Source: Carnegiea gigantea (lineage: Eukaryota; Streptophyta; Magnoliopsida; Caryophyllales; Cactaceae). From it: a stretch of 64,000 nt of DNA. The DNA lies in NCBI GenBank assembly GCA_029747015.1, contig JAKOGI010000052.1, positions 1,491,501-1,555,500 on the forward strand, written 5' to 3'. Of the stretch, positions 1 through 64,000 are shown piece after piece. The notes beneath the pieces were generated by a model, which was given only the letters and a program-made list of their open reading frames with translations, did not search any database and was not told the DNA's origin. Position 1 is the stretch's first letter; each line of letters begins with the position of its first letter. The position numbers were made by a program, and so were the translations under genes.

Positions 1-29
1 GGAATTGGTGTAATATACTCTATTTGGTC

Positions 30-470
30 TTGATAGTGACAGTGAGAGTTTGGTTACTGCTGCTGCTCATTGTGGTGGTAATTTAACCTTTGATGAACTT
101 CGTTCTAAGCTAATTTTGTATGAACAAGATCTCTCCCATCTTCGTGAGCAATCTACTGCCACTCATCAAGCCTTCGCTGGTGCCACTAAAAATTCTCCTT
201 AGGGCACCTCTACCAATACCACCACCTCCGCTCAACCATCCAATACCAACATACTCACTGTGGGGGTCATGGCAACTGGCGTGGAGGCCGAGGAAGGGGG
301 TGCAGAGGTGGTCATGGTCATGGTTGTGGTTCTAGAGAAGGTCATGGAAATCAGAACCAGCAGCAGCACTCTTCAACTACTGGAAATAGTCAGTTGGCAT
401 TAGGTATATCTCTTCTTCATAGTAATTGTACTATTGCTTCAACCTCTTCTTGCTCTTTGAGGTTCGAGTT
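30..470 (+). pseudogene. copia gag C-terminal remnant
   Basis: Translation in shifting frames gives a helical stretch ending in LTFDELRSKLILYEQDL, which matches the gag segment before the nucleic-acid-binding tail in plant copia elements. It is followed by a Gly/Arg/His-rich low-complexity tail (about 240-370). No intact CCHC knuckle is seen. Frames change at about 200 and 370. Nonfunctional. Confidence 0.65.
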
Positions 471-629
471 ATTTTCCACCATTAATGCTAATGAGTCCCC
501 CTAGCCCTAGTTGTTTGCCAACTTTGTTTTCAGCCAGCCACACTGCTGTGTTCTGCCCTCGATATTTTCCTGCTCTTGCAGAGATGCAATCCACTCCTCC
601 AGCTGCCTCAGCCACTGTCCAGTCTCGTG

Positions 630-1030
630 AGACTAATGATGCCACTTGGTACCTAGATTTCGGTGCAACTACCCGCATGAAACCCGCCAAAGGTATTCTT
701 TCTCCTAAATATGTTTACAAGAACACGAGTTCTATTATTATTGGCAATGGTTCTAGGTTGGTCAACTTATGCTGAACTCCTCTGCCAAGCCCCTAAAACT
801 GACTAATATTTTACATGTTCCCAATTTAAAGTACAACTTGCTTTTTGTCTGTCAACTTTGTGAAGACAATAATTGCATGGTTAACTTTGTTGCTTCTTCT
901 ATGCATATTAAGGACAAGGAAACGGGGACAATACTCTTGAAGGGTTCTAGTGACAATGAAGTCTACTCACTTTCTTCATGCTCACCACATGCATTGGTTT
1001 CCATTCACGCGTCGGGTGATGTTTGACATA
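630..1030 (+). pseudogene. copia protease remnant
   Basis: The translation contains WYLDFGATTRM, the copia aspartic protease region where WYLDSGAT is usual. The catalytic Asp is present but the following Ser is Phe. A frame break near 770 is followed by NILHVPNLKYNLLFVCQL, the second conserved protease block. A stop at 1024-1026 separates it from the integrase zinc-finger zone. Nonfunctional. Confidence 0.75.
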
Positions 1031-2106
1031 ATAGGCTAGGTCATTATGGTTCTCAAGTCTTAGATATGCTTAAGCATAAATATTTTAGTGTTTCGGAGTC
1101 CAAAATTTCAAATAAGTGCATTGCTTGTAATATGCAGAAAGCTCATTGGTTACCCTTTAATAATGTAGAACATTGGTTTAGTAGACATTATATTTAATTA
1201 ACTCGGATGTTTAGCAATCTCCTATCCTTTCCAATTTGGGTTCTTGTTATTATGTCTGTTTTGTGAACGATTGTACTCGCTACACCTAAGTTATCCCATG
1301 AAACACAAATCTGAGACACATTCTATATTTCTTGCTTTTTAAAAAATGGTGGAAAATCTTTTTGATAAGAAAATTTGGATTTTTCAAAGTGATGGTGGAA
1401 AAATTTTCATAGCACACCTTTAGTTACACATTTTTGACGGCATGGCATTGTTTTCCACAAATCTTTCCCACACACTGCTGAATAAAATGGTGTGGTGGAA
1501 TGCAAACATAGACATATTATTGAAGTGGCTCATACTCTTTTACTTGAGGCTCATTTACCTAGTCAATTATGGGTTGATGCTGCCTATACCACCACTTATC
1601 TCATTAATCGTCTCCCTGCACCTATTCTTGATAATCAGTCTCCTTCTGAACGTATTTTCCACCGTTCCCCTGACTATTCCCTTCTTAGTGTTTTTGGGTG
1701 TGAATATTTCCTAACTATTCTAAATCTACCACACAGATTGACTTCTCGATCAAAACATTATATATTTATAGGCTATGCTTCTAATAATTACAAGGGTTAC
1801 CGATGCTTTGATCCACAAATGGGTCAAGTTCATATGAGTCATCATGTTATCTTTCATGAAGACATTTTTCCTTATCTTGACCTTGTGCCTTCTCCAGTGT
1901 CAGCCCAAGTCATTCCTCCCTTCGAGCTTGTTGTCACTAGCTCACTTACGACCACCCTACCAGCCCAAATCACCTCACCCGCTGCCCACGGCCCGACTGT
2001 CATTGAGGGGGCATCTGACCGTTCTTTTCTGCAACCTAAATCATCGCCTTGCTCAAGCCCAACTCATTCTCTCACCCATGCCGTACCCCAACCTAGTCCA
2101 CTCTAA
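1030..2106 (+). pseudogene. copia integrase remnant
   Basis: From 1030 a broken stretch resembles the GAG-pre-integrase zinc-finger region (NRLGHYGSQVLDML, CIACNMQKAHWLPF in shifting frames). The clear part is the core C-terminus at 1492-1900, with KHRHIIEVAHTLLLEAHLP, LWVDAAYTTTYLINRLP, the FGCEYF segment, FIGYASNNYKGYRCFDP and HVIFHEDIFPY, all standard copia integrase blocks. The first catalytic region (1200-1440) is riddled with stops. A Ser/Pro-rich linker follows at 1900-2380. Confidence 0.85.
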
Positions 2107-2389
2107 GCCAGTCCACTTCAAGCCCCTTCCCAGTCGCTCCCAGCTCCGCTTCTCTGCCTGTCACTAGGGCCCAGACCAATATCGTCTCCTTTACCTAATT
2201 GGAACCCGAATCAACCCAACCCAGTCCCAGTCTCACAAACTCTTCCTCACCCTCACTCCCATGAGACCAACCTCCGTCTAGGCCCAATAATGCATACCCC
2301 ATGCAAACTAGGTCCAAGTCTGGTGTGTCCAAATGTCATATTCTTCTGTCATTTCATGCATCTGCATCCATTGATTTTGAACCCACTTA

Positions 2390-2402
2390 TTATTCACAAG
2401 CA
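2390..2402 (+). repeat. 13-bp target-site duplication, left copy
   Basis: TTATTCACAAGCA occurs here and at 3542-3554, exactly flanking the LINE. Joining the flanks over one copy restores the copia reading frame from the linker into the RT N-terminus, so this is the insertion scar. Confidence 0.85.
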
Positions 2403-3541
2403 AAAGTCTATCGGTTATTCACTCCCATCCATTGATTTTGAACCCACTTATTATTCACTCCCATCAGAGTTGGAGGCATACGCTGGAAGCTGGGGTTTTC
2501 GGTTAAGTAGATCAAAAACGGAATACCTCCATTGCTGTTTCAATGGTAGGATAGAAGAAGGGGGAGAAATCACACTGGATGGGAGGGTGATACCAAAAGT
2601 CGCTAAATTTAAGTATCTGGGCTCGATCATCCAGCAAAATGGGAACATTGACGAGGATATTAGCCAGCAGATAAGAGTGGGTTGGCAAAAGTGGAAGTCA
2701 GCATCAGGGGTACTGTGTGACAAGCGAGTGCCCCTAGGATTGAAAGGCAAAATCTATCGGATGGTAGTTAGACCGGCTGTTCTATATGGATCAAAGTGTT
2801 GGCCTCTAAAGAGACGCAGGCCCAAAGGTTGATGGTAGCCGAGATGAGAATGATTAGGTGGATGTGTGATTTTACGAGATTGGACAGAATTAGGAATGGA
2901 GTAATCAGGAGCTTAGCTGAAGTGGCCCCCATAGAGGAGAAGATGAGGGAATCGAGGCTCAGATGGTTTGCCCACGTAAAGAGGAGAAGTTTGGCCGCCC
3001 CGGTGTGGAGGTGCGAATTGATTCCCCCCCGGTGGAAAGAGAGGGAGGGGTAGACCGAAGAAAAGCCTAGAGGAAGTGGTTAGAGAGGACTTCAGAGTTG
3101 CCGGTCTGACAGAGGACATGGCTCAGGATAGGAGGTTGTGGCGGGATAGGATTAGGGTCTCTGATTGTAGGGGACCGGACGCGTAGATGGTAGTAGCTCC
3201 GGTGGGGTGGGGGCAGGTTTGGTTTTGGTGTGCTTGTCTACAGGTTGTGCTTTTCTGGGATGTGACGGCATCTAGTGACGGCATCTAGCGCCCCTGGTGG
3301 GTTGAGGTATGTCTCTACTCCTTAGTTATTTCGCTCTCCGGCACATTTTTTTCTCCTTGGTTTTGGTTTGCATTCGTTTTCTCTATAAACTTTTTTCAAA
3401 AATTGTTTTGTGGGTCTTAAAGAATCGACCTCTCTATGGGTAGAAATACCGATAGGGGTAAGGTTGCCTACAGATGGATCTCCCCAAACCCCGTGAAAGC
3501 GGGACCCACACTGGAAGTAGTAGTAGTAGTAGTTGTTGTTG
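2403..3541 (+). mobile_element. RTE-type LINE, 5'-truncated, inside the copia element
   Basis: Non-LTR retrotransposon fragment with a 13-bp target duplication (2390-2402, 3542-3554). It has the C-terminal part of the RTE reverse transcriptase ORF, a 3' UTR of about 350 bp, and a 3' tail of GTA and GTT trinucleotides (3519-3541), as expected for RTE elements, which end in short repeats rather than poly(A). The same 3' UTR recurs at 38720-38940 (plus) and 53117-53340 (minus). The first ~57 bp duplicate target sequence; see findings. Confidence 0.85.
2461..3187 (+). pseudogene. RTE LINE reverse transcriptase, C-terminal fragment
   Basis: It encodes the C-terminal third of the plant RTE reverse transcriptase: [14 protein letters not shown], then the thumb and downstream region ([37 protein letters not shown]), then AEMRMIRWMC, APIEEKMRESRLRWFAHV and EDFRVAGLTEDMAQDRRLW. 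A frameshift near 2815 breaks the first ORF and another near 3030-3050 breaks the second. The palm domain and the endonuclease are absent through 5' truncation. Family assignment rests on the conserved order of these blocks; the element is dead. Confidence 0.85.
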
Positions 3542-3554
3542 TTATTCACAAGCA

Positions 3555-4470
3555 TCCAAGTATCCTGAATGGGTTGATGCTATGGTAGAAGAGTTCAGTG
3601 CGCTTGTTTATAATGACACTTGGAACCTAGTTCCTTCTCACCCTAGTATGAACTTGTTAACTTGTAAATAGGTGTACATGGTTAATAGTGTAATACAGAT
3701 GGGAGTATTGTGCGATGAAAAGCTCTATTGATTGTTCGTGGGTTTGATCAGCAAGCCAGACTAGACTATGATGACACATTTAGCCCAGTTGTAAAGCCCA
3801 TTACCATTAGAATCATTCTCTCCCTTGCTATCTCTCGTGATTGGGTTATTAGGAAATCTGATGTTAAGAGTGTCTTCTTACATCGTGGTCTTACTGAAGA
3901 ATTCTACATGACCCAACAACAGGGATTTATACATCCTGATTATCCTTATTATGTTTGTAGATTGAAAAAGTCATTATATGGATTGAAACAAGCTCCTAGA
4001 GCCTGGTTTCACGAGTTCAGTAGTTTCTTAGTTTCCTTGGGCCAAACAGCCTCTTCCATGTTCATTTTTCAGGCTTCTCATGTTCTTCTCATTCTCTTAC
4101 TATATATGGATGATATTATCTTCACATGCATCTCGTCTGCTTATCTTTACCATTTCATCCATCTCCACTTTGGATAATTTCCTATGAAGGATCTTTGTGA
4201 TCTTCACTTCTTTCTTGTGGTATATGTGGTGCGTACTCCCAATATGCTATTCTTACTCCAATCCAAAAACATTTAGAATCTTCTTATGCATTTTCAACTC
4301 ACCAAACACAAACATGTTTGCACCCTGCTTCCATCTCGGACTATGTTATCTTTAATGGGTGGGGAGTTACTTTCAGATTACATTGAGTATAGGAGTATGG
4401 TTGGAGTCCTGCAGTACTTAACTACGACTAGGCCAGATATTGTCCATACAATTAACCTTGTTTTCTAATT
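3555..4470 (+). pseudogene. copia reverse transcriptase remnant
   Basis: After the LINE the copia frame resumes with SKYPEWVDAMVEEFSAL. At 3728-4177 come LIVRGFDQQARLDYDDTFSP, VVKPITIR, KSLYGLKQAPRAWF and LLYMDDIIFT, the copia RT palm blocks including the catalytic YMDD. Stops and frameshifts lie near 3670, 3725 and 4177. The 4286-4468 segment carries the RT-RNase H connection (PTEYRSMVG-like, QYLTTTRPDIVHTINLVF). Confidence 0.88.
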
Positions 4471-4584
4471 TGTGCATGCACCATGTACTGTTCACCTTCT
4501 TGCTGTGAAGCGGATTGTTAGATACTAGTAGGGTATTACAGATCATGGGTCGTTCTAAGAAAGGCGCTTCATTTTAATGTTGTT

Positions 4585-5020
4585 ATGGCTTACTCTGATG
4601 CTGATTGGGCTGGTTGTCTGGATAGCTCTCGATCTACTACTGGGTATGCCATCTACCTGGGTTCTAATCTTGTTTCATGGCTTTTTAAGAAGCAGCCCAC
4701 TATATCAAAGTCCTCTATTAAAGCGGAACACCGTGTTGTTGCCTACTCGATCATAGAAACTCTTTGGATTCACTATCTTCTTGTTGAGCTGAGTGTTGTG
4801 ATTACAGCTCCAGTCAAAGTTCTTTTCTATAATATTTCTATTGTATACATTGCATCCAATCCTGTCTTGCATGGACACGACAAACATAAACGAAGTGGAT
4901 TATTGTTTTGTTCGAGAATGTGTATCAAATGATGATGTCATTGTTCGTTATATTCCCAATCAATTTCAGTTTGTGGATATTTTTATTGAGTCTCTTTCTT
5001 TAGCTAGATTTTTTTTTAAT
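4585..5020 (+). pseudogene. copia RNase H remnant
   Basis: The ORF starts MAYSDADWAGCLDSSRSTTGY and continues LGSNLVSWLFKKQPTISKSS and KAEHRVVAYSIIETLWIHYLL, the copia RNase HI domain with its first catalytic Asp. The later block (expected DN.SA..IA.NPV.H) reads YNISIVYIASNPVLHG, so the usual Asp is lost. A frameshift near 4900 moves the last block (VSNDDVIVRYIPNQFQFVDIFIESL) to another frame. Confidence 0.88.
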
Positions 5021-5066
5021 TAAGTCCAATCTGTCTGTGCATTTCCCCCGGTAGATTGAGAGGGCA

Positions 5067-5180
5067 TGATAGAGGAACCCTAGGGATACAGTTGTAATTT
5101 TGCATGTAGTCTCATATTATAAATACAAACCCAGGAGCTCCTAGTTGGTAAAACCGTATTTCCTCCTAAATTGTGTTACA
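5067..5180 (+). repeat. copia 3' LTR, short (candidate)
   Basis: A purine-rich run (5054-5064) precedes TGATAGAGGAACC, and the segment closes with TTGTGTTACA at 5180, giving TG..CA ends and about 114 bp. TATAAATACAAACC at 5119-5132 looks like the LTR TATA box. The 5' LTR is outside the window, so the boundaries cannot be checked against a partner copy. Confidence 0.5.
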
Positions 5181-5730
5181 ATACCCTATTAATCAGGCCA
5201 GAAAAGATGGAGTCATTGGTAATCACCTCAACATATCCCAAATTAAGCATATTCAACCAATAACAAGCAACATCAAGTGCATGATCAACTCATGCGGAAC
5301 ATTTTGGCGTTTGAGTATCAACCACTCCCATTCCAATCAATTACTCACTCATCAATTGTCACTTTCAAATGTATTTTACTCCTCCTACAAATTTTACCTG
5401 TTATTTATATCATCATTGGGATCATGCATCTAAAGCTGCAGAGTACCTGTAATTTATAGTTATCTCATCCAATAGTTGCAATTTTATTTAATCTTTCTTA
5501 TGATTTCATTGCATCAGTTAAGAAATACATAATTAATCTATAACTACTCTAAATTAAAAAAAAAAACCATATTGTAACATACTCTTTTACTTTGGCATAA
5601 AAGGAATACAAAGATCAATATAAATAAATTGAAATTCAAATATTTGATAATAATTATCAAAAATTTTAACAATTAAATTAACTAATACCTTTACTGTTTC
5701 CCTTTAATTACAAATAATTCATGTTGGAGG
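5181..5730. other. AT-rich spacer, no gene seen
   Basis: Between the copia 3' end and the S40 upstream region. Short chance ORFs only, with no domain or repeat I recognise. Confidence 0.6.
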
Positions 5731-5734
5731 TGGG

Positions 5735-5850
5735 AAAGTCTGACCCGATATAATAATCCGACCGAACCCGATCTGAAGTTAATGAGAGAAACCCGAATCC
5801 GACACGAACCGAATCGAATTCGACCCAAATTCGACCGTTTAGCTTGAAAA
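5735..5850. repeat. CCCGA-rich degenerate repeat, possible hAT end
   Basis: Clustered CCGACC, ACCCGA and CCGAACC motifs start just after GGAGGTGGGAAAGTCTGACC. The same composition fills the ends of the hAT-like elements at 34620-35219 and 56628-58836. No matching second end or target duplication was found, so this is listed as a remnant. Confidence 0.4.
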
Positions 5851-6036
5851 CATGTTATTTTTCAATTTTAAGTAGATCTAAATTATTTGTAAGATAAAAA
5901 TAAAATTGATATGTTTATTAAATGGGTCAACCCAAAAACAAATTCAAAAGAAAATGCGCCTCGAATGCACGCTAAATTCAAATGAAATAATGGGGACCCA
6001 CCACCTTAATCATGAAAATGCCATAACTCTAAATTC

Positions 6037-6045
6037 TATATATAT
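6037..6045 (+). promoter_or_regulatory. TATA box of the S40-like gene
   Basis: TATATATAT lies about 165 bp upstream of the ATG at 6204, followed by a leader with TC-rich patches. This is the only strong TATA element upstream in the correct spacing, so a start site near 6070 is inferred. Confidence 0.55.
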
Positions 6046-6203
6046 CTCCTTGAGCTTCTAATGCCAGCTTACGTCTGAATAGCATGTATATCCAACTCTC
6101 ATCTCACACAGCAGTAGTCTAGCTAAAACTAGGCTAGTTTTACAATTTTAATATTTTTGAATTTCCATTGTTTTTTGAATTATTGATTTTTCATTTCTGA
6201 AAA

Positions 6204-6797
6204 ATGGCCAAGGGCCGGAGACCGATCTCGACCCAGAGCGATCGACTTTTGGGGTTTGGGAACTATAACTACGGCCACGGCCAACACCACCACGATGAGT
6301 CCGAGTTTGGGGAAGAGGAGGTGTGGTCGACGGTGGAGGCTGTGCGGGACCACCAGGGCCACCTCCACCACCACGGCGGCGGGTGGACCTTACGCGCCAC
6401 CACTGAGGGTGGGAGAACAAGCCGAGCCCAGCAGCACGTGGGTGGTTTGTCCCTGGCATTTGATCAGGAGAAAACGACGTCGTCAAGCAGAATCATGCAC
6501 CAGTTTGGCGGAAATGGTGGGGCCCCACGAGGGGCGAGGCATGATGCCACGTCAGCTCCAGTGAGCGTTCCTGATTGGAGCAAGCTCCTCCGATTCGACT
6601 CGGTCGAGTCAATGCACTACTCGGATGAGGATGACCGGATCGGGGACTCAGGTACGGAGCCGCCCCATGAGTACTTGGCTCGGAGTCGGAAAATGAATGC
6701 GATGTCGGTTTTTGAGGGAGTGGGTCGGACCCTCAAGGGTCGAGATCTGAGCCGGGTCCGGGATGCAGTTTGGAGCCAAACCGGGTTCGAAGGGTAA
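6204..6797 (+). CDS. Senescence regulator S40 / DUF584 protein
   Basis: Intact intronless gene of 197 residues. The start is chosen for the AAAAATGGCC context and because it begins the family N-terminus. The family signature is C-terminal: SAPVSVPDWSKLLR (117-130), a Ser/Asp-rich acidic linker, PPHEYLARSR (153-162), then SVFEGVGRTLKGRDLSRVRD (168-187) and VWSQTGF to the end. Residues 20-60 are His/Gly-rich and variable. S40 proteins are small plant-specific nuclear proteins, typically 120-200 residues, first known from senescing barley leaves; some Arabidopsis members alter leaf senescence and stress responses. Their biochemical activity is unknown. It is one of only two intact host genes here and is much more GC-rich than its surroundings. 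It stands alone between a dead copia and MITE-like repeats. No stop, frameshift or missing block is visible. Family membership is secure; expression timing cannot be read from sequence. Confidence 0.93.
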   Translation: MAKGRRPISTQSDRLLGFGNYNYGHGQHHHDESEFGEEEVWSTVEAVRDHQGHLHHHGGGWTLRATTEGGRTSRAQQHVGGLSLAFDQEKTTSSSRIMHQFGGNGGAPRGARHDATSAPVSVPDWSKLLRFDSVESMHYSDEDDRIGDSGTEPPHEYLARSRKMNAMSVFEGVGRTLKGRDLSRVRDAVWSQTGFEG

Positions 6798-7478
6798 ATA
6801 AAGTTAATTAATATAAACCAAATTAATCAAATTCTTTTATGTAATATCCCTATTTCCTTTTTTGGTATCCTTTTATGCTTCTACGAGAATTATTTGACTA
6901 AATTAAAGAGAATGCATTCTAGAAACTATTTTTGGCAATTTGTGTACCTTGCGTCAGTAATAATTATGTAATAATTTTTAACAACAATAAAAATAACTCT
7001 CAATATAGATTCTGATTTTAATGGTCAATATAAATTTCGAAGTAGGTGCGATCATTGTGGGTCATGTTGTTAAGTTATTAACTTATAGTTTCCGACTCAT
7101 GACACCTTGATACAAAGAATTAAAAAGAAACATAAATTACGATACTATCAAGAATATTCGCTTACATTTGTAAACTATTTTTCTACACACAACAATGAAA
7201 TACATAAATAACTATATAACTGTTTTTTTAACAGTTTATAACAGATGGTATATGCTTATGGACCTATAATATAATTTTCTGAATTAAGTAGCTCCCAAAG
7301 ATACGGAAATAAGAAATAAGGGGGGAGAGTGGGCTTGATGAGCTAGATTTATTCCCTTTTCTCATTTCGGGGGTTTTTAAACTCCGTAATATTTACCGTA
7401 GATGTTAGTGAATCTAATCATGGAACTTGGTTAGGTGCATGATGAGCTAGATTTTTTGTTTTTTTTGGGGGGGGGGGG
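6798..7478. other. 3' flank of the S40-like gene, no gene seen
   Basis: AATAAA immediately after the stop (6798-6803) and other AT-rich motifs could serve polyadenylation. Otherwise unstructured, apart from a G homopolymer at 7469-7478. Confidence 0.5.
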
Positions 7479-7479
7479 C

Positions 7480-7880
7480 GTTGATTAGGGTAGGTGTTGG
7501 GAATAAAATATTAGGTGATATTAGTTAATAATTTATTGATATAGGACATGTTATTTTCGTTAGTAAACAAACGTTGGTAAAATGAATAAAGTTAGTAAAA
7601 ATTAGTAAAAGTAGGTAGAAGTTGGTATATTTTTAAATGATTGATAGGAGTTGGTTAAAGTTGGAAAAGTTTGGAAGAAGTTGGTATAAATTGATAGATG
7701 TTGAAGGATGTTCGTAAAAAATATAGATGAGTGGAGTTTTTTTTGAAAGAAATTATGAAAGAAATTAAAAATGATTGAATTTTTTTTTGTTAAAGATAAT
7801 AAAAATTGATAAAAGTTGATATAAGTTGATTGCAGTTAGTTGAATTTAATAAAATAGATTACCAACAAAAAAAAACAGGC
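7480..7880. repeat. Low-complexity MITE-like repeat (AGTTGGTAAAAGTTG type)
   Basis: Degenerate tandem motifs of the form AGTTGGTA, AGTTGATA and AAGTTGG end at CCAACAAAAAAAAACAGGCCC (7861-7881). Read on the minus strand this resembles the CAACTT-rich element at 9249-9619 and ends in the same GGGCCTGTT-type terminus, so it is probably a reversed relative. Confidence 0.4.
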
Positions 7881-7963
7881 CCATAGTAATCGATATGATA
7901 AGGATACTTTTGAATTGCTGCTCAAGAGTGTTTCAACAAACTAAGGCAAAGCTCAGGGCGCAA

Positions 7964-8056
7964 CACTAGAACCATTTTCATCCCTTAGAACCGATGAAAA
8001 GCAGCCATACAATTATAAATTCTGCTTCACACTGGTTAAAAAAAACTTCCACTAGT
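7964..8056. repeat. Possible CACTA-type terminus
   Basis: The stretch ends in AACTTCCACTAGTG, which read on the minus strand begins CACTAGTGGAAGTT, the start expected for a CACTA element. Inside are AGAACCGATGAAAA-type motifs of the kind seen in subterminal regions. No convincing partner end or 3-bp duplication is found; it may be a fragment or a very short internal-deletion product. Confidence 0.35.
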
Positions 8057-8067
8057 GAATATATAAC

Positions 8068-9203
8068 GAATCTGTTCTTTTTTATAATAAGATACAGCTG
8101 TAAGTTGTAAGGAAATATAAAGAGTTGTTAGAAGTTGTAAGAAGATTTTAGAAACTATAAGAAGATGTAAGAAACTGTAAGAAGATGTAAAGAGTTGCAA
8201 GAAGCCATAACGAGATGCAAAGAGCTGCAGAAAGTTATAAGGATAAATGTAAAGAGTTGGTAAATTATTAAAAAGTCATATAATATAATTTTTAGATATG
8301 TATGCATACTTATTTTGCAAGAATTGTGAAAAGTTCTTTAATGCATGAATTGTGAAAAAAAATTACTTCATGAAAGTAAATCAAGTGTATCATTGATACT
8401 GATGAAATAAATTTTATAATGTCACTAAACAAAATTATATTTTAACATTAGAGAAAAAATTTATTTTTCTACAATTATCATTTTGGATAATTAAAAATAA
8501 TATTAAAATAACATAATTAATGACATTAAAATAAATCCTTTAAAAAGTTAATTAATTAGCAATAAGATAAATTCAAGCCAACAAATATATAAAACCAAAT
8601 ATATTCTACACTTGAGATATTTTTTACTATTAACATTAATTTCACCTCCCTATAAGTAAATTAAAAAATATAACAAATTTTCTCAACAAAATTGAATAGA
8701 ACCCCAAAAATGAAATCATACTTGAATTAAACATTTTGGAATTATATTCAATCTAATGTTCAATTATACGATGATAGCAATCAAGTTGTCATGGATAAAC
8801 TTATATATGAAATAGTTGAAATACTTTCGTCACCTTCTATATATGATTCACGTCAAAATTCAAATATAAATGTGATTTTTATATTATAATTTTAAAACAT
8901 GTTGATTTATTTTCTCCATAATGATATATATGTTTTATGTCGAAGCTCAAATATTAATTCACATCGTTAAATTCTATTTTTATGTTTATACAAATATTGT
9001 ATTCTTAAAAATATGTAAGGTTTTTCATATTGGTAGTATATTAAAAAATATATATCCATATTTCTATACATATTAGAAAAAAATAGATGACAAGTTGAAT
9101 GTTATAAAAAAAATATATAAGGAGATTTAAGAAAATATAAGAAGATGTAAGAAGTTATAACCTGTAAACTAAATGCTCCTAGTTACAGATAAGAACAGGG
9201 CCA
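8068..9203. repeat. MITE-like element with GTAAGAAG repeats (candidate)
   Basis: The left end is AATCTGTTCTTTTTTATAA and the right end is the inverse of GGCCCTGTTCTTATCTGTAA (9182-9203). Both flanks carry AAGATGTAAGAAG repeats (8105-8240 and 9120-9160). The interior is AT-rich without coding potential. The ends match imperfectly and no target duplication was confirmed. Confidence 0.35.
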
Positions 9204-9248
9204 ATATCTCTTTTAAGTTCCATTCAAAATTTCTGAAAATTAAAATCC

Positions 9249-9619
9249 TCGTCCCTGTTCTTTTCATTGGTAAATTCAAATTTCTCAACCTCAATCAACT
9301 TTAACTTATATCAACTTATTGCAACCTACTTGACGAACTTCAATAAAAAATATCAATTTCAACAAATTTCAACCCACTTCGACCAACGTCCACTTATTTC
9401 AACCAACTTTAACTCACTTTTCACTATTTTAATCAACTTCTACCCATCATACTTAAAAAAAAAATTCAACCCACTTCAACTCACTTCAACATACTTTAAC
9501 CAACTTCAACCCACTTCAACAAAAATAATATACACTTCAACCTACTTCAACTCATTTATACTAATCTTAACTAAATTGATCCATTTATTAATCCGTATTT
9601 TTCAACAAAAAGAACAAGC
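9249..9619. repeat. CAACTT-rich MITE-like element
   Basis: Tandem CCACTTCAAC-type motifs fill the segment and produce an artefactual Asn/Thr/Phe-rich ORF. The left end CCTGTTCTTTTCATTGGTAA pairs with the right end AACAAAAAGAACAAGCC read in reverse (GGCTTGTTCTTTTTGTTG), giving imperfect terminal inverted repeats of about 20 bp. Confidence 0.5.
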
Positions 9620-10727
9620 CTAGTATATTATTTATAGAAAAAGAATAAACTAAAAATTATGAGGTAATTCACAGGGCTAGAAAGACTCAATCATAGGCAC
9701 TTAGAATAGCTACCTAGTACTTACATGCTTGTCCATGAAAGCTATCTCGATTAGATCAGAGTATACGATAATAATGTCAAATCAAGACACCCCTTGTCTG
9801 GAAAGAATTCACAGATGACCACCAGCTTTCTAAAATGAGAGGGAGAAATGTTGCTCATTGCTCATGAAATCATCCACCTCTTTTTGTGATCTCGTTTCCT
9901 TCTATTCATCATTTACCTTGGACCAATTCAAGCTGAAAAATGAGCTCAAGATGTGCATCATTGTGTGAAATTAGATTGGCAGCACCTTTAAAAAAAACAG
10001 AATGCATTGTGAGATAGAAAACGATAAAGAGTGCTACCTTCATCCAATGAAACGTGGGATTGAAGAAAGCATGACCTAACAAAACCACGGGAGAGCAGGA
10101 GGGATGTGAACCTTACAACAGAATCTAGCTTCGTAGATCTTCGATGTATGCGTTCAAGCCTAGTGTATGTAAGTGTTTTTAATTGGGCTGACAAGGATCG
10201 AACTCAATTAATTGACAATTATTGTACTATTTCCAACCCCACAATCCGAGTGTATGTAAGTGCTGTAAATAATTTCCTAAGCTTGGATATTATAATTTTG
10301 CGGTGGTCCAAGTGTGCTTTCATGATGATCAATTTTGTAAAATAAATAAATAAATGAATAAAGTTGCAGCATATTCCCTTATCTTTAAATCATGTTGTTA
10401 TGCTCTCTATCTTGACTGCTAGCTAAAAGGCAAGAAAGTGAAGTCACTACGAAGATTTGAGACTGCTTTGCATTTTATTCCTCTTTTGGGTTTTAGGTAA
10501 AGCATTATTAATCTAACTATAATCTAAACTCAACATGATCTAGAATTAAGTTAAGTTGATACAGCTTTTAAGACTAAAGGGATACTCAACTACACGAGGA
10601 ACAACTTTTTTGAATAGAGCCAAAACCTAATATTTGGTACTGAGTGGCTAAACTAACAACAAGACTTAACCATCAACTCAATGTTGTGTCTATTGTTCAT
10701 TTATTATCAGTTATTGAGAGTTTGATC
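9620..10727. other. Intergenic spacer, no gene seen
   Basis: Mixed AT-rich sequence with chance ORFs of 60-80 codons in both directions and no recognisable domain. A TAAATAAATAAATGAATAAA run lies at 10341-10360. Confidence 0.55.
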
Positions 10728-10953
10728 GTTCTAGCGTTTAGAGATAGTTAATATTGGTTAGCGATTACCAGGATTTACGAACAGCTAGTAATGCTTACGA
10801 GCACCGTTTAGAGATAGTTAATATTGGTTAGCTAACGTTTACTAGCGGTTGTTAGTGTTTACCAGCAGTTAGGATTAATGATTAGCACTTAGCAGCATTC
10901 GGGAGCAGTTATCGATGGTTTGCAATTGTCGAATGCTTTCTAAACGCTAAAAC
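10728..10953. repeat. MITE with TAGCGTTTAGA inverted ends
   Basis: GTTCTAGCGTTTAGAGA at the left pairs with GTTTTAGCGTTTAGAAA read on the minus strand at the right, about 15 of 17 positions alike. The interior holds two copies of CGTTTAGAGATAGTTAATAT about 67 bp apart and further TTAGC/TAGCGGTT motifs. Noncoding. It lies a few bases upstream of the Tat element. Confidence 0.55.
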
Positions 10954-10976
10954 AAATAAACTTTAAGAGTCTTTGT

Positions 10977-11447
10977 TGATCCAGAAAATATGGCTTTTCT
11001 GGGAAGGCCCACTCGTTTCCAATAGTGGGCCAAGCCCAGTCAGGCGTAGTGGGCCCTGGCGGGACCTTAGGGGCTTCAACTAGAGGCCCAAGCAAGGCAA
11101 GCAATTCGGCAGCCCATTTTGGGGGCCTGCAAGCATGAAATTACTGTTTTACACCTTGCCACAGGAGTTATAAATACCCACTTACCCACCTTGAAAAAAG
11201 GATTCGCACTCTAGCATAATTTCTCATACTCTTTATATTCTCTCTCTTAACTGCTTTTGTCTCTCATTGAGACCTGCCTTTGACTTGACTGTCAAAGAGG
11301 CGTTCCCCGGACCAAAACCTGGGGGTGCCTTTTTTGCAGGTTCGGCATCTGAGGAGAGGATCGCCAGCTAGTCTGCACGTGCCGTCGAGTAAGCCCCCTC
11401 TCTCATCCCACGTCATCCCCAGCAACGCACGGAAAGTTCCGAAAATA
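10977..11447 (+). repeat. 5' LTR of the Tat element
   Basis: Aligns end to end with 23285-23750. It contains GAGTTATAAATACCCAC (TATA box region, 11166-11182) and a pyrimidine-rich stretch before the PBS. The right edge is set by alignment to the 3' LTR terminus (TTCCGAAAATA here, TTCCGGAAACA there). Confidence 0.92.
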
Positions 11448-11449
11448 GA

Positions 11450-11468
11450 TTTGGCACCGTCTGTGGGG
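11450..11468 (+). other. Primer binding site of the Tat element
   Basis: TTTGGCACCGTCTGTGGGG directly follows the 5' LTR and differs by one base from the TTTGGCGCCGTCTGTGGGG form common at this place in plant Tat elements. Minus-strand DNA synthesis would prime here. Confidence 0.8.
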
Positions 11469-11483
11469 AGAGAACGGTGAACG

Positions 11484-13202
11484 ATGGTAGTTAGTGAAGT
11501 TACACGAGCACGGGCCAGGAGAGATAAAGTGCCGCAGCAGAAGCCCCGGCACCCCGAGGTCCAGGGCGCCTCGAAGACCTCCCGGGCAGATCCCTGCTTG
11601 GTCGGCCAGCACCCGGCTGAGTGGGAGGCCTACGCCACAGTGGACGCACTCAAGAACTTCATGTCCACCATGACCGACACCATTATGCTCAATTATCCGA
11701 GCTAGTGAAAAAAGCGGTGGAGGTCGCGAGCTCCATGAGGCCTCTTCCTCGTTTCGAGTATGAGCCCGTCACAAGTTGCAAGCGCTCCCATAGACTCGCC
11801 CCCGTGGTTTCCTATCGCCATAGTGAGGGAATGAAAAAAGCCCCTCACGCTGACAGAAACAGCCGATTGCGGGGAGAGAACCCTGACCGATCCGTCGGGC
11901 CGAGGCCTGCACAGCCGCCGTCCAAGCCATGGACAGCCAGCAAAATCGACCACGACCTCAACGCCATATGCAACGCACTCCCGATGAATCGCCTGGTTCG
12001 AGGAGCAGGAGCAGACCTCGAGGCCTTGAGGGGAAGCTTTAGGACGACGAAGAACCCCAGAGCATCACTCCGACTGCAAACGCATGTGCAGTCCCCCTCG
12101 TGACAGGTCCGGGCTATGGTATCACCGGCACGACCGGATTCCGCTCTGATCCCCAAGGGTAGGTCCTCCCCGAAGGAGTACGTTAGTGGTGGAGGTAGAA
12201 AGGCACCCGGAAACTCCCATTAAGGTTTCCAGCACGGCCGTCCTGATGGGACCCGTTCCTTTTTCCACTCTATTTAGAGCAGAGATTGTCAACGCTCCGC
12301 GCCACAGAAAGGTGAAGATGCCTACTGTGGACCTATATGATGGGACCACTGACACGGAGGAACACTTGGGATTGTACCCGACAGATGTACGTCCAGGAGG
12401 TAGATGATGCCGCGCACTGCCGATTTTTCCCCGCTATCCTGAAGGGGGTAGAACAGTCCTGGTTTAGTGATTTGGTGCCGGGAAGCATCTCGTGTTTCCA
12501 GGACCTGGCTGATAGGTTTGTTAGCCAATTCATCGCCGGCCACAAGGAGAGGCGACCCAGCATTTACCTTTCCAAGATCAAACAGGGGTCACGGGAGTCC
12601 CTGGCAGACTTCGTCAAGCCTTTCCACCAGGAGGTAGTCTTGATCCCAACCTAGAGGACAGGGTGGCATCTCCTTCTTGAACGGCTTGAATAGCGGACAG
12701 TTCAAGTTCTCTTTGGCCGAGCAGAAGGAGACCACTCTAGCGAGCAGAAGGAGACCACTCTAGCGAAGGCATTCAGGAAGGCGGCTGACTTCATTCGTGT
12801 CACTGAGATCTAGGCCGAAGGTACAGATGCCCCCAAGAAGACTAAGGTTCCCATCGATAGAAGCCCTGGCTAAGGGGACAAGAGACCGCGCTTGGAGGGC
12901 GTCGACTCATGGTTCACCACGGACCTCAGAACATCCTCATGGAAGTGAGGGGGCACCCTATGCTGAGAAGACTGCCCCTGATGACCTCAGCTCCAAAACC
13001 CCACAATGCGCGGAAGTACTGTGAGTTCCATGAGCAGAATGGGCACACGACTGCTGGGTGCCGGAAGTTAAGGAAGGCCCTTCACGAGCTGGCGGATAAC
13101 TGTCAGATTGACCGGTTTTTGAAGAAAAGTCCGCGCTTTCTTTGGCAGGAGTACGAACCCATGCGGCCCGACCCCAAGATAAAGAATGCTCCACGGAGAT
13201 AG
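11484..13202 (+). pseudogene. Tat gag (nucleocapsid/capsid) pseudogene
   Basis: An ATG at 11484, 16 bp after the PBS, opens the gag reading frame. Conserved parts are MPTVDLYDGTTD (12319-12354), HCRFFPAILKGVEQSWFSDL and SISCFQDLADRFVSQFI (12415-12540), KIKQGSRESLADFVKPFHQE (12573-12635), and the zinc-knuckle-like YCEFHEQNGHTTAGCRKL (13018-13072). Frames shift near 11700, 12390, 12650 and 12800, and stops are present. Gag would form the particle that packages element RNA. Retrotransposon gag family. Confidence 0.87.
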
Positions 13203-13389
13203 TGGCCACGAGCCACCATCGCTGGTGGATACACAGAGGCCATCACTCGGTCTGCCTGGAAGGCCCAGCTTCGAGGGGCCCAGCAGGCCCTCACGGCTGA
13301 GCAAGGCAGCCGAATTACATTGCCCACTATGATGTTTGGTGGAGGAGAGGGCCCACGCTTCACCTCCCTGGACAATGATCTGCTGGTGG

Positions 13390-13724
13390 TAGAAATGAAG
13401 GTGGCCGGTGCCATTGTACGAAGAATTCTTATCGACATAGGGAGCTCCATGGACATCATCACTTAGGATTGCTTGAAGAAACTGAAATATCCAGGGAGGG
13501 AAATCATTCCCTTGGTACATCCCATCTTGGGATTCAGAGGGGAAGAAGTGAACCCCACGCGGATGATCCGTCTCCCCCTGCGCTTTGTTGACAAGGTTAA
13601 GGCAAGAACTCTAGAGGTAGACTTCTTGGCTGTCGATGTACCCACAGCCTACAATGTTGTCCTGGGGCGGCCTATTCTGCACAAAGTAAAGGCTGTCATC
13701 GCTTCATACTTGCCCCAACTTTAG
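13390..13724 (+). pseudogene. Tat aspartic protease pseudogene
   Basis: VRRILIDIGSSMDII is the active-site loop (the family usually has D-[GT]-G-[AS]-S; here DIGSS), followed by an in-frame stop at 13464. IPLVHPILGFRGEEV and AYNVVLGRPILHKVKAVIASY complete the fold. The polyprotein would be cleaved here if intact; the stop and altered active site argue against function. Confidence 0.85.
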
Positions 13725-14039
13725 TTTGAGGTTGATGATGGAAGCATGAGCACGATGCAGGGAAACCAACGGACGGCCCGAGAATGCTATCTCGTTAGCA
13801 TCCAGCCGCTACTAGAATGGGTGATCGAACGAGGACCTGTTGGACCCCTACCACCAAACAAAAGGCCACGGACCAGGCCATCCCCTCCCGCGGCCGAGGC
13901 CTTAGTCATACATACAGTGACTTTGGCTAAGCCAGAGCAAGCTCGCCTAGAGGCCGCGGATGGTGTTGAGCAAATCCTACTCAACCGGGGCCATCCCGAC
14001 CGCATGGTCTAGGTGGGTAGAGAGATGGAGGCCCTTACA

Positions 14040-15118
14040 CCACCATAAAGGTACAAAAGCTACTTGAAGCAGGTTTCATGAGAGAGTCTCAGTACTCGGA
14101 AGGGATCTCGAATGTCGTCCCAGTTTAAAAAACCTAATGGGACTTGGAGGATGTGTATAGATTTCACTGACTTGAACAAAGCCTGCCCAAAGGACAGCTA
14201 CCCCATCCTAAAGACCAACAAGCTAGTGGATGCAACAGCCGGGCATGCCCTACTAAGCTTCATGAACGCCTTCTCAGGGCATCACCAGATACCCCTGTGC
14301 CCCAAAGACCAGGAGAAAATCACGTTCATAATCGATCGAGGTCTGCATCGCTATAAGGTAATGCCTTTTGAGTTGAAGAACACGGGGCCACTTACCAACA
14401 GCTAGTGAACAAGTTATTCGAGCCCCTCACCGGTCGAAGCATGGAAGTTTATGTAGTTGACATCATAGTGCAGAGCATGGTTGATGCCGAGCATGCCCAG
14501 GACCTGCGGAAGACTTTTGATATCCTTCAAGTGTTTAGGTTGAAACTTAACCCAAAGAAATGCGTGTTCGGAGTCAGATCAGGCAAGTTCCTCGGATTCA
14601 TGATCAGCAGTTGGGGGATAGAAACTAATCCGAACAAGATCCAGGCTGTATTGGATATGAAGCCACTGCGTAACATCAAAGAGGTCCAACGATTGATTGG
14701 ATGTATCGTGGCCCTGGGACGGTTCATGTCGCGGTCCGCTGACAAATTCCAGCCTTTCTTTCGTATCTTACGAAAGCGCCAACTTCGTTTGGGACTAGGA
14801 AGCGGACGAGGCCTTCTAAACACTAAGACATACTTGGCTAGTCTGCCTAAGATAGCTAGTCCTCTCCCAGGAGAAATACTCCTCCTATACTTAGCCATTT
14901 TAGAACAGGCCATAAGCAGGGTTTTGGTAGTGGAAAGAGCCAAAGAACAGATCCCAGTTTATTATGTAAGCCACACTCTACCAGGAGCCAAGGTGAATTA
15001 TCCTTTGATAGAAAAGTTTGCTTACACATTGGCGATGGCCAGCCAAAAATTACGGCCTTACTTTGAGGCACATAAAGTGACCGTCCTCACCGACCAACCC
15101 CTGAAGAATGCCCTTTAA
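14040..15118 (+). pseudogene. Tat reverse transcriptase and RNase H pseudogene
   Basis: RT begins VQKLLEAGFMRES (14050), then NGTWRMCIDFTDLNKACPKD (14130-14190), HQIPLCPKDQEKITFI and YKVMPFELKN. A frame break at 14400 precedes FEPLTGRSMEVYVVDIIVQS, where the catalytic YVDD reads YVVD (first Asp replaced by Val). KFLGFMISSWGIETNPNKI and IKEVQRLIGCIVALGRFMSR mark the end of RT. RNase H follows with PVYYVSHTLPGAKVNYPLIE and ALAMASQKLRPYF-type blocks. The mutated active site and the stop at 14403 make it inactive. Confidence 0.9.
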
Positions 15119-15149
15119 AGGCTGGATGCTTCCAGACGGCTCCTGAAGT

Positions 15150-15727
15150 GTGCAGTGGAACTGTCGCGGCACGACCTCATCTTCGAGACTCGGTGGGCCA
15201 TTAAAGCTCAAGCTCTGGCAGACTTCTCAGCAGAGAGCACCAACACTGCTGCGGACAGTGGCTCTTCCCCTCCTTCTTGGAACCTCTATGTGGACAGCTC
15301 GTCCACCAAGGATGGGAGTAGGGCTGACCTGATTATTGAGAGCCCCTGAGGGGAATGGCATGAGCATGCCTTGAAGTTCATGTTCAAGGCATCGAACAAT
15401 GAGGTTGAGTACGAAGCGTCGATAGTAGGAGTACAGTTATGCTATACCACGGGGGCTGATTCGGTCCAAGCGTCTTCGGACTCTCAACTCGTAGTTAGCC
15501 AACTCAACGGAGAATATAAAGCAAAGGACGATACTATGGTGGCCTACATTTGGCAGAGACGCGAGGCCACTAAGTTATTAAAACACTTCTCAATCACTCA
15601 CATACTGCGGTCTAAGAATCGGCAAGCCAACGCTCTGTCTAAGCTAGCCAGCTCTCTTGAGGACGGGAAACTAAAACATATTCAATGGGAGACTTTAACG
15701 GAGATCTATCCTAAGAACTTGGTATAG
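15150..15727 (+). pseudogene. Second (archaeal-type) RNase H of the Tat element
   Basis: AIKAQALADFSAE, WNLYVDSSSTKDGSRADLII, then after a frame change FKASNNEVEYEASIVGVQLC, DSVQASSDSQLVVSQLNGEY and THILRSKNRQANALSKLASS. This is the extra RNase H typical of Tat/Ogre/Retand elements, with Asp (VDSS), Glu (EYEA) and Asp (SDSQ) of the active site visible. A stop at 15347-15349 interrupts it. Normally integrase would follow; here the coding stops at 15727. Confidence 0.9.
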
Positions 15728-15835
15728 CAGTAATCTACGAAAATACTATCATTAGTACTTTCTATCATTAGTACATTCTCCATGTAATAAATGCAATGGC
15801 TGCGAAGGCAATTTTGGATCCATCTCAATATCTTA

Positions 15836-16335
15836 CACCTTTAGCCCCAAGGGGCGCTAAGGGTTCTACAGCACGGCCTCAGAGCTGGTCATTAACCTTC
15901 TAGCCCCAATAGGGGCTAAGGGTCCTACAGCACGGCCTTAGAGCCGGTCGCTGCACCTTTAACCCCAATGGGGGCTAAGGGTCCTTCAGCACGGCCTCAA
16001 GGCCGGTCGCTACACCTTTAGCCCCAATGGGGGCCGACGTCCTTCAGCTTGGCCTCAGGGTCGATCGCTACAACTTTAGCCCCAATGGAGGCTAAGGGTC
16101 CTTCAGCACGGCCTTAGGGCCGGTTGCTACACCTTTAGCCCCAATAGAGGCTAAGGGTCCTTAAGCACGGCTTTATGGCAGGTCACTATACTTTTGCCAC
16201 CAGTGGAGGCTAAAGGTCCTTAAGTACGGCCTTAGGTCGGTCACTATACCTTTAACTCTTATGGGGGATAACGGTCCTTAAGCATGGCCTTAGGGCCGGT
16301 TGCTATACCTTTAGCCCCAATAGAAGCTAAGGGTT
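15836..16335 (+). repeat. GC-rich tandem array A, about 60-bp period
   Basis: Roughly eight units built from CCTTTAGCCCCAATGGGGGC, TAAGGGTCCTT, AGCACGGCCT and AGGGCCGGTCGCTACA. Units contain short palindromes (CCCCAATGGGG, GGCCTTAGGGCC). The same unit recurs at 19862-20330. The array lies between the pol remnant and the 3' end of the antisense gene. Confidence 0.9.
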
Positions 16336-16613
16336 CTTACCAAAGGCTCCATCATATAGGGACCCCATCCCCCACTTGTTGTTTCGCTTAGGGGCCAACA
16401 TCTCACAGGGTATAAGCAAATTGGCAAGGCAAATGCAAAAGAAAACAGGTAAATAGGAGTAAGGGAAACAACAAGTGAAGAGATGAGCAACAAAGCTCAA
16501 GACTCCATTGCAAAAAGTTGGAAATTTTTCTTTGAATGAATTGAGGATTACAAATGCCAATAAAGGGTCAGGGGGCTAAAGAAGAAAGGAATGACAACTA
16601 AAGTCTCCAGGCA

Positions 16614-19290
16614 CTAGGCATTTGGATCTTCGTCATGGTCACTACCCTCATGCGCCGTGGCTTTGTTGTTCTCGTTACCAGGGGACCCAGCCTCGCCTCT
16701 CAGAGGCATAGTCTCCTTGTCATCTAGGCCATTCTCCTCTATTGCAGGTGGGTTGAACTCCACCAGCTTGGGGTTCTGCCCCTCGGCCTGGCCAAGATGG
16801 CGATCCTCCACATATTGGACATACACCTCAAAGTAGCCTTCTATGCGGAAGGCATTGGGTGCCAAAGTCACCAAAAGCTCCCAAAAGAACTTGGCACTCT
16901 CGTCGTGTACCCGCTTATAGCCCTGGTCCTTGGCTTTCCTGAACTTCTCCTCTTCGGCCGCGGCCTTCGAGCAGGGTTCCTCTAGTTAGCACTACAGGCC
17001 TTTCTTTTCGAACTCCAGGGCCTCCTTCTCCTTCTTTAACTTCTTCGAGCGGTGCTAGTACTTAGCTGCCGCCTCTTCTGACTTTTGGCGCTTTGATTGA
17101 AGGTCACCCATTTGCCCCCACAAGAGGGTATAAGAACTCTCAAGGTTGCGGATCTGCTTCTCCAGGGTAGAAACAGATGACCTCGACCTCACCACCTTCA
17201 ATGCTCAGGCAAAGGCCTGGAGAACACCCAACATGGTCAGTTGAGGAAGGACAGCAATAAACAACATAAATGACATAAACTCAGCTTTACCTCAGCAATG
17301 GCCATTTGCTCTTCGTCGATTGTGGGCAGCTCTGCCGAGTCCGATGGGGCTAATGCCCATGACTTGGCCAACTTCTCCACCAAGGCGAGCTTAGCGGAGG
17401 TGCCGGCTGCCAAGAAATTCACGGTCGGGGCCTGGGTATTCACCGAGGGCTCCCCCAAGGCCTGAGGCGCGGCTGCTGGCTTCCCCGAGACCCTCCGACA
17501 GAGGGAGACCCCCATGCCTCGTCAAAGGCCAAGCGGTCTTCGGACCGCCGATGGTGGGCCGGCTTCGCGACTCCTTTGCCTTTTGACGGAGGAGCCCCGG
17601 CCCTCAAGGGGGTGGAAGCGGACGTCATGGTCGCATCCCGCCCGTCCTCGACACATGGGCACTTGCGGGCACCCACGTGAGGAAGATTCAGTGACACTAC
17701 GAGAGGCTTTTTGCTGCGTGGTGCCAAGGATGGCGCCTGTAAAAAGGAAACATACGTTAACGTTCTTTACTCCGAAAAGGCTATAAGGAAAGACGACAGA
17801 AGGATCAGCATTTGAACCTTCTTTGCTTGTATCTCCACGTGCCTATGCCGCTCTCCCTCACAAACCCGCTCGGCCTCGGCAGCGATTTGCTTTGCGGTCG
17901 CTTGCCCGGTCTCAAGGGGTGACAACTTCTCCTACGCTTGTTCTGCACAAGATAAAAGAGAGTTAAGTCAGAACCAAAAGAAAAGCTCACACGCAAGAGG
18001 GACATCAAGTACCCTTTCTATAATTTTTAAGAATAAAGAGGCCCACGGTAGCCAAAAAGAAGTCGTTAGCAAAAAATTTCAACTTAAGAAGCCAGTTCAA
18101 GGGCTCCCTATCACTGGGTTTGCTTCGTTTTCGCTTGGGCACATTCTCGGCCTCCACTATCTTGGCCATGAAGGAGGGAATCAGCTTATGACCACAGTCC
18201 TCCCAAACAAAAAAGTAGAACCAGCGAGCCGTCTTCGTCTCAGCCTCGGTCGGCTCCCTAAAAGGGTTCGGAACCGGCTTCCCGTCATTCCAATCGGGAA
18301 GATCTCCCCAACCCGTTTCCCGGCATACGAAAAGAGAGTTGTATTTTCAATTTTTAGCTTTGGACTGCTTCTCGATGGCCGTCATGAAACCCTTCTTATT
18401 GTTAAAACAATACCACCCAAGGTCCCCGGTCACGCTGGGAGCCCTTTGGACTATATGGACTAATCCAAACGCGCGACCTGTGCAAGTTAACCCACATAAC
18501 TCGGACGTCGTGATGAAAGAACGTATGTTGTGCCAAGACGTGGGCACAATCTGTGCAGGCGCCATCTCATACTTATTCAAGATTTCCACAATGACCGAGT
18601 GGAGCAGGAACCTGACGCCATAGGAAAAGGCCGCCCGCTAAATCGCTATGCATTTGAGGGGTGGCTTATTTACAGTAGCATCTGCCTCAAGGATTATGAA
18701 CTTATATTTTGCGGGTAAGAGACACTTATCTTCTAGCGTCGGTTTCTTCAGGGATGCCGCGATCTTTGGGTTGGGGAAGTGTGCGCTCGGCCCATCCTGG
18801 ATATCTGAACGTGCGGGAGCCCTTGGAAAGACAGTCCCCTTGGCCACAACTTCGCGGGCTGGCTCTTCCCGAGCATGGCCCCTATTCTTTAGTACAACCC
18901 TTCCTGAGCCATTTGTTTCCCCCTCCGAGGAAGAGCTAGTGCTGGTGGACTTAACCTCTATGCTCGACCTATGGGAGCTACAGGTAAAGCGAACATTACC
19001 TTTAGAAGTTCCCTCGGCTAACAACTTGTCGGGACTCCTCAGTCGGTCAGTCATCCTAATCTTGGCCATTCCACGTTCTTGAAAGCCAGGCATATGATTA
19101 ACTGCTACATCAATTTCCCATGGATAGACAACATCCTCCTCAATGTTGAGGATACTGGGAGTACAGGAGTACTCGCAGCTAGACCATGAGGGGGTGTCGG
19201 GTGCAAATATTGGCACCGCGGAAGGGATTTCCTTAGATTCCCTAAACTGATTCTTTGGGGGAACGTGTGCGACCACCCGTCCATCAATTA
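16614..19290 (-). pseudogene. Antisense gene of the Tat element, Transposase_28-like
   Basis: On the opposite strand to gag-pol. Reading from 19287 down: a Ser-rich N-terminal region (19276-18638); then YEMAPAQIVPTSWHNIRSFI, RAPSVTGDLGWYCFNNKKGF and KYNSLFVC (18580-18320), and FREPTEAETKTARWFYFFVW-type sequence (18270-18200), which match the putative gypsy-type transposon domain (PF04195-like) often encoded antisense in plant Tat/Grande elements. Farther down are Ala/Pro/Ser-rich linkers, a Glu/Lys-rich coiled-coil zone (17230-16980) and the segment FRIEGYFEVYVQYVEDRH with an acidic C-terminus (stop at 16614). Stops and possible introns separate the blocks. It has its own TATA box. Family name is from motif recall, not a search; function unknown. 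Confidence 0.7.
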
Positions 19291-19654
19291 GGGCTGGGAG
19301 GCTTGGAAACTAAGGGTGGCAGCCCTCTACTTGGGGGCCAGCCGACCAACCTTTCAGGGATGTTCCCACTCGATAAACAAGATAAAGACATACTTCTACA
19401 ACATTAATACATGATTCAACTCCCAGAAAAGGCACAAAAGCGCGCATCTGTAAAAAGTTGAAGATTCGAAGGAGAAGTTGAGGTTGAGGTTGAAGAAAGG
19501 TTGAAGATGCACAGTACCCGCTTGAAGATTCAAAGGGAAAGGTTAAAGATGATATAGTAGATTTGAAGGAGAATCGAGGAAGAGGCAGAGCTTCTCTCTC
19601 TAGGCAAGAATCTGAGGGAAAGTTGAAATGAGCCCCCCAAAGAACCCGACTTCA

Positions 19655-19664
19655 CTTATATAAG
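19655..19664 (-). promoter_or_regulatory. TATA box of the antisense gene
   Basis: CTTATATAAG about 370 bp upstream of the antisense ATG, with GTGCCATGTG (19738-19747) about 75 bp further upstream. The same G-box-like plus TATA spacing recurs in front of the tandem ORFs at 20504-22975. Confidence 0.6.
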
Positions 19665-19861
19665 CAAGGCAGGGGAGGAAGAAGGGAGGCGCCCCTTTCC
19701 AAGTGCTCGAGGAAACGTAACACTGCTCAGCCCCCGACACATGGCACCCAAGCGCCGTGTAACCACCTGAGGACTAAGGATTTGATCATTCATCCTGGGA
19801 CTATCCCTCATAGCTACGGCTTAGAGAAGGCCAAGGATCCAAGAGCTCGACCGCAGGGCCG

Positions 19862-20330
19862 ATCGTTACACCTTTAGCCCCGCTAAGGGCTAAGGTTCTT
19901 AAGCTCGGCCTCAGGACCTGTTGCTACACCTTTAACCCCACTGTGAGTAAAGGTCCTTAAGCACGGCCTTATGGCCGGTCGCTATACATTTAGCCCCACT
20001 GGGGGCTAAAGTCCTTAAGCACGACCTTAGGGCTAGTCGCTATACCTTTAGCTCTCATGGGGGCTAAGGGTCCTAAGCTCGGCCTCAAGGCCGGTCACTA
20101 CATTTTTAGCCTCATAGGGGGCTAAGGGTCCTTAAGCTCGGCCTCAGGGCCGGTCGCTACACCTCTATCCCCAATGGGAGTTAAGAGTCCTTAAGAACGG
20201 CCTTAGAGCTGATCGTTATACCTTTAGCCCCAATGAGGGCTAAGGGCCCTTAAGTACGACCATGGGATGGGTGCTACGCATTTAGTCCCCTAGAAGGGAC
20301 TAACAGCCCTCAGGCACGGCCTAGGCACTA
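19862..20330 (+). repeat. GC-rich tandem array B, about 60-bp period
   Basis: About eight units of the same repeat as 15836-16335 (CCTTTAGCCCC.., GGGGGCTAAGGGTCCTTAAGC, CGGCCTCAGGGCCGGTCGCTA). The array separates the promoter of the long antisense gene from the first small antisense ORF, so the two arrays bracket the antisense gene. Confidence 0.9.
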
Positions 20331-20503
20331 GTGACGAAGTCCATATGGGTATACCATGTAAAGAGGAACACAAGTACATTAAAAAGAAAGTCAAGTTCAT
20401 ACAAAATGGGACCACTTCTTATAACCATTGGGAGCAGCTACAGATCAACTTTTACAAAGATAAAGAAGACAATGAAGAAACGAGATGCAAAAGAGCCCTA
20501 CAC

Positions 20504-20960
20504 CTACTCCTCATCACTAGAAGGGGAAGAGGCATCACTCGACTCCAAGTTTTCTTCTTGGCCGCCTGCTAGAGTGAGTTTGATCCCCGGATTGGCAAGC
20601 CTTAGGATCTGCGCTCTCCGAAGAGCTTCGTCATTCTTCCCCAACCAAGATTCAAAGATATCCCAGCTCAGATATTTCAGAACTGACATCCAGGCGTCGA
20701 CCACGACCTTACTAGTGACTCCCAACTCCATAGCATCGTTAAGCACTATGGAGTAAAAGATAGCGTGAGTTAGTCTCGGGAATGCGGAAGTCTCAGGCAG
20801 ACTCCTCGGCCATGTCAATGTCAAAATAAGGGTAAAGACTATGGTAATTCTCGAGAATCGACCAAGGGGCACGAGAGATCTCCCTAAAATGCCAGATGAA
20901 GTTTTCCCTACCGTAATCAGCCGCCTGCTCGGAGCTAAGGAAGTCGAGAAACACCACGGG
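20504..20960 (-). pseudogene. Small antisense ORF, unit 1 of a tandem triplet
   Basis: First of three paralogous antisense ORFs. Its open part (20504-20872) contains THAIFYSIVLNDAMELGV, SVLKYLSWDIFESWLGK and an acidic Ser/Asp-rich tail. The upstream half reads ADYGRENFIWHFREIS and FDIDMAEESA in a neighbouring frame with an in-frame stop, and the start codon aligned with unit 2 has been lost (CCGTGG instead of CATGG), so this copy is broken. It is similar over its length to the ORFs at 21553-21966 and 22406-22975. No known domain is recognised. It has a TATA box and a palindromic G-box upstream. Confidence 0.72.
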
Positions 20961-21064
20961 ACAAGATCAAAAGTGAGATTCTCTCTCTATATCACACTCG
21001 CTCTCTCTCTACAAAGGTTAAGGAGGCTGGTTAAGTGATCTTCCATGAGAGGTTCCAATCCACA

Positions 21065-21153
21065 CTTATAGAAGGAAGAAGGTAGAGTAAAGGACAATGC
21101 GCCCCTAGAGGAGGCGGCAAAATCAAGGCACCATTTCGCTTACGCCACGTGGC
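21065..21153 (-). promoter_or_regulatory. Promoter-like module of unit 1
   Basis: Reading on the minus strand: GCCACGTGGC (21144-21153, perfect palindromic G-box), then CTATAAG (21065-21071) about 73 bp downstream, then a GA/CT-rich leader. The unit 2 module has the same layout and much shared intervening sequence. Confidence 0.55.
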
Positions 21154-21552
21154 ACTTACACACTCGAGACTGCCTTAACATCTCCAAACTCCCAAAATGA
21201 GCTCGCGGTCCTGAGGCGCATCCCATGGGCCGACTGCCACGAGTTCAAGACTCTAAGGCCAATTGTTAGGGCTTCAGACATGGCCCAAAGGACGAAAGCT
21301 GCACCACCATCTCCTAAAGGGGTCAGGGGTTTGACAGGCATAAAAGATTGATCACTACAACCTTGAGAAAATGTTATGAGGAAAGAGCATAAAAACACTT
21401 GTGAAGAAATCAAGCCCTTGCATAGAAGGGCGCCATTTTATTCTCTTTCTCATTAAAAACAAACCAACCTTACGAGGGCGGGGAATGTGATAAAGGAACA
21501 AACTACAAAAGAGACCTAAGACTACTTCTCATTGTTAGAAGGGGGTGGGTGG

Positions 21553-21966
21553 TCATTTGAACCCGAGCGCTCCTCCTGATTGTTCACTGGCCCGAGGCCA
21601 CCTCCCGAATGGGCCCGTCAGAGGAGCTGCGCCTCCAGAAGGGCATGCTTGTTGACACTTAGCCAGGATTCGAAAAGTAGTCCCCCATAGACCCTTGAGG
21701 GTCATCTTCAAGTCCCCGGCCATGTCCCTGCTCACCACGGGTAACTCCACAGCAGCATAAAGCACCATAGCATAAAACGTGGCCTGGACGATCTCAGGAA
21801 TGTCAAAGTCAGGTGTCGCTTCCTCCGCGCCAGGAAGAATGAAGCTAGGGCACAGGTCCCGGTAATCTTCTGGGAGCAGGCGAGGAGGACACGAGGCCTT
21901 CCTCAAATGCCATTTAAAGATCTCCCTAATGTAATCGGCCATTTCCTTAGCAGGGGGAGAGGCCAT
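21553..21966 (-). CDS. Small antisense ORF, unit 2 of a tandem triplet
   Basis: 137-residue open frame, the only unbroken member of the triplet. MASPPAKEMADYIREIFKWH starts it, then LLPEDYRDLCPSFILPGAEE, DFDIPEIVQATFYAMVLYAA, VELPVVSRDM and MTLKGLWGTTF. Units 1 and 3 align along the whole length: a W-H/Y motif near residue 19, a DY-DLCP-type box, acidic AEE, DF/DY-IPE-type box, a hydrophobic helix and a Trp near the end. The tail after residue 103 looks diverged (Pro/Gly-rich). I recognise no family, signal peptide or membrane segment. It is likely a retroelement-carried accessory ORF; whether it is translated is unknown. The start is chosen because upstream sequence is CT-rich leader following the TATA box. 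Confidence 0.55.
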   Translation of the reverse strand: MASPPAKEMADYIREIFKWHLRKASCPPRLLPEDYRDLCPSFILPGAEEATPDFDIPEIVQATFYAMVLYAAVELPVVSRDMAGDLKMTLKGLWGTTFRILAKCQQACPSGGAAPLTGPFGRWPRASEQSGGALGFK

Positions 21967-22001
21967 GACAAAGAGAAGAATAGAGTCTCTCCCTCTAGAA
22001 T

Positions 22002-22005
<4 letters not shown>

Positions 22006-22044
<39 letters not shown>
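22006..22044. repeat. (CT)n microsatellite in the unit 2 leader
   Basis: About 19 uninterrupted CT dinucleotides. On the minus strand it is a (GA)n run between the unit 2 TATA box and its ATG, in the predicted 5' leader. Unit 1 has a shorter degenerate CT tract at the same place. Confidence 0.9.
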
Positions 22045-22095
22045 AAAGAATTGGGAGCATGCTCAAGTAACTCTTCACAAGAATTCCAACTCCAT

Positions 22096-22185
22096 CTTTA
22101 TAGAGGGAAGCATGGGGAGTGAAGGACAACATGCCCCCTAAAGTGGTTCCAGAACCATGGTACCACTCTACTCACGCCACGTGGC
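22096..22185 (-). promoter_or_regulatory. Promoter-like module of unit 2
   Basis: Minus strand: GCCACGTGGC (22176-22185), then TCTATAAAG (22096-22104) about 72 bp downstream, then the GA-rich leader and the ATG at 21966. Spacing is nearly identical to unit 1. Confidence 0.58.
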
Positions 22186-22405
22186 ACCTGAGTGCTCAAT
22201 ACCTGTTTCGAACGTCACTAACCCCTTAACACGGAGGCTCGCAGCCCTGTAAGAGGGCCCAAAGGTCGTTCGCTCTAGCCATAGACGTGGGGATCAGGCC
22301 TCGAGAACCACGACCCTTCAATCGCAGGATACCAAAAGATCAAGCCTCATTGGAACAGCCTACAAACCAAATTAGCTAAGCAAGAACACAAGACCAGAGG
22401 CAGGG

Positions 22406-22975
22406 TCACAAAGGAAAAGAGGTCATTTTATTATGAATGTTCAAGGGGTACATGATTAAAAAAAAATTTAAAAAAAGATGAGGAAGACAAGATGGAAGAA
22501 AGGAAATGCACATCATAAAAACGCTATAGGACTGGATTCTATTCCTCGTTGTCATCACTGGGGGGGAGGACGCGCCTTCAGACCCCGAGCTCTCCTCATT
22601 GTCCTGATCGCTGTCCGCTTTATGACAGCAGACCTCCAAGATTCTGCCCCTGTTATGCCCTACCCATGCCTGGAAGGTGCTCCACTGCAACTATTTGAGG
22701 ATTGATTCCATTATGCCAATCATCCATCCGGGCAGAACACCCAACTTCACGGCATTATTAAGGAGTATCACAAGGAACATCACCTGGGGCGTCTCGGGAA
22801 GGTCATAGTCGAGGGCATACTCCTCAGCCACGACTAAATCGAAGCCCGGGCATAGGTCCTCGTAATCAGACGAGAGGGGCAGAGGAGGAAATGCAACCTC
22901 CCTACGGTACCAGTCCAAGTTTCCTAGAGCATGGAGCATCATTTCATCTGTTGTTAGTGAGCGGGGGAACCCCAT
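22406..22975 (-). pseudogene. Small antisense ORF, unit 3 of a tandem triplet, one internal stop
   Basis: The frame opens MGFPRSLTTDEMMLHALGNL and continues LSSDYEDLCPGFDLVVAEEY, LDYDLPETPQVMFLVILLNN and AVKLGVLPGWMIGIMESILK. It is then cut by a single TAG (22691-22693), beyond which the same frame continues LQWSTFQAWVGHNRGRILE and an acidic Ser/Glu-rich tail. The stop sits where a Gln codon (CAG) would fit. It aligns with units 1 and 2 throughout. CTTATAT at 23011-23017 is a TATA candidate; a diverged G-box-like element (GACACTTGGC, 23141-23150) is farther upstream than in the other units. Confidence 0.7.
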
Positions 22976-23261
22976 TTAGAAGAGAAGAAACTTTGGTACA
23001 AGGGAAATCCCCATATAAGGTATGAAATGTGGCTCCAAAACAACACCTTGTTGTACTCCAAAGTGGATGACTTCCCATGCCACTGGCCAGCCTCGAAAAC
23101 CAATGTTGCCTCAGAAGCCCAAACATGCCCCTGGTCGACAGCCAAGTGTCAGCTTAAGATGGGGTAGCCGGCTAAAGGCGGATCGTTTCCCGAAGACCCG
23201 CCGACCTCCATTACGCGAGTGCACTCCACATTTCACCTGACTACTCGTGCAGGCATACATA

Positions 23262-23284
23262 TAGGTAAAATGTGAGGGGCTAAA
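23262..23284 (+). other. Polypurine tract of the Tat element
   Basis: Purine-rich GGTAAAATGTGAGGGGCTAAA immediately precedes the 3' LTR, the expected plus-strand priming site. Confidence 0.6.
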
Positions 23285-23750
23285 TGATCCAAAAAATATG
23301 ATTTTTCTGGGAAGGCTCACTCATTTCCAATCATGGGTCAGGCCTAGTCAGGCATAGTGGGCCCTGACGGGACCCTAGGGGCTCCAACCAGAGGCCCAAG
23401 CGGAGCTAGCAGTTCGGCAGTGCATTTTGGGGGTCTCCAAGTACGAAATTATCATTTTATCCTTTGCCACGGGAGCTACAAATGCTTACCTACCCATCTC
23501 AGAAAAAGGATTCGCACTCTGGCATAATTTCCCATATTCTTTATATTCTCTCTTTGCTGCTTTTATCTCTCATTGGGCCGCGCCATTAACTTGACTGTCG
23601 GAAAGGCATTCCTCGGACCACAATCCGGTGTGGCTTTTTTGCAGGTTCGGCATTTGAGGAGAGGGCCGCCAGCTAATCTGCGTACCATCACATAAGTCCG
23701 CTCTCTCATCCCACGTCATCTCCAGCAATGCACGAAAAGTTCCGGAAACA
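23285..23750 (+). repeat. 3' LTR of the Tat element
   Basis: Partner of 10977-11447. Begins TGATCCAAAAAATATG and ends TTCCGGAAACA. The TATA box position is degraded (ACAAATGC where the 5' LTR has ATAAATAC). Differences between the LTRs are largely C-to-T or G-to-A. Confidence 0.93.
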
Positions 23751-23755
23751 TTTAT

Positions 23756-24212
23756 CATCCATATGTGTCCCCTTTTACATTTGAATTTTACTCTAGATTG
23801 AAGTGGACTATAATGATATAAGTCTTCTTTGCCTAACAAGTATCTGCGCTATGAGTCCACACTAATTTATTTGATATACACTTGTCAATACAATCTTGTG
23901 AGATATCTGAATTACTTGATGTCAGGGAATGTTGCAGATATCTATTTTAATTTTCTTAGGCAAAATTTACGTGAATTTAACGTAATTCGACTTAACTAAT
24001 TTTGAATAACATCGAGAAAGACACTAGGAAAATGATTTGATAAATTTTATGTGAATTTCTGCGGTGAGACTAATTAAAAATTTTGTCATTATTGTACGTA
24101 GGTGGTGCAATATTGCTAAATTTTATATATTAATTGGGCATTTAACAAAGAGTCATATATAAGCTCAAATGAGATTCCATCCCAAAACTAATTAACAATG
24201 GGTTGAGTAATT
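23756..24212. other. AT-rich spacer, no gene seen
   Basis: Sequence to the right of the Tat element insertion. No ORF or repeat that I recognise. Confidence 0.5.
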
Positions 24213-24325
24213 TACCAGCTTATGTACATGCTTAGACCCTTTAAGTTTATCAATGTGGGACAATACCCCCTTTCAAATTCTTTAAGTTTTATTATCAATG
24301 TGGGATAACATCCACTTTCATGCTC

Positions 24326-24330
<5 letters not shown>
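24213..24330 (-). repeat. LTR fragment of TRIM type
   Basis: On the minus strand it begins TGTTGGAGCATGAAAGTGG and contains two TCCCACATTGATAA motifs, the hallmark of the LTRs at 26978-27437. It is truncated on its left side; the (AT)n run abuts its 5' edge. Confidence 0.55.

Positions 24331-24381
<51 letters not shown>
24331..24381. repeat. (AT)n microsatellite
   Basis: About 25 AT dinucleotides without interruption. Confidence 0.9.
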
Positions 24382-24383
<2 letters not shown>

Positions 24384-24739
24384 CTAACGATTATGTTAAT
24401 ACTAATGATTAGATTTACGCATTGTAATAGTCACGCATAGGTTAGTAAAATAAAATCCATCAACTAATCTCTCCATAAAATACACCGACTCCAATTTCCT
24501 TAGAGCGACGATTGTTTCTTTACTCGCACTCCATTGGTCGACCCTTAATTCAATTCATATTTATCCATCCTAAGTTGATTAAGATGTACGTTAAGCCATT
24601 TGATTTTACTTGGTTTTTGGCCCAATACATCAAATATGTTACCTGTTGGCATTGAATTTTTTTGTTTAAATAAGTAAATAATAATAGAAATAAATAATGG
24701 ACACATATAAAATCTAATAACTTCCTTGCTGTTACACGT

Positions 24740-25249
24740 TTCATCCATTTCCTACCCCCACCGCACTTCTCTCTTCTCTCTCTTCTGTATAAATCATCTC
24801 TCTTTCTCTATCCTCTTCATTGTTGTTCATCCATCTTCTTAATTTTTAGAAAATTACACCAAAAAAATCAACAAAATAATATTAAAACTCAAAATTTCAC
24901 TACTTTCGTCATAATTGTCAGTCACATCTCAGTGATAATCGATTTCTTCCTTCCATACTTGAATTAAATGGAAGAATGTGAATATGTTCACTTGTTCCTG
25001 AACAATTCTTTAATATTTTTATTATTGATTTGACTGAATCAAAAGATATTGTATATTGCAACAGGAAGATCAGCTGATATTCAGCAATTATACATTCATT
25101 TTCATCATGGAGATTTCGAGGATGAAGAAGTAGGGGAAGACAATTTAAAAGTCAGAGCATTTCAACTAGCAAGGATGTGCTTGCTTGTGTATTGGAGTTT
25201 TAACTATTTTTTCCCCTTTCAAATTCACTTGCCTAAGATATGTAGTTAG
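24740..25249 (+). other. Promoter-like stretch with unassigned short ORF
   Basis: A CT-rich run (24755-24835) with TGTATAAATC at 24786-24795 looks like a TATA box and pyrimidine-rich leader. An ATG at 24968 is soon stopped. A splice-acceptor-like TTGCAACAG ends at 25065, and the frame after it (residues RSADIQQLYIHFHHGDFEDE) runs to 25249. I do not recognise the protein. It could be a broken host gene start or a chance arrangement. Confidence 0.25.
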
Positions 25250-25669
25250 TTACTGGTTTTCATTTTGTAGCTATAGGTTGTTTATTCACGATCTTAAGTT
25301 TGTTCATTATTAAAAGGAAACTTTTGTTTATTTACGATTGTAATGGATTGCTTTTTTTTTTTAATATTATTGATTGCTACTATATTAAAATTTACTTCAA
25401 TAGTTTTTGCCATATTGCTCCTGATCCAAGGAATAGTCGTTGTTAAACTTTGTTTGATTACTTTACAAATTAAAGGTTTGTTTACTAACATTTCTAGTGT
25501 GTCATGATGCAAAGGACATTTGTTAATGTGTATTTATGATTCAAAGAGTAATATTTGTCAATGTTTTATTAAATTATTTTCAACTTTAATTTTCCTTAGC
25601 ATACCCTTTTTTTATCATCATGTAGAAAATGATAATTCACTCTCTATGAATATTTTTGAAAGAATAGAT

Positions 25670-26306
25670 GAACAAACTGGTAACCTCAATGAACAACCCT
25701 ACAATAGATAATGAACAAATCCTATTATCAGTGAACTTTATCCAAACATCCAATGACCAAGCTGAAGCGGCTCAATGAACAATTCATGTTCACATACCCA
25801 AGGGTGAACATCATTGAAACAATAATTGAATAAATTGGATAGTCTCAATGAACAACCTCACGATAGATTATAAATAAATATCCTACCATTAGTGCACCTT
25901 AAAGACATCTAATGAATAAATACACGAGATTTAGTGAGCAATTTAGATTGATCACGTATCAATAGTGAACATAGTTGAAATAATGAATGAACAAATTGGG
26001 CAGCCCTAGTGAAGAATCTCACAACATTATGTACAAATATATCATACTATTAACGAACTTTATTAAGACGTCCAATAAATAAGTTGACGAGGCTTAATAA
26101 ACAATTAAGATTTACATGGCCGAGAGTGAGGAATATTTAAACGACATAGCATCAAAGGGGGCAACCTTAATGAGCAACCTCACACTAGAATATAAATAAA
26201 TATCCTACTATTAGTAAACTTTATCAAGACATCCAATGAAGAAATTGATTGTCATTAGTGAACAATTTAAATTCATATACCCAGTCAAACAATGATAACT
26301 TTTTAA
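25670..26306. repeat. Tandem array, four units of about 160 bp
   Basis: Units begin near 25670, 25828, 25989 and 26149, each with a variant of GAACAAATTGG, then AATGAACAACCTCAC, then CTATTAGTGAACTTTAT and AGACATCCAATGAA. Spacing is 158-161 bp, a satellite-like monomer size. A partial copy precedes the first unit. Units have diverged considerably and contain no ORF. Confidence 0.8.
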
Positions 26307-26977
26307 AATAAAAAAATCTAATATAAATAATGAATATAATCTGAAAATAAAAGGCGAAAATAACATTTAATTTATGATGACATTGGAGTTGATTCTATGT
26401 TAATCCTAAATCATAAATTTAAAAAAAAATCAAATGTGATAAAATATAGTATATGAGTGCTAATGATAAGGAAAGTTGATAATATAGAAAGTGACGATAT
26501 AATAATGTAATTCCTTGATTATGATGGATCAAGCCATCAGTTGCTCTAACGCTAAGTCATTAACCGCACAATCTACTAAAATCCTGCATTTATTCCCAAA
26601 AAAAAAAAGGCTAATTGTAGCGGTTACTAATAAACATGGCCACCCTCAGATTTAAGAAAAAAATATAAAAATAAATAATTAAATAAATAATTTGATAAAT
26701 GTAACTGTTGAATTGGCACTGATATCATCCCTAAAAGTACAAGCTCCTAGGTACGTACAATAAAATGCAATTTTTGGGCCTGTACAATTGTGTAATTATC
26801 ATACAAAGTTCCGGTATTACTGTTCATTTCATATATCCCATGCATCGTTTTTAAAATGGTGACAAGGTAGTATACTTACGGACTTACCTTAAGCTCAATT
26901 AAGGAGATGTATGGGTAAGCAGGGGTGGACTTATGTATGAACTATGAGAGTACAGTTGTCGAAGTACTGTCAGCTAG
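26307..26977. other. AT-rich spacer, no gene seen
   Basis: No coding potential or terminal repeats seen. Confidence 0.5.
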
Positions 26978-27437
26978 TGTTGGAGTGTGAAAGTAAAGTT
27001 TGTCCCCACATTGATAAAATTAAAAGGTTTGAGTAAATATGCAAGCTTGTGAACCGCCTTACTTAGTGTCAGATGGTTTTGAGTTGGAACCTCATTTGAA
27101 CTTATACACATGTCTCGTTTGTTTAAAACCCAATTTATATAAAAAAATTTAATATAATATCATAATGAGTTGTTCGATCTTGGTTTGTCATAGTTCCCAT
27201 TTGATTAAGATTGTGCGAACATGTTAGGCCTTGTTAGCAGCCCACACGTGAGGGAGCGTATTAAAGTGTGAAAGCAGTGTTTGTCTCATATTGATAAAAT
27301 TAAAGGGTTTGAGCACATATATAAGCTTGTAAGTCATAACTCCCTCTATTACCAATTGATTTTGACTTGAAACCTTATTTGACCTTATATACATTACGTG
27401 TTTGTTTAAAACCCAATTTATATAAAAAATTTTAACA
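26978..27437 (+). mobile_element. TRIM (terminal-repeat retrotransposon in miniature)
   Basis: Two direct LTRs, 26978-27154 and 27259-27437 (177 and 179 bp), flank an internal region of only about 104 bp. LTR 1 starts TGTTGGAGTGTGAAAG and LTR 2 starts with the same text after G-to-A changes (TATTAAAGTGTGAAAG). Right after LTR 1, TAATATCATAATGAG resembles a decayed TATCAGAGC methionine-tRNA primer site. CACGTGAGGGAGC just before LTR 2 is a good polypurine tract. No coding capacity. No clear target duplication (GCTAG and ACTCC). Confidence 0.8.
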
Positions 27438-27955
27438 ACTCCCCAAATTTTTTGCAAAATAATTATGTATATTTAAAATTTTATTTTAAACGGATACCCA
27501 TGCATAAAAATTAATTAATATTTATTAAATTTATAAGACTTAAACCTGGGATATCTTTATATCAAAATTTTAGATCCATCACTATAGAGATATGTATAAC
27601 AACGTTCTTGCATTTTCAACCATTAATCAGTTTAAATTTTTAGTTGGGGCCGTGGTCTTTAAAGTCTACTCATGCCAAAGAATGAGCATTCTGAACCAGG
27701 CCAGTAGTAAAAACTGTGTCTGTCTCTTTATGATTGAAGTAGAAGTACTGAAGACAGGTGGACCATGTAGAACATTGATTAATGAGACCACCAAGTTGAA
27801 GAAACCGTCATGAATATTTTTGGGAAGCATCTTGCTTGCCATTGAAAGTGAATGCCATGCACTAAGTACACATTTAATTTGATTCCACCCTTTGTGACAT
27901 TTTCCTAGCTAGGACACCAACTACCATGGTGTAATTTCTATAGCATTTTGTTTTA
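27438..27955. other. Spacer, no gene seen
   Basis: One 73-codon ORF (27592-27813) without recognisable features. Confidence 0.5.
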
Positions 27956-27957
27956 TT

Positions 27958-28060
27958 TGTAACAATAATAATAGTAGCAGCAGCAACAACCACGACGACG
28001 ACGACAACGACAATGATGGCGACAACGACAACAACAACAACAATAACAATAATAATGACA
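27958..28060. repeat. Compound trinucleotide microsatellite
   Basis: Runs of AAT, AGC, AAC, ACG and GAC triplets, imperfect. Frames on either strand give homopolymeric products and are not genes. Confidence 0.9.
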
Positions 28061-28579
28061 AATGTGTACAGTTGCGTATAAATCGTAAATGTTCATAATA
28101 GAACATAGTAACTTTAACTTTTAAAACTTTAGTTTTCAGGGTTTTAATGAGTTGATCATCCCTTAATATGTACAATTTTATAGTTTTTTGTTGGATAGGT
28201 CACCCCAATAATAGGTGGTATGAAATATTCTACAAATTAGATAAGTCATCAATGTGCATTGTTATAGGAGGATAGTTACGTACCTTAATGTATTTCTACA
28301 ATTCTGTATTATTATGAGGAGATGTTTGGAAATTAGTCTTATTGAGAGAATTTAGAGGGAATGAGATATCTTATGAATGCATATGAGATTTGGTATATAA
28401 CTATATACTCCGTATGATATTCCAGATATAAAAGTGGGCGATCCTCTTGATCCTAGGGTTTTGAGAAATGACTATGCGCGTGAGTTTTTAGGTCAATTGT
28501 GGGATTTGTCCTAGACCCCTAAATTCCTAATGGGGAGTACATATTTGTGTCCAACTCATTGGATCCCTTTGCAAGGCAA

Positions 28580-28732
28580 CCCAATAGACATCGTATAGGT
28601 CGGGGCCCAAGCCACAATACCCGAGCTTAGTACCTTTGCAAATCTCTCACAATTGGGAGAAGGCTATATTATAGGATTCAATCCCTGCGTCTCCCATATA
28701 GAACGGATACTTAGTACCAATTGAGCTACATA
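28580..28732 (-). repeat. tRNA-derived SINE remnant
   Basis: On the minus strand: TAGCTCAATTGGT (A box, 28716-28728) and GGGATTGAATCC (B box, 28674-28685) about 35 bp apart, the RNA polymerase III promoter layout of a tRNA-derived SINE, followed by unrelated tail sequence. It cannot fold as a full tRNA. Confidence 0.6.
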
Positions 28733-29149
28733 TGTGTGTTGCCAAAGTTCATTCCAAGCTTTCATTCTCAACGTTTTGCAATGAATTAAAAATATTTGAG
28801 TTCAAACATGTACCACTCTAATACTGTCCTAAGTAAGAAATAAATCTCATTAATTAGAACGAAAAGATTTTTGAGATCTTATTTAAGTAGGATCTGAGGT
28901 TAGGTCTTGGACTCCAATATGACAATTAAGTCTTATAGGAAGAACCTGAATTGTAAAGGGGTATCTATTATCTATTATGGCAGATAAAAACACCTTAAAA
29001 CTTCAACTCTCAGGTTCGCTTTGGGGTTAAGTGCTTAATTAGCATAGTTTTGACTCCATCAAGGAGACAAACATAAGGGTTTTGCCTCTCTTATACACAC
29101 AACAGGGAAGGGAGGTGGAAAGGACAAACATATGCATTTCAGATGTATT

Positions 29150-29711
29150 AGGATTAAACCCACTCTAATACCATTGTTGGGAACGGAAGTGTAAAATAAA
29201 AAAATAGCCATGCACATAAACACATCAACTCCACAAGAAAGCAAACAACACATGATTCAACACAACCAATTCCTCCGCGCTGACGAGAAAAGCCACGATC
29301 AACAACAACCGTCAATCGATAGCTTTCACTGTAATCAGAACAGGTTGGTTACAACTGGGTACACCCACAACACTACGCCTCTCTCCATCCAAGCCGTCTT
29401 TGAGCCCACCATCATGAATTTATCTTCCCTCTCAACAGACTCTTTCCCTACCAAGAGTTTGGGGTGCTTCGAATACACTCCAGATATACCTAGTCTTGCA
29501 CCATCTCTTACTTCTCAAGACCGCACTTTTGATCAAAATCATCCCACCTGCATGCACACAAGATCCGACAACGGGTCAAGACGATCCCTCACTCACTTTT
29601 TGGGGTTATTTTAATCAACATCTACGAGCATTATTTATACTTTGCACATTTACCACATATATGACCTCCGCAATGCCTTGTTTTCCAAGCAAAAGATCCT
29701 AATAGAGGAAA
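29150..29711 (-). repeat. Minus-strand LTR with adjacent primer binding site (candidate)
   Basis: CTCTAATACCAT at 29163-29174 is, on the minus strand, ATGGTATTAGAG, one change from the TGGTATCAGAG methionine-tRNA primer site. It abuts TGTTGGGAACGGAAG, the inverted terminus of an LTR running to about 29711. GTATAAATAATG on the minus strand (29628-29639) fits the LTR TATA box. No partner LTR is seen to the left, so this is a truncated element. Confidence 0.5.
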
Positions 29712-29719
29712 GCACATAT

Positions 29720-30460
29720 TATATTTGTTGGGCAAATCCCATCGATTACCTTTTTCTGAAGTAGAACATTGTTATGGAACTCTTTTTTATTTAATACACT
29801 CATATGTTTGGCAGTCACCACTTCTTTCTAATTTGAGTTATTGTGATTATGCTTGTGTTTGTGGATGATTGTACTCTTTTACGTACGTGGATTTATCCCA
29901 AGACACATAAATCTGAAGTGTGATTGCGTTCCAAATATTGGTTGAAAATATATCTGATTGCAAACTAAAATTTTTTCAAATGCAAAGAGTATGATAATGG
30001 TCCATTAAAAGAGTATCTTATTCATAATGGCATTTATTTTCCAAAATCACGCCCCAACATTCTTCAACAAAATGGGGAGCTGAGCACAAATATCGTCATA
30101 TCATAGAAATGGCCTGCGCTTTTCTTCTTGATGCTAATCTGCCTGGACAATTCGGGGTGGATGTAGTATTAATTAGCTACCCACTCCAATTTTAGACAAT
30201 CGCTCACCATTTGAAAAATTGTTTCATAAAGTTCCTGATTATTCCTTTTTACAGGTGTTCAGTTTGAATGTTTTCCTACTTTTTTTACTTGCCAACAAAT
30301 GTTGGCTCCACATTCAAAACGATGTGTTTTTATTGGTTATACTTCAAATTACAAGGGTTACCGATGTTTAGATCCAACTACGGGGTGCGTGTATGTTATT
30401 TGTCATGTCTTGTTCCATAAAGATGTCTTCCCTTGTATTGAACTTCAGTCTCCTGAGTCT
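29720..30460 (+). pseudogene. copia integrase remnant
   Basis: Broken frames give SHRLPFSEVEHC-like and YPKTHKSEV-like blocks, then MACAFLLDANLPGQF, and at 30299-30460 RCVFIGYTSNYKGYRCLDP and CHVLFHKDVFP, the C-terminal integrase blocks. A Ser/Pro-rich linker follows to about 30930. Confidence 0.82.
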
Positions 30461-30999
30461 CGGGCGCACAACATTCCTCCACGTCAGTTAGTAATCCTTT
30501 GTACTCTTCCTAACCCATATGCTCCCCATCCTGACCCACTCATTCCTTCTTCCACTTTTGGTTCACCAGGGGCGTTTGTGTTAGGCCCAAATCATGCCCC
30601 ATCATCTCCCTCCCATTTTCGGCTCCGCGTCTGCTTGCCCGAGCCAAAGCCCAACTCCAAGTCTTCCTTCTTCAGTTTCTCCCACGTCTACCATCTCTGG
30701 GTCGGCATTCTCAGCCCTCCCCTCCACTGATTCGTTGTGTTCATTAGAAGGGCAATCCAATCTTCTTCAACCCATTCATGCTCGTCTCCTGTCACTTCTT
30801 TTCCTTAACTCGGTCACACTTCTTCCTCTCTTGCACATATTTCCAGCCCACCCTCCTTCCCTACTTCAACTTCACTTTCCTCTAGTGTCATTCCCACTCA
30901 TCATCCTATGTAAACTAAGTCTCACTCAGACAATGTGAAACCCCGAATATTTTTTCTTTACATACTCAATATCATGAGTATGAACCAACTTCCTACTCA

Positions 31000-32011
31000 C
31001 AGGCTTCCAAAGGATGGAAATTGGAAAAAGGCTGTGGTAGAAGAATTTAATGCACTTCTTCAGAATGATACTTAGCATCTAGTCCTACACCGTGATGGCA
31101 CGAACTTGTTAAGCTGTAAGTGGGTTTATAATATCAAATACAGCTTCTGATGGGTCCATTGGCGACGTATGGCCATCTGGTTGTCAGGGGCTTTGATCAG
31201 CTCTCTGCCGTGGACTATACTAAGACTTTTAGCCCTGTTGTAAAGCCCATTACTATTCGTATTGTTTTTTCTCTTGCTATCACCTATGGCTGAGTTATTA
31301 GATAGCTTGATGTTAAGAGTGTCTTTCTTCTTGGTGATCTTCATGAAGAGGTGTACATGACCTAGCCACTAGGCTTTGTCCATCCAAATTTTCGTTACCA
31401 TGTCTGTAAGATGAGCAAGTCTCTTTACAGTTTGACGCAGGCTCCTCAAGTCTGGTTTCACAATTTCAGTAGTCATCTCCTCTGCCTAGGCTTTACTTGT
31501 AATTGTACTGATTCATCCATGTTTATCCTCCACAAGTCCAATGCTTTACTCATTCTGGTACTACATGGATGATATTATTTTCACGGCCAGCTCTTCTTTT
31601 TTCTTATGCAACATTATTCATATTCTCTCCGCCCCAATTTCTCATGAAAGACATTGGTGGTCTTTGTTATTTTCTGGGGTTAAGGTTGTGCAAAGTTCTG
31701 ACATGCTTTTCCTTTCGCAATCCAAATATGTCCATGGTCTCCTTAACAAGTTCAATATCCACAAGCGTAAACCCATTTGCACATCGCTTCCTTCGAGGAC
31801 CATGTTATCACTTATAGATGGGGAGCCTCTTTCTTATCCAACTGAATACCAAAGCATGGCACAGGCTTCGCAATACTTGAGTATGACTAGGCCTGATATA
31901 TCTTATGTTGTGAATCTTATTTCCCAATTCATACGTGTCCCTTATACTACTCATTTGTCTATGGTCCGTTGTATTTTTGATATTTGTAGGGCACTGCTGA
32001 TCATGGTCTAA
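31000..32011 (+). pseudogene. copia reverse transcriptase remnant
   Basis: LVVRGFDQLSAVDYTKTFSP, VVKPITIRIVFSLAI, DVKSVFLLGDLHEEVYMT and YVHGLLNKFNIHKRKP blocks, and WYYMDDIIFT with the catalytic YMDD at 31553-31583. The connection segment PTEYQSMAQASQYLSMTRPD is also present. Stops lie near 31075, 31293 and 31364 and frames shift near 31150 and 31560. Confidence 0.88.
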
Positions 32012-32036
32012 CTCTTAAAAAGGCTAAGTAGTTGTC

Positions 32037-32177
32037 TGTGGTGTTAGCTTATTCTTATGTTGATTAGTCGGGCTACCCTGATAGTTCTCGCTCCACTACT
32101 GATTATGCTGTTTTTCTAGGTCATAATCTTGTTTTTTGGTGTTCTAATAAGCAACCCATAGTGTATCCTAAAAAATA
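32037..32177 (+). pseudogene. copia RNase H, truncated
   Basis: VLAYSYVD then stop, then SGYPDSSRSTTDYAVFLGHN, LVFWCSNKQPIVYPKK and a stop. Only the N-terminal half remains. Confidence 0.8.
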
Positions 32178-32394
32178 ATTTAATGTAAGATTAGGAAAGT
32201 CCCTGATTTTAAGAAGTAAACCTGCGAAGAATTGTGCACAATTTTGGTTTAATATGTCTCAATATGTCTAAAATTAATAACAACATTACTAAATGAAAGT
32301 TGTACTCAAGTTTGGTTTAATTTGCCTCAATCCATCTAAAATTAAACAACATTGCTAAAAGAACACATCAACGGTAGAACTCAAAAATGTTTAA

Positions 32395-32793
32395 GGCTCC
32401 GTTTGGTTATTAAAAAATTTCGTGGAAAGAAAAGTTGAAGGAAAAAAATGTGAAGGAAAAAAAAAAGTAGGGAAAAAATAAGTTTTTTTCTCTTATTTGG
32501 ATTGAGGAAAAATACAAGAATTTAAATGAGAAATTGAATGTTGATGAACTACTTGAATCATATTGATTGATGTCACCTAAGCAATGCGAGGTTGGGGAAG
32601 GTTGGAAATTTTTTTCAAACTTTTCTCAAATTTTATGAGGAAAATTTTATCACTTGTTTCTAACAGTTTTTCTATCTAATTTTCCTCCATAGTTTTTTTT
32701 CTTTGTGATTTTTTCTAAACCAAACACACAAAAAAAATAACTTTCCTAAATTTTTTTTCTTTCCACCAAATTTTTCAAGGTCCAAATGGAGCC
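32395..32793. mobile_element. Tourist/PIF-Harbinger-like MITE, 399 bp
   Basis: Terminal inverted repeats GGCTCCGTTTGGTTATTAAA and (inverted) GGCTCCATTTGGACCTTGAA, extended by the shared GTGGAAAGAAAAG block. The flanking 3-bp duplication is TAA (32392-32394 and 32794-32796), the PIF/Harbinger target type. No coding capacity. Confidence 0.85.
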
Positions 32794-32796
32794 TAA

Positions 32797-33547
32797 GTGT
32801 ATAGAATGTTATACCATCAAAACTCAAAATAACAAGCTAACCATTTTAAATAACAAAAATAAACCAGGAAAAGAAAACTAAAGGAGTGGGAAAGGAATGA
32901 CAATGCACTTTTTTTTTTTGTTTTTTTACAATAGTAAACATAGGCTACCTATTAGGCTCTCTATCTCAGGGAATAATCCAACAGGCTAACCAGCCTAGGG
33001 GAAGGGGGCCAAAGCGACCAAGGCCCAAGACCCAAACCTACACACCCTCTACCTCTCCCAATAATTAGGCAAAGGAAAGTCTCCCCAAATTCGAACCTGG
33101 TTGGGGGGGTGGAGCAATAACAACAACACCAATCTGCTACAAGCAAATCGACATGACAATGCGCATGAAAGTGCTGTTCCAAGAACCGTTTTGCAATGCA
33201 GCACCATAGACATATGTATCTACGCGCCAACTATGGCATATTTACATCTAACAAATCTAATTACAGATCTGTATTCAAGCCAAGATTAGTTCCAAGTAGA
33301 CTAATTAGAAGAATTAGACAAATCTGAATTGATCTGACTTGAATTTTTCACACTATTTTTCTTTACAGTTTTCGTAAACCAACATCAATTGAACCAAAGC
33401 CGATCAATTCAATCAAAAAATGATCTAACCAAGCCAGAGAACAAATCGAAATCTTGTCAACCAAAGCATCACTGAATCATGAATCTCTGTGACCATGACC
33501 TATTCCTAGTTTTCATCGTATCTAGGGTGTTCTTTTTTTTATCTGTT
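32797..33547. other. Spacer, no gene seen
   Basis: Includes a stretch ending in AACAACAACACC (33117-33132) preceded by AATTCGAACCTGGTT, possibly another retroposon tail. No gene recognised. Confidence 0.45.
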
Positions 33548-33554
33548 TACCAAC

Positions 33555-33690
33555 ACTGGTTAGTTCAAGTGGTTTGATATTTATTCCCCTTAAATAAGTC
33601 TTTTGTTTGAGTCTTGTGAATGGAGAAAGTCCGTAATGGAAGAGCTCTATTCCTTATTGAGTCAACAGTAGCTCGATTCCAGTAATATGG
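33555..33690 (+). repeat. tRNA-derived SINE remnant
   Basis: GGTTAGTTCAAGTGGT (A box zone, 33558-33573) and TGTTTGAGTCTT (B box zone, 33604-33615) with suitable spacing. The tail is unrelated sequence. Confidence 0.5.
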
Positions 33691-33981
33691 AGGATCCAAA
33701 ACCAAAAAAAAAGGTGAATTTTTTGTCCTTTTCTTGGAGGGGGAAGGGGCTTCGAGTTCAGCGGGCCTGTCAAGTTACAAATCTAGCCCACTGATATCGG
33801 CTTCGCACCACGGCCCAATAATAAAGCTATCCATCACAAACTTGAGTTTAATTTGGATAGATGATAATTGTTCTTTAAATTCAACAGAACTAGTGGGCAT
33901 ACATGTTACAGTTTTGGAGAATGCCCTAATCTTAAATTGAATTTGTCCTACATTACATTCCTCCAATAACTCCTTTTCTAA

Positions 33982-35972
33982 CTAGTGTGTCCAATTAAAA
34001 TAAACTGTCTTTCTACAAATAGGGCATGTTGCATTTCTAGGTAGCCATTCATCTATGCAAGGTTGATGAAACAAGTGTTCGCAATCCCCTAGCATCCTGG
34101 CTCTTTCACCCATCACAAGATCCTGCAAATGAAAAAAAAAAAAAAGAAAAATTAGGATGTAGCTAGCTACCAAAGTACATCAATTGTGATGTTATATGTG
34201 AAACTTGCCCACATTCACAATAGCTTAATAATGAGGAGCCCAGGGCCCTCACAAGATTAGATCAGTTGGTATTAGTTAGCGTAACTGGTGAAGTTTAAAG
34301 GAGTTGTTATTAGGTATCAAGGTTCGAATCCCACCTATATCGACTCTTTACACCTCATTCACAGTTAAAATTACCTGCAAGCATATAGCGCAGCGAGGTC
34401 CACCAAGTGCAGATGGAAGAGCACCAATGTATGCATCATGATGGAAATTGAATGTGGGAAGCTTCTTGATGAGCTCAGGAGGCATCCCTCCAACTTCATC
34501 AATATTGTATATGTCTGATCTTGATACTCCATTGTCATTCCCTTCATCCGTGCTCGTCTATATTATAATGCACATATAGATTTATCTCATAAGAAAAACT
34601 ATCGTTGTACTGTGAATGTCAGAACTGTCAAAAGTTAACCCGACACGATTACCGACCCGAACCAAACACGAAATTAAACGAGTTTGGATAAAGATTTTCA
34701 ACCCGTTTAATTAAATGGGTTAACATGTTTAACCCGTTTAATTAATTGGGTTAGATTCAAGTTGGAAATTTTGACACGAAAAAAAACCTATTTAACCCGT
34801 TTAATTAAATAGATTAATTAAGTTGATCAGTTTATCCAATTACCACGTACTTTTGGAGGGAAATTGTGAAAATGTGAGGTTTGATCAAGTTGATATTTGT
34901 TTTATGATTGTAATTCTTATGAATCATAGACAATAGTTGCATTATGAAATAAAAAAATTAATTTATAGTGCTCGGTAATCATATGTTAGTCAAAATATAA
35001 AGTGGATAAATAGATAATCGAATAACCTGAACCTGACCCGTTTATGTTAAACGGTTAATGAGTAAATTTCAGGTCAACCCGTTTACAAAATAAATGGATA
35101 CAAGTTAAAATTTTCAACCTGTTTAATAAACGAATTAGATTCAGATCGATGACTTTTCAACCCATTTAAGTTCAACAAGAATACGAATTTATCCCGTTCT
35201 AACTTGGTTGACAGCCCCAGTGAATATTGGTTGGCTCAACAGGTAAAGTTTTTGATAGTTGAATATTATTATCAGAAACTTGAATTCAACGCCTCGTTGC
35301 GCTTTTTTTAAATAAATTAAAGAAACTCATAGTTGGTAAAATCTCAATGGGAAATGTGCCCTTACTTGCCACTGATAGGCCTTGAGAACAGCAGGACTGA
35401 CCCATTCTCTGAAGGCCTTGCCATTGAATATGCTTCCAAAAAGAGCCATCTGTTTTGCAAGTTGTACAACCAGTAATTAAGTGCAAATTAAATTAGCAAA
35501 TTAATTTTTTAAGGTGCACAAATAAGAAGAAATAAATACCAATGTGGATCAATGTGACTACCTTGGATAGGAAACAGCCATTGATGAGTGAATCAAGCAA
35601 CTCAAGGGCAACAATTGTACCTGAGATGACTCCAATTCCAGCACCTCTACAAAACCCTGTTTCTGTTGTTTGCCCTTTCATGGCTCCTGCTATGCCTCCT
35701 ATTATCACCCCTCCTATTCAAATTAAATACACAATAAAAAAAAGAAACCAAAAATCAGTGCATTATAGAACATTCATAATTCACATACTTCACCCAAAAA
35801 AAAAAAAAAGGGGAAACACAAAAACTTAATTACCACATGCAAAGATGAAGGTGCCAATGGTCAAAGCAAGAGTCTCCAATATTTTCACAGCCCATTTAGA
35901 CCCAGAAGAATGGCACATTTGCATGCAATAATCCCACACGTGAAAAATATTTCTACATAGGAAATTAGTCAT
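33982..35972 (-). CDS. RING-H2 E3 ligase, NEP-interacting protein (NIP) family
   Basis: Five-exon minus-strand gene: 35834-35972, 35562-35713, 35366-35449, 34375-34557 and 33982-34122. All junctions are GT..AG, total 699 nt, 232 residues, no stop. The protein has a hydrophobic segment (about 28-60) ending IIGGIAGAMKGQTTETGF, the Gly-rich GAGIGVISGTIVALELLDSL, the NGKAFREWVSPAVLKAYQWQ block, a linker with LIKKLPTFNF, and a C-terminal RING-H2 domain. The RING ligands are C181, C184, C200, H202, H205, C208, C219 and C222, exact C3H2C3 spacing with Trp212 in place. Family members are membrane-anchored ubiquitin ligases; Arabidopsis NIP1/NIP2 are reported to bind the organellar polymerase RPOTmp at thylakoids. 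Cognate E2 and substrate here are unknown. The chosen ATG gives a Cys-containing N-terminus; a CAG 14 bp upstream could be a 5' UTR splice acceptor. Introns 3 and 4 hold transposons. Confidence 0.93.
34262..34345 (+). repeat. SINE remnant in intron 4 of the RING-H2 gene
   Basis: TTAGCGTAACTGGTGAAG (A box, from 34276) and a perfect GGTTCGAATCCC (B box, 34321-34332). Opposite orientation to the gene. Ends about 30 bp from the exon 4 donor site. Confidence 0.65.
34620..35219. mobile_element. hAT-like MITE, 600 bp, in intron 3 of the RING-H2 gene
   Basis: Left flank GTGAATGT (34612-34619) and right flank GTGAATAT (35220-35227) form an 8-bp target duplication with one change, the hAT size. Termini share CTGTCAA (CAGAACTGTCAAAA, and TGGGGCTGTCAACC inverted). 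The interior is full of short palindromic motifs such as AACCCGTTTAATTAA and ACCCGACCCG. Noncoding. Confidence 0.75.
35228..35305 (+). repeat. SINE remnant in intron 3 of the RING-H2 gene
   Basis: TTGGCTCAACAGGTAAAG (A box, from 35231) and ACTTGAATTCAACGCC (diverged B box, from 35278). Directly adjoins the hAT-like MITE. Confidence 0.5.
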
Positions 35973-36180
35973 GTCAAAAATGCTGAAAAAAAAACCCACA
36001 AATTAGATTATAGGCTAGCAAAAAGCAAAGGAAATGTTAGAGAAGAGGAGAAGGATGGGTGGAAAGATAGAGGGAGAGAGCAAGGTGGAGGAAATGGGAT
36101 ATTTTTTTTTCCAACCAAAAAGGCCTAGCTAAGAGCATTTAAATAAGCTAGGGTTTGGAACTAGAATTGCATTTAAGAGG
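35973..36180 (-). promoter_or_regulatory. 5' leader and promoter region of the RING-H2 gene
   Basis: Minus strand: TTATTTAAATGC (36138-36149) is the best TATA-like element, followed by a long CT-rich leader (36030-36110). Just before the ATG, a T9-CAG sequence could be a 3' splice site of a leader intron. Confidence 0.4.
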
Positions 36181-37740
36181 GTGGAAGGTACCCATTGGAT
36201 GCATGCATGAAGGGAAGATGATGATTATTAATGAGCTATTGGTTTTAAGCTTCCTATTCGCAGCTACTGGAATGAGTTTTAGCGGGATCTTCTCAAGTTT
36301 CACGTGTGAGTTTTTTTATTCTTGCAGCTAGCTTATTTTACGAAATAATACTCATAGAGAAATGTGATAAAGTTTCTTCATACATTTCAATTCTTCCTTT
36401 ATTTTATCATTTTTTTGGCTTTAAAATCAGTTTTTTTTGGGACTCAAAAAAATATATTTGTTACAAAACGGGTCCATAATAAATATTTATATGATAATTT
36501 AAATTGGAGTTTTATAGGTTGAAAAAGTGTAATGAATGTAAGTTTTAAAAAATAAAATTTTTGTTGATGTGATAGGATGGAATTCCAAATTTTAGAATGC
36601 GAGTTAGGAATGCCCTTAGGCCATATATAATTTGAGATATTTTCCTAAAGTTTATAGATTCTGAGCACGTACAAGTTTTGGTGGAGAAATTGACCAAGAA
36701 TAGTTGCATACGTAGGGAGAGTGGATCGAGAAGCTAATCACTTGAAGGTATTTGAGCCAACAACCATTAATGATGAGAAAACAATGTGATAAAGATCATC
36801 ATAAGGAATATAAAACAACAATTATGACACAATTCAATGCATTTTACAATGTTAATTAAGCAATTAGTCATATACAACAATATCACTGCAAACTTTTTTT
36901 TTACCATCAATTTTTTTCATTTTGTTTCTCATAGCAAGTATCCAAAACGTAATATGATAATCCAAGACCTATTAAACTTCGAATATACGTACGTTGTCAT
37001 CTTGACAAACGAAAATGTGGGCTAATAGCTAGCTGAAAAAGAGTGCCAAACCCTTCTTGCATGATGTTAAACATAAATTCTCATAAATATGCTTTTTTTA
37101 TAAGCTGCATATATAACAAATATCTATCTATGCAATCCGTTCGAATGAGACGACCTCTTGTAAGATAAGTTTAACTTTGAAAATATCTCTAAATATCGTC
37201 CACTACGTAACAATATAATTATTTTGTAGATATGATGACAATTACTTACATCATAAATGAGGATAATAATTACTCACATCATAAATGAGGCACTGTACCC
37301 TCTGAAAAAAGGACATGCATACATTAGGTTAGATACACTATTTAAATTGTTGGTTCAGTATTATTAAACCAAAAAACCAGGTGCTGGACATTGGTTTCTG
37401 TGGGTTCCCTACGGTTTTTGGACGGCCGTAGAAAATAAATGTAGCAGCAACTTGCTGCTTTTTCCCATCAAACAAAACTCTGCAGGTTTCCTATTCCTCT
37501 AATTTATTTATTGTGCTTTTAATTAGGCATTCTCTATAATTTAATTAAGGGCCTAAAAAAGACTATCTCCTCCCCCCAAAAAAATCCCAACCAAAAAAAA
37601 AATATAATTTGGGCCCCACTCCCCCCGATGTCTTATCATCTTGCCATGCACCATTCTGTCATTTATGTGTGTTGAATTTTCTATGCACAAATTGATGAGA
37701 AAAGCTACATGCTAAAAGTGCAGAAAAAATTAAATTGCAT
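36181..37740. other. AT-rich intergenic spacer
   Basis: No gene recognised. A small imperfect tandem duplication around TTACTTACATCATAAATGAG lies at 37240-37288. Confidence 0.5.
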
Positions 37741-37745
37741 TTACC

Positions 37746-38940
37746 ATGCAAGAAAGAGCGATAGAAGAGTCAATTGGGGACTGGTGTTTGATATCCTTAC
37801 TGTTTTTGGAGTTAGAGGGGAGAGGAGGGGAAGTAGTCATCATTGATGGAATGGTAATATCAAAAGTCGAGAAGTTTAAATATTTAGATTCAATCATTCA
37901 TCATAAAGAGGATATTGATAAAGACATTAATCAGGGTATAAAAGTGGGTTGGCAAAAATAGAGGTATGTATCAGGTGTGTTTTGTGATAAAAGGATGCCT
38001 GTAAGATTGAAAGGCAAAGTTTATCGTATGGTAGTTAGACCTACTGTGTTGTATGGATCGAAGTGTTGGCATATAAAAAAGATACAAGTTCAAAGGTTGA
38101 TAGTAGTAGAGATGAGAATGATTACATAGATGTGTGGCTATATGAGGGTGGATAGAATTAGGAATGAAGTAATTAGATATATAGTTAAAGTGGCTCCCAT
38201 CGAGGATAAGATGGGAGAAACTAGACTCAAATGATTTGAGCATGTGAAGAGAAGGAGTGTGGATGCTCCAGTGAGGAGATATAAGAGGATTAACATCCTT
38301 GAATGTAGAAGAGGTGAGGAACGATCAATGAAGAGTTTGGACGAAGTGATTACAGAGGATTTCAAAGTTGTGAGGTTAACGGAGGATATGGCTCAGATCG
38401 ATAAGAGATAATAGCGGGATAGAATTGGGGTCTTAGATCATAAAGCGATGACCTAGTAGATGTCATTCGGTTGTAGTAGCGTATATTTGGTTGTGTGTTT
38501 CTGGATCATACAGAGCTCACAAAGAGATGGCCTTTTAGTTGTCATTCGGCTGCAGTAATGTAGGTTTTTTGTCATATGTCATGTTTGTATGGAGGCAGTA
38601 CATATATCTTGGGAGGAGATATCGTTTGCCTACCTCTGTTTGTTAAGGTATAGTACTTCCTTCTGCTATATTGTACTTATGTTCTACATAGTTATTGTCA
38701 CCTACTTTATTAGTATTTCTTAGTTCGTCTCCAACTATTTATCCTTAGTTTTTTTTCTATAAAATATTTTCACAAAATCTTTTTTTTAAAAATATTTTCA
38801 TAAAATCCTTTTTGTGGGTCTCTTAGAATCAACCTCTTTACGAATAGGAATGCTTGTAGAGGTAAGTCTACTTACATATAGATCTCCCAAGACCTCGCGA
38901 AAGCGGAACCCACACTGAGAGGTGGTGTATTGTTGTTAGA
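37746..38940 (+). mobile_element. RTE-type LINE fragment, second copy
   Basis: 5'-truncated copy of the same family as 2403-3541. The ORF remnant (37820-38410) reads [74 protein letters not shown] and LTEDMAQ, with several stops. The 3' UTR from 38720 matches the first copy (TTTTGTGGGTCT, CGCGAAAGCGGAACCCACACTG) and ends GTGTATTGTTGTTAG. No clear target duplication. Confidence 0.87.
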
Positions 38941-38993
38941 GTTGCAATAAACTCTAGAATGTACTCTTTATTGAAGTTTAGATTGCTAATAGC

Positions 38994-39660
38994 CACTACA
39001 GGGAACCGGTCCAGTTGAGACCGAAATTTAGAGACCGGCAAAAAAATCGGTCTCCAGAATTGAGTTGAGACCGGCATTTAAAGACCGCAAACAATGGTCT
39101 CCAGCAGAGTCCAATTCTGAGACCGAAAACAATTTGGACTCTAAATGCGACTGGGCTTAGAGACCAATATTGTTGGACTCAAACTCTTCATCGTTCCCGC
39201 GTAAACAGACACCAAAATTTAGAGACCGACGTCCATTATTGGTTTCTAACTGAGACGAAACACAAAAATTGGTCTCTAACTGAGACCAAGAAGACCTTTT
39301 GGTCTCAGATTTAGAGACCGATTTTGTTTATCGGTCTCCAATTTTGAGGTAGTTGTCAGAACATAACTCGGTTTCAGTTGAGACCAAACTCCAAAATTGG
39401 TCTCTAACTGAGACCACAAAGACTTTTCGGTCTCTAATTTAGAGGCCGATTTTCCATGTCGGTCTCCAATTTCTTAGCAATCTTCCAGAACTATCTCGGT
39501 TTCAGTTGAGACCACACTCCCAAGTTGGTCTTTATCTGAGACCAAAATGATTTTTCGGTCTCAGAGTTAGAGACTGATTTCGTATATCGGTCTCCAATTT
39601 CTGAGAAAGCTTCCAGATTTTCAGTGGAGACCACGACTGCCGGTCTCTAGGTTTCGAAGA
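38994..39660. repeat. Left subterminal repeat zone of the CACTA element
   Basis: More than 20 copies of GAGACC or GGTCTC, in both orientations, often as TTGAGACCGA or ATCGGTCTCCAA. The mirror zone is 44495-44999. Confidence 0.85.
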
Positions 39661-40915
39661 AAAAAAAAAAATTCGAGCGCGGGCGTCTTGTTCTCCAGTG
39701 ACATCTCTGCTCCTCGCTCTCTCTCACTCCCAATTCACTACTCTGTGCTCCCTGCTCTCCTCTCTCTCTCACTTGATCTGCTTGCTCCTTCAACCATTCA
39801 CTCACTTCCGTCCTCAGCGTGCTGCTTCCGACGCCCCACACCGGCTGCCGCCTTTGGTTGCTGCTTCAAACCCCCCCGAAGAACATCAAGGTATGCCTTC
39901 ACATTGATTTCGCCTCCCCTGTTTGCACATTGCCAATGTTGTGCATTCATTTGTGTGTCTTCACTCGTATTTGTCTGCTTTGCTGTCAATGGAAGTGCTG
40001 ATTTCCAGAATCTAGGGTTTTCACAAATGTCCATAGCTTCGTTGGCTTACCCTGTACATTGCGTTTGAGTTGTGTGCAGAGTGGATTTCATATGCACACC
40101 AGGTGTTTGTGAAAAGGTCTGAACGTGGTTGTTTTCTGCTTTTCTGTTTATGGTGTTGTTTCCGTTGTTGTTGGTTTGTTGTCATCTATGTCATCAACAG
40201 CAGTGGTTTGTTTCATTTGCTACATCTGATTTTGATGTGAATTGATGGATGAATGTTTGTTGGGATGGACAGCCCACCAGTTCTTACGTTGGCTTATTTG
40301 TATGTTTGTGGTGTTGATTTGGTAGTCATTAGTGGATCGTTTTTTTTTGGGGGGTGGGGGGTCTTTTATCTGCTTGGGTCCATTTTATGTCTGCTACGAG
40401 GTGAAGTTATTGGCTAAAATAATTTATATACTTTGCCCTCAGTTTGGCTAAAATTAGCATGCTCTGCCCTGGATGAACTGCAGACCACCTAAATAGCTAA
40501 ACCTCATGGATTATGCTGCACTTGAATGGCTCTTTCATCATGAGATTAGCTTTTGTGGTTGCGTGAAACAAAGGATTAGCCGTCATTTGGGAATTTTGTA
40601 CACATAGTCGGGAGTTGGAACAGTTTCTTTCTTTTCTTTTTAAAGTAGAATAGATTTGCTGAGACGTAGATTTTAGAATGCTTCTTTTGTGGGAGTAAAG
40701 TCCTTTATATAGTTGAATGAAGATTTTAGACTGCTGTTATTGAGAGTGACATAGGGTGAGTTGCTCCTAGTTGGAATGGTCGCTGGTTTTACCAGTCAGA
40801 CAGGTTAAATCGTCTTGGCCTGGTTGACCCAATATTGACTTGGATTAAACCGGGTGTGATGCGGCTAAACCGTTTACCAATATCTATGTTTGTATGTCCT
40901 ACCCCTCTCTCTCTG

Positions 40916-40918
<3 letters not shown>

Positions 40919-40990
<72 letters not shown>
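40919..40990. repeat. (AC)n(AT)n microsatellite
   Basis: About 25 AC dinucleotides, then about 10 AT. A second complex (GTAT)n(GT)n(AT)n tract is at 41333-41400. ORFs over both are artefacts. Confidence 0.9.
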
Positions 40991-41366
40991 GAAAGAAAAC
41001 AAGTGCATGGCCAAGGAGTTAGGCAGATGAATATAAGGCCCAATCGATGTTTTCCACTGGAAAAGGTTGATAGGGCCAGCCATATTGGTTAAATAATGAA
41101 AGGAACATAGTAGGTCCGTATAAGTTAAATTGTGGAATCAACCTAGTGGCTATTGGCGAGAAGGGTAATAACTAAGACGCAGCGCTGCAAGGGCCGCAGT
41201 AGCGCACGCTTCACTTGCCTGCTTGCTCTTCCCCCCCTTCTCCATAACTCGAGCATTTATGGAGTTTTAAGTTTCCTTTCATATTGTCGTGTCTTCTCTA
41301 TTCAACTAATAAGCTTTTCAGAACAATAAGTTTATGTATGTTTGTATGTATGTATGTATGTATGTA

Positions 41367-41397
<31 letters not shown>

Positions 41398-41487
41398 GCG
41401 TATACATATATGTACGTATATATGTATTTATGTACATGTACTTATTGTTGTACGAAAAAATGTATGTTTGGCTAGTAACATATACAG

Positions 41488-41790
41488 ATCCTCCTGAGAC
41501 AATAGATCCAAGTTGGGTGTGGATGTACAACAGACTAGAAGGGAAGTATCTAAGCAAGACATTCGTTGAGAAAGTTGAAGATTTTATTAAGTTTGCCTGT
41601 GCACAACTAGAGTTTCAGAGGTGCCAAAAACTGAAGTGCCCTTGCGTGAAGTGCCGCAATTTACCATACCTTGATGTGGATACCATCAAGTTACACTTGT
41701 ACCAGCGAGGGTTTCAACCTAACTATTACAGGTGGGTGCATCATGGTGAAACGTTCCTCGAAGATGATGAAGCTGCAACCTTTTACTACA
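41488..41790 (+). pseudogene. CACTA transposase-associated domain (TNPD N-terminus)
   Basis: After a TATACAG splice-acceptor-like site, the frame reads DPSWVWMYNRL, EDFIKFACAQLEFQ, LKCPCVKCRNLPYLDVDTIK and HLYQRGFQPNYYRWVHHGE. This is the Transpos_assoc domain at the N-terminus of plant CACTA transposases, including the CPCVKCRN cysteine pair. Open sequence runs on to 41912 but loses family resemblance after about 41790. The catalytic part that normally follows is missing, presumably by internal deletion. Confidence 0.82.
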
Positions 41791-42013
41791 TTCCTCTCCC
41801 TCGATTCGTTGTGCTATTTGACTTGCATGTTTTCCAACCTGAGTGCGTATTGGTTGCAACTGTAGTGTGTTTTTGCAGTATGTTAGATTCATATGATAGT
41901 ACGCATCATTGATCAGTGTATCATACTTAGTGTCGTTATGCATGCAATTACCTAAGTGAAACCCATGCACTTATCTAACTGATTTTTATAACTTTGCGCA
42001 GGAGTAGGTACGC

Positions 42014-44256
42014 ATGGATGGTGCAAGTGGAGACATCACCCAGTACGAGTCTCAGGAGACGCAGCCTCCTGTGTTTCCGTTGGAGGACAGTAGCACCCGC
42101 TTGACCAGGGTTCGACTTGTGCCGGACACCGACATGTGGTAAGCATCGTTAACATTCAAAGAAAACAAAACGAATGTGTCCGACGTTTTCATTTCATTTG
42201 CTGGAAATGCTGTGTCACAGGTTCGGACATCGAGATGTCGCACGTGCCATCTCCGAAACCATTCGAACCTATTACAAGGACGCCTTCACGTGTTAGCGGG
42301 ACGCCCCTGAGGATCACAGGAGGTTTTGGTGGAATTGTTTTAAGGTATATTTCCCAACTTCACAATATGGTACATGACACCCATACGGAAGTAAGTTCAA
42401 TAAGTATTGAGAAGTAAAATGTATGCGTGTAATTGATGGGATGCCTTATCCAGTGCTCCGGATGTGTGATCCGTTGAGATGTGTATTTGGTGTATTCCGG
42501 GCGTGTGGCCCGATGAGCGTATATATATATATGTATTTGTTGGTACTGCAGGGAAGTATTGTATGGCTTTAAGCCTGGGATGTGGGCAACTTTTAGGCGG
42601 AACTCTGTCGATTTCTTCCCAGAAATGAATTTTTTTCTACGTTAATGTATGTAATAGAGATTCGGATATTGTCAGTTGCTAGGCGGAACTCCGTCCGTTT
42701 TTTTCCAGAACTATGAGTGCATGCAAATAAATTGGACATTCACCTATATTTAACGTGCACGAAATATATATGTCGCAGAAGCAATCTTGTAGCCAATACT
42801 GAAGTCATCTATGCTCATGTTGGTGGATTTTGGTACTACGTGTTATGCATGACCACATATTATGACTTACGTGAAAAAAACGACCACTACTGAGTATTTT
42901 GGAAACCTAACACAATGACCAAGTATTATTTGCAATTTTCCATGCAGCAACGATTCACATGGGATCCCGAACACGACGCTTTAGTCAGAAGAGAATGGCA
43001 ACAGAAGGTGCGTGTAAGGGTGAAAGACATAGTGAACAAGGCCGCGAGGGGCTCTCCGGATAAGATCATTACTTGGATGACGGATGATCTTCGCGCGTCA
43101 TTGTGACACAAGAGGGAAAGTGATGAGGAATTCAAGAAGCGGTCTGAGAGGAACACGAAGAACAAGACAGAGGGACCGAAGGCAAAGATTGGGCACAACC
43201 ATGGGTCAATCTCAGCGACAATGTGGGCAGACAGACTGGTATGAATATCTGAAAAACTTGACAGATATACGTAAATTTAATTTCGCACTACTAATGATGT
43301 AAACATATATATACTACTATCTGTTAGGCGAAGCAATTGGGAAGAAGACCATCTGCAGCTGAATTGTTTGCGACCACTCATTCAAAAGTTGATGCGAGTG
43401 GTCAACGGATTTGGTGCGATGCTCACGCGCAGAGCGTTTATGTAAGTACTACCATCATAGCTATGCTTGGTTTGTAAATTTGGACTTTTCTGAAGACCCT
43501 GCTCGATTGATCCCCTTCCAACCTCTTATATGTACTGTGTAGAAGTTGCTTGTAATTGTCGTGTTGTCATTGTCACGTGAGGTTATATACTCCGGATGTG
43601 TCGTCCGTTGAGATGTGTATTTGGTGAATTCCGGGCGTGTGGCCCGTTGAGATTGCGAGCGTGTTATGTGGTGTTTATATTGTGCAGGGTAAAATTTATG
43701 GCTATATGCCTGGGATCTTGTCAACTTTTAGGGGAAACTCTGTCCGTTTCTTCCCAGAAATGTTGTTAATTTTTTCTTCTTTTTATTTTAACTGTTCCCA
43801 TTTACCCAACTGATGCAGGACAAATATGAGCAACTGAAAGCAGGAACTGATGTGCAAGTGGGTTCAGCTGCAGATGATCATCTGTTCTTCAAGGCAAGTG
43901 GTGACTGGAGTGACAAGGGCACTATATACGGTCTTGGAAGAGAGGGTCCAGCTATGTTTGAGAGACCGACGGTGACTAGGCGTACTAGCTCCAGCAGTTC
44001 TGCTGCATATTCCTCCCCGATAGTTACGCAGCTCCAGGACCAATTGCAAACGACACAGAATGAGTTGCACACCACTAAAGCTCGACTACATTCGACAGAG
44101 GAAGAATTGAGGAGTACTAGGGAGGAGTTGGAAGCTACAAAGAAGCAGTTGGATGACCAAAGAATAGGATTGTTGAAGTTGAATGCTCGGTTTGACAGCT
44201 TCTCAGCGCTCCTTGGCCACCCCACTCGTGCAGACAACTCTCAGGCGTCTTCTTAG
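42014..44256 (+). pseudogene. TNPA / Transposase_24-like gene of the CACTA element
   Basis: Five exons with GT..AG junctions and consistent phase: 42014-42138, 42221-42344, 42948-43238, 43328-43441 and 43819-44256, 1092 nt. The protein resembles the plant Ptta/En/Spm (Transposase_24) family: FGHRDVARAISETIRTYYKD, WWNCFKQRFTWDPEHDALVR, HNHGSISATMWADRL, LGRRPSAAELFATTHSK and VDASGQRIWC, then a Ser-rich linker and a long coiled coil (44030-44190, repeated LHSTEEELRSTREELEATKK-type heptads). TNPA-type proteins bind the subterminal repeats and support transposition. Two in-frame stops break it: TAG at 42293-42295, where Trp is expected, and TGA at 43105-43107. Otherwise the frame is intact, so decay is recent or only this allele is dead. 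Confidence 0.85.
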
Positions 44257-44494
44257 GCTTTGGTACGTAGCGCATGTCAGGTGCGTCATATGTACGTACA
44301 TTGGGTTGTACATATTTATATTTAGGAAGTGGAATTTGTTGGTGTATAATTACTGTATGAAGTGACATTTTTGATATACTGGCATTTTTTGCTGTCCAAA
44401 AATGATGTATCAATTGTAACATTTGAGAAAAAAATTGAAACTGCAGGTTCAGTTCATAAACCAAGCCAAAATTTTTTTTTATTTTTAAAATTTT

Positions 44495-44999
44495 TTTTGA
44501 GACCGAAATAAATCGGTCTCTAGTGGAGACCGAACTAGGCATGGTGGTCTCAAGATATGGAATGGTTGGGCGCACAAATACCGGTCTCAGCCAGAGACCG
44601 AATCGTAGGTGGTCTCCACTGGAGACCGAAATTTTTGGTCTCTGTTGGAGATCAAATTTAGAGACCAAATTTTCGTGGTCTCCGTTAGAGACCAAATTAA
44701 TTTGGTCTCTACTAGAGACTGGGTCCCCTGGTCTCAAAAGGAGACCGCTGAATTTGGTCTCCAACTGAGACCGGTGAGGCCCAGTCTCGATTAGAGACCA
44801 AATATATTTGGTCTCAAGGCCCGGTCTTTAGTGGAGACCAAACCGGATAATTTGGTCTCCAATTTAAATTTGCGACCAATGATTCCGAGACCGGCCCATT
44901 TTCGGTCTCCATTCGGTCTCTGAAAACAGATTGAGACCGAATTCTTTTATATTGGAGACCGAAAATTTTCGGTCTCTAACAATGCGCGTCCTTGTAGTG
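44495..44999. repeat. Right subterminal repeat zone of the CACTA element
   Basis: Dense GAGACC/GGTCTC motifs in alternating orientation, e.g. AATCGGTCTCTAGTGGAGAC, up to the terminal CACTACA inverted repeat. Confidence 0.88.
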
Positions 45000-45002
45000 A
45001 GC

Positions 45003-45652
45003 AGAGAGACCAATTTCTAAAGACCCACGAAGGAATATGCTCAAACTTTAGATTGAGCTTGACAATTTTATTGATGCAATGTGGCCACATATAAGAATAA
45101 TCATTTACCATGATACCTACATTATTTCTTTAATATATGGGGTTTTGTCCTTTAAACAGTCCAAAAAAAGAGATTCCTTAATAATATTTAAGCGCCTTCC
45201 TTGTCCACAAACAAGAGTGTTAAAGGTGCACACTGAACTTCTGATAAGATTCATATATTAGCGAGAGAGTCTATTAGGGTTAGCAAATTTGCTTGGAATA
45301 GTATTCATGCACAATGAATTCATAGATCAGCCAAAGAATCTCTTAGGGTTAGCAAATTTCTGATAGATCTTCAAAGATGCAGCGTTACAGAGAATAACAA
45401 GAAGTATGAAGGCAAAAAAAGGCATGAAGCTAATTAGGTGTTGCTTCTCCCAACAAAAGTGTCATTGTATGCAAGATACTAATTAAGTTTGCTTTGTTTC
45501 ATCTGTAATGGTACTATTGTTGTATTTGATGTGTTATTGTTTGTTGCTGCAGTTTTCACTATTTTGTTGTGCCGCTGTTGCTATTTTGTTGGGCCGTTGC
45601 TACTGTGTTTTGTTATGTTGTTGATATTGTGCCTTAATTCTTGTTTTCTATA
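45003..45652. other. Spacer between CACTA and copia elements
   Basis: No gene recognised. The part next to the copia LTR (45520-45640) is rich in TTG triplets. Confidence 0.5.
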
Positions 45653-45934
45653 TGTTGGAAGATGAAGGACATACCTTGACGCGAAAGCACAGGATCTTGT
45701 TACTCGGTGTTTGCCCACAATTTGTTGAATTAGGACTGATGGTGGCTACTAGCGTCACTGTAGATTATCTATTTCGGATTCTATCATCCCCAGAATCAAG
45801 CTCTAAACCTCTTAAATAGCAGCATGCAACTGTAACTATCAATAGAGATTTAATGGGTATGATTAATACGCAATTAACCATTTGTAACTGCCCAATTAAT
45901 AGCATAATAATGTAACCGTTACACTCAGTCAACA
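45653..45934 (-). repeat. 3' LTR of the minus-strand copia
   Basis: Starts TGTTGGAAGATGAAGG and ends CACTCAGTCAACA on the plus strand. Aligns with 52514-52858 but lacks a ~65-bp block present there (TTCACACCCCAAACCTGAGC.. region), so one copy has an indel. Confidence 0.88.
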
Positions 45935-46979
45935 GCTCCCCCTCGGTCACATAAACCATAAGTTACACTTTTCTCTCCCAGCTAATCTCTTCACGCCTCA
46001 TACTGAGAATGGGGCGTGCGACTAGAAAGTAATAAATAGTGTTATATTAATTCACCATCTAACTAACATAGCACTTTCAGGAAATACGATACCCCAAATC
46101 ATCCTCCACATCACCAGTGGCATACATATTCCCTCTATGCCATATTATATATCATATAATTATATACTCAATATAATCGCCCAGGCTGATACTACGATGA
46201 TGGACAAATTTTTTCTTTAAACACTCATGAAATTCTATTTCAGCTTAACTGCTTTCCTAACGTGCTCTCGTTGAACTGTATATATCATGACCCTTAAGAA
46301 ACACATTAAGGTAGCATCATCAAGTTTCGACTTCATATCATAATTTTAAGTCGAAGGGTCATCACCTATGGGGTCACAAAGTAATAAGAGATAGGGAAGT
46401 CAATTGTCACTCCATATATGGGTCATTTTATTAGCACACACATTATGAAGTGTGTGCCATGGCATAACTCCCACTCAGCTGGGTACGTCAGTCTTTATGC
46501 CATGCGAATTGTCAGTCTAGATTTTCACATAAAAATCTAACATGAGCTGCTAGATCAATAAACTGAATGTTAATCTTGACACTCAAGATTCGGCTTTGAA
46601 GACTTCAATACGAAATCTTATTTCATACTCGACTCCCTCGAGCCTCATATTAGACTCATTAAGGCGACTATATTCATTTTATTTATACACTTCCAGTGAA
46701 AGTAATCAATATTGCACACCTAGTGCCAATATGATTCAGTCTCATCCTGCCTGCTACTCAAGCATCAGGGCGATTGCCTATATGACTAGGCCAATCAGCA
46801 GCCTATGATATTTCAATATGCCTAACATGCAACAATAAGTCATTGCAAAAGAAACATGTCCATCACATGACAAGACACATCTAAGCACTAAACCTTATGA
46901 ATTTCTAGACTCAACAAATGAGCTTTGGACGCATCACTAGGAATGAGTTTAGTCAAGGGAACATAATCATCTTGTTAGT

Positions 46980-47201
46980 CTATATATGCCTCATGGTAAT
47001 GCTTTTTGTCTCTATGGTAAATGACACACAATCTGCCTCCATAGCTGACCTTGTTGTGCAGTTTTGCTTCTTACTGTACCATGACATGGCTCTCTCATCC
47101 AAGGCAAGGGCATGTCTTGAGGTTGACTTAGACACATCCAAGCCACCATCCCAATAGACATTTGAGCATGCTCTCAATTTGAAGTCTCCTCTTGATAGCA
47201 T
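46980..47201 (-). pseudogene. copia RNase H remnant
   Basis: Minus-strand frame with DVSKSTSRHALALDERAMSW and YSKKQNCTTRSAMEADCVSF, matching the copia RNase H blocks (D.KSTSGY, W.SKKQ, S..EAEY). The first Asp-containing block is altered (YWDGGLD). Truncated downstream. Confidence 0.8.
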
Positions 47202-47239
47202 AAGACTAAGTCAGCTGTACCACGAAGGTAGCACTCGAC

Positions 47240-47960
47240 ACTCTTGACGGCTTATCAAACATGTTCTGGGTTACTTTGACAATGACTTATCAAACCAACC
47301 GCAAAGCAAATGTCAAGCTGTGCACATAATATGGCTTACATTTAGCTTCCTATGATACTAGCGTAAGGGACATTGTCCATTTTATTATCTGTTTTAGGGC
47401 ATTGAAGAAGACTCAAGGTTAGACCCTTCTCAACTAGAGTATCTATGTGTCTGGAATTATACATCCAAATTCGTCCCAAGACCTTTTTATGTATGCATGT
47501 TGGGACGGTTTTGAATTATTTTCACTCCTAGGATATACATAGCTTCATCCATGTCCTTCATCTCAAAGACATAGGATAGCCAATTTTAAGTAGCTTTGAT
47601 CAACTCCAAGTTGTTCCCAGCCGATAGTATATCATTAACGTGCAGGGCAAGAAACATAATCTCCCATGTTAAGCTTTTGACATACACATGATGGTCTTCT
47701 GAAAATATACATAAGCCAAACTAAGTTATGGCCCTATGGAATTTAAAGTACCAAAATTTGGAAGATTGGTTAAGATCATATATGGACCTTTTAAGATGAC
47801 ACATCTTGTCCTCTTATCCCTTTGATATAAAATCAATGGGTTAGTTCATATAAATCTCTTCCTTAAGATTACCATTGAGGAAGACAGTCTTTACGATTTC
47901 GAACATCTCAAAGTTCAAATGGGCAACCAGGGCAAAGAGTAGCCAGGCCTGAACTTATCC
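47240..47960 (-). pseudogene. copia reverse transcriptase remnant
   Basis: On the minus strand: LVAHLNFEMFEIVKTVFLNG, NLKEEIYMN, CHLKRSIYDLNQSSKFWYFK, FLALHVNDILSAGNNLELIK and FEMKDMDEAMYILGVKI. The catalytic YVDD reads HVND. Many stops. Confidence 0.85.
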
Positions 47961-47999
47961 ATCAAACCATCTGCCCGATGTTGTATCTCGAGAAGTCGT

Positions 48000-49056
48000 T
48001 TGTTTTCGATAGACTTGCGTCGGGACGGAGGATCAATGAGTTCTTACACCTTTTTCTTGTCATTGGGTCCATATCATCCCTCATGGAACCCATTCACTCT
48101 TTGTGATTTGATGAATCAATCACCTCTTGATAAGAGGTAAGATCCTCAACTTTCAAGAAAGTGCATAGGAATATTTCCTCTTCAACTTAGAAATGTCATT
48201 TAGGAATTCTTCCATGCCCACTCTTTTGGATCCTGGGACCTTCACTATTTGTCTGCCTAGGTCAGAAATCCCTCCCTCTTTCTCTAAGAGACATGGGACC
48301 CTAAGCAAGAGGGGAATTACTCCCACTATCCATTGGATGTGTGGGATCCTAAATGCTTGGATTAACTGCATGTTCAGAAATGGGAGATTGAGGACAAACC
48401 TCATTCTTAGGCTAACTCTCCTCAACATTTGGAGATTAAGGACGAATCTCATTCTCTTTCATAGACAAACCTTCATCATTCCTATCAAATAAGAAAGGTG
48501 AGTCATCCTCGGTGACTTAATGAGAATTCAAATCCTCCCCCTCACCAAGAGATGGTTGAAGGTCTTGTTGTAACTCATACAATTCGAAGTTATTTTTTTT
48601 AAAATTTTACTAAAATCTTGGGAACTTATCCTTAAGAAAATAAACATTGCGGGAATTCATTTCACGATCTCAATTGGTTTGAAAAGTTCTAATACTTCGT
48701 TCCAATTGAGTCCTATTACTGCTATAAAATATATGAATACATCAAGTACCGAATAACGATGAGATAAAAGGTACACTAAAAGATTTGATGCCCTCGAAAC
48801 CTTATAAAAAGATTTCATATTACCCAGCTAGACATAACTTACATATTGTAACTTAAGCCTAGTGAGTTGGTCTTAAAAGACCATCTTTAGCTAGTTAGTT
48901 AACTCTGCCTAAACCCTCATAGTCAAGTCGAGCATGCCTAAAATAGAGTTGACATAAGGCAAAGATGAAAGATATCTACTTCATCCAAACAATGAGAACA
49001 CCCCATTGCATACGATATCTAAGACATCTAGACAAAAATTAAAAAGAAAACTAATC
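48000..49056 (-). pseudogene. copia integrase region, heavily decayed
   Basis: The interval between protease and RT is where integrase belongs. Only scattered frames remain (for example 48153-48452, probably the variable linker), and I cannot point to catalytic residues. Confidence 0.45.
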
Positions 49057-49500
49057 TCATAAACAAAAGACAAAAGGGGAACATTGCACCCCAGGTGCAT
49101 AGAGCGCATCGTGAAGAAGAGACGTAGCCCCTTCATGGAGTTTCAAATGATATGTCCTTAATTTAAGAGCATCTTCTTCATCATCATTACCTAAAACGAC
49201 AATTTGTGAACCTACTGGGTGGTCATGAAAGTTCACAAAATCAACTAAATCCTGAACTATGCGCTTGCTTGCTCCCGTGTCCATAATCCATTAAGGATTA
49301 TAGTTGACAACTGATGATTGGAAGTACACATATTATTCAGGAGTAACCAAGAAAAAAGGTACCTTAATCGACTCAGGACAATCCCAAGCGTAAGGTCCCT
49401 TATTTCCACAGTCATAGCATTTCACACGTGCTACATGCATCTCTTTATTTCCCTTAGCATTTTTCCCTTTTGCAATACCAATCTTTGGTTCGAAACTTTA
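49057..49500 (-). pseudogene. copia gag zinc knuckle and protease remnant
   Basis: Upstream part on the minus strand: KCYDCGNKGPYAWDCPE, a CCHC knuckle in which the His is replaced by Pro. It is followed by WIMDTGASKRIVQDLVDF, the protease active site with an intact DTGAS, then GSQIVVLGNDDEEDALKLRT and LLHDALYAPGVQCSPFVF, the second protease block. A stop separates knuckle and protease. Confidence 0.85.
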
Positions 49501-49849
49501 TAAGGAAATTAATATGAACGAACTTGATGCTAAGCTAATCTCATGTCTACTCAACAGTGGGATAACTTTCAATTCTCTCACTAGATCGTTATTGATGCAA
49601 TAAGACAAAGTATAGCATGTTGATCGATCCATTCTCGAACCATTTTTTTAATATGCCTGAGTTTTTTCGATACCGCTCTCTAGTATTACCATCTTTTCCA
49701 CTCGAGGAGACCTAGAACCTAACGAGTGTTCTAACACTTCATGCTCGTTCAGAAGACACTGAATCTTCTGACACTCTGTGTCATAGTCAGCGCTATCAAG
49801 CTATTCATTGGTCAACAAATTACCAACCATATTTTAATTACCATATCTA

Positions 49850-51400
49850 AAAGTATATATCTTAAAAGATGGACATTAGGCATATTTACAAATAATTAAA
49901 TTATCAAAAACTCCATCATTCGTGTTGCATGATCAAAAATTTTACTATGCTTATAATCATCACATACAAACATGAATTAGAAATTTCTACAATTTAATTA
50001 TCACATTTCTCCATAAAATAAAATTTGTGGAGAACATTTTGGTTAAACTATTTAACACTTCAAAAATATCACAAAGATATTCAGTTTAATTATGTAAAAT
50101 AAATTTATATGAAGTTATATCATTATGTAAAACGAATTTATTTAACTACTAATATGTCATTTAAAACTCTATCAATGACATATCAACCATAAAATTCAGA
50201 TTATTGTATAAAACGTCTTATATAATAAAATGAATCAATATTGCGAAACATTTTGAACACTTTACAAAAGTAGTACATTGACGCCCAAAGAATATTATAT
50301 AAAACACATTTATATATAATTATAGATAATATAAAACTTATTCAAACCTCATTCGCAAATTATAAAACATATTCATAATTTTACAAATTTAGATTTTATG
50401 AAATAAATTCATGAAATACTGCTAAATTATGTAATTAATAGTAAACATGAGACGAATTCATATTCGTTAATTTGGGCAAGGAAAAGCTAAAACAATTAGC
50501 AAATTTACTACAATTCATATAGTTCGTATATATAAAACACATTTATATAATACTACTAATTGGTGATTGATATGAAACATATTCATGTAATTGAATGCAA
50601 TATAATTTGTAACATGAAACATATTCAAAATTTAATCGCAATTAATTATATAGAACAAATCCATGTAATATTAAAATTTAGATAAAATGAAACAAATTCA
50701 GGTCCTACTCGCAAATTATATAAAACGTATTCATATAATATTGCGACATTAAATTTCAAGAAACAAATTCATAAAATAAGAAAATACCCCATATGTCCGA
50801 ATGATGGCATGAAACTGATTCATGTTAAAACTTTATAAAACAACTTTATCAACTAGAGTAATAGCAAAACAATTAACCGATTCACAACTGCTCATGTCTT
50901 TGCTTAAAGCGTCTATGTAAAATTTTTGAATAAAAAGATTATCATGAAACATATTCATGTAACTGAATATTATATAAAACATATTTATACAACTTATGAA
51001 ACATATTCAGTTATAGACCAAGGGGGATCTAGATATCGCATAGATATTTATTGAATTCGAGTAAAATAAATTTACATCATACATACTAATTTTATATATG
51101 AAACGAATTCATATAACTTCAATCTAATTTATTATTTAGAAGTCACTTGGCACAAAAAATTTCAAGTTGATGCATATATAAAATGAATTTATGTGCAACA
51201 TTAAACATATTAATGTTTTTTGGTAATGAGTTCATGTATTCTGAATTAAAATTCAAAACCTTAATTCAACTAATGAACTAAATGCATGAGCCATATCAAG
51301 TTGTACATAAACATAATTCAACTAAAAATATGCCATGACTAATAATATCGATACTTTTCCTAAAGTTAAAACTAAAATCAATTAAAACTTTGAATTACAA
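49850..51400 (-). repeat. AT-rich region with recurring ATAAAACATATTCAT motif
   Basis: Dozens of variants of AAACATATTCATATAA, AAACGAATTCATG and AAAACACATTTATATAA, irregularly spaced at roughly 30-70 bp. No ORF. It lies between the 5' LTR and gag of the minus-strand copia. Confidence 0.7.
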
Positions 51401-51439
51401 AAAAAAAAAAAGTTCTACAAAACTCGAGACCCCTTTTAC

Positions 51440-51970
51440 TCGGCCTTAATTCCATTTCAGTGAGGCATTCTCTCACTTCATTCATATCCTTCTCTCTCTC
51501 TAACTCCTAATTTCTCTATCTCTGACTCCTGATCTGCCTCTCCCTCTCTATCTCGACCATGGATGGACCTTAACTTTTCCAGCCACTGTACGACTTCTCT
51601 TTTATGCGCGGCCACAGCCGTTGCGCCGTCGCCGAAAACACCCAGATGATGGACCCGCCGCCCCGCCGCCGACAAAAACATATCAAAGCCTATGATTGGA
51701 GCCTCCACGACTTACACCCTTACTACCATTGGGCAGATTGGTCGAAAAGGAGTTAGATGGTGCCATTCACGTCGCCACACACGCCACCCCATAGGCGGCG
51801 AGACCACACACGCATGCGTTTGGTGGTTTTCGTAATTTCAGGCTTGATTCGTGTAGATTGACAGTTTGGGAGGACCAAAAAGGAAGAAGGCAATCCAACA
51901 CTACCTTCATCGGCGCGCGCGTGCCGTTCACGCGCCACCCCTCCGCAGTGGCTTTGATGGATTAGGTTCG
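51440..51970 (-). other. GC-rich island in the copia leader, unassigned
   Basis: A sharp rise in GC content within AT-rich sequence. Minus-strand frames 51478-51708 (76 codons) and 51753-51938 (61 codons) are open but unrecognised. Possibly sequence captured by the element; the CTCTCTATCTCTGACTC-type tract at 51490-51555 looks like a leader. Confidence 0.3.
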
Positions 51971-52513
51971 GCTTCCCCTCTTTTTTTTATTTTAAATGTT
52001 TTCGGGTGAGTTAGGCCACCGAGGCCTAGCCAGATTGTTGCCACCGCTACCACAATCCTGCAGTACCGGTGGCTGGGTTTTAGGAAAAGAAAAAACAAGG
52101 TAGATTTATAGGTTTGTCTCAGCTACTGAGGTCATGGATCTGAGGTTAAAACTTTTAGGGTTAGAGTTTTGGGTTGAGATTGGGGATATCTCGGTTGTAA
52201 TATGCATAGCACAAAAACATGTTGTTTACTAGTTCAATTTAGCATAATTACACTTAATAACATGCACAATCATGCTTTTAAGATTCATTGTTGCATAAAG
52301 AATTATGCTTTTACCAACTAAATAGCATAATTGAGGGGGAAAAAAAATAGAACTACTCTCATAATCAAAGCATGATTCAATTCAAACAGCATACTTAGCC
52401 AAAGAACATGTTTTCTAGAATCTTATTTAGCATAATTAACAAAATTAAACGAACTAACAACATATTTCTTGATTGATCAGGGGTCAATACCGAGCAATTA
52501 AGCTTTGATATCA

Positions 52514-52858
52514 CTATTGGAAGATTAAGGACATACCTTGACGCGGAAACACAGGATCTTATTGCTCGGTGTTTGCCCACAATTTGCTGAATTAGGACTG
52601 ATAGTGGCTACTAGTCACCGTAGATTTCACACCCCAAACCTGAGCCCGATTAATGACTAGGCTAACATGAAAGGAAAGGAGAGAATTAGGGATCATCTAT
52701 TTTGAATTCTATCACCCCCAGAATCAAGCTCTAAACCCCTTAAATAGTCACAACTGTAACTATCAATAGGGATTTAATAGGCATGATTAATACACAATTA
52801 ATCATTTGTAATTGCCTAATTAATAGCATAATAATGTGACAATTACACTCGGTCAACA
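52514..52858 (-). repeat. 5' LTR of the minus-strand copia
   Basis: Partner of 45653-45934; longer because it retains the internal block at about 52628-52697. The terminus next to the primer site reads TATTGG where the other LTR has TGTTGG. Confidence 0.88.
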
Positions 52859-53116
52859 CTGTTGTTGTTGATTCTAAACTTTGATGTACTTTGAACTACT
52901 TTATACTCTTTGATTCATCAATGATTGAAAAAAGCGCATTCATAAACAAACCAATTAGTTTAATTTTGTCGAACAGGCTTGGTAATGGGACATCAATTAG
53001 TTTGATCAACTGTTAGAAATCAACCAATTCAGATTTCAAAGTGAATAAGGGTAATAAGTTAATGTACTCTTAAGCCACATATATTATCACATAAGAAAGG
53101 CATATATTTAATTGCA

Positions 53117-53340
53117 ACAACAACACATTTTAATGTGGATCTCTATTTCACGGGGCCTAGGGAGATCTATATGTGGGCAACCTTATCTCTACTGATATTC
53201 CTGCACATAGAGAGACTGATTCAAGAGACCCAAAAATAGAATTTTGTGAAAACATTTTATAGAATAAGGATTTTGTAAAAACATTCTATAGAAAAAAACT
53301 AAAGATAAATAGTAGGAGATAAACTTCGTAATACTAATAA
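53117..53340 (-). repeat. RTE LINE 3' tail, third copy
   Basis: Minus strand: TTTCTATAGAATGTTTTTAC, TTTTGGGTCTCTTGAATCAG, TCTCTATGTGCAGGAATATC, AGATCTCCCTAGGCCCCGTG and a GTGTTGTTGTTG end at 53117. This matches the 3' UTRs at 3380-3541 and 38750-38940. Only about 220 bp of 3' UTR are retained. Confidence 0.85.
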
Positions 53341-53875
53341 CACATATTTAATTATAGGTAGATGCAAATGGACATGTTAGCTAAGCTGTGCATAAATTAA
53401 TACAATTGATGGCCTCAAATGGAAAATGGAAAGGGGTTAGAATGAATATGACAAGGTTATACAAACAAACATGTAAGATTACTATAAGTCTCCATCACAT
53501 AATGTAGATAATGTGTTGGTGCCTTATAATTAACTTAATACTACTAAATTTTCCCCACTTTTTTGTCATTGTGAGGAAATCAATAGTATTCTAGTAAAAA
53601 AATTTCTTGAATTCGCCGTTGTGAGTTTTTACTCAATTATAAGGTTACAACTAAATTTTAACAGCTAAATTTGGTGGTTCAATGCTTCAATGCAAATTCG
53701 ATTATCACCATGAAGAAAATGGGGGAAAAATTGTTGTCATATACCTTTTTTTGGGGGGGGGGGGTAGAAAGTTAAGTAATAAAATTTAAGAAACCCTTCT
53801 CTTAAGGATTCTCTCTAAATTATCCCCATAGAGGCATAGAGGATATGAAGCAATCCCTATAAGGGACCTCATCCT

Positions 53876-54083
53876 ACACTATTGTGGAATGTAATGATAA
53901 ACCATATTTAGCAAGCCAGTCTACTGAATCGTTCTTTGTGTAAAAATGTGAATAATAGTAACACTGCCACAAAACTGAAAATAAGTAGTAACATCTTGTA
54001 TCAAGACTTAGATCTGTCGTGGGGCTTGAATGAGGCCTTGAACTGCATGCATAAGTGTTTTGTTATCTCCTTCGACATGGATA
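53876..54083 (-). pseudogene. LINE RNase H domain, 3' half
   Basis: Minus strand: HVEGDNKTLMHAVQGLIQAP, a stop, VLIQDVTTYFQFCGSVTIIHI and, after a frameshift, DSVDWLAKYGLSLHS. These are the second half of an RNase HI domain of the plant L1-LINE kind (VEGD, then I.H..RE.N..AD.LA). The first half lies at 63652-63835 on the other side of the Athila-like element. Confidence 0.72.
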
Positions 54084-55455
54084 TGATTGTCATCGCGAGC
54101 GCACGGGGTGTTGTAGTGTGTCAAGATCGCTCTTACAAAGACTAGATTGAACTATAGAGTTCATTCCTTCAAAATTTGCTAATTGTAATCAAGGTTTGGA
54201 TTCAGATTCTATCCAAACAAGCGTTAGATTGACTAGGATTAACCTCAACGACTAAAAGCATTTAGGGGTGCATGAGCTAACAATTTGCCAATCCAACTAG
54301 TTAAACAAGTACTTATCACTTTGTTGGTTAATTCAATTGTTCGTAATATTTAAGAATTCACAGCTTTCTTTCAAAATGGAGTGACCTAACCCTATTAAAT
54401 TAAGTACCAATTCTCATTAGATCTTAATTTAATCAAGTTTAAGTGTATGATTATTTCAACACCACCCAATTCATAATTTTTCCTCAAGTGAGTACTGAAC
54501 CAAGTCTAATCCTAGTATTCCTATACTAATGTTCACATTCAGTCCGTTGATCAGGTATCTAACATATATGGAAGAAATTGGCTAAAAATTACACAATAGC
54601 GGTCAACAACTCTAAGGATTAAATTAAAACAACCAAACAATGATCCAAGCACCTCAACGTTCAAACGAGTCAAAATCAACAACATCGGTTCAAGCACTTC
54701 AATGTTCAAACTAGCAAAATCAACAGTATCAATTGTGTTTAGAACCCCTAAATTATTTGAAGTCAACAGAACAAACATTTACAAAAATATAAATCTATCT
54801 AGAAGAGAAAATGAAGAAAGGGAAGAGAACAGTTGCTAATTCTTCAAGCCTGGTAGATGATCTATCAATCTACACCTGGAATCCTTCAAACTTGATTTGC
54901 TGTTTGTTCTTCTTCTTTCAATCTCTCAAAATGGTGAATGAAGAGGATAATGGTGGTAATGGATGATGCGGCTGAAAGGAAGATGATAGAGAAGGCTGAA
55001 AGCAGGCTTTTATAGCGAAAATCAAGGCTACTAAACATCAAAACACTTGGATAACGCACAATCGTGAAGAAAACAGGAAACCACGAAGAGAGAGGGCCAC
55101 CACAGACAACCTATAGAGTCTACCATGGCTTGTGGTGGCCTCTATTTGTTTTGTCTTCTTCCTTCTTCTGCTGGCTCATCTCGAAACCTGCTGGACCATG
55201 GTGTACTGACCATAGCCTATTCGTGTTAGGTGTCGTTATGCCTTTTTTGCTCCTTTTTTGATATATAAGACCTTAAAATCATCGCTCTACTCATATGCTT
55301 TGGGCTCACAAAGTTGAAATCTGTAAACACTCTTGGAACAAGCAAAACCCAACCGTAATAATAGAAATAGAGCATCAATCACACAATTAAGTACATTAAT
55401 CACCTAAAGCAACTCCCAAACATTCGAATACTTCATCCATATATGACATTTATCA
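54084..55455 (-). repeat. 3' LTR of the Athila-like element
   Basis: Aligns along its length with 62301-63651; for example both contain AACTAGTTAAACAAG, TTAATTTAATCAAGTTTAAG and AGTCTACCATGG / GGTCCACCATGG regions. Ends TGATTGTCATCG..TTTATCA. Confidence 0.9.
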
Positions 55456-55459
55456 GTCT

Positions 55460-56627
55460 CCTATGATTAAGTTTTTGCTTGTCCCGAAGCAAAGCTAAAC
55501 TCGAGACAAACCATAAGGAGATGCATCTAGAATTCAAAAGTTTAACAGCCTCTTCAAACTATGCCATTAATAGCACATCATAAGATGAAAAATATCAATC
55601 AATGGCAACCCCAAATAATGTTCAAATCATTTCAAAATAGGCTATGGTGAATGTTTTCAAATAAGTATGAGACCACAAGTCCGACATCAAACTTGATGCC
55701 CCAAAAAATCACAAAGCATCACATGCAAGCATATGGAATTTAGTTGTGCCAAATGGACCTGTAGAACATCACTTTTGAAAAATGTGGACCAGTCCCACTT
55801 ATATGTTTTAAATAAACCATGGATTGAAACTCATCCAAAGATGTAAGCTACTATGGGCTTGCCCGGATTCTCAAATTCTCTACCACTAAGATGAAGTGTG
55901 CACATGACAATCAAGAAGACCTTATCTGGCTTGTAATGTGGGCTAAAGAGTTAAGGGAACAAAGAGGACAAACGTCTTTAGGACAATGAGAAGCTATTAG
56001 CTAAGTACCTAAGTCACAACCAACAAGGGCCAATATACTATAAAACTAACCAACACTCTCAACCTCAACAATACAAGTAAGAAACGCCCTATAAATCAAA
56101 TACGAAATGAGTTGATAAAGAAGGAACACAAGCTGTGTACCAAAAACCAATGTTAATCACTTATTCACATTTTTATTTGAATTTTTTTCCTTTCTTTTTT
56201 TTAAATTTTTTTTCCTTCTTTTATTGATTTTTACTACTTGAAAAATGGAATGGAAAGTTCAACTTGTCAAGGGCATGGAAAACTTAATTGTCAACTCATA
56301 TCCAAATGTATAAATACAGAACCCAAACAAAAGGGCGACATATCCAAACTTACAATGTCATCAACCCCTCAATAAAACAAGATACTAAAGTCATCGTAAA
56401 CTCCCTTAAAACTAGCCACGACATACATGAACTAAAGCTCTATAGACTTGGCCGAAGGATGGGAATATGTGTATGAGCAAGAACTAAAATGGAAGGGATC
56501 ACAACAAATATAGGTGCATGCTCAAGAGGGCTAGCAAAGGGGATGAACATGTAAGACATGGGAAGGCTATTTAGCTAAGTGGTAAAAATCTACATGGAAA
56601 GAATGTCTTGATCACATCATCAAATAC
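55460..56627 (-). other. 3' internal noncoding region of the Athila-like element
   Basis: No gene. AT-rich sequence between the 3' LTR and the hAT-like insertion, continued at 58837-59600 on the other side. Confidence 0.6.
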
Positions 56628-58012
56628 TAGACCTGGCAAAACTAATTGGAGATCCGAAACCCGAATCGAACGACCCGGATCCATACCTGAACTGACAACC
56701 AAAATGGGATGAACCGATTTGGACACGAACACCCGAAGTAAACCGATCTAGAACCGAACGAAACCCGAATTGTAGCATGACCCGAAATGACTTGACCAAA
56801 TTCAAATCCGATCCGTAGTTACCCGACCCGAAGTGAACTGAAAATGGATAACCCGAACCCGAACCGAACCGTATCCAATTTAAAACCGATCCGATTCTTA
56901 CCCGACTTAATGTTACCCAAATAAGTAGTAACTTTTTTAGGAGATTTTAGTCTTTTCTCTTTTGGGGGGAATTTAAAATTTTTTAGACTCAATTACTTGA
57001 GTTTAGGTGGGAAAAGAAAAACAACTTAAGAGGGAATTTTCACAAAGGAAATCAATTAAAAACTTAAGAGGAAAAAATAAAATAGTTAATAGTTTTAAGT
57101 TTTTAATATGATAGATATGTAGAAAAAATATAAGAGAAAAATATTTTATCACAATAGGAATTAAGAAAAGTATAATTAACAATCTATTAAACTTACCAGG
57201 ATCTAGCAGTCCTATTTTACTATTTGATTCACTTAATGACTTAATGCAATGCACGCTATGATTGTAAATTTATAATATCATTCTGTGACTACTGTAAAAA
57301 ATTCCACACTACTGATCTACAATTCTAAATTATCTTCATAACATGTTTAATTCTACAAAATCATATTAAAGAATGTAGAGTTTCATATGATCTCATAATG
57401 ATGTGACTCATTTGAATTTTGGACAATTAAATTTTAAGTCTCGAGTTTCGATAACGAGCATTCATAATCACATAAACGTAATGCTAATTGACACATACTC
57501 ACATATTGCCGTTGCTTTTTAGTTTTGGCTCATTGAGTAAATGCAAATCAGGTTATTAATCTCATAAAGACAAATCTTTAAATGTTAATGCATGATGATT
57601 TAACGAGTTATCAAAGAATATTGATTCGATTATTAAAAATGTCGACTTGAACCAACATGTTTCTATTTACCAACTCCAAATATGACGAACGTGAAGTCAT
57701 AAACCAACATCGGGGTTTAAATAAAAATTTCATTATTTTTTTCTTTTTTTTTCATTTTTCAAGGTATATTTTGGCCTTGGGGCTCACAAATAAGACCATT
57801 GATAAATAATTTGGGTTAGGTTGGTCCACTTATTTTGTTATCGCATGAACTCAATTGAGATGATTAAAACTTGACTTGACGACACATAATCCTTTAGATA
57901 ATTATATAGCGCATTTAATATAGGGTTAGGGATGAGTTGGATACTTGCATTTGTAATTTACTTTCTTAATAAGTCTAGAATATATATATACATATGTGTA
58001 TGTGTGTGTGCG

Positions 58013-58052
<40 letters not shown>

Positions 58053-58097
58053 TATTTATATATATACTACATATACAGACATACATACATAACATAT

Positions 58098-58167
<70 letters not shown>

Positions 58168-58186
58168 TGGATTGGTGTGTAATGTA

Positions 58187-58218
<32 letters not shown>

Positions 58219-58234
58219 ATATATATAATATATA

Positions 58235-58302
<68 letters not shown>

Positions 58303-58836
58303 CAATTAATCATTAAAGTATGAATTGAAAGAGAAATATAGAATAAATCAGTTTGTCTAGTTAAACAATTTTATCTTTTAAATGTAAGTTAAGAGTAAAG
58401 AACTAAGGATGGCTACACTGAAAACATACAATGATTTCAAAATTAACCCAACTTAATTTATACCGATTCGGTTTACACCTGACCTAATATTAACCTAAAT
58501 ATTGAACTGAATCCCAGCCGATCCAAATTACACTTGACCCATACTCGATTCGAATCGGGCTACTATAGACAACCTGAAATAGACCTAACCCAAACTCCAC
58601 TCGAACTGAACTTGTACCGACCCGAACATGGTACCCGTAAGTGATCCAAACCCGAACTTCACCCGAACCGAATCGAACCGAACCTGACCCACACATGGTC
58701 GACCCGAAAATGACCCAAACTCAAACTTCACTCCAACCGAACCCAAAGCTGACTTGAACATAGCTGACCCGAAAGTGACCCAAACCGAACAAAGACCTGA
58801 CCTGTACCCGACTCGAATGCCCATTTGTCAGGTCTA
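56628..58836. mobile_element. hAT-like element, 2.2 kb, nested in the Athila-like element
   Basis: Terminal inverted repeat TAGACCTGGCAAA at the left and TTTGTCAGGTCTA at the right (12 of 13 match when inverted). Flanks TCAAATAC (56620-56627) and TCACATAC (58837-58844) are an 8-bp duplication with one change, diagnostic of hAT. Subterminal zones (56640-56910 and 58500-58820) are rich in ACCCGAA motifs on the same strand at both ends. No transposase is recognised, so non-autonomous. Confidence 0.82.
57980..58300. repeat. Compound (TA)n/(GT)n microsatellite
   Basis: Long TA runs with GT/CG and ATAC interruptions. Responsible for Tyr/Ile-rich artefactual ORFs on the minus strand. Confidence 0.95.
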
Positions 58837-59626
58837 TCACATACACACATGGTAATTATGATTTTGAACAAAAGTCTAGACATGTTCTAGAGATGCAAGT
58901 TAAAAGAGCCACACACTTGAAAGAGCATGAAACCAAGTATGATTACTGAGTCCAAATAAGGCTCAAGATCTCATAGGATATCTATCATAGTATCAATTAA
59001 CTCATAAAATAAGGACATGTACCAACATTAGTGCCATAGACTCCTAGGGGTTGACGTAATTCTTAATCAAGATTAGGGGTCAAAACAAGAGACGTCCACA
59101 AAAACTTAAAAAAAAAAAACACCAAAAGGGTAATTCCTCAAAAGTCAATGAAGCTCATGAAAGCTGTTTTGCTTAGAAATCATCATTGGAGGGTTTTCAT
59201 TTTTTGTTTTCAATTCTTTTTCAAATGTAAATCTTAGCCTAAATGCAAACTTAAACATGCAACTAAATGACATCATTGATGCAATTTAAACAAAATATGC
59301 TTAATATAAGATACAAAACATGCAAAATATCCATCTCCCATGCTTAGACAATATATTGCCCTCAACGTAAACATGTAAAGGTAGGAAAAGACCAAAGAGG
59401 AAATGGGTTCATGTAAAGACACATAATAAAAAATGTACAAAAACTAAAGAAAGAAAAATAAAGGGGAAGAAAAAGAACATTTGGTTACCTCCCAAGCCTT
59501 CTTTAAGGTCTCTAGCTAGATCCTACACCAATCATCCATTAGAGAGGAGAAAAATCAACTAGAAAGAGCATTTGTCCCTCTGTTGTCATGGACCTCAAAC
59601 TCAAATTGTTGTAAAAGAAGGAACTA

Positions 59627-60200
59627 CTACAAGTAGAGGAGATGAAGGCCCTTCTTAAGCATTAAATATCGCCAAGTAGCATGGTCTGCACACATAATTA
59701 TCCTTGGGCGGACATAAGAGCTAAACTTGACCTCCAAATCGAGGTCAACCCTAACATCCCCCAAAGAGGGCTCATCCTTGACAATGCTGGGTGATAAGTT
59801 TTCAACTAAATGCACATTCTCGTTGTGAAGTCCATGGGCGTCAAAAGATATACAATTAAGTATATGAGGATCATTTGGACACACATCAACTGACTCCATA
59901 ATCTCATCAAAAACTAGCACATAAATCCCACAACAAGTAAGAGAAGAATGAAAAAACTAGGACCTTAAATAAACCAAACTCGGCATGATGCTCTCCTATA
60001 TCGAAAATCAACCTCCCTCCCTTAACAATCTTACACTCTACAATGACCATGGAAGCCCTCCTACGTATGATTTAGGTGCAGGAATCTTTAGCCATATCCA
60101 AGATCACAAAGTCCATAGGGACATAAAAGTCACCCACGTTAACGGGAATATCCTCCTAAATACCCAAAGAGTACTTTATAAAATGGTCTGCTAATTGAAG
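59627..60200 (-). pseudogene. Athila-type protease and pol linker remnant
   Basis: On the minus strand QLADHFIKYSLGI, stop, EDIPVNVGDFYVPMDFVILD and MAKDS match the retroviral-type aspartic protease region of Athila elements (LADRS..YP.GI.EDV.V.V..F..P.DFV.LDM). The usual LGRPFL block is broken. Downstream, 59627-59920 is open (FDEIMESVDVCPNDPHILNC..) and corresponds to the variable linker before RT. RT itself does not follow. Confidence 0.75.
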
Positions 60201-60638
60201 GAAAATAGTGATGGGTCTCAACTTTTCTAAGTGTAGCCTTTAAAAATAGAACAGAGTATCAAACTCACATTAGAACCAAGATCACACAAAACCTTATTAA
60301 TGTTAACATTCCCAATGAGCAAATAATAGAGAAGCTACTAGGGACCTTAAGCTTAGCAGGAAGCTTGTTTAGGATCATGGCACAATACTTCTTTCCCAAA
60401 GCTATGGTCTCATGCCCATTGGTTTTCCTATTTTTGGATATAAAGGCATTTTAGACAAAATATCAATAAAAGGAATGTTCACATGCAGCTTTTTAAGCAC
60501 ATTAAGAAACTTCTCAAATTCAGCATCAAGTTTGAATCTTTAAAGGAATGACAAAGGCGGCAAGTAAGGCTTGAAAGAAAGGGAGCTTAGACTCTTTTAG
60601 GATTTTCACTCTCATTCTTGTTTTGGGGCACATTCCCA

Positions 60639-62200
60639 TCACTTCCACAATTGGCTCACTAGAAAACTTCTTGTGGAACTTTCTCTATCCATATCATGTC
60701 TAGCAACTATGGGACCCTCAAGTTGTTTACCACTTCTTAAGATAATACAATTGCAATGCTCCTTGGGGGTTAGGCTCAGACGTGCTAGGTAATCTAGCCA
60801 GAGGTGCAAAGAAGAGCTAGCCTGTTGGACAATTTGTGATTCCAACTTCTGATTATGAGTAGTTAGCAAATCAAACTTATAGGCTAATTGCTTAATGTAC
60901 TTATCTTGCTTTTATTGCTCCAAAAGCATGCTCTCTATCATAGCCTCTATATTGGACTTTTGTGGAGCTTGTACAGGAAAGTTAGGTCTATGAAAACCAA
61001 GAGACCTAACATTGGCTTGGGGGAAGGGAAGAGGATCACTCCTATAAGACAGGTTAGGATGGTTTTTCAGCCAATTGTAACGATTAAAGTATGGTTCATG
61101 ATTCAGTCTCGATTGGAAGTTGTTGACATATGTAAATTGCTCATAAGAGGTTTGGGCAAAAGGATTCCAACTTGACACTGCAAAGTCAAATGATCACAAG
61201 ATCCACAATTATCACAAGTAGGATGGGGGGGCACCTGCATTTACTCTATTAACATTCAAACGATAAAGCCTTTGAGTCACGATAGCCACTTTAGCTGTAA
61301 GCAAAGCTAAAACATCAATATCAAATTTACCTCTGGTCCTCTTGGAACGAGTCCTCTTATTAGACTATTGGTAATTGTTGAGCATCATTCCTTTGTCAAG
61401 TTGTATGTCTCATCCTCTGTTTTGTTAATTAAAGTATCTCCCACTGAAGAATCAAATCATAGACCTCATGGCATGTGTGACCCTATAATAGAATGTTTGC
61501 ATAATCATCCACTTTAGAGTGTATGATGTGGGCACAATTGCGGTAGCCCCTTGAAGCACTGCCAAGCCTCATAAAGCGATTCATCCTCTTATTGAGCAAA
61601 TGAAGCGATTTATTTTTTCAACTCGTCATCTTATTAAGGGGGAAGAACTTAGCAAGGAATGCTTTAGTGAGCTTATCCCAAGTGGTGATGAGCTCATCCC
61701 AAGTGGTGATCGATCCTTGTGGAAAAGTGTAGAGTCACACCCTCACCTTCTCTCTATGAGAGAACGAAAATAAGCAGAGGTGGATTGTATCGTTGGAGGC
61801 ACCATTGATCTATAACTTGTCACAAGCCTCTAGAAAAACTGAGAGGTTCAAATTTGGATCCTATATAGGGGTACCATCAATTTGAGATTGTTTCATAATT
61901 AAGATTAGAGATGGCTTGAGCTCAAAGTTATTGGTAGTCACAACGGGTCGAATAATGCTTGGAATGAGACATTGGACCCCCATCGTGACATAATCCCTAA
62001 GGGTCCTTATGTGTTCATCTTTGCCACCCGCCATCTTAGGTATGGGTTTGACCACTTCTAGCTCCTTTTGTGGCTTTCATTATCTCTTCCTTCTATGAAA
62101 AGTTCACTCAATCTTGGGTCAAACTCAAAGAGTTCTCCTAAACCAAGGGGTTATGTGTAAAAGTTAAGATAACCTACACACAATAAAAGAATACAAAAGG
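60639..62200 (-). pseudogene. Athila-type gag remnant
   Basis: From right to left: RTLRDYVTMG, SIIRPVVTTNNFELKPSLIL (62000-61900), EACDKL-like, SFSHREKVRV-like, LYTFPQGSITTWDELTTAFL and AKFFP (61780-61620), the retrotransposon gag domain. Then SSWNPFAQTSYEQFTYVNNF, NWLKNHPNLSYRSDPLPFPQ (61178-61030) and, at the end, LTPKEHCNCIILRSGKQLEG (60770-60710), which is the block that closes Athila gag. Numerous stops. A tandem duplication of AGTGGTGATGAGCTCATCCC lies at 61680-61712. Confidence 0.85.
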
Positions 62201-62282
62201 GTAAAATCAAAAAACAAAGAAAAAGAAAAATGCTTAGTAAAAAACTTCTTAGGGGAAACTCAATATCCAAATCTAGTCTCCA

Positions 62283-62300
62283 ACAATGGTGTTAAAAACT
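62283..62300 (-). other. Primer binding site of the Athila-like element
   Basis: Minus strand AACACCATTGTTGGAG immediately after the LTR end, explained by transitions from GGCGCCGTTGCCGGGG. Confidence 0.65.
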
Positions 62301-63651
62301 TGATCATCACCGCAAGTGCACAAGGTGTTACAGTGTCAAGTTCGTTCCCATAAAGACAAGATTGAATTACTGAATTTATTCCTTCAGAATTTTCTAAGGG
62401 TATTCAAAGTTTGGATTCATACTCTATCCAGGCAAACGTTAAACAAACCACAATTAACTTCAATAACTAAAAGCATTTATGGTAGCATCACCTAACAATA
62501 TGCCGATCTAACTAGTTAAACAAGCACATATCACTTTGTCGGTTGATTCAATGGTCTATTATATCTAAGAATTCATAAATTTTGTTTGAAATGAAGTGAA
62601 CTAATGTAATTAAACTGATTACTAATTCTTAATAGACCTTAATTTAATCAAGTTTAAGTGTGATTATTTTAAAACCATCCAATTCACAACCCTTTCTCAA
62701 GTTATTACTAAACCGACTCTAATCCTAATATTCAATACCAATCTTCACCTTTCATACTTCGTTAACATATCTAACATAATTGGCTTGAGATCTTACTATG
62801 CAATCAAAACTCTAGGATTAATTAAAACAACCAAACAAAGATTCACGCACTTCAATGTTCAAATTAGCAAAGCCAACAACATTGATTTGGTTTAGCAACC
62901 CCTAGTCAAGCAGACTACTCACTCATATTTCAAATCAGCCAAACAAACACCTCTAACAGCATAAATCTTTCCAGAATAGAAAATGAAGAAAAGAGAAGAG
63001 AAGATTGCTTATTTTTAAAGCTGGTTTACGATCTGTGAATCAGTGCTCAGAATCCTTCAAACTTGGCTTGGTCTCCACTTCTTCTTCTGTTAAGCTCTTA
63101 AAATGGTGAATAAGGAGGATAATGGTGGTGATGGATGATGGTTGATGTAAAGAAGATGATTGATAAGGCTGAAAGTAGGCTTTTATTGCGAAAATCAAGG
63201 TTGCCAAAATCAAAACTGTTTGGAAAATGAATAATAGCAAAATAAACAAGAAGCCACAGAGAGGGGGCCACCAAAGTCTGCCCCTATGGTCCACCATGGA
63301 TTGTGGTCACCATCACGACCTGGGCATCGTGCCCTCTATCTATTTTGTCTTCTTCCGTTCTTCTTGCTACCACATCTTGAAACCTCTTGGACCATAATAC
63401 TGACTATGGTCTGTCCACGTTCGGTGCCTTTAGGCCTCTTTGGCTTCCTTCTTTGATCCAAAAAGCCTCAAAATCATCCTTTCTACCCATATACCTTGGG
63501 CTGACAAAGTTAAAATCTGCAGACATTCTCAAACAAACGAAACCTAAGCACAATAGTAGAAATAAAGGCATAAATAACACAATTAAGCACATCAATTACC
63601 TTAAATGACTTTCATACGCTCAAATAATTCATGAATATATGGCGTTCGTCA
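62301..63651 (-). repeat. 5' LTR of the Athila-like element
   Basis: Partner of 54084-55455. Plus-strand start TGATCATCACCGC and end GGCGTTCGTCA. Confidence 0.9.
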
Positions 63652-63835
63652 AGATATTAGCGGATGCTATTTGTATTTTTGTTTTGATTCCATTTCTCAT
63701 AGTTGTCACTTCTGCTACCAAAACTGATGTTGGTCCTAGATTAACTTTTGTCACTTGGTTGAATTGTCCTTCCTTAAGTGTGGATTATAAAACCTCTTGC
63801 TGCTCGTCAAGATGTTTTGGATCCATTAAACTTTT
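63652..63835 (-). pseudogene. LINE RNase H domain, 5' half
   Basis: Minus strand: KFNGSKTS, stop, RAARGFIIHT, stop, then after a frame change LGPTSVLVAEVTTMRNGIKT and KIQIASAN. This matches the start of the plant LINE RNase H (K.N.DGS, GF..R, AE..A...G). With one target-duplication copy removed, the frame joins the half at 53876-54083 as NIHVEGDN, proving they were one domain. Confidence 0.72.
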
Positions 63836-64000
63836 TTTTGATGAACTCTCTCTGTGGCTTCCTTTATGCTACCAAATGAGTCTGTTTGTAGTTAACGGAT
63901 GAAAGATTTGGGTGCACTGGTTGGATTATTTTTGTGAGGTTATCTCTAATACGTCATTCGGTGCTCGCTTTCTTTGCTCGTACCAATATGGCTACTAGAT
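63836..64000. other. Window edge, unassigned
   Basis: Probably continues the LINE upstream on the minus strand, but no block was recognised in 165 bp. Confidence 0.35.

Follow-up and report, generated by a model that had tools for sequence, protein, structure and literature searches.

An ordered family of related antisense units in a Tat/Retand-like LTR retrotransposon of saguaro

The host element

The window analysed here is a 64,000-nucleotide stretch of the genome of the saguaro, Carnegiea gigantea, and it contains a Tat/Retand-like LTR retrotransposon. The aligned part of the 5' LTR (positions 10977..11445, + strand) is 82.1% identical over 469 columns to that of the 3' LTR (23285..23748, +), with a p-distance of 80/464; at 82% LTR identity, this copy is old, and it is also broken. 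A candidate PBS-like TGGCACCGTCTGTGGGG lies at about 11452, just 3' of the 5' LTR. The LTR pair flanks a gag-pol in which RT, RH and a second RNase H can be recognised, the arrangement on which the Tat/Retand assignment is based: gag (12316..12651, +; PF03732, E 4.8e-08), reverse transcriptase plus RNase H in two open pieces (14082..15118, +; RVT_1 at E 5e-06, with 26.8 bits under a cut-off of 29.6, and at 7.9e-09; RT_RNaseH at E 4.5e-10), and a second RNase H-like domain (15350..15727, +; RVT_3, PF13456, E 2.8e-14) that we read as the aRH of Tat elements. No integrase was found among the 20 window pieces run against Pfam, and since there is no + strand open piece of at least 45 codons between 15724 and 16618, none is seen after the aRH. 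We read this as a loss in the window copy or as the mark of a non-autonomous family, and do not claim that the element is autonomous.

Further downstream, repeat detection gave a 59-bp tandem array of 8.6 copies (15834..16338) and an akin 58-bp array of 7.0 copies (19844..20254). Between the two is a putative antisense TRP28 (Transposase_28) domain piece (18350..18637, - strand; PF04195, E 6.3e-04), which scores 20.4 bits against the Pfam cut-off of 26.2 and is at the expected place and on the expected strand. This piece sits in a larger broken aORF region of about 16.6-19.3 kb. The three minus-strand units that are the subject of this report are placed between the TRP28 region and the 3' LTR, so that the element has antisense ORFs between pol and the 3' LTR, the aORF-3R arrangement, broken in the window copy.

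The three units and their reading frames

An earlier note on this DNA had described three paralogous antisense ORFs, alike over their whole length. Paralogy and minus strand hold; intact single ORFs do not, as frames and stops differ. In local protein alignments against 500 shuffles, similarity among the units is far above chance (z 12.7 to 23.0): units 2 and 3 score 141 (z 23.0), the N-terminal part of unit 1 scores 87 with unit 2 (z 16.9) and 71 with unit 3 (z 12.7), and none of the 500 shuffles scored as high in any of the three comparisons. The C-terminal part of unit 1 is more weakly similar to unit 2 in its listed frame (z 6.6; 1/500 shuffles), and gives z 6.3 with unit 3 and 7.1 with the second piece of unit 3 (0/500 for both). 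Against the other frame of unit 2 it reaches z 13.7 (0/500), although some of the aligned letters are out of frame; when trimmed to the C-terminal part, the comparison scores 93 over 51 codons. A search of the 64-kb window for further units with the domain HMM returned just two rows, at E 0.96 and 3.1.

Unit 1 (20504..20966, -), once taken as a single ORF at 20504-20960, is in fact broken into two frames plus a stop: the N-part (20796-20966) terminates at the stop and the C-part (20504-20872) lies in a different frame, with alignments and the domain HMM matching both pieces. Unit 2 (21522..21966, -; domain HMM) alone among the three has an uninterrupted core. Its listed open frame at 21553-21966 is real as to that core, but the frame is lost over roughly the last 35 of its 137 residues, and the homologous C-terminus is found in another frame that ends at about 21522. 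Unit 3 (22409..22975, -; alignments and domain HMM) is likewise not the one ORF at 22406-22975 that had been proposed, consisting instead of two open pieces with an in-frame stop at 22691-22693 between them. The window copy is unable to make any of the three proteins whole. An AATAAA (21437..21442, -) sits 80 bases past unit 2, and another (22427..22432, -) is near the end of unit 3, within its second open piece.

Promoter-like DNA upstream of units 1 and 2

The palindromic G-box GCCACGTGGC is found upstream of unit 1 (21144..21153, -) and of unit 2 (22176..22185, -). It occurs exactly twice in the 64 kb and in 0/100 dinucleotide shuffles. The two perfect G-boxes reported upstream of the TATA are thus confirmed, both at a distance of 73 bases, from TATAAG for unit 1 (21065..21070, -) and TATAAA for unit 2 (22097..22102, -); G-box to G-box and TATA to TATA, the two units are spaced 1,032 bp apart. 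Their upstream DNA can be aligned over about 240 bp (z 28.2), a common stretch that includes the G-box, the TATA box and a GA-rich leader, which in unit 2 is a (GA)n run at 22005..22043 (-). The upstream DNA of unit 3 gives z 2.4 with that of unit 1 (10/300 shuffles) and 0.9 with that of unit 2 (51/300); a possible worn G-box region (23222..23246, -) agrees with unit 2 at 19/25 bases, which at z 0.9 is not significant. The claim of a TATA box before each copy therefore stands for two copies, units 1 and 2. For unit 3 the upstream TATA-like string is unsupported, and the view of the repeat as promoter plus ORF has to be limited to the same two units (z 28.2), because unit 3 has no clear upstream match. 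Duplication of a whole cassette is shown by the alignments for units 1 and 2 only.

Relatives in saguaro

A word-based search, which may miss distant relatives, found 27 database relatives, 20 of them C. gigantea gene models such as Cgig2_020297 and Cgig2_011982 and 7 from metagenome sources, with open frames of 86-298 residues; a pattern search of viral contigs gave 10 matches and no relative. At least two units (domain E below 1e-8) are present in 13 of the 27, all 13 from C. gigantea, and in every one of these a unit of the unit 3 type precedes one of the unit 2 type. The first unit of the chain is closest to window unit 3 in 13/13 and the second to window unit 2 in 13/13, with a near tie between units 2 and 1 (103 to 99) for the second unit of protein P0013. 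A tree of 38 rows, taken from the 44 domain hits whose iE was 1e-9 or lower, separates 8/8 first-of-chain units, grouped with window unit 3, from a second group that holds window unit 2 and 11/12 second-of-chain units (support 90/93 and 89/88; the bootstrap is unsettled, and one inner branch of 35 is starred). Dropped from the tree as short were the second unit of P0020, the first of P0018 and the C-part of window unit 1, along with three entries under 50 residues, namely the first units of P0021 and P0024 and the N-part of window unit 1; window unit 1 is absent because both its parts were lost in this way. The first unit of P0006 (iE 1.1e-9) fell marginally outside the cut, the two units of P0024 overlap by 11 residues, and alignment A2, which set the two unit types in separate columns, was excluded from use.

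About four relatives end in a segment of the unit 1 type: the terminal segments of P0008, P0014 and P0023 are closest to window unit 1, as is the P0013 segment when extended to the end (145 against 104). Since the third unit of P0007 is closer to window unit 2 than to unit 1 (110 to 70), and a search with the C-part of unit 1 brought 3 candidates, of which not one had an E of 1 or lower, conservation is weakest for unit 1.

The array is thus not private to the window copy. Because the relatives hold adjacent units in one constant order, the multiplication predates those copies, and it is this recurrence within saguaro that makes the units look like an old accessory gene family. A translated GA-rich leader was seen by eye right before the unit start in P0008, P0014, P0021 and P0027.

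Coding constraint and protein features

In the three paralogue pairs pN/pS of the coding frame is 0.43, 0.55 and 0.55, the lowest of the six frames in 3/3 pairs. Selection on the unit proteins is thereby supported, though just modestly, because a non-coding LTR control also gives 0.53-0.72, its minimum lying under two of the three coding values, and because c2-c3 shows just a weak third-position excess (p 0.08).

That the units belong to no recognised domain agrees with our searches, in which neither the units nor 10 relatives matched a Pfam family at cut-off, and 20 members of alignment A1 gave nothing at the curated cut-offs of NCBIfam. Three faint matches were judged to be chance: HMG_WDHD1 in P0018 (E 0.004, 17.5 bits against 51.6), MHCassoc_trimer in the same protein (E 0.0047, 17.4 bits against 25) and gspI in 1/20 of the A1 members (E 0.031). 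MHCassoc_trimer was also faintly matched in P0002, P0007 and P0021. A PDB sequence-profile search gave 0 matches at E up to 10. Two AlphaFold models are all helices, with mean pLDDT of 64.1 and 70.7 and pTM of 0.32 and 0.33; both are poor and offer no credible predicted fold, and for them Foldseek listed 8 and 2 PDB matches with E no higher than 10, of which none reached 0.001. The units showed no similarity to the TRP28 or gag of their own element, and the idea that they descend from either was rejected. Acidic tails with 7-11 D/E per chosen 30-residue window were present in the 9 proteins inspected of the 27. The probable product of each unit was a small helical protein whose tail was acidic and rich in serine.

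Origin and possible role of the units

We lean towards the view that the units are a decayed antisense accessory gene family of a cactus Tat/Retand-like LTR retrotransposon family, multiplied before that family spread. The earlier note had suggested that the element carries an accessory gene family, and the adjacent recurrence of units in 13/27 relatives supports this. The copies in the window are broken. The ancestor would have been a small gene with a G-box and TATA promoter, a GA-rich leader, about 150 codons and an AATAAA, lying antisense between the TRP28 aORF and the 3' LTR. It would have been duplicated in tandem and the duplicates would have diverged before the family spread, the array later being copied along with the element; the saguaro relatives presumably lie within LTR elements. 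Host bZIP or bHLH factors may bind the G-boxes, and the G-box and TATA may let Pol II transcribe the antisense strand independently of the LTR promoter. By analogy with proposals for the GENE23 of Grande and for TRP28 proteins, the unit proteins could be accessory factors, most likely nuclear, that regulate the element's own expression; the part in silencing or sense transcription put forward in the note is likewise an inference.

The joining of two or three units per chain in 13/27 database gene models might instead mean that the array is one spliced antisense polydomain gene, in which unit 3 supplies the first exon(s) and the later ones are units 2 and 1. We think this improbable: an ATG, G-box, TATA and GA leader belong to unit 2 itself, the same upstream elements stand before unit 1, and an AATAAA follows unit 2 by 80 bases, with another close to where unit 3 ends, while some of the C. 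gigantea models are tagged LOW QUALITY and some read through the GA leader, as automatic models may. There is similarly little to recommend a scheme in which the tandem antisense promoters matter and the protein does not, antisense RNA interfering with gag-pol or making dsRNA against it and the ORFs being remnants. Units 1 and 2 do retain clearly similar promoter DNA, and PMC7264820 proposes antisense dsRNA as an alternative role; but the protein similarity is far beyond chance, the relatives' frames are open over those 86-298 residues (which holds for any entry in a protein database), and the coding frame has, modestly, the lowest pN/pS. Least probable to our minds is a host gene family captured once and carried as a functionless passenger, which would suit the fact that the units resemble neither the gag nor the TRP28 pieces of their element; against it, the named relatives are all from C. 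gigantea (20/20, in the two word-based searches with relatives, which may miss distant ones), and no Pfam or NCBIfam family is matched at cut-off.

An accessory gene family of the kind we favour has a close counterpart in the gene23 of maize Grande, for which the review PMC7264820 reports antisense aORFs, a nuclear GENE23 and a promoter of its own: gene23 and the units are both antisense between pol and the 3' LTR, and both have their own promoter and no known domain. Grande, likened here by description, has one gene, whereas in the window element there are three tandem units that have diverged, and apart from them a TRP28 region. Retand-lineage elements, as described in PMC11963269, resemble the window element in their tandem arrays and, going by the sub-threshold match here, probably in their antisense TRP28 ORF (PF04195), and several antisense ORFs per element do occur among them (104 listed, 63 clusters analysed); the extra array of small paralogous ORFs is what sets the window element apart from those described there. 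From the end of the aRH to the 3' LTR is about 7.6 kb here as against 2,933-6,566 bp in that paper, figures that are not strictly comparable as INT is missing here. The eORF-3'R class, as outlined in PMC6317226, is also like the units in having an extra reverse ORF in the 3' part of Ty3/gypsy elements. A literature search confined to titles and abstract openings found no report of antisense ORFs arrayed in tandem within an LTR element. A single antisense ORF with its own promoter is already known from Grande, and the conserved array of short ORFs is a new form of this arrangement.

Much more tentatively, and with some doubt, one may picture a cactus Retand-type family with at least four antisense accessory genes (TRP28 and three sub-specialised small proteins, helical and with acidic tails). 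Two or more of these genes would stand behind twin G-box/TATA promoters, through which host factors of stress or light responses could induce accessory proteins separately from gag-pol. Such a four-gene antisense set, if real, would be a plant counterpart of the sets of accessory genes that complex retroviruses carry.

Antisense ORFs are common among Retand elements, where they are without known function, and a multiplied, ordered and diverged family permits internal comparisons, as to which residues and promoter parts are kept, that single-gene elements do not offer. The cut-off of 250 codons in PMC6317226, which units of about 150 codons would escape, and the tally of ORFs of at least 600 bp, plus shorter ones holding TRP28, in PMC11963269 can hide short accessory genes of this kind.

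Three related antisense units

Three minus-strand coding units, at 20504-20966 (unit 1), 21522-21966 (unit 2) and 22409-22975 (unit 3), are clearly homologous to one another. In local alignments, scores reached z 23.0 for units 2 and 3, 16.9 for units 1 and 2, and 12.7 for units 1 and 3, none of which was equalled in 500 shuffles, so the paralogy proposed in an earlier note on this DNA holds well beyond chance. The C-terminal parts align more weakly, with z between 6.3 and 13.7 and no more than 1 of 500 shuffles scoring as high. A profile of the units and their database relatives, run against the six-frame window, matches all three positions and otherwise gives only two rows, with E values of 0.96 and 3.1.

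All three are decayed. Unit 1 has a frame change and a stop, unit 3 an in-frame stop, and unit 2 a frame change near its C-terminus that leaves about the last 35 of 137 ORF residues out of frame. The coordinates that the note gave as ORFs for units 1 and 3 are therefore composite regions. The metagenome protein P0003, a relative of unit 2, runs at residues about 130-171 into the alternative C-terminal frame of window unit 2 (21553-21660) in alignment; this may reflect independent decay in each or one old frame change common to both.

The host element

The LTRs at 10977-11445 (5') and 23285-23748 (3') are 82% identical (p-distance 80/464 columns, Jukes-Cantor 0.196) and enclose an old Ty3/gypsy element. 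Plus-strand Pfam hits are gag (12316-12651, PF03732), pieces of reverse transcriptase (14082-15118) and RNase H, followed by another RNase H-like domain (RVT_3, 15350-15727), which we read as the aRH domain described as marking the Tat clade (PMC6317226). No integrase was found among 20 window pieces tested against Pfam, and plus-strand 15724-16618 contains no open piece of at least 45 codons; as no integrase is seen from the aRH domain to a first tandem array, either this copy or its whole family may be non-autonomous. That array (15834-16338) and a second one (19844-20254), both of 58-59 bp repeats, are related, about 76-79% alike. They flank, in a module-like arrangement, a broken antisense region with a candidate minus-strand TRP28 domain (PF04195, at E 6.3e-04 short of the Pfam cut-off). 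The three units occupy the stretch from the second array to the 3' LTR.

Relatives of the units

Unit 2 as query retrieved six proteins (three from Carnegiea gigantea, the saguaro, and three from metagenomes) and a unit-3-type query 23, two of them shared, giving 27 relatives, of which 20 are from C. gigantea and seven from metagenomes. Thirteen of the 27, all from C. gigantea, carry two or three units in one gene model (domain E <1e-8). In all 13, the first unit along the chain is closest to window unit 3 and the second to window unit 2, nearly tied with unit 1 in P0013 (103 to 99). A tree of 38 unit domains places 8/8 first units with window unit 3 on one side and 11/12 second units with window unit 2 on the other, the twelfth being that of P0013; support for the two groups was 90/93 and 89/88, from an unsettled bootstrap. 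When the segment of P0013 is extended as far as it goes, it is closest to window unit 1 (145 against 104), as are the terminal segments of P0008, P0014 and P0023. Recurrence of units 3 and 2 is firm and that of unit 1 less so, because the third unit of P0007 favours unit 2 over unit 1 (110 to 70) and a protein search with the C-terminal part of unit 1 found no relative. The multiplication of units thus predates the spread of these copies, which presumably sit in LTR elements as well.

No Pfam family (units and 10 of the 27 relatives) and no NCBIfam family (20 aligned members) is matched at its cut-off, in agreement with the note's failure to recognise a known domain, and a search of PDB by sequence found no relative. 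Two AlphaFold models are all-helical and poor (pTM 0.32 and 0.33), with no fold match for either. Descent from pieces of the same element's gag or TRP28 was considered and rejected, there being no likeness to either. An acidic serine-rich tail, with 7-11 D or E per chosen 30-residue window, occurs in the relatives (nine of 27 proteins examined).

Promoters and ends

The perfect G-box GCCACGTGGC occurs twice in the window, once ahead of unit 1 and once ahead of unit 2; none of 100 shuffles contained it. A TATA box follows each copy 73 bases downstream, and the spacing from G-box to G-box and from TATA to TATA is 1,032 bp. Host bZIP or bHLH factors use G-boxes of this type. The upstream DNA of units 1 and 2 can be aligned for about 240 bp, a GA-rich leader included (z 28.2), and for these two the promoter-plus-ORF cassette of the note stands. 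It is unsupported for unit 3, whose upstream DNA shows nothing clear against units 1 and 2 (z 2.4, 10/300 shuffles as high, and z 0.9, 51/300); a stretch of 25 bases at 23246-23222 that matches the G-box region of unit 2 at 19 positions is only suggestive of a G-box-like remnant. By eye, a translated GA-rich leader directly precedes a unit start in the models of P0008, P0014, P0021 and P0027, so leader plus ORF seems to be repeated in saguaro relatives too. AATAAA lies close to where unit 3 ends (22432) and, for unit 2, at 21442, 80 bases past the stop closing its C-terminal frame; none was found downstream of unit 1.

Possible role

On the best-supported reading, the element carries the units as a family of antisense accessory genes. 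Two or more of these would have their own G-box/TATA promoter and so be transcribed without the LTR. Grande gene23, which is reported to be expressed in antisense from a promoter of its own and to encode a nuclear protein, is a precedent for such a gene (PMC7264820), and TRP28 domains are described as predicted to bind DNA (PMC7264820; PMC11963269). A less likely rival reading makes the array a single spliced polydomain gene; the multi-unit gene models of the relatives speak for it, the upstream elements of units 1 and 2 and the AATAAA by units 2 and 3 against it. The active product might instead, also less probably, be an antisense RNA, against which the coding-frame pN/pS speaks modestly. 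For three ungapped unit pairs, Nei-Gojobori pN/pS is 0.43, 0.55 and 0.55, the coding frame giving the lowest value of the six frames in each pair, with codon-bootstrap upper bounds of 0.67-0.77. The LTR pair, as a non-coding control, also gives 0.53-0.72 across its six frames, which means that mutation bias accounts for some of the signal, and for units 2 and 3 alone the third-position excess is weak (p 0.08). Past constraint is likely, not proven. The units could also, less probably, be a passenger gene.

In the titles and abstract openings searched, and in text from PMC7264820, PMC11963269 and PMC6317226, no description of a tandem paralogous antisense ORF array in an LTR element was found. 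One plant LTR survey gives an extra-ORF cut-off of 250 codons (PMC6317226) and another a cut-off of 600 bp unless TRP28 is present (PMC11963269); ORFs the size of these units would therefore be missed.

Elsewhere in the window (64 kb, GC 39%) there are a host-like Senescence regulator gene at 6201-6794 (PF04520, E 4.5e-38), Copia-type remnants (RVT_2 at 3719-4174; SH3_retrovirus at 1486-2103 and 30239-30727) and, at 61517-61624, the plant snoRNA snoR71 (RF00097, 47.2 bits).
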